Source: Fischerella thermalis PCC 7521
GTDB lineage: Bacteria > Cyanobacteriota > Cyanobacteriia > Cyanobacteriales > Nostocaceae
Assembly: GCF_000317225.1 (NCBI RefSeq)
Contig: NZ_AJLL01000100.1
Location: forward strand, 1 to 64,000
DNA length: 64,000 nucleotides
Direction: 5' to 3'
This document shows positions 1 through 64,000 of the stretch, in pieces. A model generated the notes under the pieces. It was not told the origin of the DNA. It worked only from the letters and a program-made list of their open reading frames with translations, and made no database searches. Positions within the stretch are counted from its first letter, which is position 1. The number at the start of each line of letters is the position of its first letter. The position numbers and the translations under genes were made by a program.

Positions 1-89
1 TTATGCACCGTGACCATAACGCAGCTAAACAAATACTGGCGAAAGGAATTAAAAATACGGTAGCTCACTTCTTGCACCTGGAAATATGA
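1..89 (+). pseudogene. C-terminal tail of an IS200/IS605-type TnpB (OrfB), cut by the window edge
   Basis: The frame read from base 3 gives MHRDHNAAKQILAKGIKN and stops at 87-89. The HRDHNAA string followed by an I-L-x-x-G helix is the usual C-terminal end of TnpB proteins, just after the zinc finger, where an Asp of the RuvC-like site lies. Only about 28 residues are visible, so whether the gene is intact to the left cannot be seen. Its last 25 bases overlap the end of the opposite-strand transposase fragment, which suggests nested insertions. Confidence 0.6.
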
Positions 90-433
90 ATGTCAAAACC
101 ATAACTACGTGCAAGAGGGAATAGGCGTTCAATTTCAAGTAAAAGAAGATACACAACTATATGTGAAAAAATAGACTCAAGGGCAGTTTGTGCAGACTGA
201 CCCCAATCAGGTGGTGATGCGGAATGAAAATGCAGATAAGTCCAATGAGCAATCAGGTAGGCAGTTAGAGAAAGAATCAGCCAGCGATACATACCCAGCA
301 GAGTTCCTTGTCCAAAGCGATGCAAGCCAAAACGATGTTTTGCGGTTTTAAACCATCCCTCAATCTGCCAACGACGCTTACCCCACCACTTAAGAGTAGA
401 AGCTTTCATCGGACGGGTAGACAGAACAAGTAG
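65..433 (-). pseudogene. C-terminal fragment of a DDE (IS4/IS701-like) transposase
   Basis: About 120 residues remain, including WWGKRRWQIEGWFKTAKH, HRFGLHRFGQGTLLGMYRWL and a hydrophobic tail. This is the terminal part of IS4-superfamily transposases, in which the last catalytic Glu sits in the W-x-IE-x-WF segment. The frame is open without a Met for eight codons before the first ATG (409) and then hits a stop at 434-436, so the N-terminal domain with the two catalytic Asp residues is missing. It is a decayed insertion sequence, not a working transposase. No terminal inverted repeat was recognised. Confidence 0.65.
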
Positions 434-441
434 TCAAATAA

Positions 442-561
442 CTATTTTTCAGTAATAATCACGTTTGTATCTTCATTGGCTGAAGACTGGTCTTGTGTTA
501 GCTGTTTCTTCACGGTTACTAAATAAACTGCTAACAAAATTGTAAATAGAATACCTTCCAT
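442..561 (-). CDS. 39-residue single-pass membrane peptide
   Basis: ATG at 561 is preceded by a strong Shine-Dalgarno sequence (AGGAGGTGG, 4-12 bases upstream). The product starts MEGILFTILLAVYLVTVKKQ, one hydrophobic segment of about 16 residues, followed by a polar acidic tail rich in Q, D, N and E ending ITEK. Length and layout resemble the small single-helix subunits of cyanobacterial membrane complexes, but I do not recognise it as a named Psb, Psa or Pet protein. The good ribosome site and clear membrane-anchor pattern make it more likely real than chance. The gene lies alone between transposase debris and hisD. Confidence 0.45.
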   Translation of the reverse strand: MEGILFTILLAVYLVTVKKQLTQDQSSANEDTNVIITEK

Positions 562-782
562 AGCCACCTCCTAAGGGTGATGCAATGTAATTACTGATCA
601 GCGATCGCTTGATTCATACTTAATACATCACCACGTTTACACCTAATTCCCAAGTGGAGTACAAATAACTTAACTTTTTTGGCTGTTTGAGGGGGAGGTG
701 GGGATTAGGGGTAGTGGGGAGATGGGGAGATGGGGAGAGTAGAGAAATTATTATCAACCACTAACCACTAACCACTAACCCT

Positions 783-2063
783 TCAACCTAACCTTACCGC
801 CACACTACCTGCATGAGCTGGTAGACCTTCGGCTTGGGCGAGGCTAATTGCTGCTTTTCCTATGGTTTGTAATGCTTGTTCATCGCATTGTAAAGAAGTA
901 ATCCGCTTCATAAAATCATATACACTCAAGCCAGAAGCAAAGCGGGCTGAACGTGCTGTAGGTAAAACGTGATTGGGACCACCGACATAATCACCAATCG
1001 CTTCTGGAGTATGGCGTCCTAAAAACATGCTACCAGCACAGCGAATCTGGTTGGCAAGCTGTTGTGGTTCGTCTACGCATAATTCCACATGTTCTGGTGC
1101 TAATTGATTCAGTAGAGGGATACTTTCGGCTAAATCACTGACAACAATTACCGCACCATGATTTTCCCAACTTTTACTAGCTACAGCTTGAGTAGATAGG
1201 GTTTTAAGAATTTGTTCAACCGCCGTGATCACAGCTTGGGCAAAAGTTTCTGAGTCAGTAATTAATATAGATTGAGCGCTGGGGTCGTGTTCTGCTTGTG
1301 ATAGCAAATCCCAAGCAATCCATTCTGGATGATTCTGATCATCTGCTACTACCAAAATTTCAGATGGGCCAGCAATACTGTCAATACCAACTCTACCGAA
1401 TACCTGACGTTTTGCTTCCGCAACGTAGGCATTGCCAGGCCCAACAATTTTATCAACAGGGGCAAGACTTTCTGTACCGTAGGCAAGAGCTGCTATTGCC
1501 TGCGCTCCACCAATACTATATATTTCTGTAACACCTGCTACTTGAGCTGCTGCTAATACTGCCGGATTGATTTCACCACTAGGCATTGGCACTGTCATCA
1601 CAATCCGCTCTACGCCAGCGATTTTAGCAGGCAGTGCATTCATCAACAGGGAACTGGGATAACTTGCTCTTCCACCTGGTACGTAAATCCCAACTGTTGT
1701 TAAAGCTACCCAATTTAAGCCAAGTTTTACCCCAACTTCATCAGTGTAGGCTATATTTTGGGGTAGCTGTTTTTGATGAAAAGCAGTAATTCTCTCAGCA
1801 GCAACTTCCAACGCCACCTTGACTTCCTGGGGACATTGGGCAGCTTGCTGAGTAACAAAAGTATCACTCAAACGAAAAGACTCAGGGCTGTAGCGGTCAA
1901 AACGGGTGGTATATTCTTTGACTGCGGCATCACCACGCGCTTTGACATCAGCGATAATTTCTTTAACAGTGCCACTGACATCAACCGTTGCTTCCCTGCG
2001 TTCGTTGACAAATGCTTGGAATTGGTTAGAAAAATTTTGGTCGGTTGTTTTCAGTAGCTGCAT
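783..2063 (-). CDS. hisD: Histidinol dehydrogenase
   Basis: 426 residues, the normal length of bacterial HisD. The enzyme oxidises L-histidinol to L-histidine in two NAD-dependent steps, the last steps of histidine biosynthesis, in the cytoplasm. Visible family signatures are VGIYVPGGRASYPSSLLMNA (about residues 124-143), VDKIVGPGNAYVAEAKR (about 203-219), AGPSEILVVAD and LLSQAEHDPSAQS (zinc and active-site region), NQLAPEHVEL with the catalytic Glu-His pair, and the C-terminal GPNHVLPTARSARFASGLSV. The ATG at 2063 opens MQLLKTTDQ, which fits family N-termini. No other his gene is nearby, as is usual in cyanobacteria, where his genes are scattered. Confidence 0.97.
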   Translation of the reverse strand: MQLLKTTDQNFSNQFQAFVNERREATVDVSGTVKEIIADVKARGDAAVKEYTTRFDRYSPESFRLSDTFVTQQAAQCPQEVKVALEVAAERITAFHQKQLPQNIAYTDEVGVKLGLNWVALTTVGIYVPGGRASYPSSLLMNALPAKIAGVERIVMTVPMPSGEINPAVLAAAQVAGVTEIYSIGGAQAIAALAYGTESLAPVDKIVGPGNAYVAEAKRQVFGRVGIDSIAGPSEILVVADDQNHPEWIAWDLLSQAEHDPSAQSILITDSETFAQAVITAVEQILKTLSTQAVASKSWENHGAVIVVSDLAESIPLLNQLAPEHVELCVDEPQQLANQIRCAGSMFLGRHTPEAIGDYVGGPNHVLPTARSARFASGLSVYDFMKRITSLQCDEQALQTIGKAAISLAQAEGLPAHAGSVAVRLG

Positions 2064-2217
2064 GGGAGTCAGATGGTTTGACGGTCATTTTTTAGTTTAA
2101 TAGAAATGCGATCGCCCAAACAGCAACTACTTTACTTACCAGCATAGACTGCGATCGCCTGATCATTTATCCGTTTTGTTCACAAATGATTTAAGTGGGT
2201 TAGCGTAACTCCTCACC

Positions 2218-2646
2218 TCAGCGATCGCCAATTTGTTGATACTCCGCATTTCCAAAAATCGCTTCATAATCACGGTAATACTTAAATTCCATTAAGTTAT
2301 AAAACGGGTCTTCTAAAAAAAAAGTGGAATGTTCGAGGGGAGTACCAACAAAACGATGCTTAGGTTCTTCTCTAAACGGTAGCTGATACTGTTGCGCTCT
2401 CAACAGTAAATATTGCCAATCGTCTTCCGAGGTAAAAATTAATCCGAAATGTCTCGGATAAATACCACGTTGGGGTGTTAGGGGTTCCTTAGTAACATGA
2501 GCCACCAATTGATGACCGTAAAGATTGAGAATGAGAGCATGACGATTTTCCCGACCAGGAATACAGCCTAAACCATTAACGTAGTATGCTTTTGCTTGGG
2601 CAATATCAGAAACAGGAAAAGCAAGATGAAATATAGTTGGATTCAT
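2218..2646 (-). CDS. VOC (glyoxalase/bleomycin-resistance/dioxygenase) family protein
   Basis: 142 residues forming one vicinal-oxygen-chelate domain of paired beta-alpha-beta-beta-beta modules: IFHLAFPVSDIAQAKAYYVN at the start, ending in HSTFFLEDPFYNLMEFKYYRD. Candidate metal ligands are the early His in IFHLAF, the His in YPRHFGLIF, and the Glu in LMEFKYY. The substrate cannot be told from sequence; relatives in cyanobacteria are annotated only as glyoxalase-like. The ATG at 2646 starts the domain directly. It has its own short intergenic region, 154 bases downstream of hisD on the same strand, so co-transcription is not evident. Confidence 0.85.
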   Translation of the reverse strand: MNPTIFHLAFPVSDIAQAKAYYVNGLGCIPGRENRHALILNLYGHQLVAHVTKEPLTPQRGIYPRHFGLIFTSEDDWQYLLLRAQQYQLPFREEPKHRFVGTPLEHSTFFLEDPFYNLMEFKYYRDYEAIFGNAEYQQIGDR

Positions 2647-2751
2647 ATTTAGGGGATAAGAGTGAGGAACTAGAAGCTAGGGTTAAGTAGCCGTATTACT
2701 ATCTATATATAAATTGCGAAATAATCAGGCAATTGTGCAACTGTAATATCT

Positions 2752-3228
2752 ATGACCAATAACATCCAACTTCCTTGGCAGCAAGAAACTGTGATTCGCC
2801 ACAGCTTACGTCTATTACGTAGTTTTGAGTATTGGACAGGGCGTTCTTTACTAGATGTGAATGGTTCTGCACAAGAAATAGCCCAAGCAATGTTTGCAGC
2901 GCCTTTTGCTTTAGTTTCTCACGGTACTGAACCAGACCCTATTTTTAACTATGGTAATCGCAAAGCCTTGGAACTATGGGAACTTTCGTGGCAGGATTTT
3001 ACTAAAATGCCTTCACGGAAAACCGCTGAAGAGGTTGTACAACAGGAGCGTAGTCGATTGTTAGCGGAAACAGCTAGCAAGGGTTTTAGCAATTTTTCTG
3101 GTGTGCGGATTAGCAGCACTGGTAAACGTTTTTATATTAAAGATGGTATTCTTTGGAATCTATTGGATGAGAATGATCGGTATTGCGGTCAAGCTGCTGT
3201 TTACTGTAATTATGAATTTATGCTGTGA
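2752..3228 (+). CDS. MEKHLA domain (PAS-like) protein
   Basis: 158 residues covering nearly the whole length of a MEKHLA domain, a PAS-like sensory fold found alone in cyanobacteria and at the C-terminus of plant HD-ZIP III factors. Typical segments are LLRSFEYWTGRSLL, FALVSHGTEPDPIFNYGN, KALELWELSW, MPSRKTAEEVVQQER and the C-terminal YCGQAAVYCNYEF. No output domain is attached, so a ligand- or partner-binding role is inference only. ATG at 2752 is the first start in the frame. It is divergent from the VOC gene, with about 105 bases between them. Confidence 0.85.
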   Translation: MTNNIQLPWQQETVIRHSLRLLRSFEYWTGRSLLDVNGSAQEIAQAMFAAPFALVSHGTEPDPIFNYGNRKALELWELSWQDFTKMPSRKTAEEVVQQERSRLLAETASKGFSNFSGVRISSTGKRFYIKDGILWNLLDENDRYCGQAAVYCNYEFML

Positions 3229-3250
3229 CAAAATTTGTGTTTTAGAAATC

Positions 3251-3425
3251 GAACACAGATGAACACAGATGAACACCGATGTTGAGCAAGATTGTGGTAA
3301 GGTTGCAGGGATGGTAGTTATCTTAGACACGCTCATCAGCTTCCCGGAGGGTATACAGATGAGATGCATATGGATACACACAGAGAAAATCCATCTGTGT
3401 CATCTGTGTTCATCTGTGTGTATCG
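3251..3425. repeat. ACACAGATGAACACAGATG satellite copies
   Basis: The stretch 3251-3285 carries near-tandem ACACAGATGA/ACACCGATG units and 3388-3423 carries the inverse form (CATCTGTG, TCATCTGTGTTCATCTGTG). The same words recur at 11716-11762, 21604-21637 and 53403-53530 in this window. The region to 3595 holds no convincing gene; 3549-3592 carries another widespread cyanobacterial string (CTGTGCTCCTTTGCGATCC). Confidence 0.7.
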
Positions 3426-3595
3426 GTGGTCGATTTCTCAAAAAATGATTTTTGTACCAGACGCGCTTGTTCATCCCGTCTCCATTCAATTTACATCAGG
3501 CTGTAACTTAGTACAAAATTGTATTAATTACATAGCGAAACTCCTGTAGCAAAACTCTGTGCTCCTTTGCGATCCTCTGCGTTTAAGGTCGCCAG

Positions 3596-5767
3596 TCAAT
3601 TTTGTACAGTCCCAGCAGATACCTCTGCTTTTTCTCCTGATTCTTCCCCTGATGCAGAGACTAATTCTACAAGCTGAGGAACAGAGATATCAGCACCATT
3701 GATAATCGCTCCTACTAACCCTAATTCTGATTCAACCAATTCATCTACAACTTCACCAAGCATGTTTTCTTGTGTATAGTGTGGTCGGGTGACTAGGATA
3801 ATGCCATCGCTATAAGGCTGGATTAATAAGGCATCGTTGGATAAACTGATAGGGTTAGTATCGATAATCACTAAATCATAGCGTTCGCGGGCATCTTCAA
3901 TTAAGCGGCGCAATTCACTAGATTCAAGGATGGCAGCAGGCTGACTTACTGGGCCAACACTAGGAACTATGTATAAATTTTCTATATCCGGAACTAAGCG
4001 GATACACTCACTCAAACTACCGTAATAACGCAGAGGTTCTATATTAGCATTGGGGTCAATTGTCACTTTTAGCGATGGACTGCGAGAAGGCGATCGCAAA
4101 TCTGTTTCAATAATTAAGGTACGTTTGCCAGCCCGAGCGGAAGCTATGCCCAGGTTATAAGCACTCACAGTTTTACCTTCGCTGCTACTGACACTAGTAA
4201 TTAATATTACCTTTAAATTTTTGCCACCCAGGCGACGTAGATTACTCCGAAACTTTTCGTAGTACTCCAAATACGGGGAATATACAGAAAGTATTGTTGG
4301 GACTTCGTCGGCGGACAAGTCCTCTACGGGCATTAAAGGCAATTCTCCCAATAAGGCGACTTCTCGTTGTTTTAAACTGTTGCGGATATCTTCTTTGGTT
4401 TTGAAAGTACCTTCTAGGGAGCCTAATAAAAATATCACCCCACCACCTACTATTAATCCTAAGAATCCACCAACTGCGAGGGTAGTTGGCACACTCTTAG
4501 GAGGTTTTATATCGGCAGTAACTACAGGTACTTTTGCTACACTGAGGCTACTGACGGTTTCTGCTTCTGCTGCTTGAGCGTCAATCAGCTTTGCCTGCAT
4601 TTTGTCGTAGATGGCTTTTTTGAGTGTGACCTCTTGTTCTAAACGCGATCGCTCCAGTTGCTTGTTAGGTATCAAAGCGTACATTTGTCGTAATCGTTCT
4701 TCGTCTTGCCTCAAGGAAATTAGCTGTTGTTGCAATGTTTCATACTGAGTTTGTAAAGCTACTAACTGGTTGGCAAGTTGTTGACGAGCGGGGTCTAAGT
4801 TACTTTGGGAACGAATATCTATAATTGAACCAGCCAGAGGAGCAGCCGCACCCCCACCACCGACTACTTCAACGGCTCTTTGTTGCAATAATTGCTCATA
4901 AGCATCTTTTTGACGCTGCAATTGTACCATTTGGGGTAATTCCGGACGTGCGCCTTGTTTGGCAAGGACTCCCATTTGGCTTTCGACTTGATAGATTTGC
5001 GATCGCAAGTTAGCAATAATCGGATCAGCACTTAAAGCTGAGGAAACATAAGCTTCGTTACTATTCAACCCCAACTTTTTCTGTAAACTGCGAATTTGGG
5101 CATTTACTCCAGAAAGCGTCAATTGAATTTGTCGTTGTTGACTTTGACTACTGGTAATTGCAGTCAGCAAACTGCCATTTTCCGCAGCTAGCAATGCTGG
5201 GCCTTCAATGCGATCGTATTGTTCTAATTTCTTCTCTGCTAATTGTAAATCTTGTTTTATCTCGGGAGAGCGTTCGTTGATTTTCTTGATAATTGCATTT
5301 AATCGTCTGGTATTGATTTCACCACTCAACTTAATCATGGCTTCCATCAATAACTGCACTGTTTCCTTAGCTCGCTTTTCATTGGAATCTTTATATTTAA
5401 TTTCAATAAGTGTGGATGCTGGTTCTTCTCCTGGCTTGCTTTTTGCAGGTACACTCAGAGCCACATTTTGACCAATTTGTTTGGGTTTAACGTTGACTTT
5501 TGTTGCCACAGCCTCAACAATTTGGTCTGATAGCAAGGTTTCTTGAGTTAATTCTTGACCTTGTTGTTGAATTTCACCCCCAGTCACAGAGAATAAAACC
5601 GGAGGACTAGAGTAGGTGAGTGCGGCTTCTGCAATGTAACTGGCAGGTGGTTCTGGTTGCATAGCCACCACCGTTGAACCGACTACAACTAAAGTGAAAC
5701 TGGCTAAGCCCATCCACTTATACTTTTCAAAAGCTATTAGGTAGCGTTTAACAATCGGTGGCGTCAT
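3596..5767 (-). CDS. Polysaccharide co-polymerase / BY-kinase-like protein (Wzc type)
   Basis: 723 residues. An N-terminal Wzz-type chain-length domain follows a first membrane helix (about residues 18-36); a long coiled-coil periplasmic region rich in Q, L and E runs to about 420; a second membrane helix (AVGGFLGLIVGGGVIFLLG) lies at about 430-450. The cytoplasmic kinase domain has Walker A SVSSSEGKT (about 528), Walker A' LIIETDLRSPS (about 550) and Walker B YDLVIIDTNPIS (about 645). Such proteins control polymerisation and export of exopolysaccharide with a Wza-type outer-membrane channel, encoded next door. The C-terminal tail (ESGEKAEVSAGTVQN) contains no tyrosine, so the usual autophosphorylation cluster is absent. 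Confidence 0.9.
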   Translation of the reverse strand: MTPPIVKRYLIAFEKYKWMGLASFTLVVVGSTVVAMQPEPPASYIAEAALTYSSPPVLFSVTGGEIQQQGQELTQETLLSDQIVEAVATKVNVKPKQIGQNVALSVPAKSKPGEEPASTLIEIKYKDSNEKRAKETVQLLMEAMIKLSGEINTRRLNAIIKKINERSPEIKQDLQLAEKKLEQYDRIEGPALLAAENGSLLTAITSSQSQQRQIQLTLSGVNAQIRSLQKKLGLNSNEAYVSSALSADPIIANLRSQIYQVESQMGVLAKQGARPELPQMVQLQRQKDAYEQLLQQRAVEVVGGGGAAAPLAGSIIDIRSQSNLDPARQQLANQLVALQTQYETLQQQLISLRQDEERLRQMYALIPNKQLERSRLEQEVTLKKAIYDKMQAKLIDAQAAEAETVSSLSVAKVPVVTADIKPPKSVPTTLAVGGFLGLIVGGGVIFLLGSLEGTFKTKEDIRNSLKQREVALLGELPLMPVEDLSADEVPTILSVYSPYLEYYEKFRSNLRRLGGKNLKVILITSVSSSEGKTVSAYNLGIASARAGKRTLIIETDLRSPSRSPSLKVTIDPNANIEPLRYYGSLSECIRLVPDIENLYIVPSVGPVSQPAAILESSELRRLIEDARERYDLVIIDTNPISLSNDALLIQPYSDGIILVTRPHYTQENMLGEVVDELVESELGLVGAIINGADISVPQLVELVSASGEESGEKAEVSAGTVQN

Positions 5768-5770
5768 GAC

Positions 5771-5854
5771 TATGTTGGTTGGTTGTTGGTTGTTGGTTGT
5801 TGGTTGTTGGTTGTTGGTTGTTGGTTGTAGAGACGTGCCATGGCACGTCTCTAC
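5771..5854. repeat. GGTTGTT heptamer array joined to a perfect 28-bp palindrome
   Basis: From about 5771 to 5828 the heptamer GTTGGTT is repeated about eight times. It is followed at 5827-5854 by GTAGAGACGTGCCATG and its mirror, a perfect 28-bp palindrome. Then comes a GTTAGTA string (5860-5890) and a C-rich CCCCATC string to 5975. Related palindromes occur at 29026-29053, 34937-34965 and 47528-47560. The block fills the gap between the Wza-like and Wzc-like genes. Confidence 0.75.
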
Positions 5855-5979
5855 AGTAGTTAGTAGTTAGTAGTTAGTGGTTAGTGGTTATTCCTCTACC
5901 CCTCATACTCCTCATACTCCCCCTACCTCCTCATACTCCCCCTACCTCCCCATCCCCCCATCCCCCCATCTCCCCACCT

Positions 5980-7296
5980 CTACTTCCCTCCACTGCTACT
6001 ACCAAAAGTCTCAAAGAAGTTGAGAAAATTCTGAATACTGAAGAAGGGCTGAGTAAGAGTATTTATGAGGTTAGTAATTTTACCAATCAGGTTTCGACCA
6101 ATAACGATAACATCATTATCTTGAAGTGGCACGTTTTGAGTCGCATCTCCAGCTAAGGCCTTTTTACCGTTTAATCTCTGAGTGATCGCTTTACCTTGTT
6201 CTGGGTCAAAGCGAACCAGGGCAATGTCCCGGATATTGGTAAAATTAGGGTTGACTCCTGACAAAACATCAACAAAATTACTACCATTCGGCAATGTTTG
6301 CGTTACTAGTCCGCCGGTAGCATAATTTAACACCCGGACTCGTATCTGGGGTTGAGCTAAAGAAGAACGAGCAATAAGATTGCGATCATAATTGTCATCA
6401 TTAGCAAAGTCGCGACGCATGACAACGATCGCATCTCCATCTTGCAAGCGGATGTTAGGTGCGGCTTCACCATTGAGTAAAGGACTATACAAGTCTATAT
6501 TTTGGGTAATTACTGAACCATCAATTAACTTGCGCCGCAATTGTACTTGTCGCAGGTCTGCCATCATTGTCGAACCACCCGCTAGTAGGAGAGCATCAGC
6601 AACACGAGGCGTTGGCGAACTTATAGGATAAATTCCTGGTCTGGATACTTCACCACTAATAGTTATTTGTACCGTCCGAGGTGATGCTAATGATAAAGCA
6701 ACAACTTGACCTGGTGTAATGCGATCAAGTAATAAGCGGATTTTTTCTTGAGCTTCTTCTAAGCTCAAACCTTTTAAAGATACTGTGCCGACTTGAGGTA
6801 AAACAACATTACCTTCTGGATTGATTGCGAGTGAAACATTTAACTCCGGTCGTTGCGACACCAGCGATAAAGTTACTATAGGATCGATAACATAAGTGTT
6901 GAATAACGAGCGAATCTTATTTTGTGCCTCTGCTAAAGTTAGATTTTGTAGTGATACAGTTCCTAAAAGAGGAACAGTAATCTTTCCTTCAGGATTGACA
7001 GAAGCTTGAAAACCTAAATCTGGAAAACGCTCGATCGCAACGCTAATTACATCTCCTGGCCCTAAACGGTAGGGGCCAGGAGGACGTTGAACTTGAAGAG
7101 TGATGATATCTCCTGGTCCTAAAATATAGCGATTCAGTTGGGGTGATATTTCATTGCTACCAACACCTAACTGAGTAAATTCAATATCTGTTGTGGAAGC
7201 AGGAAGTGGCGCTTGAGCAACAACAGGTATTACAGGTGTTGCAAAAAAAATACTGACTTGAAAACTAAATAAGTACAATGTGCTGAATGCACGCAT
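5980..7296 (-). CDS. Polysaccharide export outer-membrane protein (Wza-like, SLBB repeats)
   Basis: About 438 residues from ATG 7296; an earlier TTG at 7320 is possible. A signal-like N-terminus (MRAFSTLYLFSFQVSIFF) precedes a polysaccharide-export domain with YILGPGDIITLQVQ and YRLGPGDVISVAIERFPDLG, then repeated SLBB-type segments (INPEGNVVLPQVGTVSLKGL; VQITISGEVSRPGIYPI). These proteins form the outer-membrane exit channel for capsule or slime polysaccharide. The gene stands immediately upstream of the Wzc-like gene on the same strand, separated by about 210 bases of satellite DNA, so the two probably act together. The tail ends in GSSSGGK. Two near-identical LGPGD motifs suggest an internal duplication of the export domain. 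Confidence 0.88.
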   Translation of the reverse strand: MRAFSTLYLFSFQVSIFFATPVIPVVAQAPLPASTTDIEFTQLGVGSNEISPQLNRYILGPGDIITLQVQRPPGPYRLGPGDVISVAIERFPDLGFQASVNPEGKITVPLLGTVSLQNLTLAEAQNKIRSLFNTYVIDPIVTLSLVSQRPELNVSLAINPEGNVVLPQVGTVSLKGLSLEEAQEKIRLLLDRITPGQVVALSLASPRTVQITISGEVSRPGIYPISSPTPRVADALLLAGGSTMMADLRQVQLRRKLIDGSVITQNIDLYSPLLNGEAAPNIRLQDGDAIVVMRRDFANDDNYDRNLIARSSLAQPQIRVRVLNYATGGLVTQTLPNGSNFVDVLSGVNPNFTNIRDIALVRFDPEQGKAITQRLNGKKALAGDATQNVPLQDNDVIVIGRNLIGKITNLINTLTQPFFSIQNFLNFFETFGSSSGGK

Positions 7297-7460
7297 ATAA
7301 ACAGTAGAAATTATCAACAATTAAATTGAAGCTGTGTAGCTATTGTCTGGCTGCAAAGCTGCAAGCGGCTATTTTAAATTAAGACATACGTAATTGCATG
7401 TGTAATGTATTTTATTTAACAAGGATTATTGCCATAGTATTAATTTATATTAAGCCTCAT

Positions 7461-8156
7461 TCATAAAACACTTGTCATTAAAGTAGCCTGTACTGTTTCG
7501 CCGATAGACTTGACCTCAGACCAAAATGTATCAATTTTTCCCAAAGGTTCCATCGGTAAAAGGATACTAACAGCAACCCAAGCAGCACGTTGCTTTTGTA
7601 ATTGGGCTAGCTGATCTGCTAACAACCACTGTAAAGTTGAGGGATTGCCACCATCGCGCCAAGCGTACCATTGCAGAACAGCAAAAGTTTGTTCTGTTGT
7701 CGCAGCGCGAAAAAACACAGCTTTTACCTTTGCTGGCGGTTGCTTGACAGTAAATTCCACTAAGCGGCTTTGAGCAATATTCCACTGTCCCCAGCGTGAC
7801 CGACCCCAACTATTAATCTCTGTCCATTCTACTTGTGGCTGCTTTCTTGGGCCATTCTGCGGTAATAACAGTAACATTGCCTCAGTATTGGTTTGTAGCT
7901 TTTTAATTAGTTGCAAAGACCACTTTTGTTCGCCAATCGGTTGTTCTGTTTGTTCAATTGTTTGCCAACCAGGAATAGTCAATCCTGTCTGACGTATCTG
8001 TTTCAACTTTTTCAGATTAATGATAGGTGCGGGTTGCTGCCATTGCCAGTTTCCCTTGAGGTATCCAGGCACTGCCCCTATTACCAATATGAGTAGTAAT
8101 AACAATAGCGCTACTATATGGGCAAAGTAACGCTCTTTAAGTTTAGAATAAATCAT
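7461..8156 (-). CDS. Cyanoexosortase B system-associated protein (EpsI-like)
   Basis: 231 residues. One N-terminal membrane helix (IVALLLLLLILVIGAVPGYL, about residues 14-33) is followed by a soluble domain with IRQTGLTIPGWQT, KWSLQLIKK, AMLLLLPQNGPRKQPQVEW and QWYAWRDGGNPSTLQWLLADQ. The pattern resembles proteins I know as the companion of cyanoexosortase B, related to EpsI, thought to help sorting or exopolysaccharide maturation outside the membrane. The adjacent Wza/Wzc genes fit that role. No exosortase membrane protein is encoded beside it or elsewhere in the window; the upstream gap holds a Tn3 scar. Identity rests on remembered family features, so it is less certain than the neighbours. 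Confidence 0.6.
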   Translation of the reverse strand: MIYSKLKERYFAHIVALLLLLLILVIGAVPGYLKGNWQWQQPAPIINLKKLKQIRQTGLTIPGWQTIEQTEQPIGEQKWSLQLIKKLQTNTEAMLLLLPQNGPRKQPQVEWTEINSWGRSRWGQWNIAQSRLVEFTVKQPPAKVKAVFFRAATTEQTFAVLQWYAWRDGGNPSTLQWLLADQLAQLQKQRAAWVAVSILLPMEPLGKIDTFWSEVKSIGETVQATLMTSVL

Positions 8157-8693
8157 CAGTGAAATTCGCAGAATCTAAAAAAAATTTTACACTCGTATTT
8201 ATCTTAGTGAGTTCAGTAATATTATTGATAGTTTTGTTTACTGGGTAAATGCGTTTGTAATCTAGACGCTCTTAAGAGCGGCTTCCCTTAGGGTAGACTT
8301 TAGTCCTCAAATCTTCAGGCACGCTTGGTATTTACTACAAACTAATCAATACGTTAATAGTTTATAGCAAGCTATGCATTTACTCCCAACTCAAAACTTG
8401 TTCCTTCAGCGAGGTGGCGGCGATGATTGAAGAGGTGCTGCGCCATTGTACAAACATGAAAGTAGAAAAGTACAAAGTGAAGTAGCTTTTGCTTTGCACG
8501 TCAACCAATGACAGCAAAAACGAGTGGATTAAACAGATTGAGCCAATCGCATTAGAATGGTATCGGCAACAAAGCGACCAAACCGTAATTTCATCTACTA
8601 TTGGAAAAATGATGGTGATCGATAAATTTACAGAACCTATGCTCAACCTCTGGTTTCTCAATCCAAAATCCAAAATCCTTTTAGGGTATTAAG
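8157..8693. other. Intergenic stretch with a Tn3-type scar, otherwise no gene supported
   Basis: Between the exosortase-associated gene and hetI. 8266-8330 carries a Nostocales string (CTTAAGAGCGGCTTCCC, TTTAGTCCTCA) related to one at 11690-11715. 8408-8499 is a transposase remnant, listed separately. A frame at 8489-8692 is open for 67 codons without recognisable features or ribosome site. Confidence 0.5.
8408..8499 (+). pseudogene. Remnant of a Tn3-family transposase (TnpA)
   Basis: Reading from 8408 gives [20 protein letters not shown] and then, after a short deletion and frame change, QSEVAFALH (8473-8499). In Tn3-family TnpA proteins the segment [10 protein letters not shown]-x-M-x-VE is followed by a Y-V-D-S/T-H-G-QSEV-x-FAF block containing a catalytic Asp; the VDSHG part is exactly what is missing here. 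About 30 residues of a protein of nearly 1000 survive. This marks an old insertion and deletion event just upstream of hetI and next to the orphan exosortase-associated gene. Confidence 0.65.
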
Positions 8694-9416
8694 ATGGGGT
8701 CTGAGACTAATCATTTGTGGTTAACCGCACCAACCAATTTAACTTTGTTGTCTGATGAAATGCATATCTGGCGAATTGAACTGGCGCGACCAGCACCAGA
8801 ATTGCAAGCTTTACAAACAACCCTCTCTAGTGATGAAATTGCTCGCGCTCAAAGGTTTTACTTTGAGCAACATCGACAGCGTTTTATTGCAGGTCGGGGT
8901 ATCCTCCGCACCATCTTGGGTCGCTACTTGGGTGTGGAACCGCAAGCGGTACAATTTACGTATGAACCCCGGGGAAAGCCAGTATTAGCTGATACATACA
9001 GTTGTAGTAGTCTGTCGTTTAACTTGTCCCATTCTCAGGATTTGGCTTTATGTGCTGTCAGTAGTAACCGTCAGGTTGGTATAGATATAGAACACATGCG
9101 CTCAGTGAGTGATGTCGAAGCCCTTGCCGAAAGGTTCTTTGCACCCAGAGAATATGCAGTGGTGCGATCGCTTCCCCCAGAACAACAAAAGCAGGTTTTT
9201 TTCCGCTACTGGACTTGTAAAGAAGCTTATTTAAAAGCAATAGGAGTAGGACTAGTTCAATTAGAAAAAGTAGAGATTTCTTTAACTCCAGAACAACCAG
9301 CAAAACTCATCACTGACGAAGAGTGGAGTTTAATTGAACTATTACCTGCTGATAATTATGTTGGTGCAGTTGCTGTAGCAGGTCAAAAATTACATTTAAA
9401 GTGCTGGCAGTATTAA
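8694..9416 (+). CDS. hetI: 4'-phosphopantetheinyl transferase HetI (Sfp type)
   Basis: 240 residues, the usual Sfp/HetI length. It transfers phosphopantetheine from CoA to the Ser of acyl carrier domains. The signature segments are present: FIAGRGILRTILGRYLG and PRGKPVL in the N-terminal half, SFNLSHSQDLALCAV, VGIDIEHMR (Mg-binding Asp-Ile-Glu, about residues 126-134), RFFAPREYAVV, and FRYWTCKEAYLKAIGVGL with the conserved Trp-x-x-Lys-Glu-Ala. It would activate the ACPs of HglE and HglB in this locus and probably also fatty-acid ACP. As in Anabaena PCC 7120 it lies at the end of the hgl cluster and is transcribed towards it. ATG 8694 has no strong Shine-Dalgarno sequence. Confidence 0.93.
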   Translation: MGSETNHLWLTAPTNLTLLSDEMHIWRIELARPAPELQALQTTLSSDEIARAQRFYFEQHRQRFIAGRGILRTILGRYLGVEPQAVQFTYEPRGKPVLADTYSCSSLSFNLSHSQDLALCAVSSNRQVGIDIEHMRSVSDVEALAERFFAPREYAVVRSLPPEQQKQVFFRYWTCKEAYLKAIGVGLVQLEKVEISLTPEQPAKLITDEEWSLIELLPADNYVGAVAVAGQKLHLKCWQY

Positions 9417-9565
9417 AATTTGTTAGTGGGAAGCAGAGTCCTAAATTTAACATCACCTTCCATTAGCCAGAGGTAAGGCAGTTTTGAGCTTTTTAGGATC
9501 GGTGAAGACACTCATGCATTTAACTACTAATCGCTTTCTGAAATAGTACATTCATAAACACAGAT

Positions 9566-10195
9566 ATGAAGGTTCCACCAGAAATTACTTATCGCAACGT
9601 AGATAAAACAAATGCTCTTGATGCTCTGGTTAAAGAAAAAATAGCCAAACTGGAACAAGTTTGTGATTACATCAGTAGCTGTCACATCGTAATTGAAAAA
9701 ATTCACGATCGCCCCCGTTCTGGCTCGCCGTACCGAGTGCGAATTGATATGACAGTACCCCCCGGTCATGAACTTGTGGCGGAAAGCAATCCACCAGATG
9801 TTAACCAGTATCCACCTTTAGAAGCGGTAATTCGAGATGCTTTTCATGCAGCTACTCGCCAGTTGCGAGAACTCGCTAGACAACAGCGTGAAAGTGATAA
9901 ATCCAGAACTAACGATAGCGCTCAACAAACAACGGCACTTGTTATCAAGTTATTTCCAGAACAGGGTTACGGCTTTCTCAAAACCTTAGATGGTGAGGAA
10001 GTCTACTTCCACCGTAACAGCGTACTTCATGATGACTTTGACCGTTTAGAAATTGGTACGGGTGTGCATTGCTTTGTGGAACTTGGTGAAGAAGGACTCC
10101 AAGCTAGCACAGTGAAGATTGTTGACAAGCCTGGCGTTGGTGCTGGGAAGGCAGAACAAACGATTGTTAAACCGCCATTGGGGTGGCAAGAGTGA
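9566..10195 (+). CDS. HPF/RaiA-type ribosome-associated protein fused to a cold-shock domain
   Basis: 209 residues with two domains. Residues 1-110 resemble ribosome hibernation/translation-inhibitor proteins (ITYRNVDKTNALDALVKEKI, CHIVIEKIHDRPRSG, YRVRIDMTVPPGHELV, AVIRDAFHAATRQLRELARQ). Residues 128-190 are a cold-shock (CSD/S1-like) domain with GYGFLKTLDGEEVYFHRNSV, matching the RNP1 (GYGF) and RNP2 (VYFHRNSV) surfaces. This pairing is known in several bacterial groups and should bind the small ribosomal subunit and RNA. It is the standard partner of neither hetI nor hgl genes. ATG 9566 lies 149 bases after hetI; a clear terminator follows the gene. Confidence 0.88.
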   Translation: MKVPPEITYRNVDKTNALDALVKEKIAKLEQVCDYISSCHIVIEKIHDRPRSGSPYRVRIDMTVPPGHELVAESNPPDVNQYPPLEAVIRDAFHAATRQLRELARQQRESDKSRTNDSAQQTTALVIKLFPEQGYGFLKTLDGEEVYFHRNSVLHDDFDRLEIGTGVHCFVELGEEGLQASTVKIVDKPGVGAGKAEQTIVKPPLGWQE

Positions 10196-10239
10196 CACCA
10201 TTGATAAATCAGTGAACAGTTATCAGTTATTAAGACCCA

Positions 10240-10280
10240 GATCCCCGACTTCTCATCAGAAGTCAGGGATCTTGTCTTTT
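10240..10280 (+). terminator. Rho-independent terminator after the HPF-CSD gene
   Basis: GATCCCCGACTTCT (10240-10253) pairs with AGAAGTCAGGGATC (10258-10271) with one mismatch and a four-base loop, followed by TTGTCTTTT. It ends the hetI-side plus-strand unit and, in reverse, lies just beyond the stop of the minus-strand epimerase gene. Confidence 0.8.
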
Positions 10281-10310
10281 ACGAATGATTTAAGAATGCT
10301 ATATTTCCTT

Positions 10311-11315
10311 TTAGTTATTTGAGGGCTGGGTATCCGTGTCTTCTAGCCATTCCCGTATAGATTCCATACCTTCTTCCAGAGTTATTTTCGGTTCATATCC
10401 TAGCTGGGTTTGTGCTTTTTTGATGGAATAAGCATGAGGACTGGTGGAAAAATCTACAGCTGCTGGGAAAATAACAGGTTGTTTACCCAGAATTCTCATT
10501 CTTAACCACTCTAAGCGAATCAAAGACTTGACAATTGGTGCTGGTAGAGATAAGGGCGCGGATACGTTTCCAGCTTCAGCTAAACGTGTGTAGTATTCTT
10601 TCCAAGAGGTTTCCTGTCCATCAGAGATATTGAAAGCTTCACCGTACGCCTCTTTTTCTACAGCGAGGAAGATTCCGTCGATTAAATTATCTATATATAA
10701 ATGGTTCATAACTCCCCCTCCAGCATCAGGTATGACAAATCTTTTTTGGCGCATCAGTGAAAGGGGACGGACAACCCAAGGGTTGCTTCTTGGCCCATAA
10801 ACAGCCGTCGGTCTGATAATGATCACCCCAAAATCTGGTGGTGCATTCAGCTTCAATATTTCTGCTTCACTTTCTATTTTCGTCAAAGAATAAGGATTAT
10901 TTTCGCTGCGGAGTGGCCCTTCTTCTGTAATTTGATTGGCATAGGTGAAGCCATATACTATGACGCTTGAAAGATGGACAAAAGTCTTGACACCGGCGTT
11001 TATGGCTGCTCTGGCCATATTGAGAGTACCACCAACATTGACATTACGAAACTCCTCGAGCGCTCCTCCTTCTTTGACAAGGGCGGCTGTATGCAGAACA
11101 ATGTCTACTCCCTGACAAGCTTCCTCTGCAACAACTGGATCACAGATGCTACCAACAATCACTGTTGCGCCCAGACTCTCGGCTATTTTGGCGTTATCAG
11201 GATCATTTTCTATTCCTTTAACATGCATTCCTTGTGCGATCGCTAGTTCTGTAGTTCGCAAGCCAATAAATCCACCTATTCCTGTGATCAGGATGGTTTT
11301 ATTTGTGAGATTCAT
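10311..11315 (-). CDS. NAD-dependent epimerase/dehydratase, HgdA paralogue
   Basis: 334 residues from ATG 11315 (AAAGGA ribosome site upstream); a longer TTG start at 11372 is less likely because the shorter form aligns end to end with HgdA. Extended SDR features: intact Rossmann motif TGIGGFIG (residues 11-18), VDIVLHTAALVKEGG, catalytic HLSSVIVYG Ser and the YSLTK Tyr/Lys pair, RPTAVYGPRSNPW and AFNISDGQETSWKEYY. It is a clear paralogue of the gene at 33852, sharing KEGG-LEEFR-NV, AVEKEA-GE-FNI-DGQET and the C-terminal EGM-----EWL. Likely acts on a sugar-nucleotide or the glycolipid headgroup. It sits between hglB and hetI, where hetN is found in Anabaena PCC 7120. Confidence 0.85.
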   Translation of the reverse strand: MNLTNKTILITGIGGFIGLRTTELAIAQGMHVKGIENDPDNAKIAESLGATVIVGSICDPVVAEEACQGVDIVLHTAALVKEGGALEEFRNVNVGGTLNMARAAINAGVKTFVHLSSVIVYGFTYANQITEEGPLRSENNPYSLTKIESEAEILKLNAPPDFGVIIIRPTAVYGPRSNPWVVRPLSLMRQKRFVIPDAGGGVMNHLYIDNLIDGIFLAVEKEAYGEAFNISDGQETSWKEYYTRLAEAGNVSAPLSLPAPIVKSLIRLEWLRMRILGKQPVIFPAAVDFSTSPHAYSIKKAQTQLGYEPKITLEEGMESIREWLEDTDTQPSNN

Positions 11316-11372
11316 AAATTTAGATATCCTTTGTGAAGAAAAGAGAGTATTTGTTCTTAATCTCATGAACAA

Positions 11373-11780
11373 ATATTCTAGATGTCACTTTCTAAGTATT
11401 TTTTGGAGGGAATGAGACACGTAAAATTTGAGTAGAAGTGAAATTTTTTTGTCCTCCTACTCATGCTAAAGAGACCTCAAATTAATGCAATCTATCAGGT
11501 GGTGTATCTCTGGAATAGGTTTTTAGAAAATATGCTCACGAGAACATTTTATTGATTTTAATAAGTATTTAAATTCACATATTTTTATTAATTAGCTAAA
11601 CATAAAAACCCGTTGAAGTTGGTTGGAAAAATTAAGTTATATCTGATGTAAGTTAAAACTATGACCAAAATCATTGTTTTCAAATCGTAGACGCGGAGCG
11701 GCTTCCCGCAGGGTACACAGATGCACACAGATAAACACTGATAGATACAGATGGATTATCTGTATGCATTTGTCGATTTG
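11373..11780. other. Intergenic region between hglB and the epimerase gene
   Basis: No gene is supported. 11690-11715 is the Nostocales string GACGCGGAGCGGCTTCCC; 11716-11740 are ACACAGATG satellite copies. A perfect 8-bp stem (ATACAGAT at 11745-11752 with ATCTGTAT at 11758-11765) lies 16 bases beyond the hglB stop and could help end the hgl transcript, though no T run follows it. Confidence 0.5.
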
Positions 11781-13289
11781 TTACGCTACATTCAGGAAGC
11801 CATTCTGAAGTAAGTAGGTAGAATAGGTCATAAACAATTGTGTATCCATTGGTGGGCAAACAATACCACTACCAGCCAGTGCATTTAGGGTTGCTTCACA
11901 ATTAATGATTGGTCTTCTACTTTGTAGATACAAATCAGGAATTGTGATTTGTTCTTCTGACCAACGTTCTAATAAGAAAGGTCGTAGGGTATATAAAGGA
12001 TTCTCTGCTGAAGAGATATCATTAATTAACTTAGTTTGCCATTGTTGATAAGGAATTACTTCAATAGCAAAACCAAGAGAATGCATCCAATCAAGTAAAT
12101 TAGATAAAGGAACAGGTGCGGGATGCTGGAGGTGAAAAGCTTTGCCCAGAGATTTTTTTTGTTTGGATAAATAAACAATGGCTTTACTGACATAATCAAC
12201 AGGTGATGCATCTAACATATAATCTACATCTGGGAAGTATCCCATCTGGATACAACCTTTAATGACTAAGTTGATAAAGTCATCTGTATTGCAAGCACCT
12301 GTTTTGCTATCTCCTGCGATTAAAGGCGGTCTGTGGATAGTTACGGGAAGTCCTCTGTCACGCGCAATTGTGACTAATTTTTCTGCTACCCATTTTGTTT
12401 GCGAGTAACCCAGAAAAATGCCTTGCCAATGCTCAAAGCTATCATCTTCTTTGACAACTTTACCAGCATAAAAAGGCGATTCAAATACTGCGACGCTGGA
12501 AACATAATGTACTGGCTTGACTTTAAAAAGACACGCCAAACGCAATACTTCTTGTGTGCCAAAAACATTCGGTGTTTTGAGTGCAGAATAAGGATATACA
12601 TAATTGAGTGTTGCTGCACTGTGATAAATACTATCAAGATTAGCAGCTAGCATTTCAAAGGCTTCTTTGCTAATTCCTAATAGTGGCTGAGATAAATCAC
12701 CAATAACTGGGATAATTCTGGGACGAAAAACTTCATTCCAAAGTCCATAACTTTGTAAATTTTTCTTGAGTTTTTGCTTGCCTTCTTCTGGATGAGCAGC
12801 ACGTACTAAACAATAAATATCAGCATTGGTTTGCTGTAGAAGTTCATGGATTAAAAAAGCTCCTAAAAAGCCTGTCCCACCTGTGATAAATACATTCTTT
12901 GGTTCACCTGTAAACACAAAAGAACTAGATACAGGACGAATATTTTGGTCAAGAACTGCTTCAGCACTTAAATCTAAGGTGGGAGTAACATTTTTAACTG
13001 CTACAGTGTCTTCTAAATCTGATGCTAATTCTTGTGATTCTTCAGCTAAACGCTGTGATAAAGATGCAATAGTTGGATAATGCCATAATAGCGTCGGAGC
13101 TACTTTAAATCCGAGCATTTTTTCTGCCTTAGTGACAAGTAGCATCGCCTGAGTAGAGTCTAAACCATAGGTATCTAATGGCTGTTCTACATCAATTTGA
13201 TCAGTTTCTGTTTTGATAACTTCAGCAAGATTAGATAGTAACCAAGCTTGAATTTCTGCTGCTGTTAAAGATTTTTTTGCTGTCATCAT
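11781..13289 (-). CDS. hglB: HglB: acyl carrier protein fused to thioester reductase
   Basis: 502 residues. An N-terminal ACP (about residues 10-85) carries the phosphopantetheine Ser in YGLDSTQAM (about residue 41). The C-terminal domain is an SDR-type thioester reductase: [20 protein letters not shown] (about 135-154), [57 protein letters not shown] and the catalytic [10 protein letters not shown] (about 296). It should release the finished acyl chain from the carrier as an alcohol or aldehyde, giving the fatty alcohol aglycone of heterocyst glycolipids. Also called HetM in Anabaena. Its ATGATG start lies two bases after the stop of the PfaD-type gene, indicating translational coupling at the end of the hgl operon. 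Confidence 0.93.
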
Positions 13290-13291
13290 AT

Positions 13292-14953
13292 TTAGGCTTC
13301 CAATGTAGAATTAACAGGGGTATATTGACTGTAATAACTTGGAATATATAGCCCTTGAATTTTCAAAGTTTGAATGCGATACAAGTAGGCAGTTCCCATC
13401 ATGATATGGTTTGCAACATCCACGACACGGCGATGATTCGGATCTGCTAAATAGGAACCACGCACCCAGTCATTAAAACTACCTATTGCTGGGCCACACC
13501 AAATTTGGTAATCAACTTCTCGACCTTTTTCTCCAGAATGAGACCAACGAGAAGATAACCCTAAATACCAACGAAAAATTAACGCCATTTTCAATTTGGG
13601 ATTATTCACCGCTTTCCCCAATTTTTCTGGATTTTTTTGGGATAAATATGTGACTGTCTCTTCCCAAACTTGAGCAAGTGACTTGCGAAAAATTTGTTTT
13701 TCTAGCTTCTCTCTTTCCTGGCTAGGAATCTCATCAATTGAATTATAATTTCTGTAAATTTCGTATAACTTTTGAGCGCGTAGAGGAAACATCGTACCAC
13801 GTTTGAGAACTTGCAGTTTCACTCCCATTTCAAACATATCTGCGGCTGGGGCCATCATCACATCAGCCATATCTGCTTGTGCTAACAATTGCTTGGTATG
13901 CTGACAACTTCCTGCTTCAATACATGATTGATTAATTGAACCAGTTACCACATATGCAGCACCCATCATAAAAGCAGCTAGTGCTGATTGTGGTGTTGCT
14001 ATTCCACCTGCTACTCCAACTCGAATCGGTTTTTCATAACTATACTGTGCTTGAATTTCATCCCGTAAAGCAACAATTGAAGGTAACAAACAAACCAAAG
14101 GACGATTATCAGTGTGACCACCAGAATCTGCTTCTGCTGTAATATCATCAGCAAGGGGAACTTTAGTTGCTAAATTAGCTTGTAATTCACTAATTAATCC
14201 TTGCGCGACCAATTCTTGCAACATTTTTTGTGGTGCTGGTTGCATGAATTTTCTAGCAACTTCACGGCGAGAAACTTTAGCAATGATTTTGTTTTTTATC
14301 TCAATTTCATTTGCTGAATTTAAACCCAATCCTGCTGCACGGTAATAAACAATGTTGGGAGTCAGGTCTAAAAATGCCGAAGCTTCTATAGTTCTTACCC
14401 CATATTTGAGGTATAAATCTACTGCGCCGCGTTCAAGTGCAGGTTCATTAGGACTGTGAATTAAATTGAAAGCATAAGGCCCATTAGGCAAAGCGTATTG
14501 GATGCGGTTAATGGCTATTTCCAAGCGATTTAGCGGTAAACCACCTGCACCAAAGGAACCCAAAATTCCCTCTTTTCCTAAAGCAATGATCATTTCTTCT
14601 GAAGCGATACCACCAGCCATTGCACCGGTAGTATAGGCATATTTAGTACCATGAAAATTGAGAAAATTGGGATCTCCCAATTGTTGCAGTCTTATAGGTG
14701 GAATCACCATCAACAATTCAATTTGTCCTGTTTTTCCATTATCAAGAGGAGACAAATAACCGTGATTGGTGACGCCAATTTTACCGTCAACTCTCACAAT
14801 ATAACAAGGTTGATCTAAAGATAGGAGTTTTTCTTTAATTCTGCTGGCTTCAAAGGCTACGCAATCTAAGGAACCTTTCCATACTTGATTAAAGTTGCAA
14901 GGAGAACCATAAAATTCAAGACCGTTCTCTAGTACCACATCCACTGTTTTCAC
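13292..14953 (-). CDS. PfaD-family enoyl reductase of heterocyst glycolipid synthesis
   Basis: 553 residues, typical for PfaD. An FMN-dependent TIM-barrel of the nitronate monooxygenase/enoyl reductase type: [138 protein letters not shown] and a C-terminal [12 protein letters not shown] with [15 protein letters not shown]. It would reduce the 2-enoyl thioester in each elongation cycle of the Hgl synthase. A GTG at 14953 with GAGGAA nine bases upstream is the likely start. It lies between hglC and hglB in the operon. The Anabaena counterpart may carry the name hglA; I am not sure, so no symbol is given. Confidence 0.9.
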
Positions 14954-15020
14954 CGTAATGATTCCTCAAGAAAGTTATTATGAGTGGGAATATGAAGAAT
15001 AAATGCAATAAAGTCTCATC

Positions 15021-15096
15021 TTTTTCTTGGCGTTCTCTGCGTCTTGGCGGTTTAATATTTATTTTTCAACCGCCAAGACGCCAAGGACGCCAATAA
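15021..15096 (-). promoter_or_regulatory. Long hairpin inside the hgl operon
   Basis: TTGGCGTTCTCTGCGTCTTG (from 15022) and AACCGCCAAGACGCCAAGGA (from 15068) are arms of an imperfect stem of about 26 bp with a loop of about 20 A/T-rich bases. It fills the 156-base gap between hglC and the PfaD-type gene. The words GCCAAGACGCCAAGG are a common cyanobacterial dispersed repeat, so the hairpin may be an inserted repeat that could attenuate or stabilise the downstream message. Confidence 0.6.
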
Positions 15097-15109
15097 TGAG
15101 GAGAAGTCT

Positions 15110-18100
15110 TTACTCACTCAGTAAATTTTCAGCGCAAGCGAGTTGTAATTGAATTAGTTCGCTGATTTGTTTGCTAAATTCTTGACGAGATTGTAAGAAG
15201 GCGTCATGGGTTTTATGAACTCGGAAGTTATTGGCGTTCAGTTGTTGGTAATGAGACTGGCTGAGGATGGTGATGGGTTGGGTTGACTCAACAAATTGTA
15301 CTTCTGCTTTTGGCTCTAAGCTGTTATCCATGATATTTTGTATTGGCATTTCTTCTGGTTGAGTCGCAGGAGGATTGATGGGTTGGGATTTTGTTGTAGT
15401 CGTGGAGATGTTGCAGAAGAGTTGTTTGTTTTGTTGGGTTAAAATTTTATCGGTAATGCTTTGTCCACCCAGGGTGACTTTTTTGAGGGTAAGTTTGGAT
15501 TTTTTATTAGTTTCTGTTACTTGGGTGTAGAGTGGTGAGATGTCAATTGATACTTGATGGCTGACGAGTTTTGCTAGGGCTTTGATGAGACCAGAATGGT
15601 CGTCTAAGCCTCTGCGATTTAGGGGTACGGTGATGTGGTCTTTGTGAGCAAGAATTTTATCTATCCAGCGTGAACAGATGTTACCTGCACCTGTTTCGAT
15701 AAAGATTCTGGCCCCATCGTCGTAGACTCGGTTGACTAGGCGGGGAAAATCTAGCTGTTGGGATAAACCTGTGGCGATACTGTTGGCGATCGCCCCACTG
15801 TCTATTCTCATGGGGCCGTACTCAGCAGCGGAGTAGAGAGTGACGTTTGGTAGGTTTTTCTGGATGGGTAGGGTGTTGACTCTGGCAATCTCATTATATT
15901 CGGAACGCATCGCCTCGCAGTGAATGACGTGATCGAAGGGGGCGCGGAAGGCGTTGCAGCCTAGAATTTGAATGATTCTTTCACAAGCTGCTGGTTGACC
16001 GGCGATGACGATTTCTTCTGGTGTGTTGATTTGGGTGAGGAAGACGCGCTTCTCGTGTTTGAGGTATTCTCTAACTTGGGATGGGGTTGTCATGAGGACG
16101 TAGTTCGCCCAGAGGTTATTATCGTGGGTAGGTGGTAGTTGCCAATACTCGCGAACGGCGTTTTTTGCACCAGATAATCTGTTGGCAAATAGGGGGGAGG
16201 CGTGGAGGGCGCGGATTCCTTGGGTGAAGTTATCCCAAATACCTACCGCAGACATCATACTGGTTTCACCCAAGCTATAACCAAAGACGAATTCGGGTTT
16301 TACTTGGAATTGATCACGGATGATTTGGGTGATGAATCTGGTAAACAGCATATCTACGTCAAAGATCGCTAGAGGATCATCGAGAAATTGCTGTTCGAGG
16401 GTTTCGAGTTGGCGGGATGAAAGTTTGTTTAAGCTTCTGGGAAAGACGACGCGGGAGATATCGGCGACGAGGTTTTGTAGTTCTTTGATGGCGATGTCGT
16501 CGAGGATGTTGGGGAATAGACGGAAGAGTTTACGGGCAATTCCTAGATAGGAGTTGACTGCTGCGGGATAGACGTAAGCTACTCCGCCACGTTTACCGAG
16601 TGGTTTGGCTGTGAAGTAACTGCCTAATGGTGTTTGCCAATCTTCTTGTTTGGCAAAGGCGTTGTCTATACCTTTTCTGGCGGCTGCGATTTCTCTAGTA
16701 AGTTCGTTTTGGTTGTGTGCCAGAATTACTAAGATGTAGTTGGCAGTGGCATCGAGTTTATAGTTAGCAAAGGCTAGGTTAGCAGTGTTGGCAAGGGAAG
16801 TACCGTTATTTATGGTGTTTTCGAGGGTATCAAGTTGGGTGAGTAAATCAGTGCGATCGCGTCCGGTAATCGGGAGTAAATAAAATGGAGTTTGCTGTAA
16901 AAATCTGCTGCTGCGTTCTTGTTGTTCTGGTTCTTCTGATAAGATGACGTGGGCGTAAGTACCATCTATTCCTATGCTATTGATAGCAGCAATTCTTTTT
17001 GTAGCTTGTTTATCGAGAAACCAAGGTCTTGATTCTGTGGCGACGTAGAAGGGTGATGGGGAGATGAGTTCTCTGCTTTGCCAAAGTTCTTTACCTTTGA
17101 CTCCAGTCCAATTGGGTGTAGCTGGAATATATCTGTAATAAAGACACAGGGCTGTTTTGATTAAACTAGCAATTCCCGATGCAGTGTATGTATGACCGAT
17201 ATTGGCTTTGATGCTGCCAATTGCACAGTTTAAATCATTGGCATTTCCTGGATAAGCCTGAAGCAAACCTGTGATTTCGGCTGCATCTTCTTCTTTGTTA
17301 CCACTGCCGTAAACTTCTAAATAATTGACCTCTGATGGTTTAATACCTGCCATTAACAAAGCTTGCTGGCTAACTTGGTGAACGGCTTTGGCATTACTTT
17401 TACCCAAACTATCTTGCACAAAACTGATGGCATCAACGGCTGCGTAAATGCGATCGCTTGCTTTTTTAGCAGTTTCATGCAACTTTAATACTATTGCGCC
17501 TGCACCTTCACCAACCATCCAGCCATTGACTTTTTGGTCGTAGCTGAGGGTATTTGCACCAGAATTAATTGCTGCCCTTTGATTTCGCAACAATACATTT
17601 TCCATCCCGCCAGCTAAATCAACTGCACCCACAAGTACAGCTTCTGCTTCCCCGGTTGTGAGTAAATGTTGGGCTACTTCTAAAACTTTGAAAGTGGAAT
17701 TTTCGCCGGCAGTGATCGTAAAAACAGGTGCAGTGAAATCCCACAGTGAAGAAATGCGACTCGCCATAATATTGGCGATGTAACTTACATATTCGCTGCT
17801 TTCAACGGGATGATGCATCCCATCTTTAATGATGGTTTCTAATTGGTCAACTTTATCAGTTGGTAGAGAAATTTCTCGAGCAATTAAGCCTTCTTTTATC
17901 TGCCAGGCTAAATTCCATCTTTGCTGTAAATGATGTGCAGAAAATTCCGTTTCCGTGGCAATTATTACTGCTACATTTGCACCTTCTTTAATGCCTGCAT
18001 CTTTTAAAGCACGTTCCGCAACTTTCAACAATAATAATTGTTGTTGATTGAGTTTTTCGAGTTCATTGGGCGGAATTTTGCTAGAAACTGTATCAATTTC

Positions 18101-19702
18101 AAAATCTGTAATGTATGCGCCTAATGGCGGTTTCCCGTCAGCTAAACCATATTTTTTCAATAACTCTGTTTGCTTTTCTACCCCGTACCATCTTTGAGGA
18201 GGTAAGGGAATAAAATGTTGTTTACCTTCGTAAATACTGCGTTCAAAAGCATCTAAACCATCGCAGCCACCAAAAAAGGCATCCATCCCGACAATGGCAA
18301 GCTTGGCTGGGTGTAAGGCTTCTTGTGGTGTGATTGGTTCTGTTGTATTTCCTTGCTCTAAAATCATGTGGGCATTAGTTCCGCCCAAACCAAACGCACT
18401 GATAGCAGCGCGTTTTACTGGTTGATTTCCCGGCCAATTGGTGGTGCTGGTGACAATTTGTTGCGGTGAGACAACACTGTTGCCGACACCCATCGGTTCT
18501 GTAATATTGATTGTGGCTGGAATCACACCATTAGACATACTCATCAGCACTTTAATTAAGCTAACGCTGCCAGCAGCTGTGAGCAAGTGACCAACGTTAG
18601 ATTTCACAGAACCGAGTAAAGGTGTGGCTTGGTATTTACCGAAGAAGTTTTCTATGGATTGGAACTCGGTGGTATCGCCTAACAATGTCCCCGTAGCATG
18701 GCACTCCATGTAATCAATTTTGTTAGGACTGATTTGTGCTTCTTGGTAGGCGCGTTCAAAAGCAAGAGTTTGTCCTTTGGAATTGGGGCTGAGTAAGTGT
18801 TTACCCCGACCATCATTGGAAAGACCGTTACCTGTGATCGTCGCATAAATGCGATCGCCATCTCTTTTGGCATCACTATATCGCTTCAGTACCACCATCC
18901 CTGCACCTTCCGCAGTCAGCATCCCCCGCGATAATTTATCTAAAGGACGGCTAATATCATTATTCTCCGGATATCCTTGAATACCGGAAAACAACATTCT
19001 AATAAATAGCGGATCTGCACAGCTGATACCACCTGCTAACATCAAATCAGCTTTGTGTGTCCACAAATAATGGGATGCCAGCCTGATAGCATACTGTGGT
19101 GATGAACAGGCAGCATCGATACAAAAATGTATATTTGATAGTGAGAAAGCTTGAGCGATAATTGCAGCTGGTAAGCCTGATATCATCGCATTATAAAATG
19201 AAGCTTGCTCAGAAGAATATAAACTAGCTAAATCAAATTCTTGCTGTTGTATGAGTTCTCTGATTGCTGGTGTGAGAACTTGCTGATAAATGGGTGCAAA
19301 TAGTTGATTAGATGCTTTGGTGGGGAGGGAGAGTGTACCTAATATGACTCCACATTGAGAGAGAACAGATTCTTGATTTAAGTAACCACTATGTTGCAAA
19401 GCTTGTTTGGCAACATGCAGTGACCATTTAAAGGTATTATCTAGTTTTTCTAGTAATTCTGCTGGTAGTTTGTAGCCAGTAGAATCAAATTGAAAATCAC
19501 GGATGAATCCGCCTTTAAGGGAGTAGATTTTATCTGGTTTGCCTTTGGTGGGTTCGTAAAATATTTGTGGATCTACCCCTAGTTCTTCAGAAGTTATGGA
19601 TGATGTGGAATCTTTTTTTTGGATAAGGTTTTGCCAGAATTCTTCAGGATTTTTGGCGTCGGGAAATAGGCATGAGAATCCGATAATGGCGATTTTTTCC
19701 AC
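15110..19702 (-). CDS. hglC: HglC: ketosynthase - chain-length factor - acyltransferase protein
   Basis: About 1530 residues from GTG 19702 (AGGAG eight bases upstream); the longer GTG at 19735 has no ribosome site. Domain 1 is an active ketosynthase: DAACSS Cys (about 196), ECHATGTLLGD His (about 334), KSNVGHLLTAAG His (about 367). Domain 2 (about 465-900) is a ketosynthase copy in which the Cys region reads TITAGENSTFK, so it is a chain-length-factor type. Domain 3 (about 1000-1340) is an acyltransferase with GYSLGETSMM (Ser about 1141). The C-terminal 180 residues are low-similarity linker. The layout matches PfaC-like KS-CLF proteins of PUFA synthases. It should elongate and set the length of the C26-C32 chain with HglE, HglD and the enoyl reductase. 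Confidence 0.88.
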   Translation of the reverse strand: MEKIAIIGFSCLFPDAKNPEEFWQNLIQKKDSTSSITSEELGVDPQIFYEPTKGKPDKIYSLKGGFIRDFQFDSTGYKLPAELLEKLDNTFKWSLHVAKQALQHSGYLNQESVLSQCGVILGTLSLPTKASNQLFAPIYQQVLTPAIRELIQQQEFDLASLYSSEQASFYNAMISGLPAAIIAQAFSLSNIHFCIDAACSSPQYAIRLASHYLWTHKADLMLAGGISCADPLFIRMLFSGIQGYPENNDISRPLDKLSRGMLTAEGAGMVVLKRYSDAKRDGDRIYATITGNGLSNDGRGKHLLSPNSKGQTLAFERAYQEAQISPNKIDYMECHATGTLLGDTTEFQSIENFFGKYQATPLLGSVKSNVGHLLTAAGSVSLIKVLMSMSNGVIPATINITEPMGVGNSVVSPQQIVTSTTNWPGNQPVKRAAISAFGLGGTNAHMILEQGNTTEPITPQEALHPAKLAIVGMDAFFGGCDGLDAFERSIYEGKQHFIPLPPQRWYGVEKQTELLKKYGLADGKPPLGAYITDFEIDTVSSKIPPNELEKLNQQQLLLLKVAERALKDAGIKEGANVAVIIATETEFSAHHLQQRWNLAWQIKEGLIAREISLPTDKVDQLETIIKDGMHHPVESSEYVSYIANIMASRISSLWDFTAPVFTITAGENSTFKVLEVAQHLLTTGEAEAVLVGAVDLAGGMENVLLRNQRAAINSGANTLSYDQKVNGWMVGEGAGAIVLKLHETAKKASDRIYAAVDAISFVQDSLGKSNAKAVHQVSQQALLMAGIKPSEVNYLEVYGSGNKEEDAAEITGLLQAYPGNANDLNCAIGSIKANIGHTYTASGIASLIKTALCLYYRYIPATPNWTGVKGKELWQSRELISPSPFYVATESRPWFLDKQATKRIAAINSIGIDGTYAHVILSEEPEQQERSSRFLQQTPFYLLPITGRDRTDLLTQLDTLENTINNGTSLANTANLAFANYKLDATANYILVILAHNQNELTREIAAARKGIDNAFAKQEDWQTPLGSYFTAKPLGKRGGVAYVYPAAVNSYLGIARKLFRLFPNILDDIAIKELQNLVADISRVVFPRSLNKLSSRQLETLEQQFLDDPLAIFDVDMLFTRFITQIIRDQFQVKPEFVFGYSLGETSMMSAVGIWDNFTQGIRALHASPLFANRLSGAKNAVREYWQLPPTHDNNLWANYVLMTTPSQVREYLKHEKRVFLTQINTPEEIVIAGQPAACERIIQILGCNAFRAPFDHVIHCEAMRSEYNEIARVNTLPIQKNLPNVTLYSAAEYGPMRIDSGAIANSIATGLSQQLDFPRLVNRVYDDGARIFIETGAGNICSRWIDKILAHKDHITVPLNRRGLDDHSGLIKALAKLVSHQVSIDISPLYTQVTETNKKSKLTLKKVTLGGQSITDKILTQQNKQLFCNISTTTTKSQPINPPATQPEEMPIQNIMDNSLEPKAEVQFVESTQPITILSQSHYQQLNANNFRVHKTHDAFLQSRQEFSKQISELIQLQLACAENLLSE

Positions 19703-19753
19703 GGGGTAACTCCTAAGTCTGAATGCTTTAAACACAGGGGGTAAACAGAGTTT

Positions 19754-21493
19754 TTATGCTTTTGGTTGCATTAATTTGGCTGGGAAGATGATACCTTTAC
19801 CTCCGAGAAGTTGTGAGTAGATTTTTCCTTGTTTGTCGTGTACGAAGAAATCGGCAATGACGCCTGTTTGGGTTTTACTTTTAACTTCACAGGAGACGTA
19901 GAAGGATTGGTTATAGGGAATTTTGGCAAATTGTTCATATTTTTCTTGTTGTCCTGGTAGACAGATTTCTTGATGGTAATGATGTAGCCAAATCCATAAG
20001 GGATGGGTACTTAAATCGGTTGTGAATCCATTGATCCAATAGGCTGGAAATTGGCCTTGTTTGGTTTTGTCGATTTCTTTCCAAAAACATTCAACGGTGA
20101 TTTTCTCAGGAGTAATATTTATGACTCTTTTAAGTTGTTGAAAAGACGGGCCATGAAATAATGCTGATTCTCCTGTTTGATAAAAGTCTTTACCTGTGGT
20201 GGTGATGATGTTATCTTCTACAAGGTTCAGTTTTTCATAGATGGGGGCGGGAGGAATATCACGCAGGAGTTTAACTTGGGTACTGAAGTGATATATGGTT
20301 TTACCTTCTGGTGTTTTACTCCAGATTTTGCACAGGAAATTTATTTCGTGATGATCGAGATTTTTGGATGTTTCTTGTAAGTCGAGAATGTATTCATCTG
20401 CGAGGGTTTCGTTAAAGGTAATTCCTTTGAAGATGCGGAAGTCTGTGCTACTGAATGCTTTATATCCTGGATATAATTTTTCGCAAACATCAGACATCCA
20501 TGACACTGCACAGGTAGCAGGTAAAACCGGATTCCCAGCAATGACATGATCGTGTAGGAAGGGATTTGCTGCAAGTGTAAGTTTGCGACGGATGCGATAG
20601 GTACGAAGTTCAGAATCTAGAGGCGCAGCAGGTGTGGGCATGGGGCTGCCGATGACCACTTGTGTGGTATTGTGATGAACAGGATGCAGTTCTCTAACTA
20701 ACATTTGTGTTCCTGCTTCTACTGGGATAATATCAATACCCCGGCGGGCGAATTCTTTTTTCAATTCTGGTGTCACCATACCGCTATCCCAACCTCCCCA
20801 ATTGATGGCGACGACGTGACATTGGGGATATTTTTGCTTGAATAAGTGGGCTGATTTGTTGAGAATTTCGTTAGCGATCGCGTAATCAGATTGTCCGATG
20901 TTACCGTAAAAACCAGTTACGGAAGAGAACAAAACTAAATGTTCTATCTGGCTAGGTTTGACACAAGCTAAAATATTTTCTAGCCCTTGAACTTTGGCTG
21001 TATAAACTTTTTCAAAATCCTGTTCTGTTTTCTTTTCAATCAATTTATCAGCCAAATTACCAGCACCATGAATGATGCCTGTAATTTCACCCATACGTTC
21101 AACAGTAGCAGTAATTTTTTGATTCAAAGCTAAAGTATCAGTGACATCTACACTAATATATTCAGCCTCTCCACCTGCTTGTTGAATTGCTGCTAATGTT
21201 TCTTTAATTTCTCGACTTGATGCTAGTTGATTATATAATTTTTGTACACTCATGGGTGTGGGTTTCTCTCCAGTGGAAAGAAGATATTCCATGATGCGTT
21301 TTTTTAATGTTGCTTCATCAAAACAATTGTGAGCAAAATCAGGTTCTGTTTCTAAAAGTTCCGAACGTCCTAGCAAAATAAACTTACAAGGATGCTGCTG
21401 TGCTAATTTAATGACACACTTAGCTGTAATTCCCTTAGCACCACCACTAACAAGAAAAACAGATGCGGGGCGAATATGACTTGCTGTAATCAT
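19754..21493 (-). CDS. hglD: HglD: ketoreductase - dehydratase protein
   Basis: 579 residues. Residues 8-275 are the catalytic half of a PKS-type ketoreductase: VFLVSGGAKGITAKCVIKLA, CKFILLGRSEL, GEAEYISVDVTD, ITGIIHGAGNLADKLIEKK, HLVLFSSVTGFYGNIGQSDY with catalytic Ser and Tyr. Residues 300-570 are a hot-dog dehydratase with the H-x3-G-x4-P motif in HDHVIAGNPVLP (His about 313) and ESALFHGPSFQQLK. The structural half of the ketoreductase seems to be the C-terminus of HglE instead. Reductase and dehydratase steps would process the beta-keto chain, and incomplete processing would leave the hydroxyls of the glycolipid. ATG 21493 has GAGGAT upstream. The next gene, hglC, starts about 50 bases after the stop. 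Confidence 0.88.
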   Translation of the reverse strand: MITASHIRPASVFLVSGGAKGITAKCVIKLAQQHPCKFILLGRSELLETEPDFAHNCFDEATLKKRIMEYLLSTGEKPTPMSVQKLYNQLASSREIKETLAAIQQAGGEAEYISVDVTDTLALNQKITATVERMGEITGIIHGAGNLADKLIEKKTEQDFEKVYTAKVQGLENILACVKPSQIEHLVLFSSVTGFYGNIGQSDYAIANEILNKSAHLFKQKYPQCHVVAINWGGWDSGMVTPELKKEFARRGIDIIPVEAGTQMLVRELHPVHHNTTQVVIGSPMPTPAAPLDSELRTYRIRRKLTLAANPFLHDHVIAGNPVLPATCAVSWMSDVCEKLYPGYKAFSSTDFRIFKGITFNETLADEYILDLQETSKNLDHHEINFLCKIWSKTPEGKTIYHFSTQVKLLRDIPPAPIYEKLNLVEDNIITTTGKDFYQTGESALFHGPSFQQLKRVINITPEKITVECFWKEIDKTKQGQFPAYWINGFTTDLSTHPLWIWLHHYHQEICLPGQQEKYEQFAKIPYNQSFYVSCEVKSKTQTGVIADFFVHDKQGKIYSQLLGGKGIIFPAKLMQPKA

Positions 21494-21658
21494 AAATTAT
21501 CCTCACGCAAAAAATTATGAATTTGAGTTATGAATTATTACAATAAATCCTGGAGATTCCTTTTGAAATACTCTTAAATCACAAAACTATTAATACTAAT
21601 CAAACATCTGTGTTCATCAGTGTGCATCGGTGTTCGCATAACATCAAAACCTTAAATA

Positions 21659-22147
21659 CTAATAGATATAACTAACCGTATCACGCCTATTACCAGGAGT
21701 TTTTTGAGGTGAAGGTTTAAAAGCGATCGCCATCATTAAAAACATCACCATCATGATCGCTATGATTATTGGTAAAGGAACAAAACTATTCTCTAGAGAT
21801 GTGGAACTCAAACTTGAGCTTACAGTCTCACTTGATTTGAGATTAGAAGATGAACTCAAATTAGAATTAATATCAACCAGCCTAATATCACCAAGGTCTT
21901 TCTGTTTTGGTGACAATTTTATCAAAGAGTTATAACTTTTATAACCATTGGCTTGAATAGATAATTGAGCCTGCAATGAATTACTATTATTAAAGTTAAT
22001 AGTTAATCTATATATTCCTTCTAAATCTGTGTAGGTAATCAAGGTATTACCTTCATAGGTTAATAAAACTTTAGCCCTACTAATTGGGGCTTGTTTTTTT
22101 TGGTCAATAACACGGCCAAGATAGGTAATTGTTTGATGCTTGGACAT
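21659..22147 (-). CDS. Membrane-anchored carboxypeptidase-regulatory-like protein within the hgl operon
   Basis: 162 residues from ATG 22147. An apparent longer form to 22291 would translate C-rich satellite DNA (PTPHTPPTFPTPPTP) and is rejected. Residues 8-75 form a small beta-sandwich of the carboxypeptidase regulatory/CarboxypepD_reg type: TYLGRVIDQKKQAPISRAKV, ITYTDLEGIYRL, LSIQANGYKSYNSLIKLS. A Ser-rich linker leads to one C-terminal membrane helix (IIIAIMMVMFLMMAIAFK), with a short tail ending in TVSYIY. Such domains are usually non-enzymatic binding modules. Its place between hglE and hglD suggests a role in assembling or anchoring the synthase; that is inference. It may correspond to one of the small hgl-operon genes (hglF/hglG) of Anabaena. 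Confidence 0.65.
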   Translation of the reverse strand: MSKHQTITYLGRVIDQKKQAPISRAKVLLTYEGNTLITYTDLEGIYRLTINFNNSNSLQAQLSIQANGYKSYNSLIKLSPKQKDLGDIRLVDINSNLSSSSNLKSSETVSSSLSSTSLENSFVPLPIIIAIMMVMFLMMAIAFKPSPQKTPGNRRDTVSYIY

Positions 22148-22149
22148 AT

Positions 22150-22335
22150 CTTTAGTGGGAGTGGGGGGAGTAGGAAAAGTAGGGGGAGTGTGAGGAGTGG
22201 GGGAAGTGTGAGGAGTAAAAAAATATTTTATCCTTGTAATTCTCATACCCCTCACACCCCTCATACTCCTCATACCTCTCATACCCCACACTACGGGAAG
22301 CCACTTGCGTGTCTACACACCTCTCACATCCCATG
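22150..22335. repeat. C-rich/G-rich satellite between hglE and the small operon protein
   Basis: 22160-22220 is GTGGGGGGAGTAGG-like and 22250-22300 is CATACCCCTCACACCCCTC-like, the two halves being roughly inverted. This gap of about 190 bases inside the operon holds no gene. Similar strings lie at 5890-5975, 29075-29140, 30730-30770, 35540-35580 and inside hglE. Confidence 0.65.
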
Positions 22336-22337
22336 TC

Positions 22338-25300
22338 TTATCTATCGGGTACGCTAACCAAAGTTACTCTTCCCTGGGAACCATAGGCTACTTCGGTAAG
22401 ATAACGATTGGGGTCGTGAAGTTCAGCAACGATGTACTGTGCTGATGTTTCAGCGCTAAAATCAGGACTAAGGTCTATTGCCCGACAATATACTTTTGGC
22501 CACTCCCAAATCATGGTTTTGGTTAATCCAAATAAACCTGCACCAATCGCCCCGAAGTTAACTTTGTGTTCTACTCCAAAAGCCCCATCTAAACGTGCTA
22601 CGGTACAGAAACAGCTGCGTCCGTGATTAGCTGCTGCGTTGAGAGATTTTTTCAGATGTTTGGCTATGAAGAAAACTTGCTTAATAATCGCTTTTTCTTC
22701 TGGGAAATAGGCAACACTACTGTTATGGTTCGCCTGGAAGACGGGGTGAATGTGAATAAATGCGCCAACGTTACCGTAATGAGTAGCGATCGCTGCTAAT
22801 TGTTGTTGTAAATGTTCCTCTGTTGCATCTTGTAAGGTAACGCGATTCACACCTGCTGGTAAGGGCGATTTTTCGGGAACGAGGGATGGAGGTAACTTTA
22901 AGACTACTACTTTCCATCCCCGTTGATTCAGTAATTCTGCAACTTTGGTGGTAGTGAGGGAACCATCGTCGGTGATGAGGGCGATGTGTCCCTCTGGTAT
23001 GGGGAATTCCCAAAAGTCTGGTGGAGGCAGAATTTGCAGCTTGGCTGGACGACGTTGGACGTTGGGTACTGACTCGTCTAGCTGGTTAACAGATTCATGC
23101 TGCTGCTTTTTTTTTTCAGCCCCAGCTAGTTTCTGGAGGTACTCAACTATTTGACCGATGGTGCGTAGTTCTGCTAGTTCTTCTACATTACTCGGTTTCG
23201 GTAGGTCGGGGTATTTTTCTTGTAACGCCCCCATGATTTCTACCCGTTTGATTGAGTCAATTCCCAAGTCTGCTTCCATGTCCATGTCGAGTTCTAACAT
23301 CTCGACTGGATAACCTGTTTTTTCGCTAGTAATAGCTAACAGAGTTTCAGCTAAGTTACTTAAGTCAACCTCTGCTGTGGAAGTTGCTGTTTCCGTAACA
23401 GTGATGATTGGTTCGGCGGCGACTGCGACACTTTCGCTAACTGCGGTGGAGTCGTTGCTGAATTCAGGTACACCAGAGGAGAGGTCGGGTGTGGGGGATG
23501 GGGAGGTGGGGAGGTGGGGAGTAAAAATACTTTCTATGTTGTTTCCCTTGTCTTTCTTATCCTCCACTGATGCGGGGGTAAAAACTAACGATTGTAGATA
23601 CTGGACGATTTGACCGATGGTACGTAGTTCCGCCAGTTCTTCTACATTACTTGGCTTGGGTAGGTCGGGGTATTTTTCTTGCAACGCACCCATGATTTCT
23701 ACTCGTTTGATCGAGTCAATTCCCAAGTCTGCTTCCATGTCCATATCGAGTTCTAGCATCTCGATGGGATAACCAGTTTTTTCGCTGGTGATGGCTAGCA
23801 AAGTTTGATCTAAATCAGATAGATCAATGGTTGGTGCTGGTGTTGCTGATGGTGTGCTGACGGTCGGTGTCGCAGAGGTGGGGGGAGTGGGGGAAGATAG
23901 AGAGGTGTTTTCTTGTGTTGTTTCTTTGACTGGTTTGACTTCTGTTACTTGTGTGACTTCTTTGATAATTTTAACTTCTTCTGGTGTCCCTATTTTCCCA
24001 TTTGTAGAAATTACTGGTTGAGTAGTTGCACCTTCGTTGATGAGTTGGGAGTATTCTTGCTGAACGAGTTGAAAGAAGTTTTTGGTGTATTCTACCTGTT
24101 CTTTGAGATATTGCTCATGAATACGTAGGGTTTCACCTTGTTGGGCGTGAAACTGCATCATGCTACGGTCTAAGCTTTCGATGATGCTTGGTTTCAGCTT
24201 GGCTGCATCTGCTGAATGTTTGCCGTTAGCAAGCAGGGAATTCTGCTGCTGCATCAGTTGGAAGAAGGTTTTGGCATATTCCATCTGATGGCTGAGATAG
24301 TGGGAATGAACTTGTAAATTTTCGCTTTGATTTTGTTGAAATTGTGTCAGGACGTATTCTAAGCTTTCTAAAACTCTTTGGTAATTTACAAGTTTGTCTG
24401 GGATTTCTGACTGCATGGGGGAGTGGGGAGCGGGGAACTCGGGAATGGGGAGATGGGGAGTGTGGGAGGTAGGGATTAGAGATTGGGAATTACCGTTACT
24501 TTTTATTTCTTTCCCTTGAACCATCTGAACTGTGTCTTTTACTGAGTGCGTTTGTTTGCTGTGTCCGTTAGTGCCGTTAGTTTGTGGTAATGCGATCGCA
24601 GGAGTGGCAACAGGAGTAGAATTTACGGTTATGGTTGTTTCACTGGGTTGCAATTTCACTGTTTGCCCATTGTGCAATGCTTGCTCAAATGCCATTTTCG
24701 TTTTGTCTGATACGTAGTTACTACCGCATAATTTAACGTTCAAACCTTTGTTTTTCGGCGGTTCAGCAATTACTGGTGGTAGTTGGTAGGGGTCGAGGTT
24801 TTTCAGAGACATACCCGCAACACGCAGTTGTACGGCGGCTTCGCGCAAAGAATGATCGCTGTTCTTTTGGGCGCTGGGGTTGAGTGCGATCGCCATATGG
24901 GGGCGATCGCCTAAGATATCTTTGATTAAGTTGGTAAGAATATTTCTTGGCCCAAATTCCACGAAGCAGTAACCCCCAGCTGCGTAGATATTTTCGATCT
25001 CCTGCTTAAATAGTACGGAGTTAGAGAGGTGGGTTTCGAGAGTTTTTTGAATTAATGCAGGTTCTTTGGGATATTCCTTACCTGTAACGTTGGTGTAAAC
25101 AGGGATTTGGGGAATTTGGAAGGTAACATTTTTAATGGCGATCGCAAAGGATTTTTGCGCAAAGGCAATTAGCGGTGTATGGAAAGCTGCGGATACTGGT
25201 AGGGAAACGGCTGCATATCCTTGTTTGTGTAATGCATCCTTTACTTGGGTAATGGCATTCGTGGGACCTGCTAAGACGACTTGGCAGGGTGAATTAAAGT

Positions 25301-27668
25301 TAGCGATCGCCACCTGAGGATAATTCCTGATTACAGCTTCTACCTTACTCAGGTCTTCTTTGACCGCCAGCATTGCTCCCGTATCATAATTGGGATCTTG
25401 GGGTGCTGCCATTGCTTGTCCCCGTGCTTTCACAAGGAAACAGTAATCTGCATCACTCAACACTCCCGCCGCCCACAATGCTGTCAGTTCACCAAAACTG
25501 TGTCCAGCAACGAAATCTGCCTTAAATCCAGATTGTTGCAGAATTTTATACATGCCTGCACTCAACATCCCGATGGCAGGTTGAGCGTATTGTGTCTTTT
25601 GTAATGCCGCAACTTGGGCATTCTTTTCTGTCTCTTCAAATACGGGATGGGGAAAAACGATCTCAGATAGTGGCTGTAAGTTATCTTTGCGTAACAAGCT
25701 ATCCATGTAGCCATAGAGATTCCGCATTTCCGGGAAATTCATGACTAATTCCCGACCCATATTTAAGTATTGTGAACCCTGCCCGGAAAATAAAGCTACT
25801 ACTTTTCCGGCTAATTCCATACCATAAGCGCGGTAGTAAACACCTTGGGGATGTTCCCAGGATGTTGCAGTCGGTTTGTTTTTCAGCAAGTCAATACTAA
25901 TTTGCAGTAACTTGCAAGCTTCAGCACTATTCTCAGCTACAAAACCAACCCTAGCAGCACCTTGGGGAATTTCTTTGGTTTTGCAAGCTTCCACTAATTC
26001 GACATAATTCTTATTACCCGCCTCAGACTGCAATTGAGCTAAAGTTTCCTGACAACTGCTTAATAACTCTGCTGGAGTTTGAGCAAATAGTACTATTTCG
26101 CTAGGAGCAGCGTGCAAGCGGTAAGCTTGGTTGTGTTCGCCTTCGTATTCTTCCAAGACGACATGGTAGTTTGTACCACCAAAGCCAAAGGAACTGACAC
26201 CCGCCCGTCTTGGCGCTTCCCCTTCTGAGCGAATCCATGGTCTTGTTTCCGTGTTCAAATAAAAGGGGGAATTCTTGATGTTAAGTTTGGGGTTGGGTTC
26301 AGTGACATTAATTGTGGCTGGTAGGATCTTGTGGTGGAGTGCCAAAGCTGTTTTGATTAAACTCGCTGCACCAGCCGCTGCTTTTGTATGCCCAATTTGA
26401 GATTTGACTGTACCAAGGGCGATGTGATGTCTTTTAGAGTTGTTTTCGGTAAAAAATTCTCGTAAAGAGCTAAATTCGGTTGGGTCACCCGCCATAGTCC
26501 CTGTACCGTGGGCTTCAATTAAACCGACAGTTTCTGGCGGAAACCCTGCATCTTCATAAGCACGACGCAATGCTTGTACTTGCCCTTCCTGGCGAGGAGC
26601 GTAAATACTTTTATAGCGTCCATCGCTGGATGTACCAATGCCCTTGATGACTGCATAGATTTTATCGTTGTCTCGGACTGCATCTTCTAAGCGTTTGAGA
26701 ACAACTATACCGATACCTTCACCCAACATCATGCCATCGGATTGAGCATCGAAAGGTCTCACCGTCTCACTGGGAGTCACCGCTGGGGTTTTGCTAAAAC
26801 TGATATAAGCTGTGATTGAGTTATCAGTGTCAACACCGCCAGTCAGCATCATGTCACAGCGATGCTCAACTAACTCGCTAATTGCCATTTTCAAGGCTGC
26901 GAAGGAACTAGCACAAGCAGCGTCAACTGTACAATTTATCCCGCCTAAATTCAAACGGTTGGCAATACGTCCGGAAATGACGTTCGCTAACATACCGGGG
27001 AAAGCATTTTCATCCCACTTGACGTAAGCACTTTTGATTTTCTCAATGATTTTTTGGGTATCTTCATCAGACAAGCCACTGCTTTTGAGGGCTTTTTTCC
27101 AAATTGGATATTGTAGACGGGCAGAAAGAGGAATTCCTAATTTGAGGGCTGCTGATCCTAAGATGACACCGACAGTTTCGCGATTAAATTCCCGGCTTTC
27201 GCCGTAGCCAGCATCTTCCATTGCTTGTTTGGCAACTAGCAAGCTCAATAGTTGCGAAACATCTGTAACTTCCAAGATATTTGGCGGAATCCCAAAATCC
27301 ATTGGGTTAAAATCAACATGGGGGAGAAATCCGCCTCTTTTGCAGTAGGTTTTGTCTTCTGGTGTTCTGGGGTTTGGGTCGTAGTAATCTTCCACACTCC
27401 AGTGTGTCGGTGGAATGTCGGTTATACAGTCCAATTTATTAACAATATTTTGCCAATATTCCCGCAAGTTTTTAGCTTGGGGAAACAAAGAAGCCATACC
27501 AATAATAGCAATAGGATTATACTGCAATTTTCTGTTCATTTTTTCGATTCCCATAGAATTATCCGACATCCTTTTTTTGACCTCAACAAACCTCGTCACT
27601 GCCTTTTCGCAATTGTTTATCTGTTCTTCCAATTGCGCTAAGGCAATCTCAATTGAATGAGCAGACAT
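22338..27668 (-). CDS. hglE: HglE: KS - AT - ACP - ACP - partial KR glycolipid synthase
   Basis: 1776 residues. Order: N-terminal helical docking segment (1-45); ketosynthase (about 50-475; Cys in DAACASSF about 251, His in EAHGTGTMAGD about 386, KSQIGHTKAAAG about 429); acyltransferase (about 620-930; FSGQGSQYLNMG and GHSFGELTALW); a linker with two related 45-residue helical modules (LESLEYVLTQF, IESLDRSMMQF) at about 1080-1220; two nearly identical ACPs (DLGIDSIKRVEIMG, Ser about 1315 and 1469); and about 230 residues resembling the structural half of a ketoreductase. This is a PfaA-like iterative synthase that starts and elongates the glycolipid chain. Low-complexity linkers encode in-frame satellite DNA. 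It is first in the hgl operon; the upstream 280 bases should hold the promoter, but no NtcA or HetR site was recognised. Confidence 0.93.
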   Translation of the reverse strand: MSAHSIEIALAQLEEQINNCEKAVTRFVEVKKRMSDNSMGIEKMNRKLQYNPIAIIGMASLFPQAKNLREYWQNIVNKLDCITDIPPTHWSVEDYYDPNPRTPEDKTYCKRGGFLPHVDFNPMDFGIPPNILEVTDVSQLLSLLVAKQAMEDAGYGESREFNRETVGVILGSAALKLGIPLSARLQYPIWKKALKSSGLSDEDTQKIIEKIKSAYVKWDENAFPGMLANVISGRIANRLNLGGINCTVDAACASSFAALKMAISELVEHRCDMMLTGGVDTDNSITAYISFSKTPAVTPSETVRPFDAQSDGMMLGEGIGIVVLKRLEDAVRDNDKIYAVIKGIGTSSDGRYKSIYAPRQEGQVQALRRAYEDAGFPPETVGLIEAHGTGTMAGDPTEFSSLREFFTENNSKRHHIALGTVKSQIGHTKAAAGAASLIKTALALHHKILPATINVTEPNPKLNIKNSPFYLNTETRPWIRSEGEAPRRAGVSSFGFGGTNYHVVLEEYEGEHNQAYRLHAAPSEIVLFAQTPAELLSSCQETLAQLQSEAGNKNYVELVEACKTKEIPQGAARVGFVAENSAEACKLLQISIDLLKNKPTATSWEHPQGVYYRAYGMELAGKVVALFSGQGSQYLNMGRELVMNFPEMRNLYGYMDSLLRKDNLQPLSEIVFPHPVFEETEKNAQVAALQKTQYAQPAIGMLSAGMYKILQQSGFKADFVAGHSFGELTALWAAGVLSDADYCFLVKARGQAMAAPQDPNYDTGAMLAVKEDLSKVEAVIRNYPQVAIANFNSPCQVVLAGPTNAITQVKDALHKQGYAAVSLPVSAAFHTPLIAFAQKSFAIAIKNVTFQIPQIPVYTNVTGKEYPKEPALIQKTLETHLSNSVLFKQEIENIYAAGGYCFVEFGPRNILTNLIKDILGDRPHMAIALNPSAQKNSDHSLREAAVQLRVAGMSLKNLDPYQLPPVIAEPPKNKGLNVKLCGSNYVSDKTKMAFEQALHNGQTVKLQPSETTITVNSTPVATPAIALPQTNGTNGHSKQTHSVKDTVQMVQGKEIKSNGNSQSLIPTSHTPHLPIPEFPAPHSPMQSEIPDKLVNYQRVLESLEYVLTQFQQNQSENLQVHSHYLSHQMEYAKTFFQLMQQQNSLLANGKHSADAAKLKPSIIESLDRSMMQFHAQQGETLRIHEQYLKEQVEYTKNFFQLVQQEYSQLINEGATTQPVISTNGKIGTPEEVKIIKEVTQVTEVKPVKETTQENTSLSSPTPPTSATPTVSTPSATPAPTIDLSDLDQTLLAITSEKTGYPIEMLELDMDMEADLGIDSIKRVEIMGALQEKYPDLPKPSNVEELAELRTIGQIVQYLQSLVFTPASVEDKKDKGNNIESIFTPHLPTSPSPTPDLSSGVPEFSNDSTAVSESVAVAAEPIITVTETATSTAEVDLSNLAETLLAITSEKTGYPVEMLELDMDMEADLGIDSIKRVEIMGALQEKYPDLPKPSNVEELAELRTIGQIVEYLQKLAGAEKKKQQHESVNQLDESVPNVQRRPAKLQILPPPDFWEFPIPEGHIALITDDGSLTTTKVAELLNQRGWKVVVLKLPPSLVPEKSPLPAGVNRVTLQDATEEHLQQQLAAIATHYGNVGAFIHIHPVFQANHNSSVAYFPEEKAIIKQVFFIAKHLKKSLNAAANHGRSCFCTVARLDGAFGVEHKVNFGAIGAGLFGLTKTMIWEWPKVYCRAIDLSPDFSAETSAQYIVAELHDPNRYLTEVAYGSQGRVTLVSVPDR

Positions 27669-27945
27669 AGAAGATAGATTAATTTTTGGTAATGTGGATG
27701 ATAGAACTGCTACTATTTCTGTAGCGAATTAATGCAGCAGTTATCCTATGCACAAAAGCTAAATACTTGTACGGACATCAGCACCCAATAGCAAATGTCA
27801 CCCTGAGAATTTTGGATTTTGGATTTTGGATTTTGGATTAATAGTTTTCGGAACATCAATTCTAAAATCGCAAATCTAAAATCTCAAATCGGTTCGTTAA
27901 ATGAAAATAATTTTGCTTGTGTCTGTTGCAATTAGATCAAAAATA

Positions 27946-28224
27946 TTACACAACGCTCGATTCCTGAGATTGTGGTAATAAATCGATGACGTTGTTGTAA
28001 CTAGTAAAGTAGTCTTGTAGCGCGTTAGCAGCCTGACCTGTGAACTCTATCCATTCGTAATTATGGAGATTGGGGGAGATACTCTCACACTGGAATAGTG
28101 GAAACTTCGGAGTAACTATGAGGACAGAAACGCTTTTTACTTCTGAGCTAGTTTGATTATCTAGCTTAACTGCGGCAATGTAATTTGTGTTAATAATAAT
28201 GTTCTGAATCTTGATGAATGCCAT
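27946..28224 (-). CDS. Small conserved-looking hypothetical protein
   Basis: 92 residues from ATG 28224, which has GGAAG about ten bases upstream; a TTG at 28269 would extend it by 15 residues. The sequence AFIKIQNIIINTNYIAAVKL at the N-terminus, then VSVLIVTPKFPLFQC and YEWIEFTGQAANALQDYFTS, looks like a small alpha/beta protein of alternating strands with one helix. I know similar short cyanobacterial proteins only as hypothetical. It lies upstream of hglE on the same strand with about 280 bases between, so it may be its own unit. No catalytic motif is visible. Confidence 0.55.
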   Translation of the reverse strand: MAFIKIQNIIINTNYIAAVKLDNQTSSEVKSVSVLIVTPKFPLFQCESISPNLHNYEWIEFTGQAANALQDYFTSYNNVIDLLPQSQESSVV

Positions 28225-28269
28225 AGCAGTTTCGACTTCCAAGATAATATATTCTATGAATTTAGTCAA

Positions 28270-29117
28270 ACATTATTTGACAAATTTGTTACAGAAAAAC
28301 ACCTCTTTTCATCTGAATTAACAAGCCATTTGTACAAATGATTTAACTAAGTATAAGGCAGGATCTCTGAAACAAGTTTCACCGCCAGGCATGAACAAAA
28401 ACCTCACCTCTAGCCCCTCTGCTTAGCAAGTAGAGGGTTGTCCAATAAGCGGGTTGAGGTTACTTTTAAGTCAGAATACAGAAGAAAAAAGCTGCTTCTT
28501 GATTTGATTTCAATAGTTGGCATTTTACGTTTAATTATGTCCACTTACTGAATCATTAATGATGGCATTGGAGCTTTTTTTAGTGTTGGTTGTTTACTCT
28601 CAATAAATTAATTATTAACTCACTAATAAGCTTTATTGCCTAAAAGAATGACAATTAATACCAAGATTAGCATAAGCAGCATAAACTGGATTGTTCGTAG
28701 AAGGCAATTTTGCAAAAAATATCATCTAAATTTGAAAATTTCTCAAAAAGTAACATTTATTACTATTGAAGAAACGAGAGAAGCAGAAAGCTGTTATGAG
28801 TTATTTATAAATTTCCTGAATAACTATTGGTTTGGGAATTAAATTAACAAGGTTATTAATTAATTTTTGTAGGTGATGAACATCAGTATATTTTTCATGA
28901 CAAGCCGATGATTCAGCTAGACATGATGCTGTTTTTTTAATAAAAATCAACTAGACATATTAAGAGGTTATTTAAGTCAATATTTATTTACATTATTGGG
29001 ATTGGTTAGTTGTTGGTTGGTTGTTGTAGAGACGTGGCATGGCACGTCTGTACAGTGGTTAGTAGTTATTGCGTCACTACTCCTCACACTCCCCACTCAC
29101 TGCACCCGCCTTCCCCA
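28270..29117. other. Long intergenic region upstream of the small hypothetical gene
   Basis: A/T-rich. A 64-codon frame at 28648-28842 (MTINTKISISSINWIVRRR) lacks a good ribosome site and resembles nothing known to me; it may be chance. 28396-28470 holds a short GAGGTTTTTGTTC-like repeat. 29026-29053 is an imperfect copy of the GTAGAGACGT palindrome, followed to 29140 by C-rich satellite. Confidence 0.45.
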
Positions 29118-30467
29118 TCACCCCACTCCCCCACCTCTACTGGCTTTTTTCCCAGTCCACTTTTCCCAACGGATAATTTCGCGACTGACTAATTCTGGGT
29201 TTTGATCTCCGATAAAACAGATACGCCCCATCCTTTCACAGGCGTTTAGAATTTCACCATTGCCCATAAATGGCGCAATGACAAATTGATCTTTGTGACT
29301 TGTATAAAGATTGATGAGGTAATTGATTATTCCCTCTATACCTTCAATATGAATTGGTGTTTGTGGCTTAGATATTGATTGATGAGAAAAGATGCCAAGA
29401 TACATGTTACTAATGATCAATTCATACTGATATGGCATTCGAGTTTGGCTGCAAAACTCATAAATGTTATCTTGGGAACGTACTACTGCGACTATTCTTG
29501 CCTCGTCGACCAAGTAATCATGGTTCCAAGTATGTGATAGAGTAGCGATCGCTAAAGCTGCATTTGAGGGTAAAAGTTGTCTAAAACCTTGACTACTGGT
29601 ATCGCCACAATAAACTAAATGTCTACCCAGTATTAATTCATCACCAACTTTTACTTGTGCTTCTTTGAGAATAATGTTTGCTTCGTGATCTGTCTGTTGT
29701 ACCCGATTGGCTGCTTTTTTCACAGCTGACTTCGCTTGTTTTTGGGCGATCGCACTTTTGAAAGCTAATAATTGTAACTCTTTTTGCTTGGCTCGTGCTT
29801 GCGCTGCTAATTGTGCTTGTCGTTCGGCTTCTTGTTCTTCTCCCTTGGCTTTGGCTAATAGTGCAGCTTCTTCCGCTTTTTCTGCTAAGGTACGTTCAGC
29901 AGTGGCAGTTCTGGCTATTTCTAGTTGTGCTGTAGTACTTTTAGCTAATGGTGTGTCTTTAATAAGCTGTTTTACATCCGGATGAATCGCCTTAGCGATT
30001 TGTAAACCTTGCTGTAAAGTACGTTCAGAGAAACCTGTTTGTTTTGCGATGTCCCGGGTAGTTTTGGCTGGTGGTGAAATGGTTGCACTACCTTTGAGAG
30101 TATATTGATTATCTCCTGGTTTTGCCCTCAGTCCCATACGTTGGAGAATCTGTTCCCGTTCTAACCACAACTCATTACGTTCTAAAGGTTCTAGCTCATT
30201 GCGAATCAAATTTTCGTCTATTTCCGCTAGACGAGATTGCTCAGCATCTTCATAATTAACAACATTGCACTCAATTTCCTCTAAACCCAGCATCTGGCAC
30301 GCCGTCAAACGGTGCAGCCCAGCAATCAAGTTATGATTTTGATCTACTGTGATTGGGTTTAAAAGCCCATTTGCCTGGATGGATTCTTTTAAATCCTTAA
30401 CTTTTTCGCCATTTAATGGACGACGATTCACACCAATTTTGATTTTTTCTATAGGTATCTTAGGCAT
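29118..30467 (-). CDS. ParB/Srx-type protein fused to a degenerate DNA adenine methylase domain
   Basis: 449 residues. Residues 1-105 are a ParB/sulfiredoxin-fold nucleotide-binding domain: IPIEKIKIGVNRRPLNGEKV, GLLNPITVDQNHNLIAGLHR, ACQMLGLEEIECNVV, and ENLIRNELEPLERNELW. A helix-turn-helix-like segment (TTRDIAKQTGFSERTLQQGL, about 140-160) precedes an Ala/Lys/Gln-rich coiled coil (about 180-260). Residues 275-440 resemble N6-adenine/N4-cytosine methylases (ELILGRHLVYCGDTS, APFMGNGEILNACERMGRIC, REIIRWEKWTGKKA), but the DPPY catalytic motif is absent and the Asp before PF is Ala. It probably binds DNA without methylating it. It lies inside the HGL locus, divergent from hgdB. The last residues (SRGGGVG) run into satellite DNA. 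Confidence 0.75.
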   Translation of the reverse strand: MPKIPIEKIKIGVNRRPLNGEKVKDLKESIQANGLLNPITVDQNHNLIAGLHRLTACQMLGLEEIECNVVNYEDAEQSRLAEIDENLIRNELEPLERNELWLEREQILQRMGLRAKPGDNQYTLKGSATISPPAKTTRDIAKQTGFSERTLQQGLQIAKAIHPDVKQLIKDTPLAKSTTAQLEIARTATAERTLAEKAEEAALLAKAKGEEQEAERQAQLAAQARAKQKELQLLAFKSAIAQKQAKSAVKKAANRVQQTDHEANIILKEAQVKVGDELILGRHLVYCGDTSSQGFRQLLPSNAALAIATLSHTWNHDYLVDEARIVAVVRSQDNIYEFCSQTRMPYQYELIISNMYLGIFSHQSISKPQTPIHIEGIEGIINYLINLYTSHKDQFVIAPFMGNGEILNACERMGRICFIGDQNPELVSREIIRWEKWTGKKASRGGGVG

Positions 30468-31272
30468 AATTGCTATTTTTCTATGTCGTCAATGAGAACA
30501 CCCGCAAGACGATAAACCCGATCTTATTCCACCAGTGTGATTAAAAACATGAATTTTGTGAGAACTCTGATGAGGATGTTTTATGATTCATGGATCTTCG
30601 ATTTTGGATTGATTCCACAGATAAATTTGGGCGTTGTATCCTTTTTCTTACAACCTTATTGAAGCCAATGATTCTAAAAAAGTTCCCTATGGCGACTTTT
30701 AATTGATAAAGAAAACTGATAATGAAACGTGACGAGTGTGAGGAGGGTGGAGTGCGGGGAGTGTGCGGAGAGTAACATAGTAACTAATTCCCCTTGTCCT
30801 CCTTGTCCTCCTTGTCTGCCTTATCTGATTCCTAATCCCAAATTAACAGCTTGACAAAATCAAACTTTTTTGCCATATTGGAAAGCGAGTTTTTTGATGC
30901 TTATATCATTGCCGCTTCGTTTTAGTCTCGATTTCTATTTGGACTTAAAGTTTTTTAGTTTAGTTTAGTTCTGTATTGTTCAGGGGTTACTTTACCTGCT
31001 TTCTACCAAGAGTAAAATTGAGAAAATTTTGGTGTAAAGCTGCTGTTGATTGTGCGAACAATTACATTTATACCAAAACAGTATTTTTGTATTGTTGGGT
31101 TTCTGAATTAATTCAGTGAGCAGTGATCAATAACTAATAACTGATATTTCTCCCAGTCATTGTTAGTCTTTTTGATTAGTTGTTAGTTATTTGTAAAATC
31201 CATCAACAACCACGATCAACAGCCAACGATCAACAGCCAACGATCAACAATTAACTATCAACCAACAAAAAT
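30468..31272. other. Divergent regulatory region between the ParB-like gene and hgdB
   Basis: About 800 bases without a supported gene. 30737-30770 is GAGGAGGGTGGAGTGCGG satellite and 30790-30820 CCTTGTCCTCCTTGTCC satellite; 31200-31262 has tandem CAACGATCAACAG units directly before the hgdB start. Promoters of both genes must be here. I looked for GTA-N8-TAC (NtcA) sites and found none. Confidence 0.5.
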
Positions 31273-32472
31273 ATGACAGCAGACAAGAAAAACTTGTTCT
31301 TCGCAAAACCTGTAACTAGGTGGGGAATTTTTTTGGCGGTTTCTATTGCTTTTGCTACTGGCTTGGTGTCTTTCTTTAGTTTGTTGTTACTTCGCTCTCA
31401 GGTTCAAACAGAACCAAAAAAGCTTGCCAAGGCTGCACCTGCAAGAGTTGCGGTGACTGCTTTAGGGCGGATAGTACCTGATGGCGAAATCACTCAGCTG
31501 TCTGCTCCGAGTTCATTAACTGGTGTACGAGTAGAAAAACTGTTGGTGAAAGAAGGAGATCAAGTAAAGGCAGGTCAAGTAGTAGCGTTGCTGGAAGGAT
31601 ATACACGTACTCTTGTAGCTGTACAACAAGCTTTAGACAATGTCACGGTTGCTCAAGCTAAATTAGCACAGGTCAAAGCAGGGGCAAAGAGTGGTGATAT
31701 AGAAGCCCAAAAAGCAGCGATCGCTCGAGTAGAATGGCAATTACAAGGAGAAGTAAACACCCAGCAAGCAGCTATAGCTAGTCTCCAAGCCCAAGTTCAA
31801 AATGCTGAAACCGAAAACAACCGCTATCAACAACTATATAGAGAAGGTGCGATTTCCGCATCTACAGCAGAGAGCAAAGCTTTACAGCTCAAAACCTTGC
31901 AACAACAGCTTGCTGAAGGTAAAGCAGCCCTAGCTCGCACTGTTGATACTCTCCAAGAACAACTCAGAGAGTCTAAAGCCAGACTAGGAAGTATAAAAGA
32001 GGTGCGTCCCACAGATGTGCGCCTAGCAGAAGCCGAACTCAAGAGTGCAATGTCTGCTGTGAAACAAGCACAAGCCCAACATGAACTAACTTACGTAAAA
32101 TCTCCTGTAACTGGTAAAGTTTTGAAAACTCACGCCAAATCAGGAGAAGTAGTCGCCACTAACGGTATTGTAGAGATAGGTAAAACTTCTCAAATGTGCG
32201 CGATCGCAGAAGTTTACCAAACAGATATTCAGAAAGTACGTATAGGTCAAAAAGCAACCATTACCAGCACCGCCTTCCCTGGTAGAAAATTGCAAGGAAC
32301 TGTCAGCGAAATCGGTTTACTCGTTGACAGACAAAATATCTTAAGTATTAATCCAGGTGCAGATACAGACCGCAGAGTCGTGCAAGTAAAAATCCGCATC
32401 GATAACCCAGCAGATAGTCAACTCGTCTCTGGTTTAACTAACTTACAGGTAGATGTGGCTATTAAAATTTAG
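31273..32472 (+). CDS. hgdB: HgdB/DevB-type membrane fusion protein (HlyD family)
   Basis: 399 residues. A cytoplasmic N-terminus and one membrane helix (WGIFLAVSIAFATGLVSFFS, about residues 17-36) precede a lipoyl half-motif (VEKLLVKEGDQVKAGQVVAL), a long helical hairpin (about 115-265), the second lipoyl half (VKSPVTGKVLKTHAKSGEVV) and a beta-barrel end (AIAEVYQTDIQKVRIGQKAT). DevB-type adaptors link an inner-membrane DevC permease to an outer-membrane TolC for glycolipid export during heterocyst maturation. Position and gene order (with the permease and epimerase next) match hgdB-hgdC-hgdA (all5347-all5345) of Anabaena PCC 7120, as I remember it. ATG 31273 follows tandem CAACGATCAACAG repeats. 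Confidence 0.85.
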   Translation: MTADKKNLFFAKPVTRWGIFLAVSIAFATGLVSFFSLLLLRSQVQTEPKKLAKAAPARVAVTALGRIVPDGEITQLSAPSSLTGVRVEKLLVKEGDQVKAGQVVALLEGYTRTLVAVQQALDNVTVAQAKLAQVKAGAKSGDIEAQKAAIARVEWQLQGEVNTQQAAIASLQAQVQNAETENNRYQQLYREGAISASTAESKALQLKTLQQQLAEGKAALARTVDTLQEQLRESKARLGSIKEVRPTDVRLAEAELKSAMSAVKQAQAQHELTYVKSPVTGKVLKTHAKSGEVVATNGIVEIGKTSQMCAIAEVYQTDIQKVRIGQKATITSTAFPGRKLQGTVSEIGLLVDRQNILSINPGADTDRRVVQVKIRIDNPADSQLVSGLTNLQVDVAIKI

Positions 32473-32578
32473 CTACTCCCAGCAGTTAAATCACCGACAA
32501 AACAAAGTAGTCAAGCTGGTTTTTTACCACTAACCACTAACTACCAATTACCAATTACCAATTACCAATTACCAAATC

Positions 32579-33757
32579 ATGGTGTTTAAAATTCCTCTGG
32601 CATGGTTGCAACTAGTCAGAAACAGAATTCGTTCTCTAGTAGCTGTGGCTGGCATTGGTTTTATTGTGATTTTGATGTTTATGCAACTTGGATTTCAAGA
32701 TGCTCTTTACTCCAGTGCTACTCAAGTGCATCGTAATCTCCAAGGCGATTTATTTTTAGTCAGTTCTCAATATAAATCTTTGACAGCAATCCAAAGCTTT
32801 TTTCGGACTAGATTGTATCAAGCTTTGGGGTTTGATGGTGTAGAGTCAGTTAGCCCCATATATTTGGGATTTGCTAAATTTAAAAACCCCGAAAACGGTG
32901 AGAAATATTCAATTTATGTGATTGGTTTTGAACCAGGAAGACCGATCATGAACATGCCAGAGGTTGAAAAGAACATAGATAAAATTAAAGTGCCTGATGT
33001 TGTACTTTTTGATCGTAATTCCCGCCCAGAATTTGGGCCAGTTGCCCAGAAATTTATTCAGGAAAATGCCGAACAGATACTAGAAATATTTCCCTTTGAT
33101 TCATTGAGAGGTTATAGAGTTAGAGTTGGTGGCTTATTCGGTTTAGGCCCATCCTTCGGTGTGGATGGAAACTTGATAGTCAGTGACACAACTTTTTTGA
33201 GGATATTTCCTAACAGCCGTCCCTCAGAAATGATTGATGTAGGCGTGATTTCACTGCAACCAGGTGCTAATCCCCAAAAGGTAAAAGCAGAATTGCAAAG
33301 TAATTTACCTGACGACGTGAAACTTTTTACTCACCAAGAGTTTATTGATTTTGAAAAAGAATATTGGGCGACAAGAACACCAATTGGTTTCATTCTCAAT
33401 CTTATGCTTTCAATGGCTTCAGTTGTTGGTATTGTGATTGTTTATCAAATTCTTTACAGTAATATCTCCACTCAACTCGTCGCTTATGCAACCTTAAAAG
33501 CCATCGGCTATGAAAATAATTACTTATTGAATGTTGTATTTCAACAAGCTTTCATATTATCAGTACTAGGTTATATTCCAGGTTTTTTTATCTCTATCTT
33601 CTTATATGATTTTGCTATGGAAGCAACTAAACTACCCATTATGATGAGTACTCAAAATGCAGTAATTGTTTTCATCTCAACAATATTAATGTGTATGACA
33701 TCTGGTGCATTAGCTATCAACAAACTCCGCTCCACAGACCCAGCAGATATTTTTTAA
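32579..33757 (+). CDS. hgdC: HgdC/DevC-type ABC permease
   Basis: 392 residues of the DevC/MacB-like FtsX permease type. One N-terminal membrane helix (SLVAVAGIGFIVILMFMQLG, about residues 19-38), a large periplasmic domain (about 40-270), then three C-terminal helices (FILNLMLSMASVVGIVIVYQ; AFILSVLGYIPGFFISIFLY; AVIVFISTILMCMTSGALAI) and the tail LRSTDPADIF typical of the family. It would form the membrane part of an exporter with HgdB. No DevA-like ATPase is encoded next to it or anywhere in the window, so the ATPase must come from another locus. It starts about 105 bases after hgdB, across a TACCAATTACCAATT repeat. Confidence 0.87.
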   Translation: MVFKIPLAWLQLVRNRIRSLVAVAGIGFIVILMFMQLGFQDALYSSATQVHRNLQGDLFLVSSQYKSLTAIQSFFRTRLYQALGFDGVESVSPIYLGFAKFKNPENGEKYSIYVIGFEPGRPIMNMPEVEKNIDKIKVPDVVLFDRNSRPEFGPVAQKFIQENAEQILEIFPFDSLRGYRVRVGGLFGLGPSFGVDGNLIVSDTTFLRIFPNSRPSEMIDVGVISLQPGANPQKVKAELQSNLPDDVKLFTHQEFIDFEKEYWATRTPIGFILNLMLSMASVVGIVIVYQILYSNISTQLVAYATLKAIGYENNYLLNVVFQQAFILSVLGYIPGFFISIFLYDFAMEATKLPIMMSTQNAVIVFISTILMCMTSGALAINKLRSTDPADIF

Positions 33758-33851
33758 ATTGGTAATGGGTAATGGGTAATTGGTAATTGGTAAAAATCCT
33801 TAACCACCAATAACCAGCATTCACACAATTGACAACATTCACAGGATTAAC

Positions 33852-34859
33852 ATGGATCTCAAGCATAAAGCTATCCTCATCACTGGAATTGGCGAATTTA
33901 TTGGTTTGCGTACTGCTCAATTAGCGATCGCCAAAGAAATGAAAGTCTGTGGAATGCAAAGTTCCGCAGATAAAGCTAAAAAAGCACAGAATTTAGGTGC
34001 TAAAGTCATCATTGGTAATATCACCGATTCTGCTAGTGCTGAATTAGCTTGTCAGGGAGTAGATATAGTTGTACACACAGACGAAATTGCCAAAGAAGGT
34101 GGTTCACTAGAAGAGTTTCGCAAAATCAATGTTGATGGTACTATCAACATAGCTAAAGCAGCTAAAAGTGCTGGTGTCAAAACCTTTGTTTATATCTCCA
34201 GTGCATTAGTTTATGGGTTTAATTATCCGAAAAACATCACAGAAGAAGGGCCACTATCAGGCGACAATAATCCTTATTGTCAGACAAAAATAGAAGCTGA
34301 AAAAGCACTTTTACAACTGAATAATCCACCCGATTTTGGCACCATTATTCTGAGAGCAGGTGATGTTTACGGCCCAGGTAGTATTCCTTGGATAGTCCGA
34401 CCATTAATAATGATGCGGCAAAAATTATTTGCCTATGCTGGCGATGGCATGGGAATCATCAATCATGTATATATTGATAACCTAGTTACAGCCATATTTT
34501 TAGCAATTGAAAAAGAAGCCCACGGCGAAACTTTCAACATCACCGACGGACAAGAAACCACTTGGAAGGAATATTTTACTTGCTTGGCAGAAATGGCAGG
34601 TTTACCAGCACCTTTTTCACTACCAAAAGACGAACTTAAACTATTTCTGAAGCTACGCTATCAGGGACAAAAACTCTTTCGGAAGCAAGCCGATATCTTA
34701 CCAGAAGCCGTAGATTTTATGACTCGTCCCTATGCTTATTCAATCGAAAAAGCACGCAAAATATTAAGCTATGAACCCAAAATTAACTTAGAAGAAGGAA
34801 TGCGCTTAACCCAAGAATGGCTGAAAAAAACAGACCTCAAGAAAATGGTTAATAGTTAG
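33852..34859 (+). CDS. hgdA: HgdA: epimerase-like SDR of the heterocyst glycolipid locus
   Basis: 335 residues of extended SDR type. The dinucleotide motif reads TGIGEFIG, so the central Gly of TG-x-x-G-F-x-G is Glu, and the following VVHTDEIAKEGG has Asp-Glu where Ala-Ala is usual. Catalytic YISSALVYG Ser and the Tyr-x-x-x-Lys in YCQTK are kept. RAGDVYGPGSIPW, ETFNITDGQETTWKEYF and the C-terminal YSIEKARKILSYEPKI follow. In Anabaena the HgdA epimerase affects glycolipid composition, by what I recall. It is third in the hgdB-hgdC-hgdA unit, 95 bases after hgdC. A paralogue with an intact cofactor motif lies at 10311-11315. Confidence 0.85.
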   Translation: MDLKHKAILITGIGEFIGLRTAQLAIAKEMKVCGMQSSADKAKKAQNLGAKVIIGNITDSASAELACQGVDIVVHTDEIAKEGGSLEEFRKINVDGTINIAKAAKSAGVKTFVYISSALVYGFNYPKNITEEGPLSGDNNPYCQTKIEAEKALLQLNNPPDFGTIILRAGDVYGPGSIPWIVRPLIMMRQKLFAYAGDGMGIINHVYIDNLVTAIFLAIEKEAHGETFNITDGQETTWKEYFTCLAEMAGLPAPFSLPKDELKLFLKLRYQGQKLFRKQADILPEAVDFMTRPYAYSIEKARKILSYEPKINLEEGMRLTQEWLKKTDLKKMVNS

Positions 34860-34901
34860 TAGTTGTTAGTTAGTAGTTAATGGTTGGTTATTAGTCATTT
34901 G

Positions 34902-34975
34902 GCGTTGCTGAATTTGGTCATGAATTGTGTTTGTCTACATTTTGTAGAGACGTAGCAATGCTACGTCTGGTCACA
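34902..34975. mobile_element. One-ended copy of the GCGTTGCTGAAT MITE
   Basis: Starts GCGTTGCTGAATTTGGTC and continues through TGAATTGTGTTTG, CTACATTTTGTAGAGACG and a CTACGTCTGGTCACA end. It matches the first part of the complete element at 47482-47713, but the right inverted repeat is missing. It lies between hgdA and the DUF2141 gene. Confidence 0.6.
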
Positions 34976-35007
34976 CCCTAACAGTCATTACGAACAATAT
35001 ATTTATC

Positions 35008-35490
35008 ATGGCACACACAATGTTAGCTAAAGCCTCTAATGTTTTGGCATTTTTACTTCCGAGTTTAGTCAGTATTGGTCTATCTAATACAGTACAAGCA
35101 GAACCTACAACTACACTGACTGTAGTAGTAAATGGTATCAAACACCAACAAGGTCAGATTTGCCTGAAAGTATATGCGAGTGAAAAAGGATTTCCTCTTG
35201 ATGAAACTAGCGGAGTACAAAGTGGCTGTACAAAAATCACAGGAAGTTCTGTTAAAAAACAATTTTTTGGTTTGAAACCAGGAAATTATGCAGTTGCTGT
35301 AGTTGATGATCAAAATGGAGATTACAAACTCAACCGAGATTTTCTAGGCATTCCCCAGGAAGGTTTTGGAGTTTCCAATAATCCAACTATATCAGTCATA
35401 ACCGGTACACCAAAATTTAATAAGGCGAGTTTTCCATTGCAGAAAAATACAACTATTAACATCGAAATGAAGTATGGACTAGATCCATAA
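35008..35490 (+). CDS. DUF2141 secreted protein
   Basis: 160 residues. A signal peptide (LAFLLPSLVSIGLSNTVQA-like, cleaved around residues 31-33) precedes a beta-sandwich DUF2141 domain: LTVVVNGIKHQQGQICLKVY, GFPLD, GLKPGNYAVAVVDDQNGDYK, LNRDFLGIPQEGFGVSNNP and KFNKASFPLQ. The family is periplasmic or exported, of unknown function. It stands at the same place as all5344 in the Anabaena HGL locus as I remember it, between hgdA and the glycosyltransferases, so a role in the heterocyst envelope is a fair guess but unproven. Two Cys residues (QICLKVY and QSGCTK) could form a disulphide. Confidence 0.82.
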   Translation: MAHTMLAKASNVLAFLLPSLVSIGLSNTVQAEPTTTLTVVVNGIKHQQGQICLKVYASEKGFPLDETSGVQSGCTKITGSSVKKQFFGLKPGNYAVAVVDDQNGDYKLNRDFLGIPQEGFGVSNNPTISVITGTPKFNKASFPLQKNTTINIEMKYGLDP

Positions 35491-35585
35491 AATATTTGTT
35501 GGTAGTTAGTAGTTAGTAGTTAGTAGTTAGTAGTAATTCCCCCACTCCCCACACTCCCCATCTCCCACTCCCACACTCCTCACAA

Positions 35586-36846
35586 ATGAAAGAATTGGCG
35601 ATATCTCTGTCTAGAATGTTGCTAAGTTGGCTGGTCATTCAAACATTGGTTGCACTAGCTTTTTTATGGACATTAAAAACCCATCACAGAAATTCCTTGC
35701 CAGATGAACAACTCCCCAAAACAGCTGTTATTCTTTGTTTGCGGGGAAGTGATCCGTTTCTACCCAATTGTTTAGAATCGCTGCTACAACAAAATTATCC
35801 AAGATATGATTTAAAGATAATTATTGATAACCGTGAAGATCCAGCTTGGAAAATTGCCAGCGAGACGATAGCTGCGCTAGGTGCAACCAACGTCCAAATT
35901 AGCCCTTTGAGTATCAGACGATATAACTGTAGTCTCAAATGCAGTTCTATAGTGCAAGCTGTTTCAGAATTGGATGAATCCTATAAAGTAGTTGCATTAG
36001 TAGATGCTGATGCAGTGGTTCATCCTAGCTGGTTACGCGAATTAGTCAGTCCTCTGGCTGATCCAACAGTGGGAGCAACTACTGGTAACCGTTGGTACCT
36101 ACCCACAGGTAAATATTGGGGTTCACTGGTACGGTATTTCTGGAACTCCTCTGCTGTGGTACAAATGAGCCTCTACCGCATTCCTTGGGGGGGGTAGTTT
36201 AGCACTGAAAACCGATGTAATTTACGAAACCGAACTACTAGAAAGGTGGGCAAGATCCTATGCCGACGATACTATAATCCCCAAAGTTCTGGCAAATTAT
36301 GGATTTCAGCTGAAGTTTGTACCATCTTTGTTGATTCTCAATTGTGAAGAATGCAACTTACCAAGACTATTTGACTGGATGAAACGTCAGATGTTATCGT
36401 CGCGCCTGTACCATCCCCAGTGGTGGGCGGTAATTGCTGACGCATTGCAAACAGTTCTACTGCCAAATCTACTGTTGGTGTTGTCTATAGCTGCATTATG
36501 GACGCAACAATGGGATACTGCAACTCTAGCTTTTGCTAGCTATGGTAGCTACATAGTAGCATTGCTGTTGTTGGCGATCGCTCTTGAAATTGGCGCAAAA
36601 CCCATAATTCAACACAACGCCAAGGTCAAAACCAAACTATCACCAGCCACGATCATCAGAATGCTATTTGGCATACCTCTAACACACTGGTTTTATGGGT
36701 TGGCATTATTATTATCTTTTTGGATGCCAAAAGTTACCTGGCGCGGCGTCACCTACCAAATTAAAGGGCCTTGGCACATCCGCCTCATCCAATACCGCCC
36801 CTATCAAAAATTAGATCAACCCATTGATAGCAAAGTATCTCTTTGA
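35586..36846 (+). pseudogene. Family 2 glycosyltransferase broken by one extra G in a G8 run
   Basis: The first frame runs from ATG 35586 to a stop at 36195-36197 (203 residues): a membrane helix, TAVILCLRGSDPFLPNC, CLESLLQQNYPRYDLKIII, the DxD motif in ALVDADAVVHPSWL and TTGNRWYLPTG. Codons continue in the next frame from about 36193 (GGSLALKTDVIYETELLERW, SYADDTIIPKVL, LFDWMKRQM, three membrane helices) to 36846. Reading one G fewer in 36187-36194 restores a 419-residue protein like ceramide-glucosyltransferase-type GT2 enzymes. It would add a sugar to a lipid or polysaccharide near the membrane. This is either a sequencing error, a null mutation or a phase-variable tract. It lies just before hglT, as all5342 does. 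Confidence 0.8.
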
Positions 36847-36931
36847 ACATCTAACTGGTTAGTGGTTAGTGGTTACCTATTCTTTAAACTACTTACTCCC
36901 CATCACCCCATCTCCCCATTACCAATTACCC

Positions 36932-36978
36932 ATTACCGACCTCAACGAATAATACAAGTGTTCAAGCGGACATGATAT
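36932..36978. repeat. Dispersed repeat ending ACATGATAT (copy 1 of 3)
   Basis: TTACCGACCTCAACGAATAA, then TACAAGTGTTCAAGCGGACA and TGATAT. Copies: 44032-44078 (plus) and 61129-61180 (minus). The first possible ATG of the hglT frame (36972) is part of this repeat. Confidence 0.65.
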
Positions 36979-36983
36979 TAACT

Positions 36984-38252
36984 ATGAAAAAACAACCTCT
37001 TCGCATTGCACTCATTACAGGATTGTATGCGCCATTTTTGACAGGGGTTTCCATCGCTGTACACCAACGGGTGCGCTGGTTACTACAACAAGGACACGAA
37101 GTATTTCTTATCCACCCAGAAATCAACGACCAGTATCCCGAAGAGGTTGGTAGTCGTCCGATGGCGGGACTCAAAGAACTCCAATCTTTCCCCAAATTTT
37201 CTTCCTATGCATTTCCCACCCAACCACTGATATTTTATAAATCTCTTCCCCAACCATTACATTATCGCCATTGGAGCGATACCAAATTATTGGAGAACTT
37301 TAAACCAGACATCGTGGTAGTTGAAGAAGCACCACAAATGCGAGGATTTTACTCACTTTATTTACAAGGTTACGGTCGCCCTGTAGGTATTGAATACGCT
37401 AAAAAAACTGGCACACCCATCATATCCCTATTCCATACCGATATCGTTGCTTACATCCGCTATTACATGGGTAATCAGTTTTTTAGTTTTATTCGTCCCA
37501 TGTTACCGATGTTAATCAAGCAATTCAGCGAAGCTTACGACTATAATTTTTTTTCTTCCCGGGAACAGCTTGAGAAATACAAAAGCTTGAAATCCCAACG
37601 CAGCGAATATCTACCCTATCAAGGTATAGATTGCCAGAAATTTAATCCTGCCAATATCAGCTACAATCCCATGCCCGACGACCATCGTCCCACTCTTTTG
37701 TTCGTTGGACGTATAGCCCCTGAAAAGAGTGTGATTCAACTTCTAGATATATACCCAATCATTGCTGCTAAGATACCTGATGCCCATCTAGTTATCGTCG
37801 GTAGTGGTCCCCAACAAGAAGAAATCCGTCAACGTGCAACCAAATTTGGCAAAGGTGTCACCGTCTGGGGAGAATCCCATGGTACAGAACTATTAGGATG
37901 GTATGCACGAGCCGATGTTTTTGTCAATCCTTCAGCTACCGAAAACTTCTGCACCTCCACCAACGAAGCCTTAGCCTCGGGAACTCCCGTAGTTGCAGTC
38001 AAAGCACCCTCAACCTCAGAACAAGTAGTCCCTGGGCGCAACGGCTTTTTAGCTCAACCAAATAATCCTGGGGATTTTGCCAACAAGGTAATTAGAATTT
38101 TAGAAAATCCTCAACTCAAAGAAGAAATGTCCCTCCATGCTCGTTTTTCGGTTCTCGAATATGATTGGTCTGTATGTATGCAAAAGTTTGAACAGAAACT
38201 TTATCAAATAGTAGAAAAATCAAGCAATTTAGCAGCAACACCTATTATCTAA
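36984..38252 (+). CDS. hglT: HglT: heterocyst glycolipid glycosyltransferase (GT4)
   Basis: 422 residues from ATG 36984 (MKKQPLRIALITGLYAPF); the in-frame ATG at 36972 lies in a dispersed repeat and is less likely. A GT-B fold: N-terminal donor-independent half with VRWLLQQGHEVFLIHPE and FKPDIVVVEEAPQM, then the GT4 half with LLFVGRIAPEKSVIQLLDIY, AHLVIVGSGPQQEEIRQRA, VTVWGESHGTELLGWYARAD and the Glu-x7-Glu nucleotide-sugar motif in PSATENFCTSTNEALASGTP. HglT (all5341) adds glucose to the long-chain polyol aglycone in Anabaena. It is last in the plus-strand run of HGL genes. Its stop overlaps the convergent baeRF stop by three bases. Confidence 0.85.
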   Translation: MKKQPLRIALITGLYAPFLTGVSIAVHQRVRWLLQQGHEVFLIHPEINDQYPEEVGSRPMAGLKELQSFPKFSSYAFPTQPLIFYKSLPQPLHYRHWSDTKLLENFKPDIVVVEEAPQMRGFYSLYLQGYGRPVGIEYAKKTGTPIISLFHTDIVAYIRYYMGNQFFSFIRPMLPMLIKQFSEAYDYNFFSSREQLEKYKSLKSQRSEYLPYQGIDCQKFNPANISYNPMPDDHRPTLLFVGRIAPEKSVIQLLDIYPIIAAKIPDAHLVIVGSGPQQEEIRQRATKFGKGVTVWGESHGTELLGWYARADVFVNPSATENFCTSTNEALASGTPVVAVKAPSTSEQVVPGRNGFLAQPNNPGDFANKVIRILENPQLKEEMSLHARFSVLEYDWSVCMQKFEQKLYQIVEKSSNLAATPII

Positions 38253-39415
38253 TAGCGAAATACCGCAGCTAATGGTGTATTGTCTGGCATATCTGCCGAC
38301 TCAACTGCATACACGGTGCCACCGTTCAAGATAGTCTGAGTTGCAGCCAAATCTAGTAAATCCTCGTCGTTGAGTTCTGCATCCGGATGCACTTCAACCG
38401 TTTGAGTATCTGGATCAAAAGTACCCCACAATTGCCGATCAACGGCAACAATTAACTTATCAACTCGTCCCTGATAAGCTGCTGGAATAGTCTCCCTAAT
38501 TTGGCTGGAAGCTTTTCCCGTTCCCAGCAGTTCTTTGTATTGATTCATTGCTTCTTGTTGTGACTGTAAAAATAATGGTTCTACTATTTCCCAGGCTTGG
38601 GCGTGTAATTCTTCTGGTGCCAGCAGTTTTGGGTTGCCTATTATACTAGCATCCAGGAGATAAGCATAAGTATTGGCTTGTCGGTAAATTGGTAAAAGAT
38701 ATTCCACCCCAGCCAGTACCAAAGGGGCGTGTTCTTCTTTTAAGAACTCTCGCAACGCCTGATTGACACGATGGAAGTATTGGCTGAGATTCTCTTTTTC
38801 ATCCTCATCACCAGCACCATGACCGTGAAATACCGTGACCCCACCAGGAACAGCACTTCGTCCACCTGTTGCCCCTGGAGTACCTATATGGGAAGGGGTT
38901 TGACGTTCTGGTTCTTCAAACCGTAGTACTTCTGCTAAACTTGGCAATACGCCAGTTAAATCAATTTCCTCAATATGATAACGAGTGCCTTTTAATAGCC
39001 TAATTACATCATGACTGAGAGCCAGAATATAGAAGTGTCCATCGCCATGAAAGAGAGGAAATAGGGGTTTGAGGTAAAAATGGTTACTAACAATCACTAA
39101 TTCTGCAAAATCTAAAGGTAAAGAGTAATACTGCAAAAAGTCCTGGGAGCGGAAGATGGCTAAACCATAACTCTGATGTTGCCAAAATTCATTATGATTT
39201 AGCGCTCTCACTGGTTCTAGTAAGTTTTTTGCATCTTCAGAGCGACAGCCATGCTCTATCAGGAGTTCTTCTGCTTTTCTGATTAAATTCCGAAAGCGGA
39301 TGGGATTTTGTTGAGTCTCTGCTCCTGCATGGTAAGTTGGTAAAAAAATTGATACACATACTTCTCTAGGTCGTTTCGCTAGTGTTTCGAGTTCTGCGAT
39401 AGAAATTAATTTCAT
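38249..39415 (-). CDS. Bacterial archaeo-eukaryotic release-factor-like (baeRF) protein
   Basis: 388 residues, three domains in the manner of eRF1-like baeRF families: an N-terminal domain (LISIAELETLAKRPREVCVS, VSIFLPTYHAGAETQQNPIR), a central RNase-H-like domain (FYILALSHDVIRLLKGTRYH, HRVNQALREFLKEEHAPLVL), and a C-terminal Pelota-like L7Ae-fold end (DLAATQTILNGGTVYAVE). A His/Gly/Asp-rich insert (VTVFHGHGAGDEDEKENLSQ) is typical of these proteins. They are thought to act on stalled or hibernating ribosomes; no direct function is known to me. ATG 39415 has AGGAGG eight bases upstream. It is followed upstream by a capA fragment and hsp20 on the same strand, a stress-flavoured set. Confidence 0.8.
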   Translation of the reverse strand: MKLISIAELETLAKRPREVCVSIFLPTYHAGAETQQNPIRFRNLIRKAEELLIEHGCRSEDAKNLLEPVRALNHNEFWQHQSYGLAIFRSQDFLQYYSLPLDFAELVIVSNHFYLKPLFPLFHGDGHFYILALSHDVIRLLKGTRYHIEEIDLTGVLPSLAEVLRFEEPERQTPSHIGTPGATGGRSAVPGGVTVFHGHGAGDEDEKENLSQYFHRVNQALREFLKEEHAPLVLAGVEYLLPIYRQANTYAYLLDASIIGNPKLLAPEELHAQAWEIVEPLFLQSQQEAMNQYKELLGTGKASSQIRETIPAAYQGRVDKLIVAVDRQLWGTFDPDTQTVEVHPDAELNDEDLLDLAATQTILNGGTVYAVESADMPDNTPLAAVFRY

Positions 39416-39451
39416 TTGTTTGCCTCCTGTATTTACAGGCGTTTTCCCAGT

Positions 39452-39871
39452 TTATAATTTGACTTCTAATCCCTCTGATGTTTGTCTGAGATTAGTATTA
39501 AAAGCTGCACAAAGAGATTGCATACGGTCACAGATAGTGTTGAATTCTGCGCCTTTAGCTAGATTAACCTGTGCATAACTTAAATGTACTGGTATTAAAC
39601 GCAACTTATGCAAACCGCGATCGCCAACCTCCACTAAAAACACAAAAGACCAATCATTACGCAATACAGGGTCAATTACATAGTCATCAAGAAAATCCCC
39701 TGTATCATAAAAGATTAGCCCCTGTTTGTAGCGCTCTACACCTTGGAAGACGTGGGCAGAATGACCATGGAAGATATCTACACCTCTATCCACAACTGCG
39801 CGTGCAAACCGACAGAAATGGGGCGGTGGTGAGATGACCATATTTGCACCCCAGTGGGCAGAGAGGGTATT
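39452..39871 (-). pseudogene. 5'-truncated capA (poly-gamma-glutamate/capsule CapA-type metallophosphatase)
   Basis: Open from a stop at 39872-39874 to the stop near 39452, about 139 codons; the first Met is at 39841. The segment SAHWGAN, AVVDRGVDIFHGHSAHVFQG (metal-binding His residues), VERYKQGLIFYDTGDFLDDY and VLRNDWSFVF is the C-terminal third of CapA/YwtB-family calcineurin-like proteins of over 350 residues. The N-terminal two thirds with the first metal ligands (Asp-x-His) are missing: only 38 bases separate this point from hsp20. The preserved frame suggests a fairly recent deletion. Confidence 0.75.
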
Positions 39872-39909
39872 TCACCCCCTCTGTGCTGATTTGTTTTTAC
39901 AACAATAGA

Positions 39910-40392
39910 TTAAGCCACGTTAATCTTGACGGCTTTTTTCTTCTCGCTTTCTACTTTCGGTATGGTGAGAGTCAGAATACCATTTTTGTATTCAGCCTGT
40001 GCTTTATCGTTTTGAACGTGAGCAGGTAGTGGAATGACTCGCTCAAATCTCCCGTAACGGAATTCAGAGCGCATCATACCCTTTTCTTCTGTCCTGGTCT
40101 CAGATTTGCGTTCGCCACTGATTGCAACAGATTCTTCTGTCACCTCTATATTCAAATCTTTAGATTCCAGTCCTGGAATTTCTAGTTTGAGACGAATGTC
40201 CTCAGCAGTTTCCTCCATTTCGACGGAAGGTATAAAAGCAAGTGCTGAAACTCCCCCATCGCCACTGGGGAACATCCGCTCAAATAAGCGGTTCATCCGT
40301 CTTTGCAGATCCTCAATTTCCCGTAAAGGCTCCCAATAGAAAGGTTCCCAACGTTCAATTCCTTGGAAAGGTTCCCAACGAGTAATCGCCAT
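39910..40392 (-). CDS. Hsp20/alpha-crystallin small heat-shock protein
   Basis: 160 residues from ATG 40392, which has GGAGG nine bases upstream; the ORF could extend to 40422 but without a ribosome site. Residues 5-40 are a Trp/Pro-rich N-terminus with three repeats of RWEPF/YWEPL. The alpha-crystallin domain (about 55-150) has IPSVEMEETAEDIRLKLEIP, GLESKDLNIEVTEESVAISG, ERKSETRTEEKG, EFRYGRFERVIPLPAHV and AEYKNGILTLTIPKV, ending in KKAVKINVA. It binds unfolding proteins as oligomers without ATP. The I-x-I/V tail motif (VKINV) is present. No CIRCE-like operator was recognised upstream. Confidence 0.93.
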   Translation of the reverse strand: MAITRWEPFQGIERWEPFYWEPLREIEDLQRRMNRLFERMFPSGDGGVSALAFIPSVEMEETAEDIRLKLEIPGLESKDLNIEVTEESVAISGERKSETRTEEKGMMRSEFRYGRFERVIPLPAHVQNDKAQAEYKNGILTLTIPKVESEKKKAVKINVA

Positions 40393-40579
40393 AATCGTTG
40401 CCTCCACTATTCTTGATTTCAATCTCGAAGTTAGAGACTTTCCTACTATCTTCAGGTTACAAGAAAAATTTGAGGAACTTGTGAAGAAATAATTAGTATT
40501 TCAGATTCACAAAATCACTAGCTTGAAAATTAGGCAGATGATGAGGTAGCCCCGTCTTGGCGGTTTCCGGTGATGGCGG

Positions 40580-40747
40580 ATGGCGGAAGAAGAACTGCAA
40601 ACACAAGTAGATCAGATTGTATGCGTAGTCATGCCAAAAGATTTATATGCCATTGGTATTTGGTATGAAGATTTTCAGCAAACAACCGACGCTGAGGTAT
40701 GTGAACTCTTAGCAAGACAAAAAATGGTCACAGCCAATGACTTATAA
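40580..40747 (+). pseudogene. C-terminal remnant of a phosphoribosyltransferase-family gene
   Basis: From 40580 the frame reads MAEEELQTQVDQIVCVVMPK, DLYAIGIWYEDFQQTTDAEV, CELLARQKMVTANDL and stops at 40745-40747. The block VDQ-VC-V--P---YAIG-WYEDF-Q--D-EVCELL is the C-terminal end of cyanobacterial phosphoribosyltransferases of the COG1926 kind. The preceding frame has a stop at 40571 and no catalytic PRPP loop, so only about 55 of some 220 residues remain. It lies between hsp20 and the GMC oxidoreductase. Confidence 0.6.
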
Positions 40748-40821
40748 ACGGAAGTTGAGTCAATGAATAAGACATTCACACAGAACCCTCAAGAAATATT
40801 CAACCACTAAAGTGCTTACTA

Positions 40822-42366
40822 CTAACCACCCATCCTTGCCAACAAATGTTCTCCCACTCGCAATGCATTTGCCATAATCGTCAGTGATGGATTCACAGCA
40901 GAACTTGAGGGGAAAAAGCTACCATCAACAACATAAAGATTCTCGACATCGTGGGTGCGACAATTAAGATCAAGTACAGAATTTCTAGGATGTTCACCAA
41001 AACGACAAGTACCACATTGATGTCCAACTTCTTTCAAAGTCATTTTTTGAGGGAAGACAACAGAAATATGCCCTTGATGAGATGGTAATTTCATTGATTG
41101 TAAAACTTCTACCCAGCGTTTCATGAAACGATTAAAGGTTTGTTCATTATTCTTGGTATAATCAATATAAATTTGCTCCCCTTTAACATATACACGGTTA
41201 TTAGGATTTGGTAAATCTTCAGTAATTAGTAACCAAGAAACAGAATGGTTGGCTACTGCTTCCGCAATAAATTTGGGTGTCAAAGGTGGTGCATAAGCAG
41301 CAACTCTATTTGCAGTGATATTCCCTAGTAATTGCACGCTTCCCATAGGGAAAGGGAAACCTTTTTCACCCCAATAAAAATCATTGACAGCTATTGTTTT
41401 GGGAAAAACTGTTGCATTAAATTTTGTAGATAAAGCCATGACTATCCCAAATTTATGAGCCATGTAATTTCGCCCTACCAGATTAGAGCTATTGGCTAAT
41501 CCATTGGGATGTTGATCATTGGCAGATTGCAGTAATAATACTGCTGAGTTGATTGCACCACAAGCGAGAACAACAATATCTCCCGAAAAAATATGTCGTT
41601 TACCTGCAATTTCTGCTACTACCCCGTTAACTTCTCGACCTGATGCACTTGTATGCAGACGTAAGACTTTGGCTTGAGTAATTAAAGTCACGTTTTGATT
41701 AGCTATGGCTGGACGCACACAGTTAACATCAGCATCAGATTTTGCATTTAAAAAACATGGAAAACCATCACAAGTATCACAACGAATACAAGTACTTAAA
41801 AAACGATTAGTTTCATTGAGCTTAATACCAAGTGGTAGATAAAATGGATGTAAGCCTTTGTCTTTTAAACCATCATTAATTTCTTGAATATATGGTTCGT
41901 GACTAATAGGAGGAAAGGGGTAATCTTCAGAAGTTTGAGGTTCAGTAGGATCTAAATTTCGCTGACCATGTACTTCATAGAGTTTTTCAGCTTCTGTATA
42001 ATATGGAGCAAAATCCTGATATTTTAACGGCCATTCAGGAGAGATCCCATCTTGATGAAAAACTCTATTAAAGTCCTGTTCACGAAATCTCAATAATGCT
42101 CCGCCATAAAATTTAGTGTTACCACCAACATTGTAGTGTGTGACTGGACGAATTACTTTACCGTGTTTGTCATACCAAATTTCCTGGGTTCGATAATATT
42201 CTTTTTGAAAAATTAGTCGAGAATCCCAATTGGCTTTTTCTTTAGGTATGAAAGAGCCTCTTTCTAATAATAAAATTTTCTTGCCACTTGCTGCTAATTT
42301 ATATGCTAGCGTTCCACCACCAGCACCCGTACCAATGATGATGACATCATAATGACTATCAGCCAT
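40822..42366 (-). CDS. GMC-family FAD-dependent oxidoreductase
   Basis: 514 residues. N-terminal FAD-binding motif DVIIIGTGAGGGTLAYKLAA (residues 6-25), KKILLLERGSFIPKEKANWD, YNVGGNTKFYGGALLRFREQ and a Cys-rich patch (STCIRCDTCDGFPCFL, about 190-205). Substrate-binding half with VVLACGAINSAVLLLQSAND, and the C-terminal catalytic segments HQCGTCRFG and FPSSSAVNPSLTIMANALR. Such enzymes oxidise alcohols to carbonyls with FAD. Close neighbours are hglT (two genes away on the other strand) and a HetN-like SDR upstream; oxidation of a hydroxyl of a heterocyst glycolipid to a keto group is a possible role but is inference. ATG 42366 begins directly at the FAD domain. Confidence 0.88.
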   Translation of the reverse strand: MADSHYDVIIIGTGAGGGTLAYKLAASGKKILLLERGSFIPKEKANWDSRLIFQKEYYRTQEIWYDKHGKVIRPVTHYNVGGNTKFYGGALLRFREQDFNRVFHQDGISPEWPLKYQDFAPYYTEAEKLYEVHGQRNLDPTEPQTSEDYPFPPISHEPYIQEINDGLKDKGLHPFYLPLGIKLNETNRFLSTCIRCDTCDGFPCFLNAKSDADVNCVRPAIANQNVTLITQAKVLRLHTSASGREVNGVVAEIAGKRHIFSGDIVVLACGAINSAVLLLQSANDQHPNGLANSSNLVGRNYMAHKFGIVMALSTKFNATVFPKTIAVNDFYWGEKGFPFPMGSVQLLGNITANRVAAYAPPLTPKFIAEAVANHSVSWLLITEDLPNPNNRVYVKGEQIYIDYTKNNEQTFNRFMKRWVEVLQSMKLPSHQGHISVVFPQKMTLKEVGHQCGTCRFGEHPRNSVLDLNCRTHDVENLYVVDGSFFPSSSAVNPSLTIMANALRVGEHLLARMGG

Positions 42367-42694
42367 TTTTTCTCCGTCGGTTGAGTTCGTGGTAATGCAT
42401 CAGGTGTGAAGAGAGAAGAGAATAATTATAAACAACACTAAATAGGAAAACATAATGACAAGTATAAATAGCAGCTATATAAAGTACTTACGCATCTTTA
42501 TCAAGATGACACACTGCTAATTATGTTTGTCAAGTGTAATCTATCAAGAGAAGTAAATTTATAAAAAATCAAATAATCAGAATTTTCAGTGATGAATTTT
42601 GCAGTTTTAATGTAATAAATATAATGTTTTGTTCAATTTTTATTAAATACGCTGCTCAAGATATTAAAAACTTGATATCAAATGTATGTAAGGG

Positions 42695-42726
42695 TTTGTA
42701 GTAAGCACCAAAGTGCTTACTACAAA
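42695..42726. repeat. Perfect 14-bp inverted repeat in the GMC-SDR gap
   Basis: TTTGTAGTAAGCAC (42695-42708) and GTGCTTACTACAAA (42713-42726) enclose a four-base loop, 24 bases beyond the SDR stop. It could act as a terminator or processing stem. A related larger element sits at 44085-44131 just beyond the TPR gene stop. The rest of the gap 42367-42694 is A/T-rich with no gene seen. Confidence 0.7.
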
Positions 42727-42749
42727 TAATTAAAAGTTGGTGTAAAAAA

Positions 42750-43583
42750 CTACTGATGTGAACGTCTTGCGGCTAGCATTTGATTTTCTGCACAGGTTTG
42801 ATTGAGATTAGTTAAACCAATCCAACGGTAAATAGCATCTCCAAATTCTGGAAAAAGTTGTACATTAGAAAATAGAAGCCTTGTGAGTAATCCGTCAAGG
42901 ATTACTTCTGCTTTGTTGTTTTTGATGGCATCTATAACTGCGATCGCTACAGTTTTTGGTTCAGAAACACGCGCTAATTTGGGTGCTGGTAAGCCAAATT
43001 TCAAATACATCCCTGCTTTTGTATATCCTGGACAAACCACAGAAACATCTACATTAGTATCAATTAATTCCTGCCGCATAGCATCTGTCCACATAATTAA
43101 ACCAGCTTTACTAGCAGAATAAATACTATTGTAAGGCGCTCCTTTTTTCCCAGAACCAGAAGAAATATTGACAATGTGACCACTATTACGTTCTAACATA
43201 CTCGGCAATACTAACCGAGTTAATTCCATTCCTGCCAGTAGATTAGTTATTAGTATTGACTGGATATCATTGAGAGAGTAATTTTGAAAAGGTCGGTATT
43301 TTTCAATCGCAGCATTATTAATCAAAACATCAATTCGACCTGCTTGTTGATTAATTTGCTGGACAAGTAACGGTAACTCTTCCAATTTGCTGATGTCAAA
43401 GGGAATGCTGATATATGTACCACCAGCAACTTCTACTTCAGCACGGATATTTTCTAATTTTTCTTGGGAACGAGAAACACCAACTACAGTTGCTTTTTCT
43501 TTCGCTAGCGCCCGAGCAATAAATACTCCTATACCACCCGCAGCACCGGTCAAAACTACTGTCTTCCCTGCAAGATTTTTCAT
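42750..43583 (-). CDS. HetN-like short-chain dehydrogenase
   Basis: 277 residues of classical SDR type: cofactor motif TGAAGGIGVFIARALAKE (residues 12-29), INNAAIEKY, catalytic Ser in IVNISSGSGKKGAPYNSIYS and the YSASK Tyr/Lys pair, then MWTDAMRQELIDTNVDVSVV and CPGYTKAGM. By memory it resembles HetN of Anabaena, including RALAKEKATVVGVSRSQ and GMELTRLVLPSMLERNSGHI, but the HetN pentapeptide RGSGR reads RNSGH here. It therefore is likely a HetN-family enzyme that may lack the pattern-inhibition activity linked to that motif. It may instead reduce or oxidise a lipid hydroxyl together with the neighbouring GMC enzyme, 380 bases downstream on the same strand. ATG 43583 follows a TTGTTGATTG repeat. 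Confidence 0.8.
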   Translation of the reverse strand: MKNLAGKTVVLTGAAGGIGVFIARALAKEKATVVGVSRSQEKLENIRAEVEVAGGTYISIPFDISKLEELPLLVQQINQQAGRIDVLINNAAIEKYRPFQNYSLNDIQSILITNLLAGMELTRLVLPSMLERNSGHIVNISSGSGKKGAPYNSIYSASKAGLIMWTDAMRQELIDTNVDVSVVCPGYTKAGMYLKFGLPAPKLARVSEPKTVAIAVIDAIKNNKAEVILDGLLTRLLFSNVQLFPEFGDAIYRWIGLTNLNQTCAENQMLAARRSHQ

Positions 43584-44135
43584 GATTAGTTGATAATTGT
43601 TGATTGTTGATTGTTGGTTATTTTGATCTTGAAATCTTGCACCAACCTAATCTTCTGCCAAGAAATAAAGTTTTTGGCTCAGAGTTCAAGTCCACTCAAG
43701 TGGATTCAAATCCATGGCAACAAAAGACAAGAAATTACTCTGTTCTACTTCACATCAATAGAACATTCATCATCAATGACTTAATCTATACTCTGAGAGC
43801 ATATGCAATTAACAACATATTTTAGTGTCTTATTACGCTTAATTCCCCTAAACGCTCTCAACACACTTTTTGAAGTTGACACTGTTTTAGTTATTAATTG
43901 GTAATTTAATTAAAACACAAATCTAAATTTTTTTTACACTTTTTTGATACAAATTTTTAAAATATTATGCTTTGCTTTTGGTCATTAGTTTTTCCCATTA
44001 CCAATTACCAATCACCAATTACCTATCATCTATTACCAGCCTACACGACAGTATAAGTATTCAAGCAAACATGATATAAAGGTTTGTAGTGAGGACTAAA
44101 GTCCTCACAAAAGGGCTAAAACCCTTACTACAAAA
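43584..44135. other. Intergenic region with dispersed repeats
   Basis: No gene is supported. 43680-43720 has GTTCAAGTCCACTC and TGGATTCAAATCCATGG stems; 44000-44030 has TTACCAATTACC strings; 44032-44078 is the second copy of the ACATGATAT repeat; 44085-44131 is TTTGTAGTGAGGACTAAAGT-type stem DNA ending CTTACTACAAA. Confidence 0.55.
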
Positions 44136-45371
44136 TTATTGTGGAATTTGTCCCGAAAGTTTTTGAATTTGTCCAGAAAAGTAATCTTCCTCGTACTTTA
44201 ATTGTTGGGCTACTTCCAACCCTTTTTGGAAAGCTTGCAGTGCTTGCGGATACTCTTTGCGTTCCAAATGCATTTTTCCGATTTGATCGTAAGCATTCAT
44301 CAAACCATAAAAATTCGAGGCTAATTGTTGAGTTTGTACAAGAATTTCGCTAGCTTGTAACGCCTCTTGTATTTGTCCTTGGGAACGGTAGAGTGCGATT
44401 AATTTTTGCAACGCTTCAGCTGCACGTACATACTGTTGTAATTGCCAAGCAATTGTGTAAGCTTGTTGATAGTTATTGAAAGCTTCTTGGATAAGATTAG
44501 GGTTTTCCTTCGCCAGTGATTCATAATCTGAAGCGATCGCTAGTTTTAAAGCTGGTAGTTGAGTCGGATTATTCTGTCTTTGGTATATTTCTGTGAGTCG
44601 GTTGTGTATTTCTATCGCTTGCTGGGGTTGTTTCCCTTGTTCGTAAATATAAGCTAATTTTTGCAAGTATACTAGCTCATTGACACCATCACCCCCAGCA
44701 GTAGCTAATTTTAACAACTCCCGATAAGTTGTTGCTGCCTTGCTGTAATCAAACCAACTCAGATGTACTTCCCCGATAGTCTGTAAAACCTCCACCTGTT
44801 TTGCTATATCTTGTTGCTGGCGCACCACACCTAAAACTTGCTCATAAACTTCCACCGCATTTTGAGGCGATCGCACCTGTTGGTAAGCTAGTCCTAGTGC
44901 TTGCAATAACTCTAAATCATTAGTTTTTCCAGACCTTACCTGCTTTTGAATAGCTTTTAATCGCTGAGTAATGTACCGTACCTCTGGGCGATTGCTTTTT
45001 CGATAAGCTACAGCACCCACCCTTCCTAGTGCTTGCACCTCTTTCACAGCACCTAAATATCGACGCAACCGCAGTTCCCGGTTCCAGATATCAAATGCTC
45101 CCACCTCATCACCTGCTTGCAGTTTCGCCGTAGCTTGTTGATTCAACTTATCCAATTCCACCTCCAACTGTTGCTGTTCAGTCACAGATAACGGCTGTTT
45201 GTCTTTGTCTGGATTCCGTGGCAACAATGGATCGGGTGTAGTAATTTCTAGGGGTGATGGCGGAAACTCATCTGGTGGTTGAGGCTTTTTAGTAGCCGCC
45301 GTAGTTAATGAAGTGCCAAATAACCACAAAGCAGCAGTAGCACTAATTATCACACTTAAGCATTTGAGCAT
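44136..45371 (-). CDS. Secreted or membrane-anchored tetratricopeptide-repeat protein
   Basis: 411 residues from ATG 45371 (MLKCLSVIISATAALWLFG, a signal peptide or anchor). A TTG-like longer start adds 30 residues of satellite-coded sequence and is unlikely. A Pro-rich spacer (PQPPDEFPPSPLEITTPDP) is followed by helical TPR units: AVEVYEQVLGVVRQQQD, AATTYRELLKLATAGGDG, AIEIHNRLTEIYQRQNN, AFNNYQQAYTIAWQLQQ, AAEALQKLIALYRSQGQ, ALQAFQKGLEVAQQLKY. Such proteins act as scaffolds in the periplasm or thylakoid lumen. I do not recognise a specific name. Neighbours give no clear partner; it is divergent from the fluoride riboswitch unit. Confidence 0.8.
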   Translation of the reverse strand: MLKCLSVIISATAALWLFGTSLTTAATKKPQPPDEFPPSPLEITTPDPLLPRNPDKDKQPLSVTEQQQLEVELDKLNQQATAKLQAGDEVGAFDIWNRELRLRRYLGAVKEVQALGRVGAVAYRKSNRPEVRYITQRLKAIQKQVRSGKTNDLELLQALGLAYQQVRSPQNAVEVYEQVLGVVRQQQDIAKQVEVLQTIGEVHLSWFDYSKAATTYRELLKLATAGGDGVNELVYLQKLAYIYEQGKQPQQAIEIHNRLTEIYQRQNNPTQLPALKLAIASDYESLAKENPNLIQEAFNNYQQAYTIAWQLQQYVRAAEALQKLIALYRSQGQIQEALQASEILVQTQQLASNFYGLMNAYDQIGKMHLERKEYPQALQAFQKGLEVAQQLKYEEDYFSGQIQKLSGQIPQ

Positions 45372-45672
45372 AGTAGTTAATATTTGATAATTGTATAGTT
45401 GATCTTTGGTTATTAACCATTTCCTTGTTTCCCTAGTCCTCCTTGTCCTATTTGAACCCATCAGTTCAAAGTTAGCGGATTACTAGCCATTAACAATTAG
45501 CCCTACAGACGAAAAATCATGCAAAAATTCTCCTGCAAAACCAGCCCCTTCAAGATGTAACTTGGTGTCTTAGTGTCTTAGTGTTTCAGAAATTATTTTT
45601 CACCACAAAGAGCAAAAATCCGCTGGCAACTTACTTTCCAACAAACCACTTCACATGTAAAGTAATAAAAAA

Positions 45673-45747
45673 GGCGATGGAGCTCGCCATGACCGCCTTC
45701 CGGTGTTTGCATATTTAACACTTGATAAAAAGGCTGATGGCTCCTAC
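45673..45747 (+). promoter_or_regulatory. Fluoride riboswitch (crcB motif) aptamer
   Basis: GGCGATGGAGCTCGCC (45673-45688) folds as the 5' stem GGCGA/TCGCC; its GGAGC can pair with GCTCC in the 3' segment (45740-45744). GACCGCCTT (45691-45699) and AAGGCTGATGGCTCCTAC (45730-45747) supply the second stem GCCTT/AAGGC and the conserved TGATGGCTCCTAC end. An extra hairpin GTGTT/AACAC lies in the long loop. This matches the crcB-motif consensus as I know it from Bacillus and Thermotoga. The 3' bases CCTACTTCTCCGG then pair imperfectly with CGGAAGAGTAGG (45764-45775), an expression platform overlapping the aptamer end. It lies 93 bases before the antiporter ATG. Confidence 0.9.
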
Positions 45748-45839
45748 TTCTCCGGCTTGCTACGGAAGAGTAGGGCTATTTGTCTTTATCCTTTCGTCAG
45801 CAAGTCACGCTTGCTCCTTAATTGTTTTCAAGCTGCATA

Positions 45840-47471
45840 ATGTTAAAAAGTATTTTGTGGATCTTGCTGATGGGCTTTTTCACTGGGCAGATCGCCAGAC
45901 GGTTACAAGCCCCTGCACTGGTAGGTATGGTTTTGGTAGGAATTATACTGGGGCCTCAAGTTGCCGATGCTATCAGCCCTAACGTATTGGCAGCATCTAG
46001 TGCCCTGCGAGCGATCGCTGTCATGGTAATTTTGATGAAGGCTGGGTTGGGGTTAGACCGAGAAAAATTGATACAGCAAGGAACAGTAGCATTACGATTG
46101 GGCTTTTTGCCTGCGACGTGTGAAGCTTTGCTCATTGCCCTAGCTGCTATGTGGATTTTCAAGTTTGATTTTCCTACGGGACTGTTGTTAGGTTGCATTA
46201 TAGGGGCAGAGTCACCCGCAGTCATTGTACCGGGAATGCTGCGGCTAAAAAGCTTGGGTTGGGGAGTTACTAAGGGGATTCCTGATGCAATTCTTACTGG
46301 CAGCGCTCTGTCAGATGTGTTACTACTGCTAGTGTTTAGTTTGTTGCTGAGCTTTTTAGTACAGGGGGCAACTTCCGCGGTGACATTGCCTTTTGGCTTT
46401 AGCTTAAGCGTGGTGCAACTGCTTCCGATTCAGATTGTTTGTCAGATTGTTTTTGGAGTTGTGCTGGGTTTCGTGACAGCGCGTCTTGTGGTTTTATTAC
46501 TGGCGAAGCAGAACTGGACTCAAAATGCAGTGCAGGATACTTTGGTTGCAGCAAGTTTGGCGTTGTTGCTAGTGGTGGTAGCAGAGAAGTCCCCCTTTTT
46601 CTCTGGCTATCTAGCAGTGATGGCGACGGGATTTTTCTTGATAGAGTTGGATGCTCCTTTAGCACGACGGTTGCGTTCTGGCTTCGACAGCTTGTGGACT
46701 GTAGCAGAAATCTTTTTGTTTGTGTTGCTAGGGGCAAGTATTCAACTACAAGTGTTAGAAAAAACTCTGCTTCCAGGATTGGTGATTTTGGCAATTGGGA
46801 CGCTGATTGGGCGCGCTCTCGGATGGTATTTATCTACATTGGGGAGTAACTGGAATTGGCGAGAGCGGCTGTTTTTGCTACCAGGGAACTCTGCTAAAGC
46901 CACCGTTCAAGCGGCAATTGGGGCGATTCCCTTAACACAGGGTATTCAGGGTGGAGAGACGATTCTAGCGATCGCTGCTTTATCTATCTTAGTCACTGCG
47001 CCTTTGGGAGCTTGGGCTATCCCCACCTTTGCACCCAAATTGCTAGAACGAGGCGAAGTTGATCCAACCAAGGTAGCGATCGCTCGTCGCCTTGTGCTGC
47101 TAGCCGCAGTTGATACCTCCCCTTTAGCTAGTCAGGTGTTGGCTAAAGCTGCCGATCTTGCTCGTCGTAGTGATGGCGAAGTGATTGTATTACACGTGAT
47201 CCGCACAAATGATCCCAGGGGAGTAGAGCATTTGCGAGAACAATCTCAACGACTTCTAGCAGACATTCGCCATAAGTTCATCACGATCACAGGCTCGGTT
47301 CCAGAGGAAATAATTCGTGTTGCTCAGGAATATCGAGTTGCTGATATTGTCATTGGCAAGCGAGGACATCAACCTTGGGATGAGGTTTTAGTGGGTTCTG
47401 TATCCCAAGCAGTCCTGGAATCAAGTCCAATTCCAGTCATCTTAGTTGAAGATGAGCGTATCCGTAAATAA
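45840..47471 (+). CDS. Cation/proton antiporter with C-terminal universal-stress domain
   Basis: 543 residues from ATG 45840; TTG 45822 is less likely. Residues 1-390 are a CPA2/NhaS-type antiporter of about twelve helices: WILLMGFFTGQIARRLQAPA, LVGMVLVGIILGPQVADAIS, VMVILMKAGLGLDREKL, LLGCIIGAESPAVIVPGML, FLFVLLGASIQLQ. Residues 415-540 are a USP domain: LVLLAAVDTSPLASQVLAKA, EVIVLHVIRTNDPRG and VADIVIGKRGHQPWDEVLVG, SVSQAVLESSPIPVILVED. Fluoride riboswitches are known to control such antiporters; here it would couple proton/cation exchange to fluoride stress. A crcB gene follows on the same strand. Known relatives lack proven transport data for fluoride itself. Confidence 0.9.
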   Translation: MLKSILWILLMGFFTGQIARRLQAPALVGMVLVGIILGPQVADAISPNVLAASSALRAIAVMVILMKAGLGLDREKLIQQGTVALRLGFLPATCEALLIALAAMWIFKFDFPTGLLLGCIIGAESPAVIVPGMLRLKSLGWGVTKGIPDAILTGSALSDVLLLLVFSLLLSFLVQGATSAVTLPFGFSLSVVQLLPIQIVCQIVFGVVLGFVTARLVVLLLAKQNWTQNAVQDTLVAASLALLLVVVAEKSPFFSGYLAVMATGFFLIELDAPLARRLRSGFDSLWTVAEIFLFVLLGASIQLQVLEKTLLPGLVILAIGTLIGRALGWYLSTLGSNWNWRERLFLLPGNSAKATVQAAIGAIPLTQGIQGGETILAIAALSILVTAPLGAWAIPTFAPKLLERGEVDPTKVAIARRLVLLAAVDTSPLASQVLAKAADLARRSDGEVIVLHVIRTNDPRGVEHLREQSQRLLADIRHKFITITGSVPEEIIRVAQEYRVADIVIGKRGHQPWDEVLVGSVSQAVLESSPIPVILVEDERIRK

Positions 47472-47722
47472 CCTAATTTCAGCGTTGCTGAATTTGGTCA
47501 TGAATTGTGTTTGTTTGTCTACATTTTGTAGAGACGTAGCATTGCTACGTCTCTACTACGTCTGTAGGCATTGCTACGTCTCTACTACGTCTGTAGGCAT
47601 TGCTACGTCTCTACTACGTCTGTAGGCATTGCTACGTCTCTACTACGTCTCTACGCATTGCTACGTCCGGTCACAGCCGTAAATTGTAAATTCATATTTT
47701 GATTCAGCAACGCCCTAATTTC
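47472..47722. mobile_element. Complete MITE with TIRs and 9-bp target duplication
   Basis: The direct repeat CCTAATTTC at 47472-47480 and 47714-47722 flanks an element of about 232 bp (47482-47713). Its ends are GCGTTGCTGAATTTGGTCAT and, inverted, GCGTTGCTGAATCAAAATAT, imperfect terminal inverted repeats of about 27 bp. The inside has a GTAGAGACGTAGCATTGCTA palindrome and about 3.5 copies of a 29-bp tandem unit (CTACGTCTGTAGGCATTGCT). No transposase is encoded. It sits between the antiporter gene and crcB. Confidence 0.85.
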
Positions 47723-47737
47723 CTTGAACTACTTACC

Positions 47738-48151
47738 ATGCTGCAAAATCCTGCGTTTCGTACCCCTGTTGGTATCAGTATCGGTGCAATTGCTGGCGCA
47801 CTCTCGCGTTATTATCTCGGTTTGTGGTTTACTCAGCTTTTTGGTACAGAGTTCCCCTACAGCACACTGATTATTAATGTTAGTGGATGTTTTGTCATGG
47901 GTTTTTTTACGACGCTGGCACTGGGACGATTAATCGCGATTCATCCTGATATCCGGCTATTAGTGACCACAGGTTTTTTAGGATCTTATACTACTTTCTC
48001 GACTTATGAGTTAGATACAGCCAAGTTGTTCCAAGAACGCAACTTAGAAGTTGATTTGGTTTACTGGTTGAGTAGTGCTGTTTTGGCACTGTTCAGCCTG
48101 CTGTTAGGGAATGCTCTGGCGGAATTTATCCGGATCAAAGAGGAATCATGA
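47738..48151 (+). CDS. crcB: Fluoride ion exporter CrcB/Fluc (first copy)
   Basis: 137 residues from ATG 47738; the TTG at 47699 lies in the MITE. Four membrane helices in the Fluc pattern: GISIGAIAGALSRYYLGLWF, PYSTLIINVSGCFVMGFFTT, RLLVTTGFLGSYTTFSTYEL (the conserved GxLGxxTTFST fluoride-gate motif) and YWLSSAVLALFSLLLGNALA. Dual-topology dimers form a F- channel in the inner membrane. The fluoride riboswitch 2 kb upstream and the antiporter gene between suggest one fluoride-induced operon, although the MITE now separates crcB from the antiporter. It is convergent with DUF190. Confidence 0.93.
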   Translation: MLQNPAFRTPVGISIGAIAGALSRYYLGLWFTQLFGTEFPYSTLIINVSGCFVMGFFTTLALGRLIAIHPDIRLLVTTGFLGSYTTFSTYELDTAKLFQERNLEVDLVYWLSSAVLALFSLLLGNALAEFIRIKEES

Positions 48152-48242
48152 CAATCACCAGAAGCAACTCAATATTTACTTAACTCCTAACTTGCACCTC
48201 GCCCTGAATACGCCTTGAACTGAAGTTCAACCCTCATAGCCC

Positions 48243-48292
48243 AAGTCCGTTAAAACGGACTCAAGTGTATATCCAGTAAGCTTTAGCTTACT
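48243..48292. terminator. Double hairpin between convergent crcB and DUF190 genes
   Basis: AGTCCGTT/AACGGACT (48244-48261) and AGTAAGC/GCTTACT (48275-48292) are two stem-loops placed between the two convergent genes. A further TTGAACT/AGTTCAA stem lies at about 48216-48231. They could block read-through in both directions; no long T run follows, so they may instead be repeat DNA. Confidence 0.5.
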
Positions 48293-48376
48293 TGAGCTTT
48301 GAGCCTTTGAAATGTATTTCTTGGCAGACGAAAAAGTAGGTGCAAAATCTAAGTTAACAAACAGCGATCGCTAGTG

Positions 48377-48718
48377 TCACTTGGGGATAGTTACAGGCGC
48401 ATGATGAACCACTTTCACTGTATCCTGAACAACAATGCCTCCAGCTACCATTTGTTGTACTATTGGCAAAAAAGAAGCGATCGCCTCTGCTGTATCGATC
48501 ATTGTCACTACCATTGGCAAATCAGACGATAATTCCAAAATTCTGGCAGTATGCAGTTGTTGATTTTTTCCGAAACCTGCAACTCCACCAGTTACAGTAG
48601 CTCCAGCCATACCTCTACGTCGGGCTTCTTCTACTAAAGCAATATAAACAGGTTTTCCATGCCAGTGATCCGACTCGCCAACATAAATTGTCAAACGCTC
48701 TAGGGTATTCATGTTCAT
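48377..48718 (-). CDS. DUF190 (PII-like) protein of the fluoride locus
   Basis: 113 residues from ATG 48718 (MNTLERLTIYVGESDHWHG; an earlier Met at 48733 is possible). A ferredoxin-like PII-type fold: TIYVGESDHWHGKPVYIALV, RRRGMAGATVTGGVAGFG, ELSSDLPMVVTMIDTAEAI and GGIVVQDTVKVVHH. DUF190 proteins are found next to crcB in many bacteria and are thought to be trimeric sensors; their ligand is not known to me. It follows the second crcB on the same strand with a gap of about 80 bases, so the two are probably one unit. Confidence 0.85.
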   Translation of the reverse strand: MNMNTLERLTIYVGESDHWHGKPVYIALVEEARRRGMAGATVTGGVAGFGKNQQLHTARILELSSDLPMVVTMIDTAEAIASFLPIVQQMVAGGIVVQDTVKVVHHAPVTIPK

Positions 48719-48796
48719 CCCTCGCTCAATCAATTTTGAATTTTTTAGGAGAAAAATACTGAGTTAAGATTTTAAGGCTTTACAGATATTCACAAA

Positions 48797-49180
48797 CTAA
48801 AGCATCTTTGCTAAGAATATTCCCAACTCTATACTAATAAACCCTAAGAGCGGGCTACCAAACCAGTAAAGTAGTGCTGCTTGATAGTCTCTTGTCCGTA
48901 ATAAATTTGAGGTGTCTAAAGCATAGGTTGAAAAAGTGGTGTATGAACCCAAAAAGCCTACTGAAACTAACATTTGTACCGCTAAAGGAATAGATAGCTT
49001 TGATGCGATGGTAGTAAAAAAACCCATCAAAAAAGCACCTGTAAGATTGATGAATAAAGTTCCATAAGGAAATCCAATCCCCAACCAACGTCCAAAAAAT
49101 AAGGTGAGGTAATAGCGACTCAAAGCGCCTGGAACTGCTCCCAAGATAATGACAAGGGGAACATAAGTTGCAGAGTGCAT
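48797..49180 (-). CDS. crcB: Fluoride ion exporter CrcB/Fluc (second copy)
   Basis: 127 residues with four membrane helices: VIILGAVPGALSRYYLTLFF, PYGTLFINLTGAFLMGFFTT, VQMLVSVGFLGSYTTFSTYA (gate motif kept) and WFGSPLLGFISIELGIFLAK. It is clearly paralogous to the copy at 47738, sharing GALSRYYL, FPY-TL-IN and GFLGSYTTFSTY-LDT. Two Fluc proteins can form homodimers each or a heterodimer; which applies here is unknown. No fluoride riboswitch was found in the 600 bases upstream on this strand, in contrast to the plus-strand unit. Confidence 0.92.
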   Translation of the reverse strand: MHSATYVPLVIILGAVPGALSRYYLTLFFGRWLGIGFPYGTLFINLTGAFLMGFFTTIASKLSIPLAVQMLVSVGFLGSYTTFSTYALDTSNLLRTRDYQAALLYWFGSPLLGFISIELGIFLAKML

Positions 49181-49796
49181 AGAAGTTTGTGAATTATCAA
49201 TTATATGGATTAATTATATATATTCGACTTGATTCCTATTTGAGAATGAGATTGCTTGTAGAGTTACTATCTAAATCTCAATGTAAAAGCTTTTCAAGAA
49301 AAGCAGCGAGTCTGTAGAGATGGAGCAATAGTGTTGCTGACATTTGATATTAGATTCGCTCAGAAAATTTGGCTTTGACTTTTCTCAAAAGTCGGGGATA
49401 TTTTTTCTTAAAGTATCATTTTGATAGTAGCTACAAGACATTTTGCGTAATTTCACTAGGACAAAAATTTTCGGAACAATTGCCTTTATTGGTGCATCTC
49501 AATATAAAAGTATCAAGTTAAGCTTAAAAGCAGGCTTGAAATCAAAATGATCGGTTTTGGAATATCAAACGATGATGTATTCCATTGGGCTGATGTCAGT
49601 TATCCCTTTGATAAGTTGGGTAATTTGGGGTTGCAAAAAGAGTGATTGGTGGAATTAATTATTGGTTAAATCTTTGATAAAATACTCATAAATATACAAA
49701 ATCCCAACCCAAGATAGATGAGTTTTAACAGTTTTAATTAGTTATGATGTAAATAGTAAAAGAATGATATACAGCTATATTATTCGAGTTGGAGAA
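49181..49796. other. Intergenic region upstream of crcB (second copy) and the M48 protease
   Basis: A/T-rich with no supported gene. A 32-codon frame at 49547-49645 (MIGFGISNDDVFHWADVSYP) has no ribosome site and resembles nothing I know. 49383-49401 holds an AAAGTCGGGGATA string related to the terminator repeat at 10240. Confidence 0.45.
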
Positions 49797-50609
49797 ATGA
49801 ACCTTTTTCACAAACCACAAAGTACACAAAGAACACAAAGTAAGGAAGATTTTTCTCGTTTATCTAAAAAAATAAATAAAGGTCTTTCTTTGATACTGGG
49901 TTTAGGAACTGCTGCCAGTATAGGATTATCTGCTCCAAAACCTGCGGAGGCGCTTCCATTTCAGGATTTAATTGTTCCGGGAATCCAATATTTTCAACTT
50001 TCTAATTTATCAACCAAGCAAAAGGTTGAATTGGGCAGTAATATACATCAACAGGTACGCAGAAATTATAGAGTTGGTACGAATGCAAATGTTACCAGAA
50101 TTGGTCAAAGATTAGCGCGAGTTAGTGACTGCTCTCAAACTCCTTTTAAATTTTATGTAGTTCAGGATGCAAGCATTAACGCTTTTGCAACTACTGGTGG
50201 TTACGTTTATGTCCACACTGGTTTGATCAATGCGGCGGATAATGAAGACCAGTTGGCGTCGGTGATCGCCCACGAAATTGCTCACATTTGTAATGACGAT
50301 TTGGTTAAAAGACTTAGACAAACACAGTTAGTTCAAGGTGCAGCTTCACTTGCTGGTTTAGATAGAAGTAAGTTGGCTGCTGTAGCTTATCGGCTGGCTA
50401 TAGACTTACCTAACAGCCGTGAGGCTGAGTTTAAGGCTGATGCTAAAGGATTACAGTATCTGCAACAGGCTGGTTACGATCCTAATGCTATGCCTGCTTT
50501 TTTAAAGAAATTAGCGTCTCGTCCTTCTCCACCAGCGTTTTTTAGTACACACCCAAACCCACGGGAACGGATTGCGATTTTAGAGAGAAAAATTGCTGAT
50601 AATCGTTAA
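49797..50609 (+). CDS. M48-family zinc metallopeptidase, exported
   Basis: 270 residues from ATG 49797 (GGAG just upstream). A basic N-terminus and signal sequence (INKGLSLILGLGTAASIGLS, then PAEA) lead to an M48 domain: GSNIHQQVRRNYRVG, FYVVQDASINAFATTGGYVY, the zinc motif HEIAH in LASVIAHEIAHI (about residue 158) and the third ligand Glu in SREAEFKADAKGLQYLQQAG. FFSTHPNPRERIAIL closes the domain as in BepA/LoiP-like periplasmic proteases that clear misfolded outer-membrane proteins. The first 20 residues are encoded by a CAAAGTACACAAAGAACAC repeat common between cyanobacterial genes. Confidence 0.88.
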   Translation: MNLFHKPQSTQRTQSKEDFSRLSKKINKGLSLILGLGTAASIGLSAPKPAEALPFQDLIVPGIQYFQLSNLSTKQKVELGSNIHQQVRRNYRVGTNANVTRIGQRLARVSDCSQTPFKFYVVQDASINAFATTGGYVYVHTGLINAADNEDQLASVIAHEIAHICNDDLVKRLRQTQLVQGAASLAGLDRSKLAAVAYRLAIDLPNSREAEFKADAKGLQYLQQAGYDPNAMPAFLKKLASRPSPPAFFSTHPNPRERIAILERKIADNR

Positions 50610-50957
50610 GTTGCTGTCGATTAGCGATCGCCTGCTCAGCGTGATGCATTATCTACAATTCTGTAGCATGAGCAATCAGAGCGATCGCTGTTTGATAGAG
50701 TTCTTACATAAACATTTCTGGGTGGGAAAAGACTATTAAATTTTTCTCTACATGTATGAAACTACCCTGGCTACATCCTTATAGGGAAGGGGTAGGGGGG
50801 TTAGGTTGCAAATCTTTTAATGTTACAGAAAATACTTCAACAGAAATCCTCTTAACCAGAAGCATATAAGTAACATTTTTACAATGTTTCTGCTTACTGA
50901 CTATCAACAAAGAAATTGTATATGCTGAATCAAATTATTCCTCATTCATAATTGTTT

Positions 50958-53390
50958 ATGAAAAAGCGGAATCACTATTTTTGCATAGCTAGTTTAGTTT
51001 CCCTATGCTTTTTTGTTAAAACCGATTTGATTCAGGCACAAGTTACCTCAGATGGAACTTTATCAACCCAGGTTACAACCACCGATAACTTAGACTTCAC
51101 AATTACCAACGGCAACAAAGTTGGCAGCAACCTTTTTCATAGCTTTAGAGTATTTTCTGTCCCTACAGGAGGTTCAGCTTCCTTCGCCAATGACTTAGAT
51201 ATTAAGAACATCATTAACCGCGTGACAGGAGGCTCAATTTCAAATATTGATGGACAGATTAAAACCAACGGTTCTGCCAACCTTTTTCTGATTAATCCCA
51301 ATGGTATTGTCTTTGGCCCAAATGCCTCGTTAAACATCAACGGCTCTTTTGTCGCGAGTACAGCCCATAGTATCAACTTTGCTGATGGCACTCAATTCAG
51401 TGCTACAAATCCCGAGACACCACCGTTATTAACAGTCAATCTCCCCATAGGTTTACAGTTTGGGCAAGCTGCTCAAACAATCCGAGTAGAAGGGTCGAAT
51501 TTACAAGTTCTGCCTGGTCAAACTTTAGCTATTTTGGCTGGTGATGTATCAGTCAAAGGTAGCAGGCTGTTTGCACCCGCAGGACGAATTGATATAGGAA
51601 GTGTTGCCCCTAATAGTCTTGTCAACCTGACTCCAATAGTTGAAGGTTGGGCTTTGGGATACGATGGCGTGCAAAACTTTCAAGATATGCAAATATCCCA
51701 AGCAGCTAAAATTCTTACTGACGGTAAAGGTAGTGGAACTATTCAGCTACATGGCAGAAACATTGCAATCACCGGTGCTTCATTAGTGCGGGGGGTAAAT
51801 CTAGGAGAAAAACCAGGTCAATCTTTGATTGTTAAAGCCTCTGAATCTGTAGAAATAAGTGGTTTCAGCCAGGATTCTACCAGTCAGTTAATTACTTTGG
51901 CTTTGGGTAATGGCTCAGCAGGTGACATAACAATTGCAACGAAGCGATTGATTGTTCGTGATGGTGGACTCATAGAAACCTCTACTATTGGTTCTGGTTC
52001 CGGAGGAGATTTAGCTGTTGATGCGTCTGAATCTGTGGAGGTAGTAGGAGGTGTTGGAAGTTTTTCTAGCTTAAGTGTTCGTACTATCAGTCTGGACAAA
52101 AATGCTGGAGATGCGGGAACAGTGCACATTTCTACCAAAAACTTGATTCTCCGTGATGGTGGACAGATATCAACTTCTACCCTTGGTGCTGGCAATGGGG
52201 GGACTGTGAAAATAGATGCCTCTGAATCTGTAGAAGCAAGTGGTTTAATATCTGTGGTAGGTAATGATCTGATAAATACCATTAATTTCCCCAGTGGCTT
52301 AGTTTCTGAGACTAGAAATTCTCGACCATTCTTCACTGCACCTACAGGCAAAGGCGGGGACATAATCATCAACACCCAGCGTTTAATTGTCAAAGACGGT
52401 GCTAGCATCTCAGTTGCTGCTGTGAATGGTAGTCGAGGTCAGGCAGGAACCTTAGATATCAATGCTTCAGATTTTGTATCAGTGAGTGGTTCTGCTATTG
52501 ATCGTAACAACCAACTAGTTCCCAGCACCTTACTAGCTAGAAGTGAGGGGCCTGGTAGTGCGGGCGACTTGAGAATTAATACAGAAAAGTTGACTGTCAA
52601 AAATGGGGCAGAAATTAATGCCAATAGCCAAGGTTCAGGCAGGGCAGGCAACCTTAATATTACAGCTGATAACTTGTTGCTAGACAACCAAGGCAAACTC
52701 ACTGCTAACACTACAGGGGGACAGGGAAATATCAACCTAGACTCTGGGACTTTAATTTTACGTCGTGGCAGTAGCATCACCACCAACGCCACAGGAAATA
52801 ATGTTACTGGTGGCAACATCAATATTGATACAGACAATTTAGTTGCAGTTCCCCAAGAAAATAGTGATATCACTGCCAATTCTCAGGACTTCCGGGGGGG
52901 TAATGTCACCATCAATGCTCAAGCTATATTTGGCACGCAGTTTCGCCAGCAACCTACGTCTTTAAGTGATATCACTGCTACTGGGGCAAATTCTCAGTTA
53001 AATGGCAACGTCCAAATCAACATCCCGGATGTTGATCCCAGTTCCGGCTTAGTGGAATTATCAAATATTCCTATTGATCGCACTCAACAAATAGCACAAG
53101 CTTGTCCGGCTGATCAAGGCAATAAATTTATCATTACCGGACGTGGCGGCTTGCCATATTTACCAAACGAAGCGCTCCGCACTCAGAATACAGTACCACT
53201 ACCTTGGGTGAAGCTCGACCATCGGCAGGTGACGACAAGGGGAGAGTCATTACCCAAGTCATCAATTCCTAATCAAATTGTTGAGGCTACAGGTTGGGTA
53301 GTTAATAAGTCTGGGGAGGTGGTATTGGTAGCAGCAAATACTACGCCTGTGAGTTCTTGGTCAACTCCCGCAGTTTGTGCGAGGCGTTAA
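50958..53390 (+). CDS. Filamentous-haemagglutinin-type secreted protein (two-partner secretion substrate)
   Basis: About 810 residues from ATG 50958. A signal peptide (NHYFCIASLVSLCFFVKTDL, then QAQ) precedes the TPS/haemagglutination domain: NKVGSNLFHSFRVFSVPTGG, NIINRVTGGSISNIDGQIK, ANLFLINPNGIVFGPNASLN. Residues 260-660 form a beta-helix of repeated AGDI/RINT-KL-V-DGA-I--ST--GS units (SAGDITIATKRLIVRDGGLI). The C-terminal segment VELSNIPIDRTQQIAQACP, GNKFIITGRGGLPYLPNEAL is a cyanobacterial family tail. It should pass through a TpsB/ShlB pore, but none is encoded in this window. It is followed by a TPR-CHAT gene, a neighbourhood I have seen in cyanobacteria. Confidence 0.88.
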   Translation: MKKRNHYFCIASLVSLCFFVKTDLIQAQVTSDGTLSTQVTTTDNLDFTITNGNKVGSNLFHSFRVFSVPTGGSASFANDLDIKNIINRVTGGSISNIDGQIKTNGSANLFLINPNGIVFGPNASLNINGSFVASTAHSINFADGTQFSATNPETPPLLTVNLPIGLQFGQAAQTIRVEGSNLQVLPGQTLAILAGDVSVKGSRLFAPAGRIDIGSVAPNSLVNLTPIVEGWALGYDGVQNFQDMQISQAAKILTDGKGSGTIQLHGRNIAITGASLVRGVNLGEKPGQSLIVKASESVEISGFSQDSTSQLITLALGNGSAGDITIATKRLIVRDGGLIETSTIGSGSGGDLAVDASESVEVVGGVGSFSSLSVRTISLDKNAGDAGTVHISTKNLILRDGGQISTSTLGAGNGGTVKIDASESVEASGLISVVGNDLINTINFPSGLVSETRNSRPFFTAPTGKGGDIIINTQRLIVKDGASISVAAVNGSRGQAGTLDINASDFVSVSGSAIDRNNQLVPSTLLARSEGPGSAGDLRINTEKLTVKNGAEINANSQGSGRAGNLNITADNLLLDNQGKLTANTTGGQGNINLDSGTLILRRGSSITTNATGNNVTGGNINIDTDNLVAVPQENSDITANSQDFRGGNVTINAQAIFGTQFRQQPTSLSDITATGANSQLNGNVQINIPDVDPSSGLVELSNIPIDRTQQIAQACPADQGNKFIITGRGGLPYLPNEALRTQNTVPLPWVKLDHRQVTTRGESLPKSSIPNQIVEATGWVVNKSGEVVLVAANTTPVSSWSTPAVCARR

Positions 53391-53402
53391 GGATTATGCG
53401 TT

Positions 53403-53530
53403 GGTGTCAATCGGTGCTCATCTGTGTCCATCTGTGTTCGTTTTTTCTCTACAGGAGTTGAGCACAAACTACTGTATTTTGAATAAATCGACCACCGATA
53501 CACACCGATGCACACCGATGTACACAGATA
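53403..53530. repeat. ACACCGATG/CATCTGTG satellite copies
   Basis: TGTGTCCATCTGTGTTCG at 53425-53442 and GATACACACCGATGCACACC at 53495-53520 are the inverse halves of the same satellite seen at 3251. They fill the gap between the exoprotein and TPR-CHAT genes. Confidence 0.65.
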
Positions 53531-53545
53531 AATTATGCATCGGCT

Positions 53546-56388
53546 TTGGGAGTGTTAAATCATCTATTTGGTATACTCCTGTTTGTACAACCTTCCCAAA
53601 AATTTTTTGCTGTGTCTTTTCACCGACGCCGTTATGACGCCAGCAGATGGCTAAGAAGTATCTTGCTAGCTTTAGTGACTGCACTTTTGGTTATCTTTGA
53701 GTTTAATCTCAACCTAGCTATACAAATTGCTGTTCCTTTGACTCAGGCAAAGAGTAATTCTAACCAACTAAACGCCCAATCTTTAGTTGCACAGGGTCAA
53801 AAACTCTACGAGGCTGGAGATTATACTCAAGCGGTGGAAATTTTACAACAGGCAATAGAGGCTTTTCAAGCTAGTGGAGATCAACTAGGGCAAGCTATGG
53901 CATTGGGCAATCTTGCTTTAGTCGTGAAGCAACTAGGACAGATACAAGCATCTTACAATTATATTACCAAAAGTCTGGAAATTCTTCAGGCTAATCGCAA
54001 TGTAGAGACGCAAAATTTTGCGTCTTTACAAGTTCTTGCCCAAACTCTGGAAATTCAGGGAAGTCTGCTGTTGGAATTGGGTAGAACTCAGCAAGCTTTG
54101 GATAGTTGGAAACAAGCTGTTCGTATTTACACGCAATTAGGTGATGAAGTTGGTAGAATTCGTAGTTCTATTAATCTTGCCCAAGCTGAGCAAACTTTGG
54201 GACTTTACCGTCAAGCCCAAAGGAATTTAGAGCAACTAGTCGACTCTGTGGACAAACAACCAGACTCTGTGATCAAAATAACTCTCCTCCGCAGCCTTGG
54301 TGATGTTCTACAATTAGTCGGTGAGTTAGATAAGTCTACAAAAGTTTTGCAAAAAAGTCGTGATCTTGCTCAAAAATTGCGATCGCCTGACCAATTAGCA
54401 GCAACATTACTGAGTATAGGTAATATCTACCGTGCTTCAGGTAATAGAGCTAGCGAGCAGCTAAATACTTTTAGTGAAGCAAGGTTGACGCCTTTACACT
54501 GTAGAACCTCGAATGCACAACAACCCATCTCTCAGGAAGCTTCTCAAGCCTATCAACAAGCTGTGCAATATTATCAGCAGGCGGCTACTCTATCTAAATC
54601 ACCAGTTGGGCAAATTCAGGCAAAACTCAACCAATTGAGTGTATTACTAGAAATGCACAATTGGTCACAAGCACGGCTGTTATCTGCTGATATCCAACCC
54701 CGGTTAAGCCAAATTCCTGTTAGCCAAACAGCAATTTTTACCCGGATTAACTTGGCTCAAAGTTTAGTTTGTTTCAAACAAACCACAAACGCAGATATAC
54801 CTGAATGGCGAGAAATTGCTCAAGATTTCGCAACCGCAATTAAACAGGCTAGAAGTATTGGTGATCAACGTTCAGAAGCATATGCTTTGGGTGCTTTGGG
54901 GGCATTATATCTAGAAACAAAAGACTTAGACAATGCCCAAAAGCTGACTGAGGAAGCCTTCAAAATCGCTCAGACTATGCAATTAGGAGATATTGCTTAT
55001 TTATGGCAATGGCAACTAGGATACATACTCAGGATTAAAGGCGATATTCCAGGTGCGATCGCATTCTACAACCAAGCATATGATACCCTCCAATCTCTTC
55101 GCAACGATTTAGTAGCCCTCAACCCAGATATCCAATTTTCCTTTCGTGATAATGTCGAACCTGTCTATCGGCAATATGTGGATTTACTCTTACTACCAGA
55201 AAATAGGGCATCAGGAATAGTTAACAATAAACAACCAAAAACTAACCAAAAAAATTACAGCAAGCCCGTAAAGTAATTGAAGCTTTGCAGTTCACAGAAT
55301 TAGAGAACTTTTTTCGGGAAGCCTGTTTGCAACCTGTACCAAAACAGATTGATGAGGTGGTTGATAAAACTGACACTACAGCAGCAGTCATTTACCCAAT
55401 TATTTTAAAAGACCGTCTTGAAATCATTCTCAAGTTACCAACAGAGAGTGAACTTTATCACTACACAACCAATCAACAGGCAAACGAAATTGAAAAAAAT
55501 TTAGATAAACTACAGCAATTACTTACACAACCAGACCGTATTAATGATGTCAAGAAATTATCAGGAACAGTATATAACTGGTTGATTCAACCACTGGAAA
55601 ATAAACTAGCAAACACGAACGTTAAAACATTGGTATTTGTTCTTGATGGTTCTTTGCGAAATATCCCGATGGCAGTTCTTTATGATCAGCAAGACCAAAA
55701 ATTTTTAATCCAAAAGTATGCTATTGCTCTCGCTCCAGGTTTGCAGTTAATTGACCCCAAACCTTTGCAAAAAAGGACATTTAATGCTTTAATTGCTGGA
55801 GTCAGCAAAGAACGTGAAATTGAAAATCGCACCTTTTCTCCTCTGACATATGTAGAAGATGAATTGCGGACAATTCAGTCAGCAATTCCTAAAACAGAAG
55901 AACTTCTCAATCAAAATTTTACTAGAAAAAATGTGCAGAATCAGATGCAAGCAGCACCCTACACTGTTGTTCACATCGCAACTCATGGTGAGTTTAGTTC
56001 CAATGCCGAAAAAACTTTTATTTTGACTTGGAATCAACTTTTGAAAGTCAAGGATTTTGATAAAATATTGCGCTTAGGTAACTCTAGTAAATCTCGTGCT
56101 ATTGAATTACTTGTTTTGAGCGCTTGTCAAACTGCTTTAGGAGATAAACGAGCGACTTTAGGACTTGCTGGGATCGCAGTCCGAGCAGGCGCACGTAGCA
56201 CCCTAGCAACTTTGTGGTCTGTTGACGATGAGTCAACAGCTGTGCTGATGAGTAAATTTTATGATGAGTTAGAAAATCCTACGCTTACTAAAGCTGATGC
56301 TCTTCGTCGCGCTCAGATCTCTCTATTAGAGAGTGACGAAATTCCCTATCTGTGGGCGCCATATGTTTTGGTGGGGAATTGGTTGTAG
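53546..56388 (+). pseudogene. TPR-CHAT protein split by a one-base loss in an A7 run
   Basis: The first frame (53546-55276) encodes a membrane helix (LRSILLALVTALLVIFEF) and TPR units such as GQKLYEAGDYTQAVEILQQA and IGDQRSEAYALGALGALYLE, ending after VEPVYRQYVDLLLLPEN. The CHAT peptidase half continues in another frame (LQQARKVIEALQFTELENFF from about 55255) with VVHIATHGEF (catalytic His) and ELLVLSACQTALG (catalytic Cys) to 56388. Adding one A to 55248-55254 joins them into one protein of about 930 residues. The true start is uncertain: TTG 53546 or GTG 53612. CHAT proteases are caspase-like; several TPR-CHAT proteins act in defence or cell death. The break may be an error or real. Confidence 0.8.
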
Positions 56389-56605
56389 GGAGTGGGGAGA
56401 GTAGTAAACTACAACTAACCACTAAAAACTAACAACAACCACCAACCTACAATCACCAACCTACAACCAACAATCCTAAGTTCTATCATGGAGAATAAAT
56501 AAGCTCTGTTTGAGATTGCTGTATTCTCGAATCCAGGCTGAAAGGCTGGTAAATTGGAGAAAGGCAAGCAACTTCAGAGCTGACCAAACGGATAAGGACT
56601 GCTAT

Positions 56606-59407
56606 ATGAAAAGCAAGCATCAATTTGTCTACGCATTTCTGTTGCAAGGCGCTGTAGTATTTTTTACTAACTTGCTATCCGTTGGTGATGTTATAGCTCA
56701 AGTTACACCATCTCCCGCAGTTACTCAACAGCCTCAACAGCAACAGGTTAGAGAACTAGTCCAAACCGAAGTAGACCGGGCTTTTGGTCGAACACGCAAT
56801 TTACTAAACATCTGGGTAGTTATACTGACTGTATTTCCTGTTGCTGTCATTGCTTCTTTTTGGCTGTTGCGGCGGGCTGTGGTACGGGAAATCGTAGATA
56901 GAGCTACACAGCAGTTTAAGGAATTAGAGGAATTACAAAATCAACTGATCAGTGTGAGACAAGCTGCTCAAAACAGTATTCAACAAGCCAAAAATATTAC
57001 TGCTGACTTAGAACAAGAAGCAAAAGCGGTACGAGAACAAATCATATCTGTAATTCCGTCGGAAATATCACAGTCAAAATTACAAGCATTAACAGAATTA
57101 GAAAGACAAATTGATGCATCCAAACAGGAATTAAAAAATTTAGAAACAGAATTTGGTTCTCGTTTGTCTGAATTAGAAATAGACGCTCAACATCAGAAAA
57201 ATATCACGCTTGATACTTTAGGTAAATTAAAATCAGAGTTAATATCAGAAATTTCTGAATTGCAGCACGAGTATCAAAAACAAAGAGAACAAACTTTTGC
57301 TGATTTACAATCATCGCGACAAGAATTTACTTCTCAGATAACTGCTTGGCAGTCAGAAGTCAAGCAAAAAAATGAACAGATTTGCGAAAATTTACATCAA
57401 ACACAGTTAGAATTTACGGCTCAATTATCTGACATTCAAACAGAAACTCAACAGCAGAAAGAACAAGCTTTTCTGCTATTAGAAAAATCAATTACAGAGT
57501 TGACAACCAAACTGACTGAAATCCAGTCTAATGCTCAGCAACAAAAGCAGCAAATTCAAGAAAATATGGAAAGTTTACAAACAGAATTTGCTGCTAAATT
57601 AACAGAATATCAATTAGCTAATCAACAGAATCAGGAACATACGACTGCCGATTTAGAAAAATCACGACAAGAATTCACATCTCAATTAGCAAAATGGCAA
57701 TCGGAACTTGAGCAGCAACAGCAGCAAGTATTGGCTACCGTAACTAATTGGCAATCGGAATTCGCCACACAGCTTGCTAATTTAAATCTCATCACTCAGC
57801 AGCAAAAAGAACAAGCCTTGGCAAATTTAGAAGCTTCCAAGCAAGAATTAATATCGCAATTTGCCTCTCATCTGGCTGGTTCGGAGTTGGAAGTACAGCA
57901 ACAAAAGCAACAAATTCTGGCAAATTTGCAAGCATTACAGTCAGAATTTACCTCACAATTGTCAGAATTCCAAACAGGAACGCAACAACGCCAAGAACAA
58001 GCTTTAGTTCAATTAGACAAATCAATATCTGAATTAACATCTCAACTGAAGAATGTACAATCAGAAACTGAGGAACAAAAGCAACAAGTCCTGAAAAGGT
58101 TGGAGAAATCACAAGCAGATTTTACAGCCCAACTGACGCTATGGCAAGTCGGAACTCAACAACAAAAAGAACAAGCTTTAGCAGAACTAAATAAAACAGT
58201 ATCTGAGATTAAATTTCAACTTAGTGATGTGCAAACAGAAGCTGTACAGCAGAAACAGCGTATTACTAAAAGGTTGGAGAAATTACAAACTGAAATTGCT
58301 TCGCAAATATCTAAGCTGTTGGCAGATGTGAAACGTAGTAAGGAATTAGTAATTGAAAATCTAGAAAAATCAGGTTCAGAATTTGCGTCTCAGTATTTAG
58401 AATTACAGTCAAATGCACAATCACAAAAGTTGGAAATTATCGCAAAGCTAGAAAAAATCAAGTCAGATTTTATCTCGCAACTTGCCCAGATACAAACAGA
58501 AGCGCAACAACAAAAAGCAGAAACTCTCAAACAACTTGCAGAAATTACACCTCCAGCTAATTTGGAAGTAGTAGCAGCAGAAGTTCAGGAAATATTCAAG
58601 CCAGAACCGCAACAAACACAAGACTCAGAAACTGGTGAACAAGAAAATATATTGACTGCTGATGATTACCTCAAACAGGGAGATGTGCTGCTTGCAGAAA
58701 AACGTTATGAAGATGCGATCGCTCTCTATAAAAAAGCAATAAAACTTAACCCAGACGAACCAGTAATCTGGTTAAAGCGGGGAATTGCCTTAGCAAGATT
58801 AAAACAATACCAAGATGCGATCGCCTGTTACGATCAAGCCTTACAAATCAACCCTGAATATCATCAAGCTTGGTGTGACAAAGGCGTAGCACTGGGATTC
58901 CTACAGCGACAAAAAGAAGCTTTTCAATGTTTTGACAAAGCCGTCAAAATCAAACCAGACGATGCTGTAGCTTGGTTAAACCGGGGACTAGCCTTAGAAG
59001 AATTGGAAGAATACGAAGAAGCGATCGCATCTTTTGATACAGCACTCCAATTAAACCCCGACTCTTACAAAGCTTGGAATAACCGGGGTTACGCCCTCGT
59101 GATGCTTGGTGATGACGATGAAGCAATTCAAAGCTTTGATCAGGCGTTGAAAATTAAACCAGATTACGCCAACGCCTATTACAACAAAGCCGCCTGTTAT
59201 GCTTTACAACCCCAGCTAGAATTAGCCCTAGAAAATCTCCAACAAGCAATAAATCTCAATCCCAGGTATAGACAACAAGCAGAAACCGATATAGATTTTG
59301 AGTTAATTGCCAAAGACAAGCGCTTTCGGCAGTTGATTGTAGATAATAAAGGCAGATGGCAGATGGCAGATGGCAGAAGGAACCCTGTAAGTAAATCTGA
59401 AATTTAA
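56606..59407 (+). CDS. Large membrane protein with periodic coiled coil and C-terminal TPRs
   Basis: 933 residues from ATG 56606 (MKSKHQFVYAFLLQGAVVFF); an upstream TTG start is unlikely. A signal-like N-terminus, a Gln-rich linker, one membrane helix (LLNIWVVILTVFPVAVIASF, about residues 72-92), then some 560 residues of coiled coil built from a roughly 42-residue period (QQQKEQALANLEASKQELIS, QQRQEQALVQLDKSISELTS). Residues 700-900 hold about six TPRs (YEDAIALYKKAIKLNPDEPV, YQDAIACYDQALQINPEYHQ). It could be a periplasmic or cytoplasmic scaffold. I do not know a named homologue. The last residues (GRWQMADGRRNPVSKSEI) come from a GGCAGATGGCAGATGGC repeat. Confidence 0.82.
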   Translation: MKSKHQFVYAFLLQGAVVFFTNLLSVGDVIAQVTPSPAVTQQPQQQQVRELVQTEVDRAFGRTRNLLNIWVVILTVFPVAVIASFWLLRRAVVREIVDRATQQFKELEELQNQLISVRQAAQNSIQQAKNITADLEQEAKAVREQIISVIPSEISQSKLQALTELERQIDASKQELKNLETEFGSRLSELEIDAQHQKNITLDTLGKLKSELISEISELQHEYQKQREQTFADLQSSRQEFTSQITAWQSEVKQKNEQICENLHQTQLEFTAQLSDIQTETQQQKEQAFLLLEKSITELTTKLTEIQSNAQQQKQQIQENMESLQTEFAAKLTEYQLANQQNQEHTTADLEKSRQEFTSQLAKWQSELEQQQQQVLATVTNWQSEFATQLANLNLITQQQKEQALANLEASKQELISQFASHLAGSELEVQQQKQQILANLQALQSEFTSQLSEFQTGTQQRQEQALVQLDKSISELTSQLKNVQSETEEQKQQVLKRLEKSQADFTAQLTLWQVGTQQQKEQALAELNKTVSEIKFQLSDVQTEAVQQKQRITKRLEKLQTEIASQISKLLADVKRSKELVIENLEKSGSEFASQYLELQSNAQSQKLEIIAKLEKIKSDFISQLAQIQTEAQQQKAETLKQLAEITPPANLEVVAAEVQEIFKPEPQQTQDSETGEQENILTADDYLKQGDVLLAEKRYEDAIALYKKAIKLNPDEPVIWLKRGIALARLKQYQDAIACYDQALQINPEYHQAWCDKGVALGFLQRQKEAFQCFDKAVKIKPDDAVAWLNRGLALEELEEYEEAIASFDTALQLNPDSYKAWNNRGYALVMLGDDDEAIQSFDQALKIKPDYANAYYNKAACYALQPQLELALENLQQAINLNPRYRQQAETDIDFELIAKDKRFRQLIVDNKGRWQMADGRRNPVSKSEI

Positions 59408-59458
59408 CTTATATTACAGGGTAGCTTGAATCCAAAATTTAAAATCTCAGCTATTCTT

Positions 59459-60442
59459 ATGCCCATATCAACTATTGACACTCAAGACAAAGCAGCCATC
59501 CAAGCAGCCCAAACTACAGTTGCAATATGCGATCGCTCACATTGGGGACGAATTAAAGTTACTGATGGCGATCGTCTGCGCTTTTTGCATAATCAAAGCA
59601 CCAACGATTTTCAAAAACTGCAACCAGGACAAGGCTGTGATACGGTTTTTGTGACATCCACCGCCCGCACTATTGACTTAGCAACAGCCTATGTCATGGA
59701 GGATGCTGTACTGCTTTTGGTTTCGCCTAACCGTCGGGAATATCTGTTGCAATGGTTAGACCGTTATATCTTTTTTGCTGACAAAGTACAACTAACTGAT
59801 GTCACTGATGAAACTGCTACTTTGAGTCTCATCGGGCCAGACAGTGATACCATTGTGGAAAAGTTGGGCGCTGGTGCCATTATTGGTCAACCCTACGGCA
59901 ATCACCAAATATTTGATGGTATACATGTAGCCGTTGGTAGTGGTCTTGCTTCTCCCGGATACAACCTAATTTTGCCAGTTTCCATCAAAGAAACCGTCTG
60001 GAATAAAATAGTGGAGTTAGGCGCAGTACCCATGAGCGATCGCGCTTGGGAAATGTTACGAATTACCCAAGGTCGCCCGGTTCCAGATCAAGAACTGACT
60101 GATGATTACAATCCTTTGGAAGTGGGCTTGTGGCAAACCGTTTCCTTTAACAAAGGTTGTTATATTGGTCAAGAAACTATTGCCCGTTTAAATACTTATA
60201 AAGGTGTAAAACAACATCTCTGGGGTATAAATCTGAGTGCTGCTGCACAACCAGGAACAACCATTACAATAGGGGATGAAAAAGTCGGTAAATTAACCAG
60301 TTGTATTGAAACTGTAGATGGATATCGTGGTTTAGGCTACATCCGTACTAAAGCTGGTGGTGCAGGTTTACAAGTCAAAGTCGGGGAAGTTACAGGCGAA
60401 ATTGTACAAATTCCTTTTGTTTCTCACGAATACCCAGAGTAA
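59459..60442 (+). CDS. ygfZ: YgfZ/GcvT-like folate-binding protein
   Basis: 327 residues from ATG 59459. The N-terminal GcvT-like fold has WGRIKVTDGDRLRFLHNQST and QPGQGCDTVFVTSTARTIDL; the diagnostic motif K-G-C-Y-x-G-Q-E is present in FNKGCYIGQETIARLNTY (Cys about residue 240). YgfZ proteins use tetrahydrofolate to help make or repair Fe-S clusters, notably in MiaB-type enzymes. Family length is matched. It follows the coiled-coil TPR gene by about 50 bases, but there is no evidence of a shared role. Confidence 0.92.
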   Translation: MPISTIDTQDKAAIQAAQTTVAICDRSHWGRIKVTDGDRLRFLHNQSTNDFQKLQPGQGCDTVFVTSTARTIDLATAYVMEDAVLLLVSPNRREYLLQWLDRYIFFADKVQLTDVTDETATLSLIGPDSDTIVEKLGAGAIIGQPYGNHQIFDGIHVAVGSGLASPGYNLILPVSIKETVWNKIVELGAVPMSDRAWEMLRITQGRPVPDQELTDDYNPLEVGLWQTVSFNKGCYIGQETIARLNTYKGVKQHLWGINLSAAAQPGTTITIGDEKVGKLTSCIETVDGYRGLGYIRTKAGGAGLQVKVGEVTGEIVQIPFVSHEYPE

Positions 60443-60648
60443 GTTAGTGGAAATCAATATAACGGAAGTGACAAAAGACAACACGCCTATAAGGGCAAAG
60501 CATTTATATACATATCTTGACATCAAAACTGAATCTACTAGTACAAATGCTTTGTCCCTACCCAATGACGAATCACTTTTGACAAATGACGACCCCTACT
60601 AGTTGGCTTTATTTGTATCGGCTTAACTTAGTCAAGGAGACAAATACA

Positions 60649-61131
60649 ATGGAATTCAAATCAGTGGTAATGGAAATTCCTGAGGGAAGTAATATTATCA
60701 TTGGGCAAACACACTTTATTAAAACAGTCGAAGATTTGTATGAAATTATGGTGGGAACTTCACCTCAGGTGAAATTTGGTCTTGCTTTTTGCGAAGCATC
60801 GGGAGTTTGTTTGATTCGAGTGGCTGGTAATGATCGCAATCTTGAAGAAGTAGCAACAAAAAATGCCCAAAATTTAGCAGCTGGTCACAGCTTTGTTATT
60901 CTCTTAAAAGAAGCCTACCCCATTAACTTTTTGAATGCCATCAAACAGTGTCCAGAGGTGTGCAATATTTACTGCGCCACAGCAAATCCAGTGCAGGTGA
61001 TTGTTGCTGAAACAGAACAAGGGCGTGGCATTATGGGGGTGATAGATGGATTTTCACCCAAGGGTGTGGAAAGTGCTGAGGATGTGAAGGCACGCAAGGA
61101 ACTATTGCGGAAGTTTGGTTATAAACTGTGA
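60649..61131 (+). CDS. Adenosine-specific kinase (DUF355 family)
   Basis: 160 residues from ATG 60649 with AAGGAGA nine bases upstream; the earlier in-frame start would translate a repeat-rich leader. The whole length is one domain: [117 protein letters not shown]. The family was named from an archaeal adenosine kinase structure; its cellular role in cyanobacteria is not known. The stop overlaps the start of a dispersed ACATGATAT repeat. Confidence 0.88.
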
Positions 61132-61290
61132 TATCATGTCTGCTTGAACACTTGTATTATTTGTTGGGGTCGGTAATAGGTAATGGGTTATTGGTGTAAC
61201 ACTCTGCACTCCTTTGCGTAAATCTCTGCGCGACTGTGCGTTTCCAAATAAACCTTTGCGCCTACCCTACGAAAACACCTTACAGCGTAG
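61129..61290. repeat. Dispersed repeats between the kinase and helicase genes
   Basis: 61129-61180 is the minus-strand copy of the repeat also at 36932 and 44032 (ATATCATGTCTGCTTGAACA). 61200-61250 holds the string CTCTGCACTCCTTTGCG and CTCTGCGCGACTGTGCG, a relative of 3549-3592. No gene lies here. Confidence 0.6.
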
Positions 61291-61296
61291 TTATGA

Positions 61297-63971
61297 CTAT
61301 TCCACAACCTCATTGACTGGGAACCGATCAATCAACTGAATAGCACGTAAAGCATTACGCCGCAAAGATTCTGACATATAAGGTACGTGGGGAATTTGCG
61401 ATAATAAATCCAGCGTCCGCCTTAAAATTCGCACAACATCACCTTCATCTAAAGTGGTATTGTCACACAGTTCAACCCAATCCATCCCTAATGCCCATTG
61501 TTCAACTAAGGCGATTAACTCAAATTCCAACCAGATGGGTAAAGCGACGTTATATCGGCGTTGTAGTTGGAACATCTTACGGCGAATTCCGCGTAATTTC
61601 GCTAAGGCTTCTGCAACTTGATCACTGAGATCAAAGCGCACTTTACTATCCGGACGTGGGGTTTCTGTCACTAAAGCAGCAGCAGCTGCTGCTAAACAGT
61701 GGGGATCAAGGTTATCTAGCTCTCCACTAGCCAGGGCTAAACCAAGCCACAATTCATTTTCACCCCGAATTGCTGCTGCAATTTGTCCTAATTGTGTAGG
61801 TAATAAGTTATCTAAACATTCAAAGTATTGCAAAATTTCAATCAGGTTAAGAAACTCTTCCCAATGCCGTTGGGATTGTTGCTCTACCTGTGCTTGCAAC
61901 TCTTGAATTTCTGCTTCTAGTTCGGCGGCGCGTAGCTTACGTTTGAAAATAGTACCAACATTGCCAGTTTGATGCAGTGGGTGAGCTTCTATTTGCTCCC
62001 GCAAGGCTGCAACCACCCGGAGTTGTTCTGCTACTTCGGGTGGCATATGTAGAGACTCCTCCGGTTCGGGAATTTGGCTGGCAATGGCCATACTTTCTTC
62101 ATCCCCACGACAGGACTGTCCCGGTTTTAAAGACATCTGTGCAGGTGGTAGCAAGTCAGGGGGTACATCAATTCGTGGTAATTCTGCATATAAATTCACC
62201 ACATCTGCTGTAGTTGCCACATACCAACGGTTATCTCTGCCTAAACAAACTAAATAAGGTGTTTGGCTAGCACCTTGGGTTTTGCCTATTAACACTGCGG
62301 TTATTGGTAGAGACATTGTTAAGTATTTACCCTTCAGGCAAAGTAATGTCCCTGACACAGCAAAACTGAGCATCATTGTTAATTCGTCTTGTTGCCCTTC
62401 ATCTGCTTGCTCTTGCAGTGTGTTTAATAGCTTTTGTTCTACTTTCAGGCGTTGTCGCAGTTTTTCATAACTAGCTATTTCGCTTTCTTCCACCGTGGCA
62501 ATTTGCGTTTTTATTTGCTCTAATTCTGCTTGCAACTGAGCAATATATTGTTGCCTTGGTTGGAGATGCACATTTGCTAAATATTGACCAAAGCTGCGCT
62601 CAATGAGTTCTCTGGCTTCATCAAGAGTATGGATTTGCAGCAAGTTCAGTACCATGCCATAACTGGGCGTAAAATGGCTAACCAACGGGTCTGGTTTTTT
62701 GATTGCCAAAGCTGCTGCGTGTTCTGCTCCCTCAAAGGGAGTTTGTAATGTCACCACATGACCAACTTTATCCATCCCTCGACGTCCAGCCCTTCCTGCC
62801 ATTTGCAGAAACTCAGAAGCTGTCAACATCCGGTGTCCGGTGTCGGTGCGTTTGGATATGGTAGAAATAACTGTTGTCCGAGCAGGCATGTTAATTCCTG
62901 CTGCCAGTGTTTCTGTAGCAAATACTACTTTAATTAGTCCTTGCTGAAATAGTTCTTCTACTAGTACTTTCCAGGCGGGTAAAATCCCGGCGTGGTGGGC
63001 GGCGATACCTCTGTAAAGGGGAGCAATGTGGCCAGAACGCCCCGCCTCTGGGTTACGGGTTAAAAATTCGTCAATCTGTCGCCGTAACTGCTGCGCCTCT
63101 TGCTCGTTCACCAGCCATATATCACCGACTTCTGCCACTGCTTTATCGCAGCCGCGACGGCTGAAGATAAAGTAGATTGCTGGCAGCATATCTCGTTCCT
63201 GGAGGTGACTGAGAATGAAATTTATACTAGGTGCTTCTGGTCTGCGATTGCCTTTGCCCTTTTCTAGCTCTTTTTTTTGCCTCGCTTGAGCAGACGGGGG
63301 TTAATTTGGGTTTTATCGTCATTCAGTAGTGGAAATACCCCTTTGAGATTACCAAAGTGAAATTCCAAAGGAACAGGACGAAAATCGGAGTAGATGAGAT
63401 CAGTCGGACCGTGGACTTGATTGAGCCAGTCGGTAAGTTGTTCACTATTGGCAACTGTTGCTGAGAGAGCGATCAGTTGAATTTCGCGTGGGCAATAAAT
63501 AATCGATTCTTCCCAAACTGTTCCCCGTTGGCGATCGTTCATGTAGTGGCACTCATCTAACACCACTGCTTCTACGTCTGTTAAGGAAATACCAACTTGC
63601 CCAATGGGTGTGCCATAGAGCATGTTACGGAAAATTTCTGTAGTCATAACTACAATAGGCGCATCCCGATTGATGGAGGCATCTCCTGTTAACAATCCAA
63701 CTGCATCAAAGCCAAATTTTTCACGAAAGTCACGTAATTTTTGGTTAGAAAGTGCCTTCAGGGGGGTTGTGTAAAATACCCGTTTTCCTCGCGCTAAGGC
63801 ACGATAAATGCCATATTCTCCAACCAAGGTTTTACCTGAACCTGTTGGCGCACAAACCACTACAGAGCGTCCAGCATTTAGAGAGGCGATCGCATCTAGC
63901 TGGAATTTGTCCAGTTCAAAAGGAAATACAGAACTGGGGTCTACTTCTGAAGACAGTGCAGAATAATTCAC
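61297..63971 (-). pseudogene. Ski2-like DEAD/DEAH helicase with DSHCT end, split by a one-base loss in an A8 run
   Basis: The N-terminal frame (63971-63264) begins at GTG directly after a stop and encodes helicase motifs: VVCAPTGSGKTLVGEYG (Walker A), FYTTPLKALSNQK, VVLDECHYMNDRQRG (DExH), LIALSATVANSEQL. After KRGKKK the frame closes. The second frame continues with ELEKGKGNRRPEAPS (from about 63270), FIFSRRGCDKAV, ATETLAAGINMPARTTV, QMAGRAGRRGMDKVGHV and a C-terminal DSHCT domain (IWLEFELIALVEQWALGMDW) to 61297. One more A in 63271-63278 restores a protein of about 891 residues. These helicases belong with the Mtr4/Ski2 RNA helicases; cyanobacterial members likely act in RNA processing. An error in the sequence is the simplest explanation. 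Confidence 0.85.
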
Positions 63972-64000
63972 TCAATCACAATTGCAACCAGACTTTTTAC

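Follow-up and report, generated by a model that had tools for sequence, protein, structure and literature searches.

Fluoride transport is known for two kinds of protein, Fluc/CrcB and CLC-F. Genes of both exporters occur behind the RF01734 fluoride aptamer, also named the crcB motif, and the aptamer has other partners as well. According to a review (PMC11139923), Na+/H+ antiporters rank directly behind the exporters among the classes linked to fluoride riboswitches, and Fusobacteria are one of the groups in which species often have no known exporter. Weinberg et al. 2010 (PMC2864571) associate genes for K+ or Cl- transport with the crcB motif, and another report (PMC13104614) describes a benzoate transporter that contributes to the fluoride tolerance of Pseudomonas putida in the absence of CrcB. 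Universal stress proteins (USPs) also appear in this company: the FRM operon of Enterobacter cloacae, ppaC-uspA-eno-gpmA-crcB-orf5249, places a USP and crcB under a fluoride riboswitch, the USP being a separate protein (PMC5533749).

The locus described here lies in a 64,000-nucleotide stretch of Fischerella thermalis PCC 7521 (the window) and combines such an aptamer with an antiporter to which a USP domain is fused. Like the antiporters of Baker et al. 2012, cited in the review (PMC11139923), it stands behind a fluoride aptamer; it would differ from that set in the USP fusion, in residues E124 and S158, and in its near exclusion with CrcB among cyanobacteria. It also belongs to a different family from Fluc/CrcB and CLC-F, which adjoin it in some loci, and any F- transport of its own is hypothetical. 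The leader resembles other RF01734 riboswitches in its above-cutoff sequence and structure and in a post-aptamer helix (H1) that overlaps the aptamer's 3′ end; it differs in having a further conserved helix (H3) in competition with H1, followed in many relatives by a helix (H2) that masks the start. The association between fluoride riboswitches and antiporters is already known from the review (PMC11139923), and the first-pass annotation, which called fluoride control of such antiporters established in other bacteria, is right as far as association goes. The pairing counts, the competing helices and the near exclusion with CrcB go beyond it, and a literature search conducted mostly outside subscription papers found no paper on CrcB exclusion or on the H1/H3 platform. 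Taken together, the locus probably carries an ON riboswitch with H1/H3 competition, controlling an antiporter for which we infer a role in fluoride resistance and which would often replace CrcB.

The aptamer and its gene neighbourhood

A cmscan search of the whole window returned RF01734 as the sole Rfam match reaching its cutoff, above the family's gathering score (Table 1), and a permissive rescan of 44-50 kb, up to E 1, returned no Rfam match besides it. The first-pass annotation had recognized a crcB-motif aptamer from the stem GGCGA/TCGCC and TGATGGCTCCTAC, both of which are present, and the covariance score agrees with that assignment. Its spacing of 93 bases to the antiporter is likewise correct, with the motif ending at 45747. 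A real fluoride-riboswitch sequence upstream of the antiporter-USP gene is therefore confirmed at the level of sequence, the fluoride response itself being predicted, and the arrangement is kept in many relatives.

Table 1. Positions of features in and beside the riboswitch-controlled locus of the window.
Feature	Position	Strand	Basis
Fluoride riboswitch aptamer RF01734	45664..45753	+	47.0 bits, cutoff 34, E 6.8e-10
Helix H1, 45743-45754 with 45763-45774; uses aptamer 3′ strand	45743..45774	+	Local fold -15.5 kcal/mol, 11 pairs
Helix H3, 45754-45769 with 45789-45806; H1 competitor	45754..45806	+	Duplex -19.9 kcal/mol
Weak pre-start helix, 45809-45813 with 45829-45833; position of relatives' H2 start mask	45809..45833	+	Folding
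Antiporter-USP gene, 543 aa from ATG 45840; in-frame TTG at 45822	45840..47471	+	Pfam domains, NHA2/SLC9B2 closest solved sequence
USP domain, residues 420-536, motif G-x2-G-x9-G-S	47097..47447	+	Usp domain match and motif
Tandem repeat in the antiporter-crcB interval, unit 29 bp, 4.4 copies	47539..47667	+	
CrcB (Fluc) gene, antiporter's strand; ATG at 47738	47699..48151	+	
DUF190 gene (COG1993)	48377..48733	-	
Second CrcB (Fluc) gene, strand opposite to antiporter	48797..49180	-	

Downstream lie two crcB genes and one for DUF190, none of them mentioned in the first-pass annotation. The first CrcB reading frame begins 228 bases 3′ of the antiporter on the same strand, and the antiporter in the window still shares its locus with crcB; DUF190 and the second CrcB gene come next on the opposite strand, and the rescan of 44-50 kb, up to E 1, detected no aptamer upstream of the second.

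Elsewhere in the same genome, contig C88 holds two further likely fluoride aptamers. One, at C88:110422-110496 (L002/L233), scores 35.8 bits, above cutoff, upstream of a 132-aa HEAT-repeat protein that opens with two CPxCG-like knots. The other, at C88:112321-112395 on the minus strand (L003), scores 27.2 bits, below cutoff, and faces a short USP reading frame divergent from an enolase gene. A CrcB remnant in two pieces with internal stops (C88:114623-115057) lies about 2 kb from this sub-cutoff aptamer. The genome has no close paralogue of the antiporter, the next match being at 28% identity.

An NHA2-like antiporter with an altered ion site

The first-pass annotation gave the antiporter a universal-stress domain of its own, and both domains are indeed matched in one protein: Na_H_Exchanger (PF00999) at residues 13-390 (E 3.8e-32, 112 bits against a cutoff of 26.2) and Usp over the segment listed in Table 1 (E 1.9e-20). 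The closest solved sequence is NHA2/SLC9B2 (7p1i, E 1.9e-42), followed by NhaP (3.8e-17). An AlphaFold2 model with mean pLDDT 78 and pTM 0.65 resembles both, and fold comparison is split, with NHA2 narrowly heading the Foldseek rows and NhaP placed above it by VIA-align (Z 37.6 vs 30.3). The nearest named relatives occur in cyanobacteria such as Chlorogloeopsis, Nostoc and Scytonema.

Six residues, E95, E124, S158, D159, R325 and K353, are invariant in an 18-row orthologue alignment, and E95, R325 and K353 align with the E, R and K of NHA2. The D-D pair of the NHA/SLC9B ion site, D278-D279 in NHA2, is absent, all 18 rows having S158-D159. NHA2 has V at the position of E124 and D at that of S158, as do three distant homologues from Clostridia and Fusobacteria (Peptoclostridium, Ilyobacter and Acetoanaerobium; 33-38% identity), which lack the USP domain and each lie behind an above-cutoff fluoride aptamer. 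Relative to NHA2, the window protein thus has V replaced by E, the first D of the pair replaced by S, and a C-terminal USP domain added. ATP-binding USPs carry the motif G-x2-G-x9-G(S/T), which the window's domain presents as G506, G509 and G519-S520, with departures in 3 of the 18 rows. Judged by its residues, the protein resembles NHA2/SLC9B, has an altered ion site and retains the ATP motif of its USP domain, and this domain is a plausible nucleotide sensor.

These residues bear on what the protein transports. It may well be a Na+(K+)/H+ exchanger that keeps pH and ions in balance during fluoride stress without handling F-, a reading rated somewhat better than even. Its closest solved relatives are Na+/H+ exchangers, and the charged site formed by E95, E124, D159, R325 and K353, invariant in the 18 rows, is the kind usual in cation exchange; pH homeostasis is also the published view (PMC11139923). 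That the antiporter is instead a fluoride exporter working by F-/H+ exchange, a third class beside Fluc and CLC-F built on the SLC9B fold, is unlikely. The two invariant ion-site changes that set it apart from NHA2 and the three Clostridia and Fusobacteria homologues would suit such a function, yet two carboxylates are left in the site and favour cations, and those homologues retain the D-D pair although they too lie behind fluoride aptamers. Cation/H+ exchange, which has slightly the better part of the probability, is accordingly considered more likely than direct F-/H+ exchange, which is doubtful.

Competing helices in the leader RNA

Leader sequences were compared in a set of 67, which reduced to 62 distinct platforms. 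Alignments were made for 31 of the 35 leaders of one group (the L-group, leaving out L116, L135, L136 and L046) and for 21 Nostoc-type leaders; six leaders belonging to neither group were left out of the alignments. Opening of the start region was assessed in 58 of the 62, those without H1 (L104, L110, L116 and L118) being set aside.

The imperfect stem that the first-pass annotation placed over the aptamer's 3′ end exists in the window with 11 of 12 pairs. This is H1, in which CCUAC of the aptamer pairs with a downstream GUAGG; because it takes the 3′ strand of the aptamer, H1 and the folded aptamer are mutually exclusive. H3 pairs the loop and 3′ arm of H1 with a stretch further 3′, and since it is built from these parts H1 and H3 also exclude each other. 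Paired cells in H1 amount to 90.6% in the 31 leaders and 97.4% in the 21 others, with little or no covariation. H3 reaches 97.2% paired cells in the 31 aligned leaders, with 35 cells changed on both sides and 0 of 500 shuffles as high, and pairing falls to 20-42% when the alignment is shifted by 1-3 columns. In 50 of 62 leaders its duplex energy is better than that of dinucleotide shuffles (p 0.05), and in 60 of 62 it is better than the swapped-partner mean. H3 covaries less in the Nostoc-type leaders, where 90.0% of its cells are paired; shuffles scored as high in 19 of 500 cases by pairing and in 31 of 500 by covariation.

In the 21 Nostoc-type leaders both the Shine-Dalgarno stretch and the AUG lie within H2, which is 96.8% paired with 16 cells changed on both sides and 0 of 500 shuffles as high. 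A simple duplex test of H2 is weak across the whole set, giving p 0.05 in 19 of 62 leaders and energies better than the swapped-partner mean in 55 of 62. The minimum-energy fold of one leader, L117, contains H3 and H2 at once, so H3 need not exclude H2 in that leader's group.

Under the preferred reading, the switch would be turned on by fluoride. Without the ligand, the 3′ end of the aptamer would go into H1 and expression would be low; with Mg-fluoride bound, the aptamer would retain its 3′ strand, H1 would be blocked and H3 would form; for most relatives the prediction is that this exposes the ribosome start region. The product so controlled would be an NHA2/SLC9B-type H+-coupled antiporter with a C-terminal USP domain of the nucleotide-binding type. 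In 52 of 58 leaders the start region of the bound state is predicted to be more open than the mean of the shuffles; against this explanation, H1 hardly covaries, p 0.05 is reached in just 32 of 58, and for the window leader (ddG -1.0) and its congener (-2.2) no start opening on fluoride binding is predicted. Start masking, one of the two outcomes anticipated by the first-pass annotation, is thus predicted in most relatives and not for the window's own leader, whose start mask looks decayed in the folding predictions. The same two leaders rule out one start-masking mechanism for every leader. H1 and H3 are common to the leaders, and the final control step in the window may be another than start masking.

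The other anticipated outcome, a terminator at the stem, would have the window's switch act by ending transcription at H1, not on translation, and is a possible if tentative reading for this leader, in which start masking is unpredicted. GCTATTTGTCTTTA follows H1 in the window, whose leader is one of the 10 of 58 with at least 5 T within 8 nt directly after H1, and predicted terminators overlap many crcB motifs according to Weinberg et al. 2010 (PMC2864571). A terminator scan of the window, on the other hand, did not list the H1 stem, and the T-rich stretch is missing in 48 of 58 leaders while H3 is retained. H1 as an ordinary terminator was rejected for the leaders generally on these grounds and stays a rival for the window.

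Aptamer, antiporter and CrcB across genomes

Sixty related genomes, the window's included, and a 386-genome sample of the phylum were surveyed, neither set being hand-chosen. An aptamer match at E 0.001 occurs in 24 of the 60 relatives, above cutoff in 22, and the antiporter in 27, two of them (G024, G030) with a broken copy. Above-cutoff aptamers are present in 19 of the 27 antiporter genomes vs 3 of the 33 others (p 1.6e-6). The gene downstream of the 26 above-cutoff aptamers is the antiporter in 17 cases, an antiporter remnant in two (G030, G031), CrcB in four, CLC-F in two (335 and 588 nt further 3′) and a HEAT-repeat gene in one. In G031 (C32, L230) the aptamer is followed by a reading frame joining 49 antiporter residues to a DUF2254 protein; by its sequence this is a disrupted antiporter that either decayed or was put to new use.

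In 49 of 80 named antiporter loci the aptamer's 3′ motif lies within 400 nt, and the other 31 have no motif. Above-cutoff aptamers number one among the 31 genomes of the motif-less loci, preceding CLC-F, and a second of these genomes has a sub-cutoff match of 24.2 bits; the antiporter therefore works without fluoride control too, a point against the preferred reading. Many of the 31 loci belong to marine genera (Okeania, Trichodesmium, Richelia).

Antiporter and CrcB nearly exclude each other. The 60 relatives comprise 5 genomes with both, 22 with the antiporter only, 30 with CrcB only and 3 with neither (Fisher p 8.9e-9), or 5/20/30/5 without the broken antiporters of G024 and G030. In the same order of classes, the window's family alone gives 5/11/18/2 (p 4e-4) and 24 other families of the order, at one genome each, 0/11/12/1 (p 9.6e-6). 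The trend is weaker in the phylum sample, where the antiporter occurs in 60 genomes, CrcB in 251, both in 19 (one of them, G307, with a weak CrcB match at E 1.1e-6) and neither in 94; CrcB is found in 19 of 60 antiporter genomes vs 232 of 326 others (p 1.4e-8). Among genomes of the named loci CrcB occurs in 6 of 50, a biased subset that leaves out 30, and these 30 include nine aptamer-bearing loci in which CrcB adjoins the antiporter, so that adding the nine gives at least 15 of 59. In those nine the CrcB match starts 13-66 nt after the antiporter, and in 5 of the 8 co-present pairs with listed coordinates the two are no more than about 650 nt apart.

The exclusion might be a by-product of shared ancestry and habitat with no functional meaning, which is improbable. 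On a tree of the CLC domain for 53 genomes (7 of 60 being left out for want of a CLC, for another CLC class or for a cut-off locus), there are 17 changes in the antiporter and 16 in CrcB. With all branches, 17 independent pairs gave 0 changed the same way, 14 opposite and 3 without difference in 121 of 200 pairings (p 1.2e-4); the other patterns shown had 13 opposite and at most one the same way, the latter in 6 of 200 pairings. Remnants of one system also lie beside the other: a short antiporter remnant separates the aptamer from CrcB in G021 (residues 1-22) and in G046 (residues 478-522), another precedes CLC-F in G030, and CrcB remnants lie near an intact antiporter in G027, G060 and G069. 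The exclusion holds in the one-per-family subset as well. For shared ancestry it can be said that the tree derives from a single gene, that well-supported branches alone leave 7 pairs, 0 the same way and about 5 opposite, with p 0.0625, and that habitat matters, the motif-less loci being largely in the marine genera.

That the antiporter usually occurs where CrcB is missing suggests a similar protective job, and in these cyanobacteria it would be a main fluoride-resistance transporter, often replacing CrcB/Fluc. In 18 of the 22 antiporter-only genomes, one of them (G024) with a broken antiporter, CrcB is missing and no CLC scores in the CLC-F class. CLC genes were considered and rejected as the missing exporters. 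Five genes of the CLC-F kind were found among the 60 relatives (G008, G023, G026, G027, G030), one with a CLC fluoride/proton antiporter as its best PDB match and four that are 75-87% identical to that gene. Another five CLCs, similar in size, share 25-28% identity with it, and one of them, when checked, matched ClcA best; for the remaining CLCs, which include a truncated one in G050, sorting was by score alone.

These counts return to the question of substrate. A homeostatic cation exchanger would be rarer beside CrcB, since CrcB takes away the acid-fluoride load for which the antiporter is needed, and the operon-like arrangement of antiporter and CrcB in some loci accords with it; a helper should accompany an exporter, yet the 18 genomes above have no recognized one. 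That CrcB, CLC-F and the antiporter replace one another behind one kind of aptamer, and the exclusion itself, favour F- as the substrate. The co-occurrence of antiporter and CrcB in 5 of the 60 relatives and in 19 of the 60 antiporter genomes of the phylum, with CrcB following the antiporter in some loci, also fits a helper role. The far-reaching proposal that USP-fused SLC9B-type antiporters form a third bacterial class of fluoride exporter, F-/H+ exchangers repeatedly swapped with CrcB in cyanobacteria and fluoride-switched through H1 and H3, with the Fusobacteria relatives behind aptamers doing the same, is correspondingly given a low chance. If antiporters stand in for CrcB in cyanobacteria, the pH-control view becomes testable, and fluoride handling would be explained in many cyanobacteria in which no recognized exporter was found.

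The antiporter also occurs outside cyanobacteria. Copies at 76-77% identity in 3 of 61 genomes around a methanotroph look, by sequence, like gene transfer. Four gamma-proteobacterial methanotroph loci were compared (L104, L110, L118, L109), three of which have the aptamer motif; H1 is unpredicted in those three. Plasmid records matching the antiporter number 797, mostly from Klebsiella and E. coli, and 13 of the 25 matches listed cover just about residues 249-406, a partial homologue. Five of the 25 listed plasmid-borne records were examined. In the cyanobacterium Picosynechococcus PCC 7002 the antiporter gene is on plasmid pAQ7, downstream of a fluoride aptamer. On a plasmid of Peptoclostridium acidaminophilum (L236), the fluoride aptamer is followed by a CBS-domain gene and then the antiporter, a separate CBS protein standing where cyanobacteria have the fused USP.
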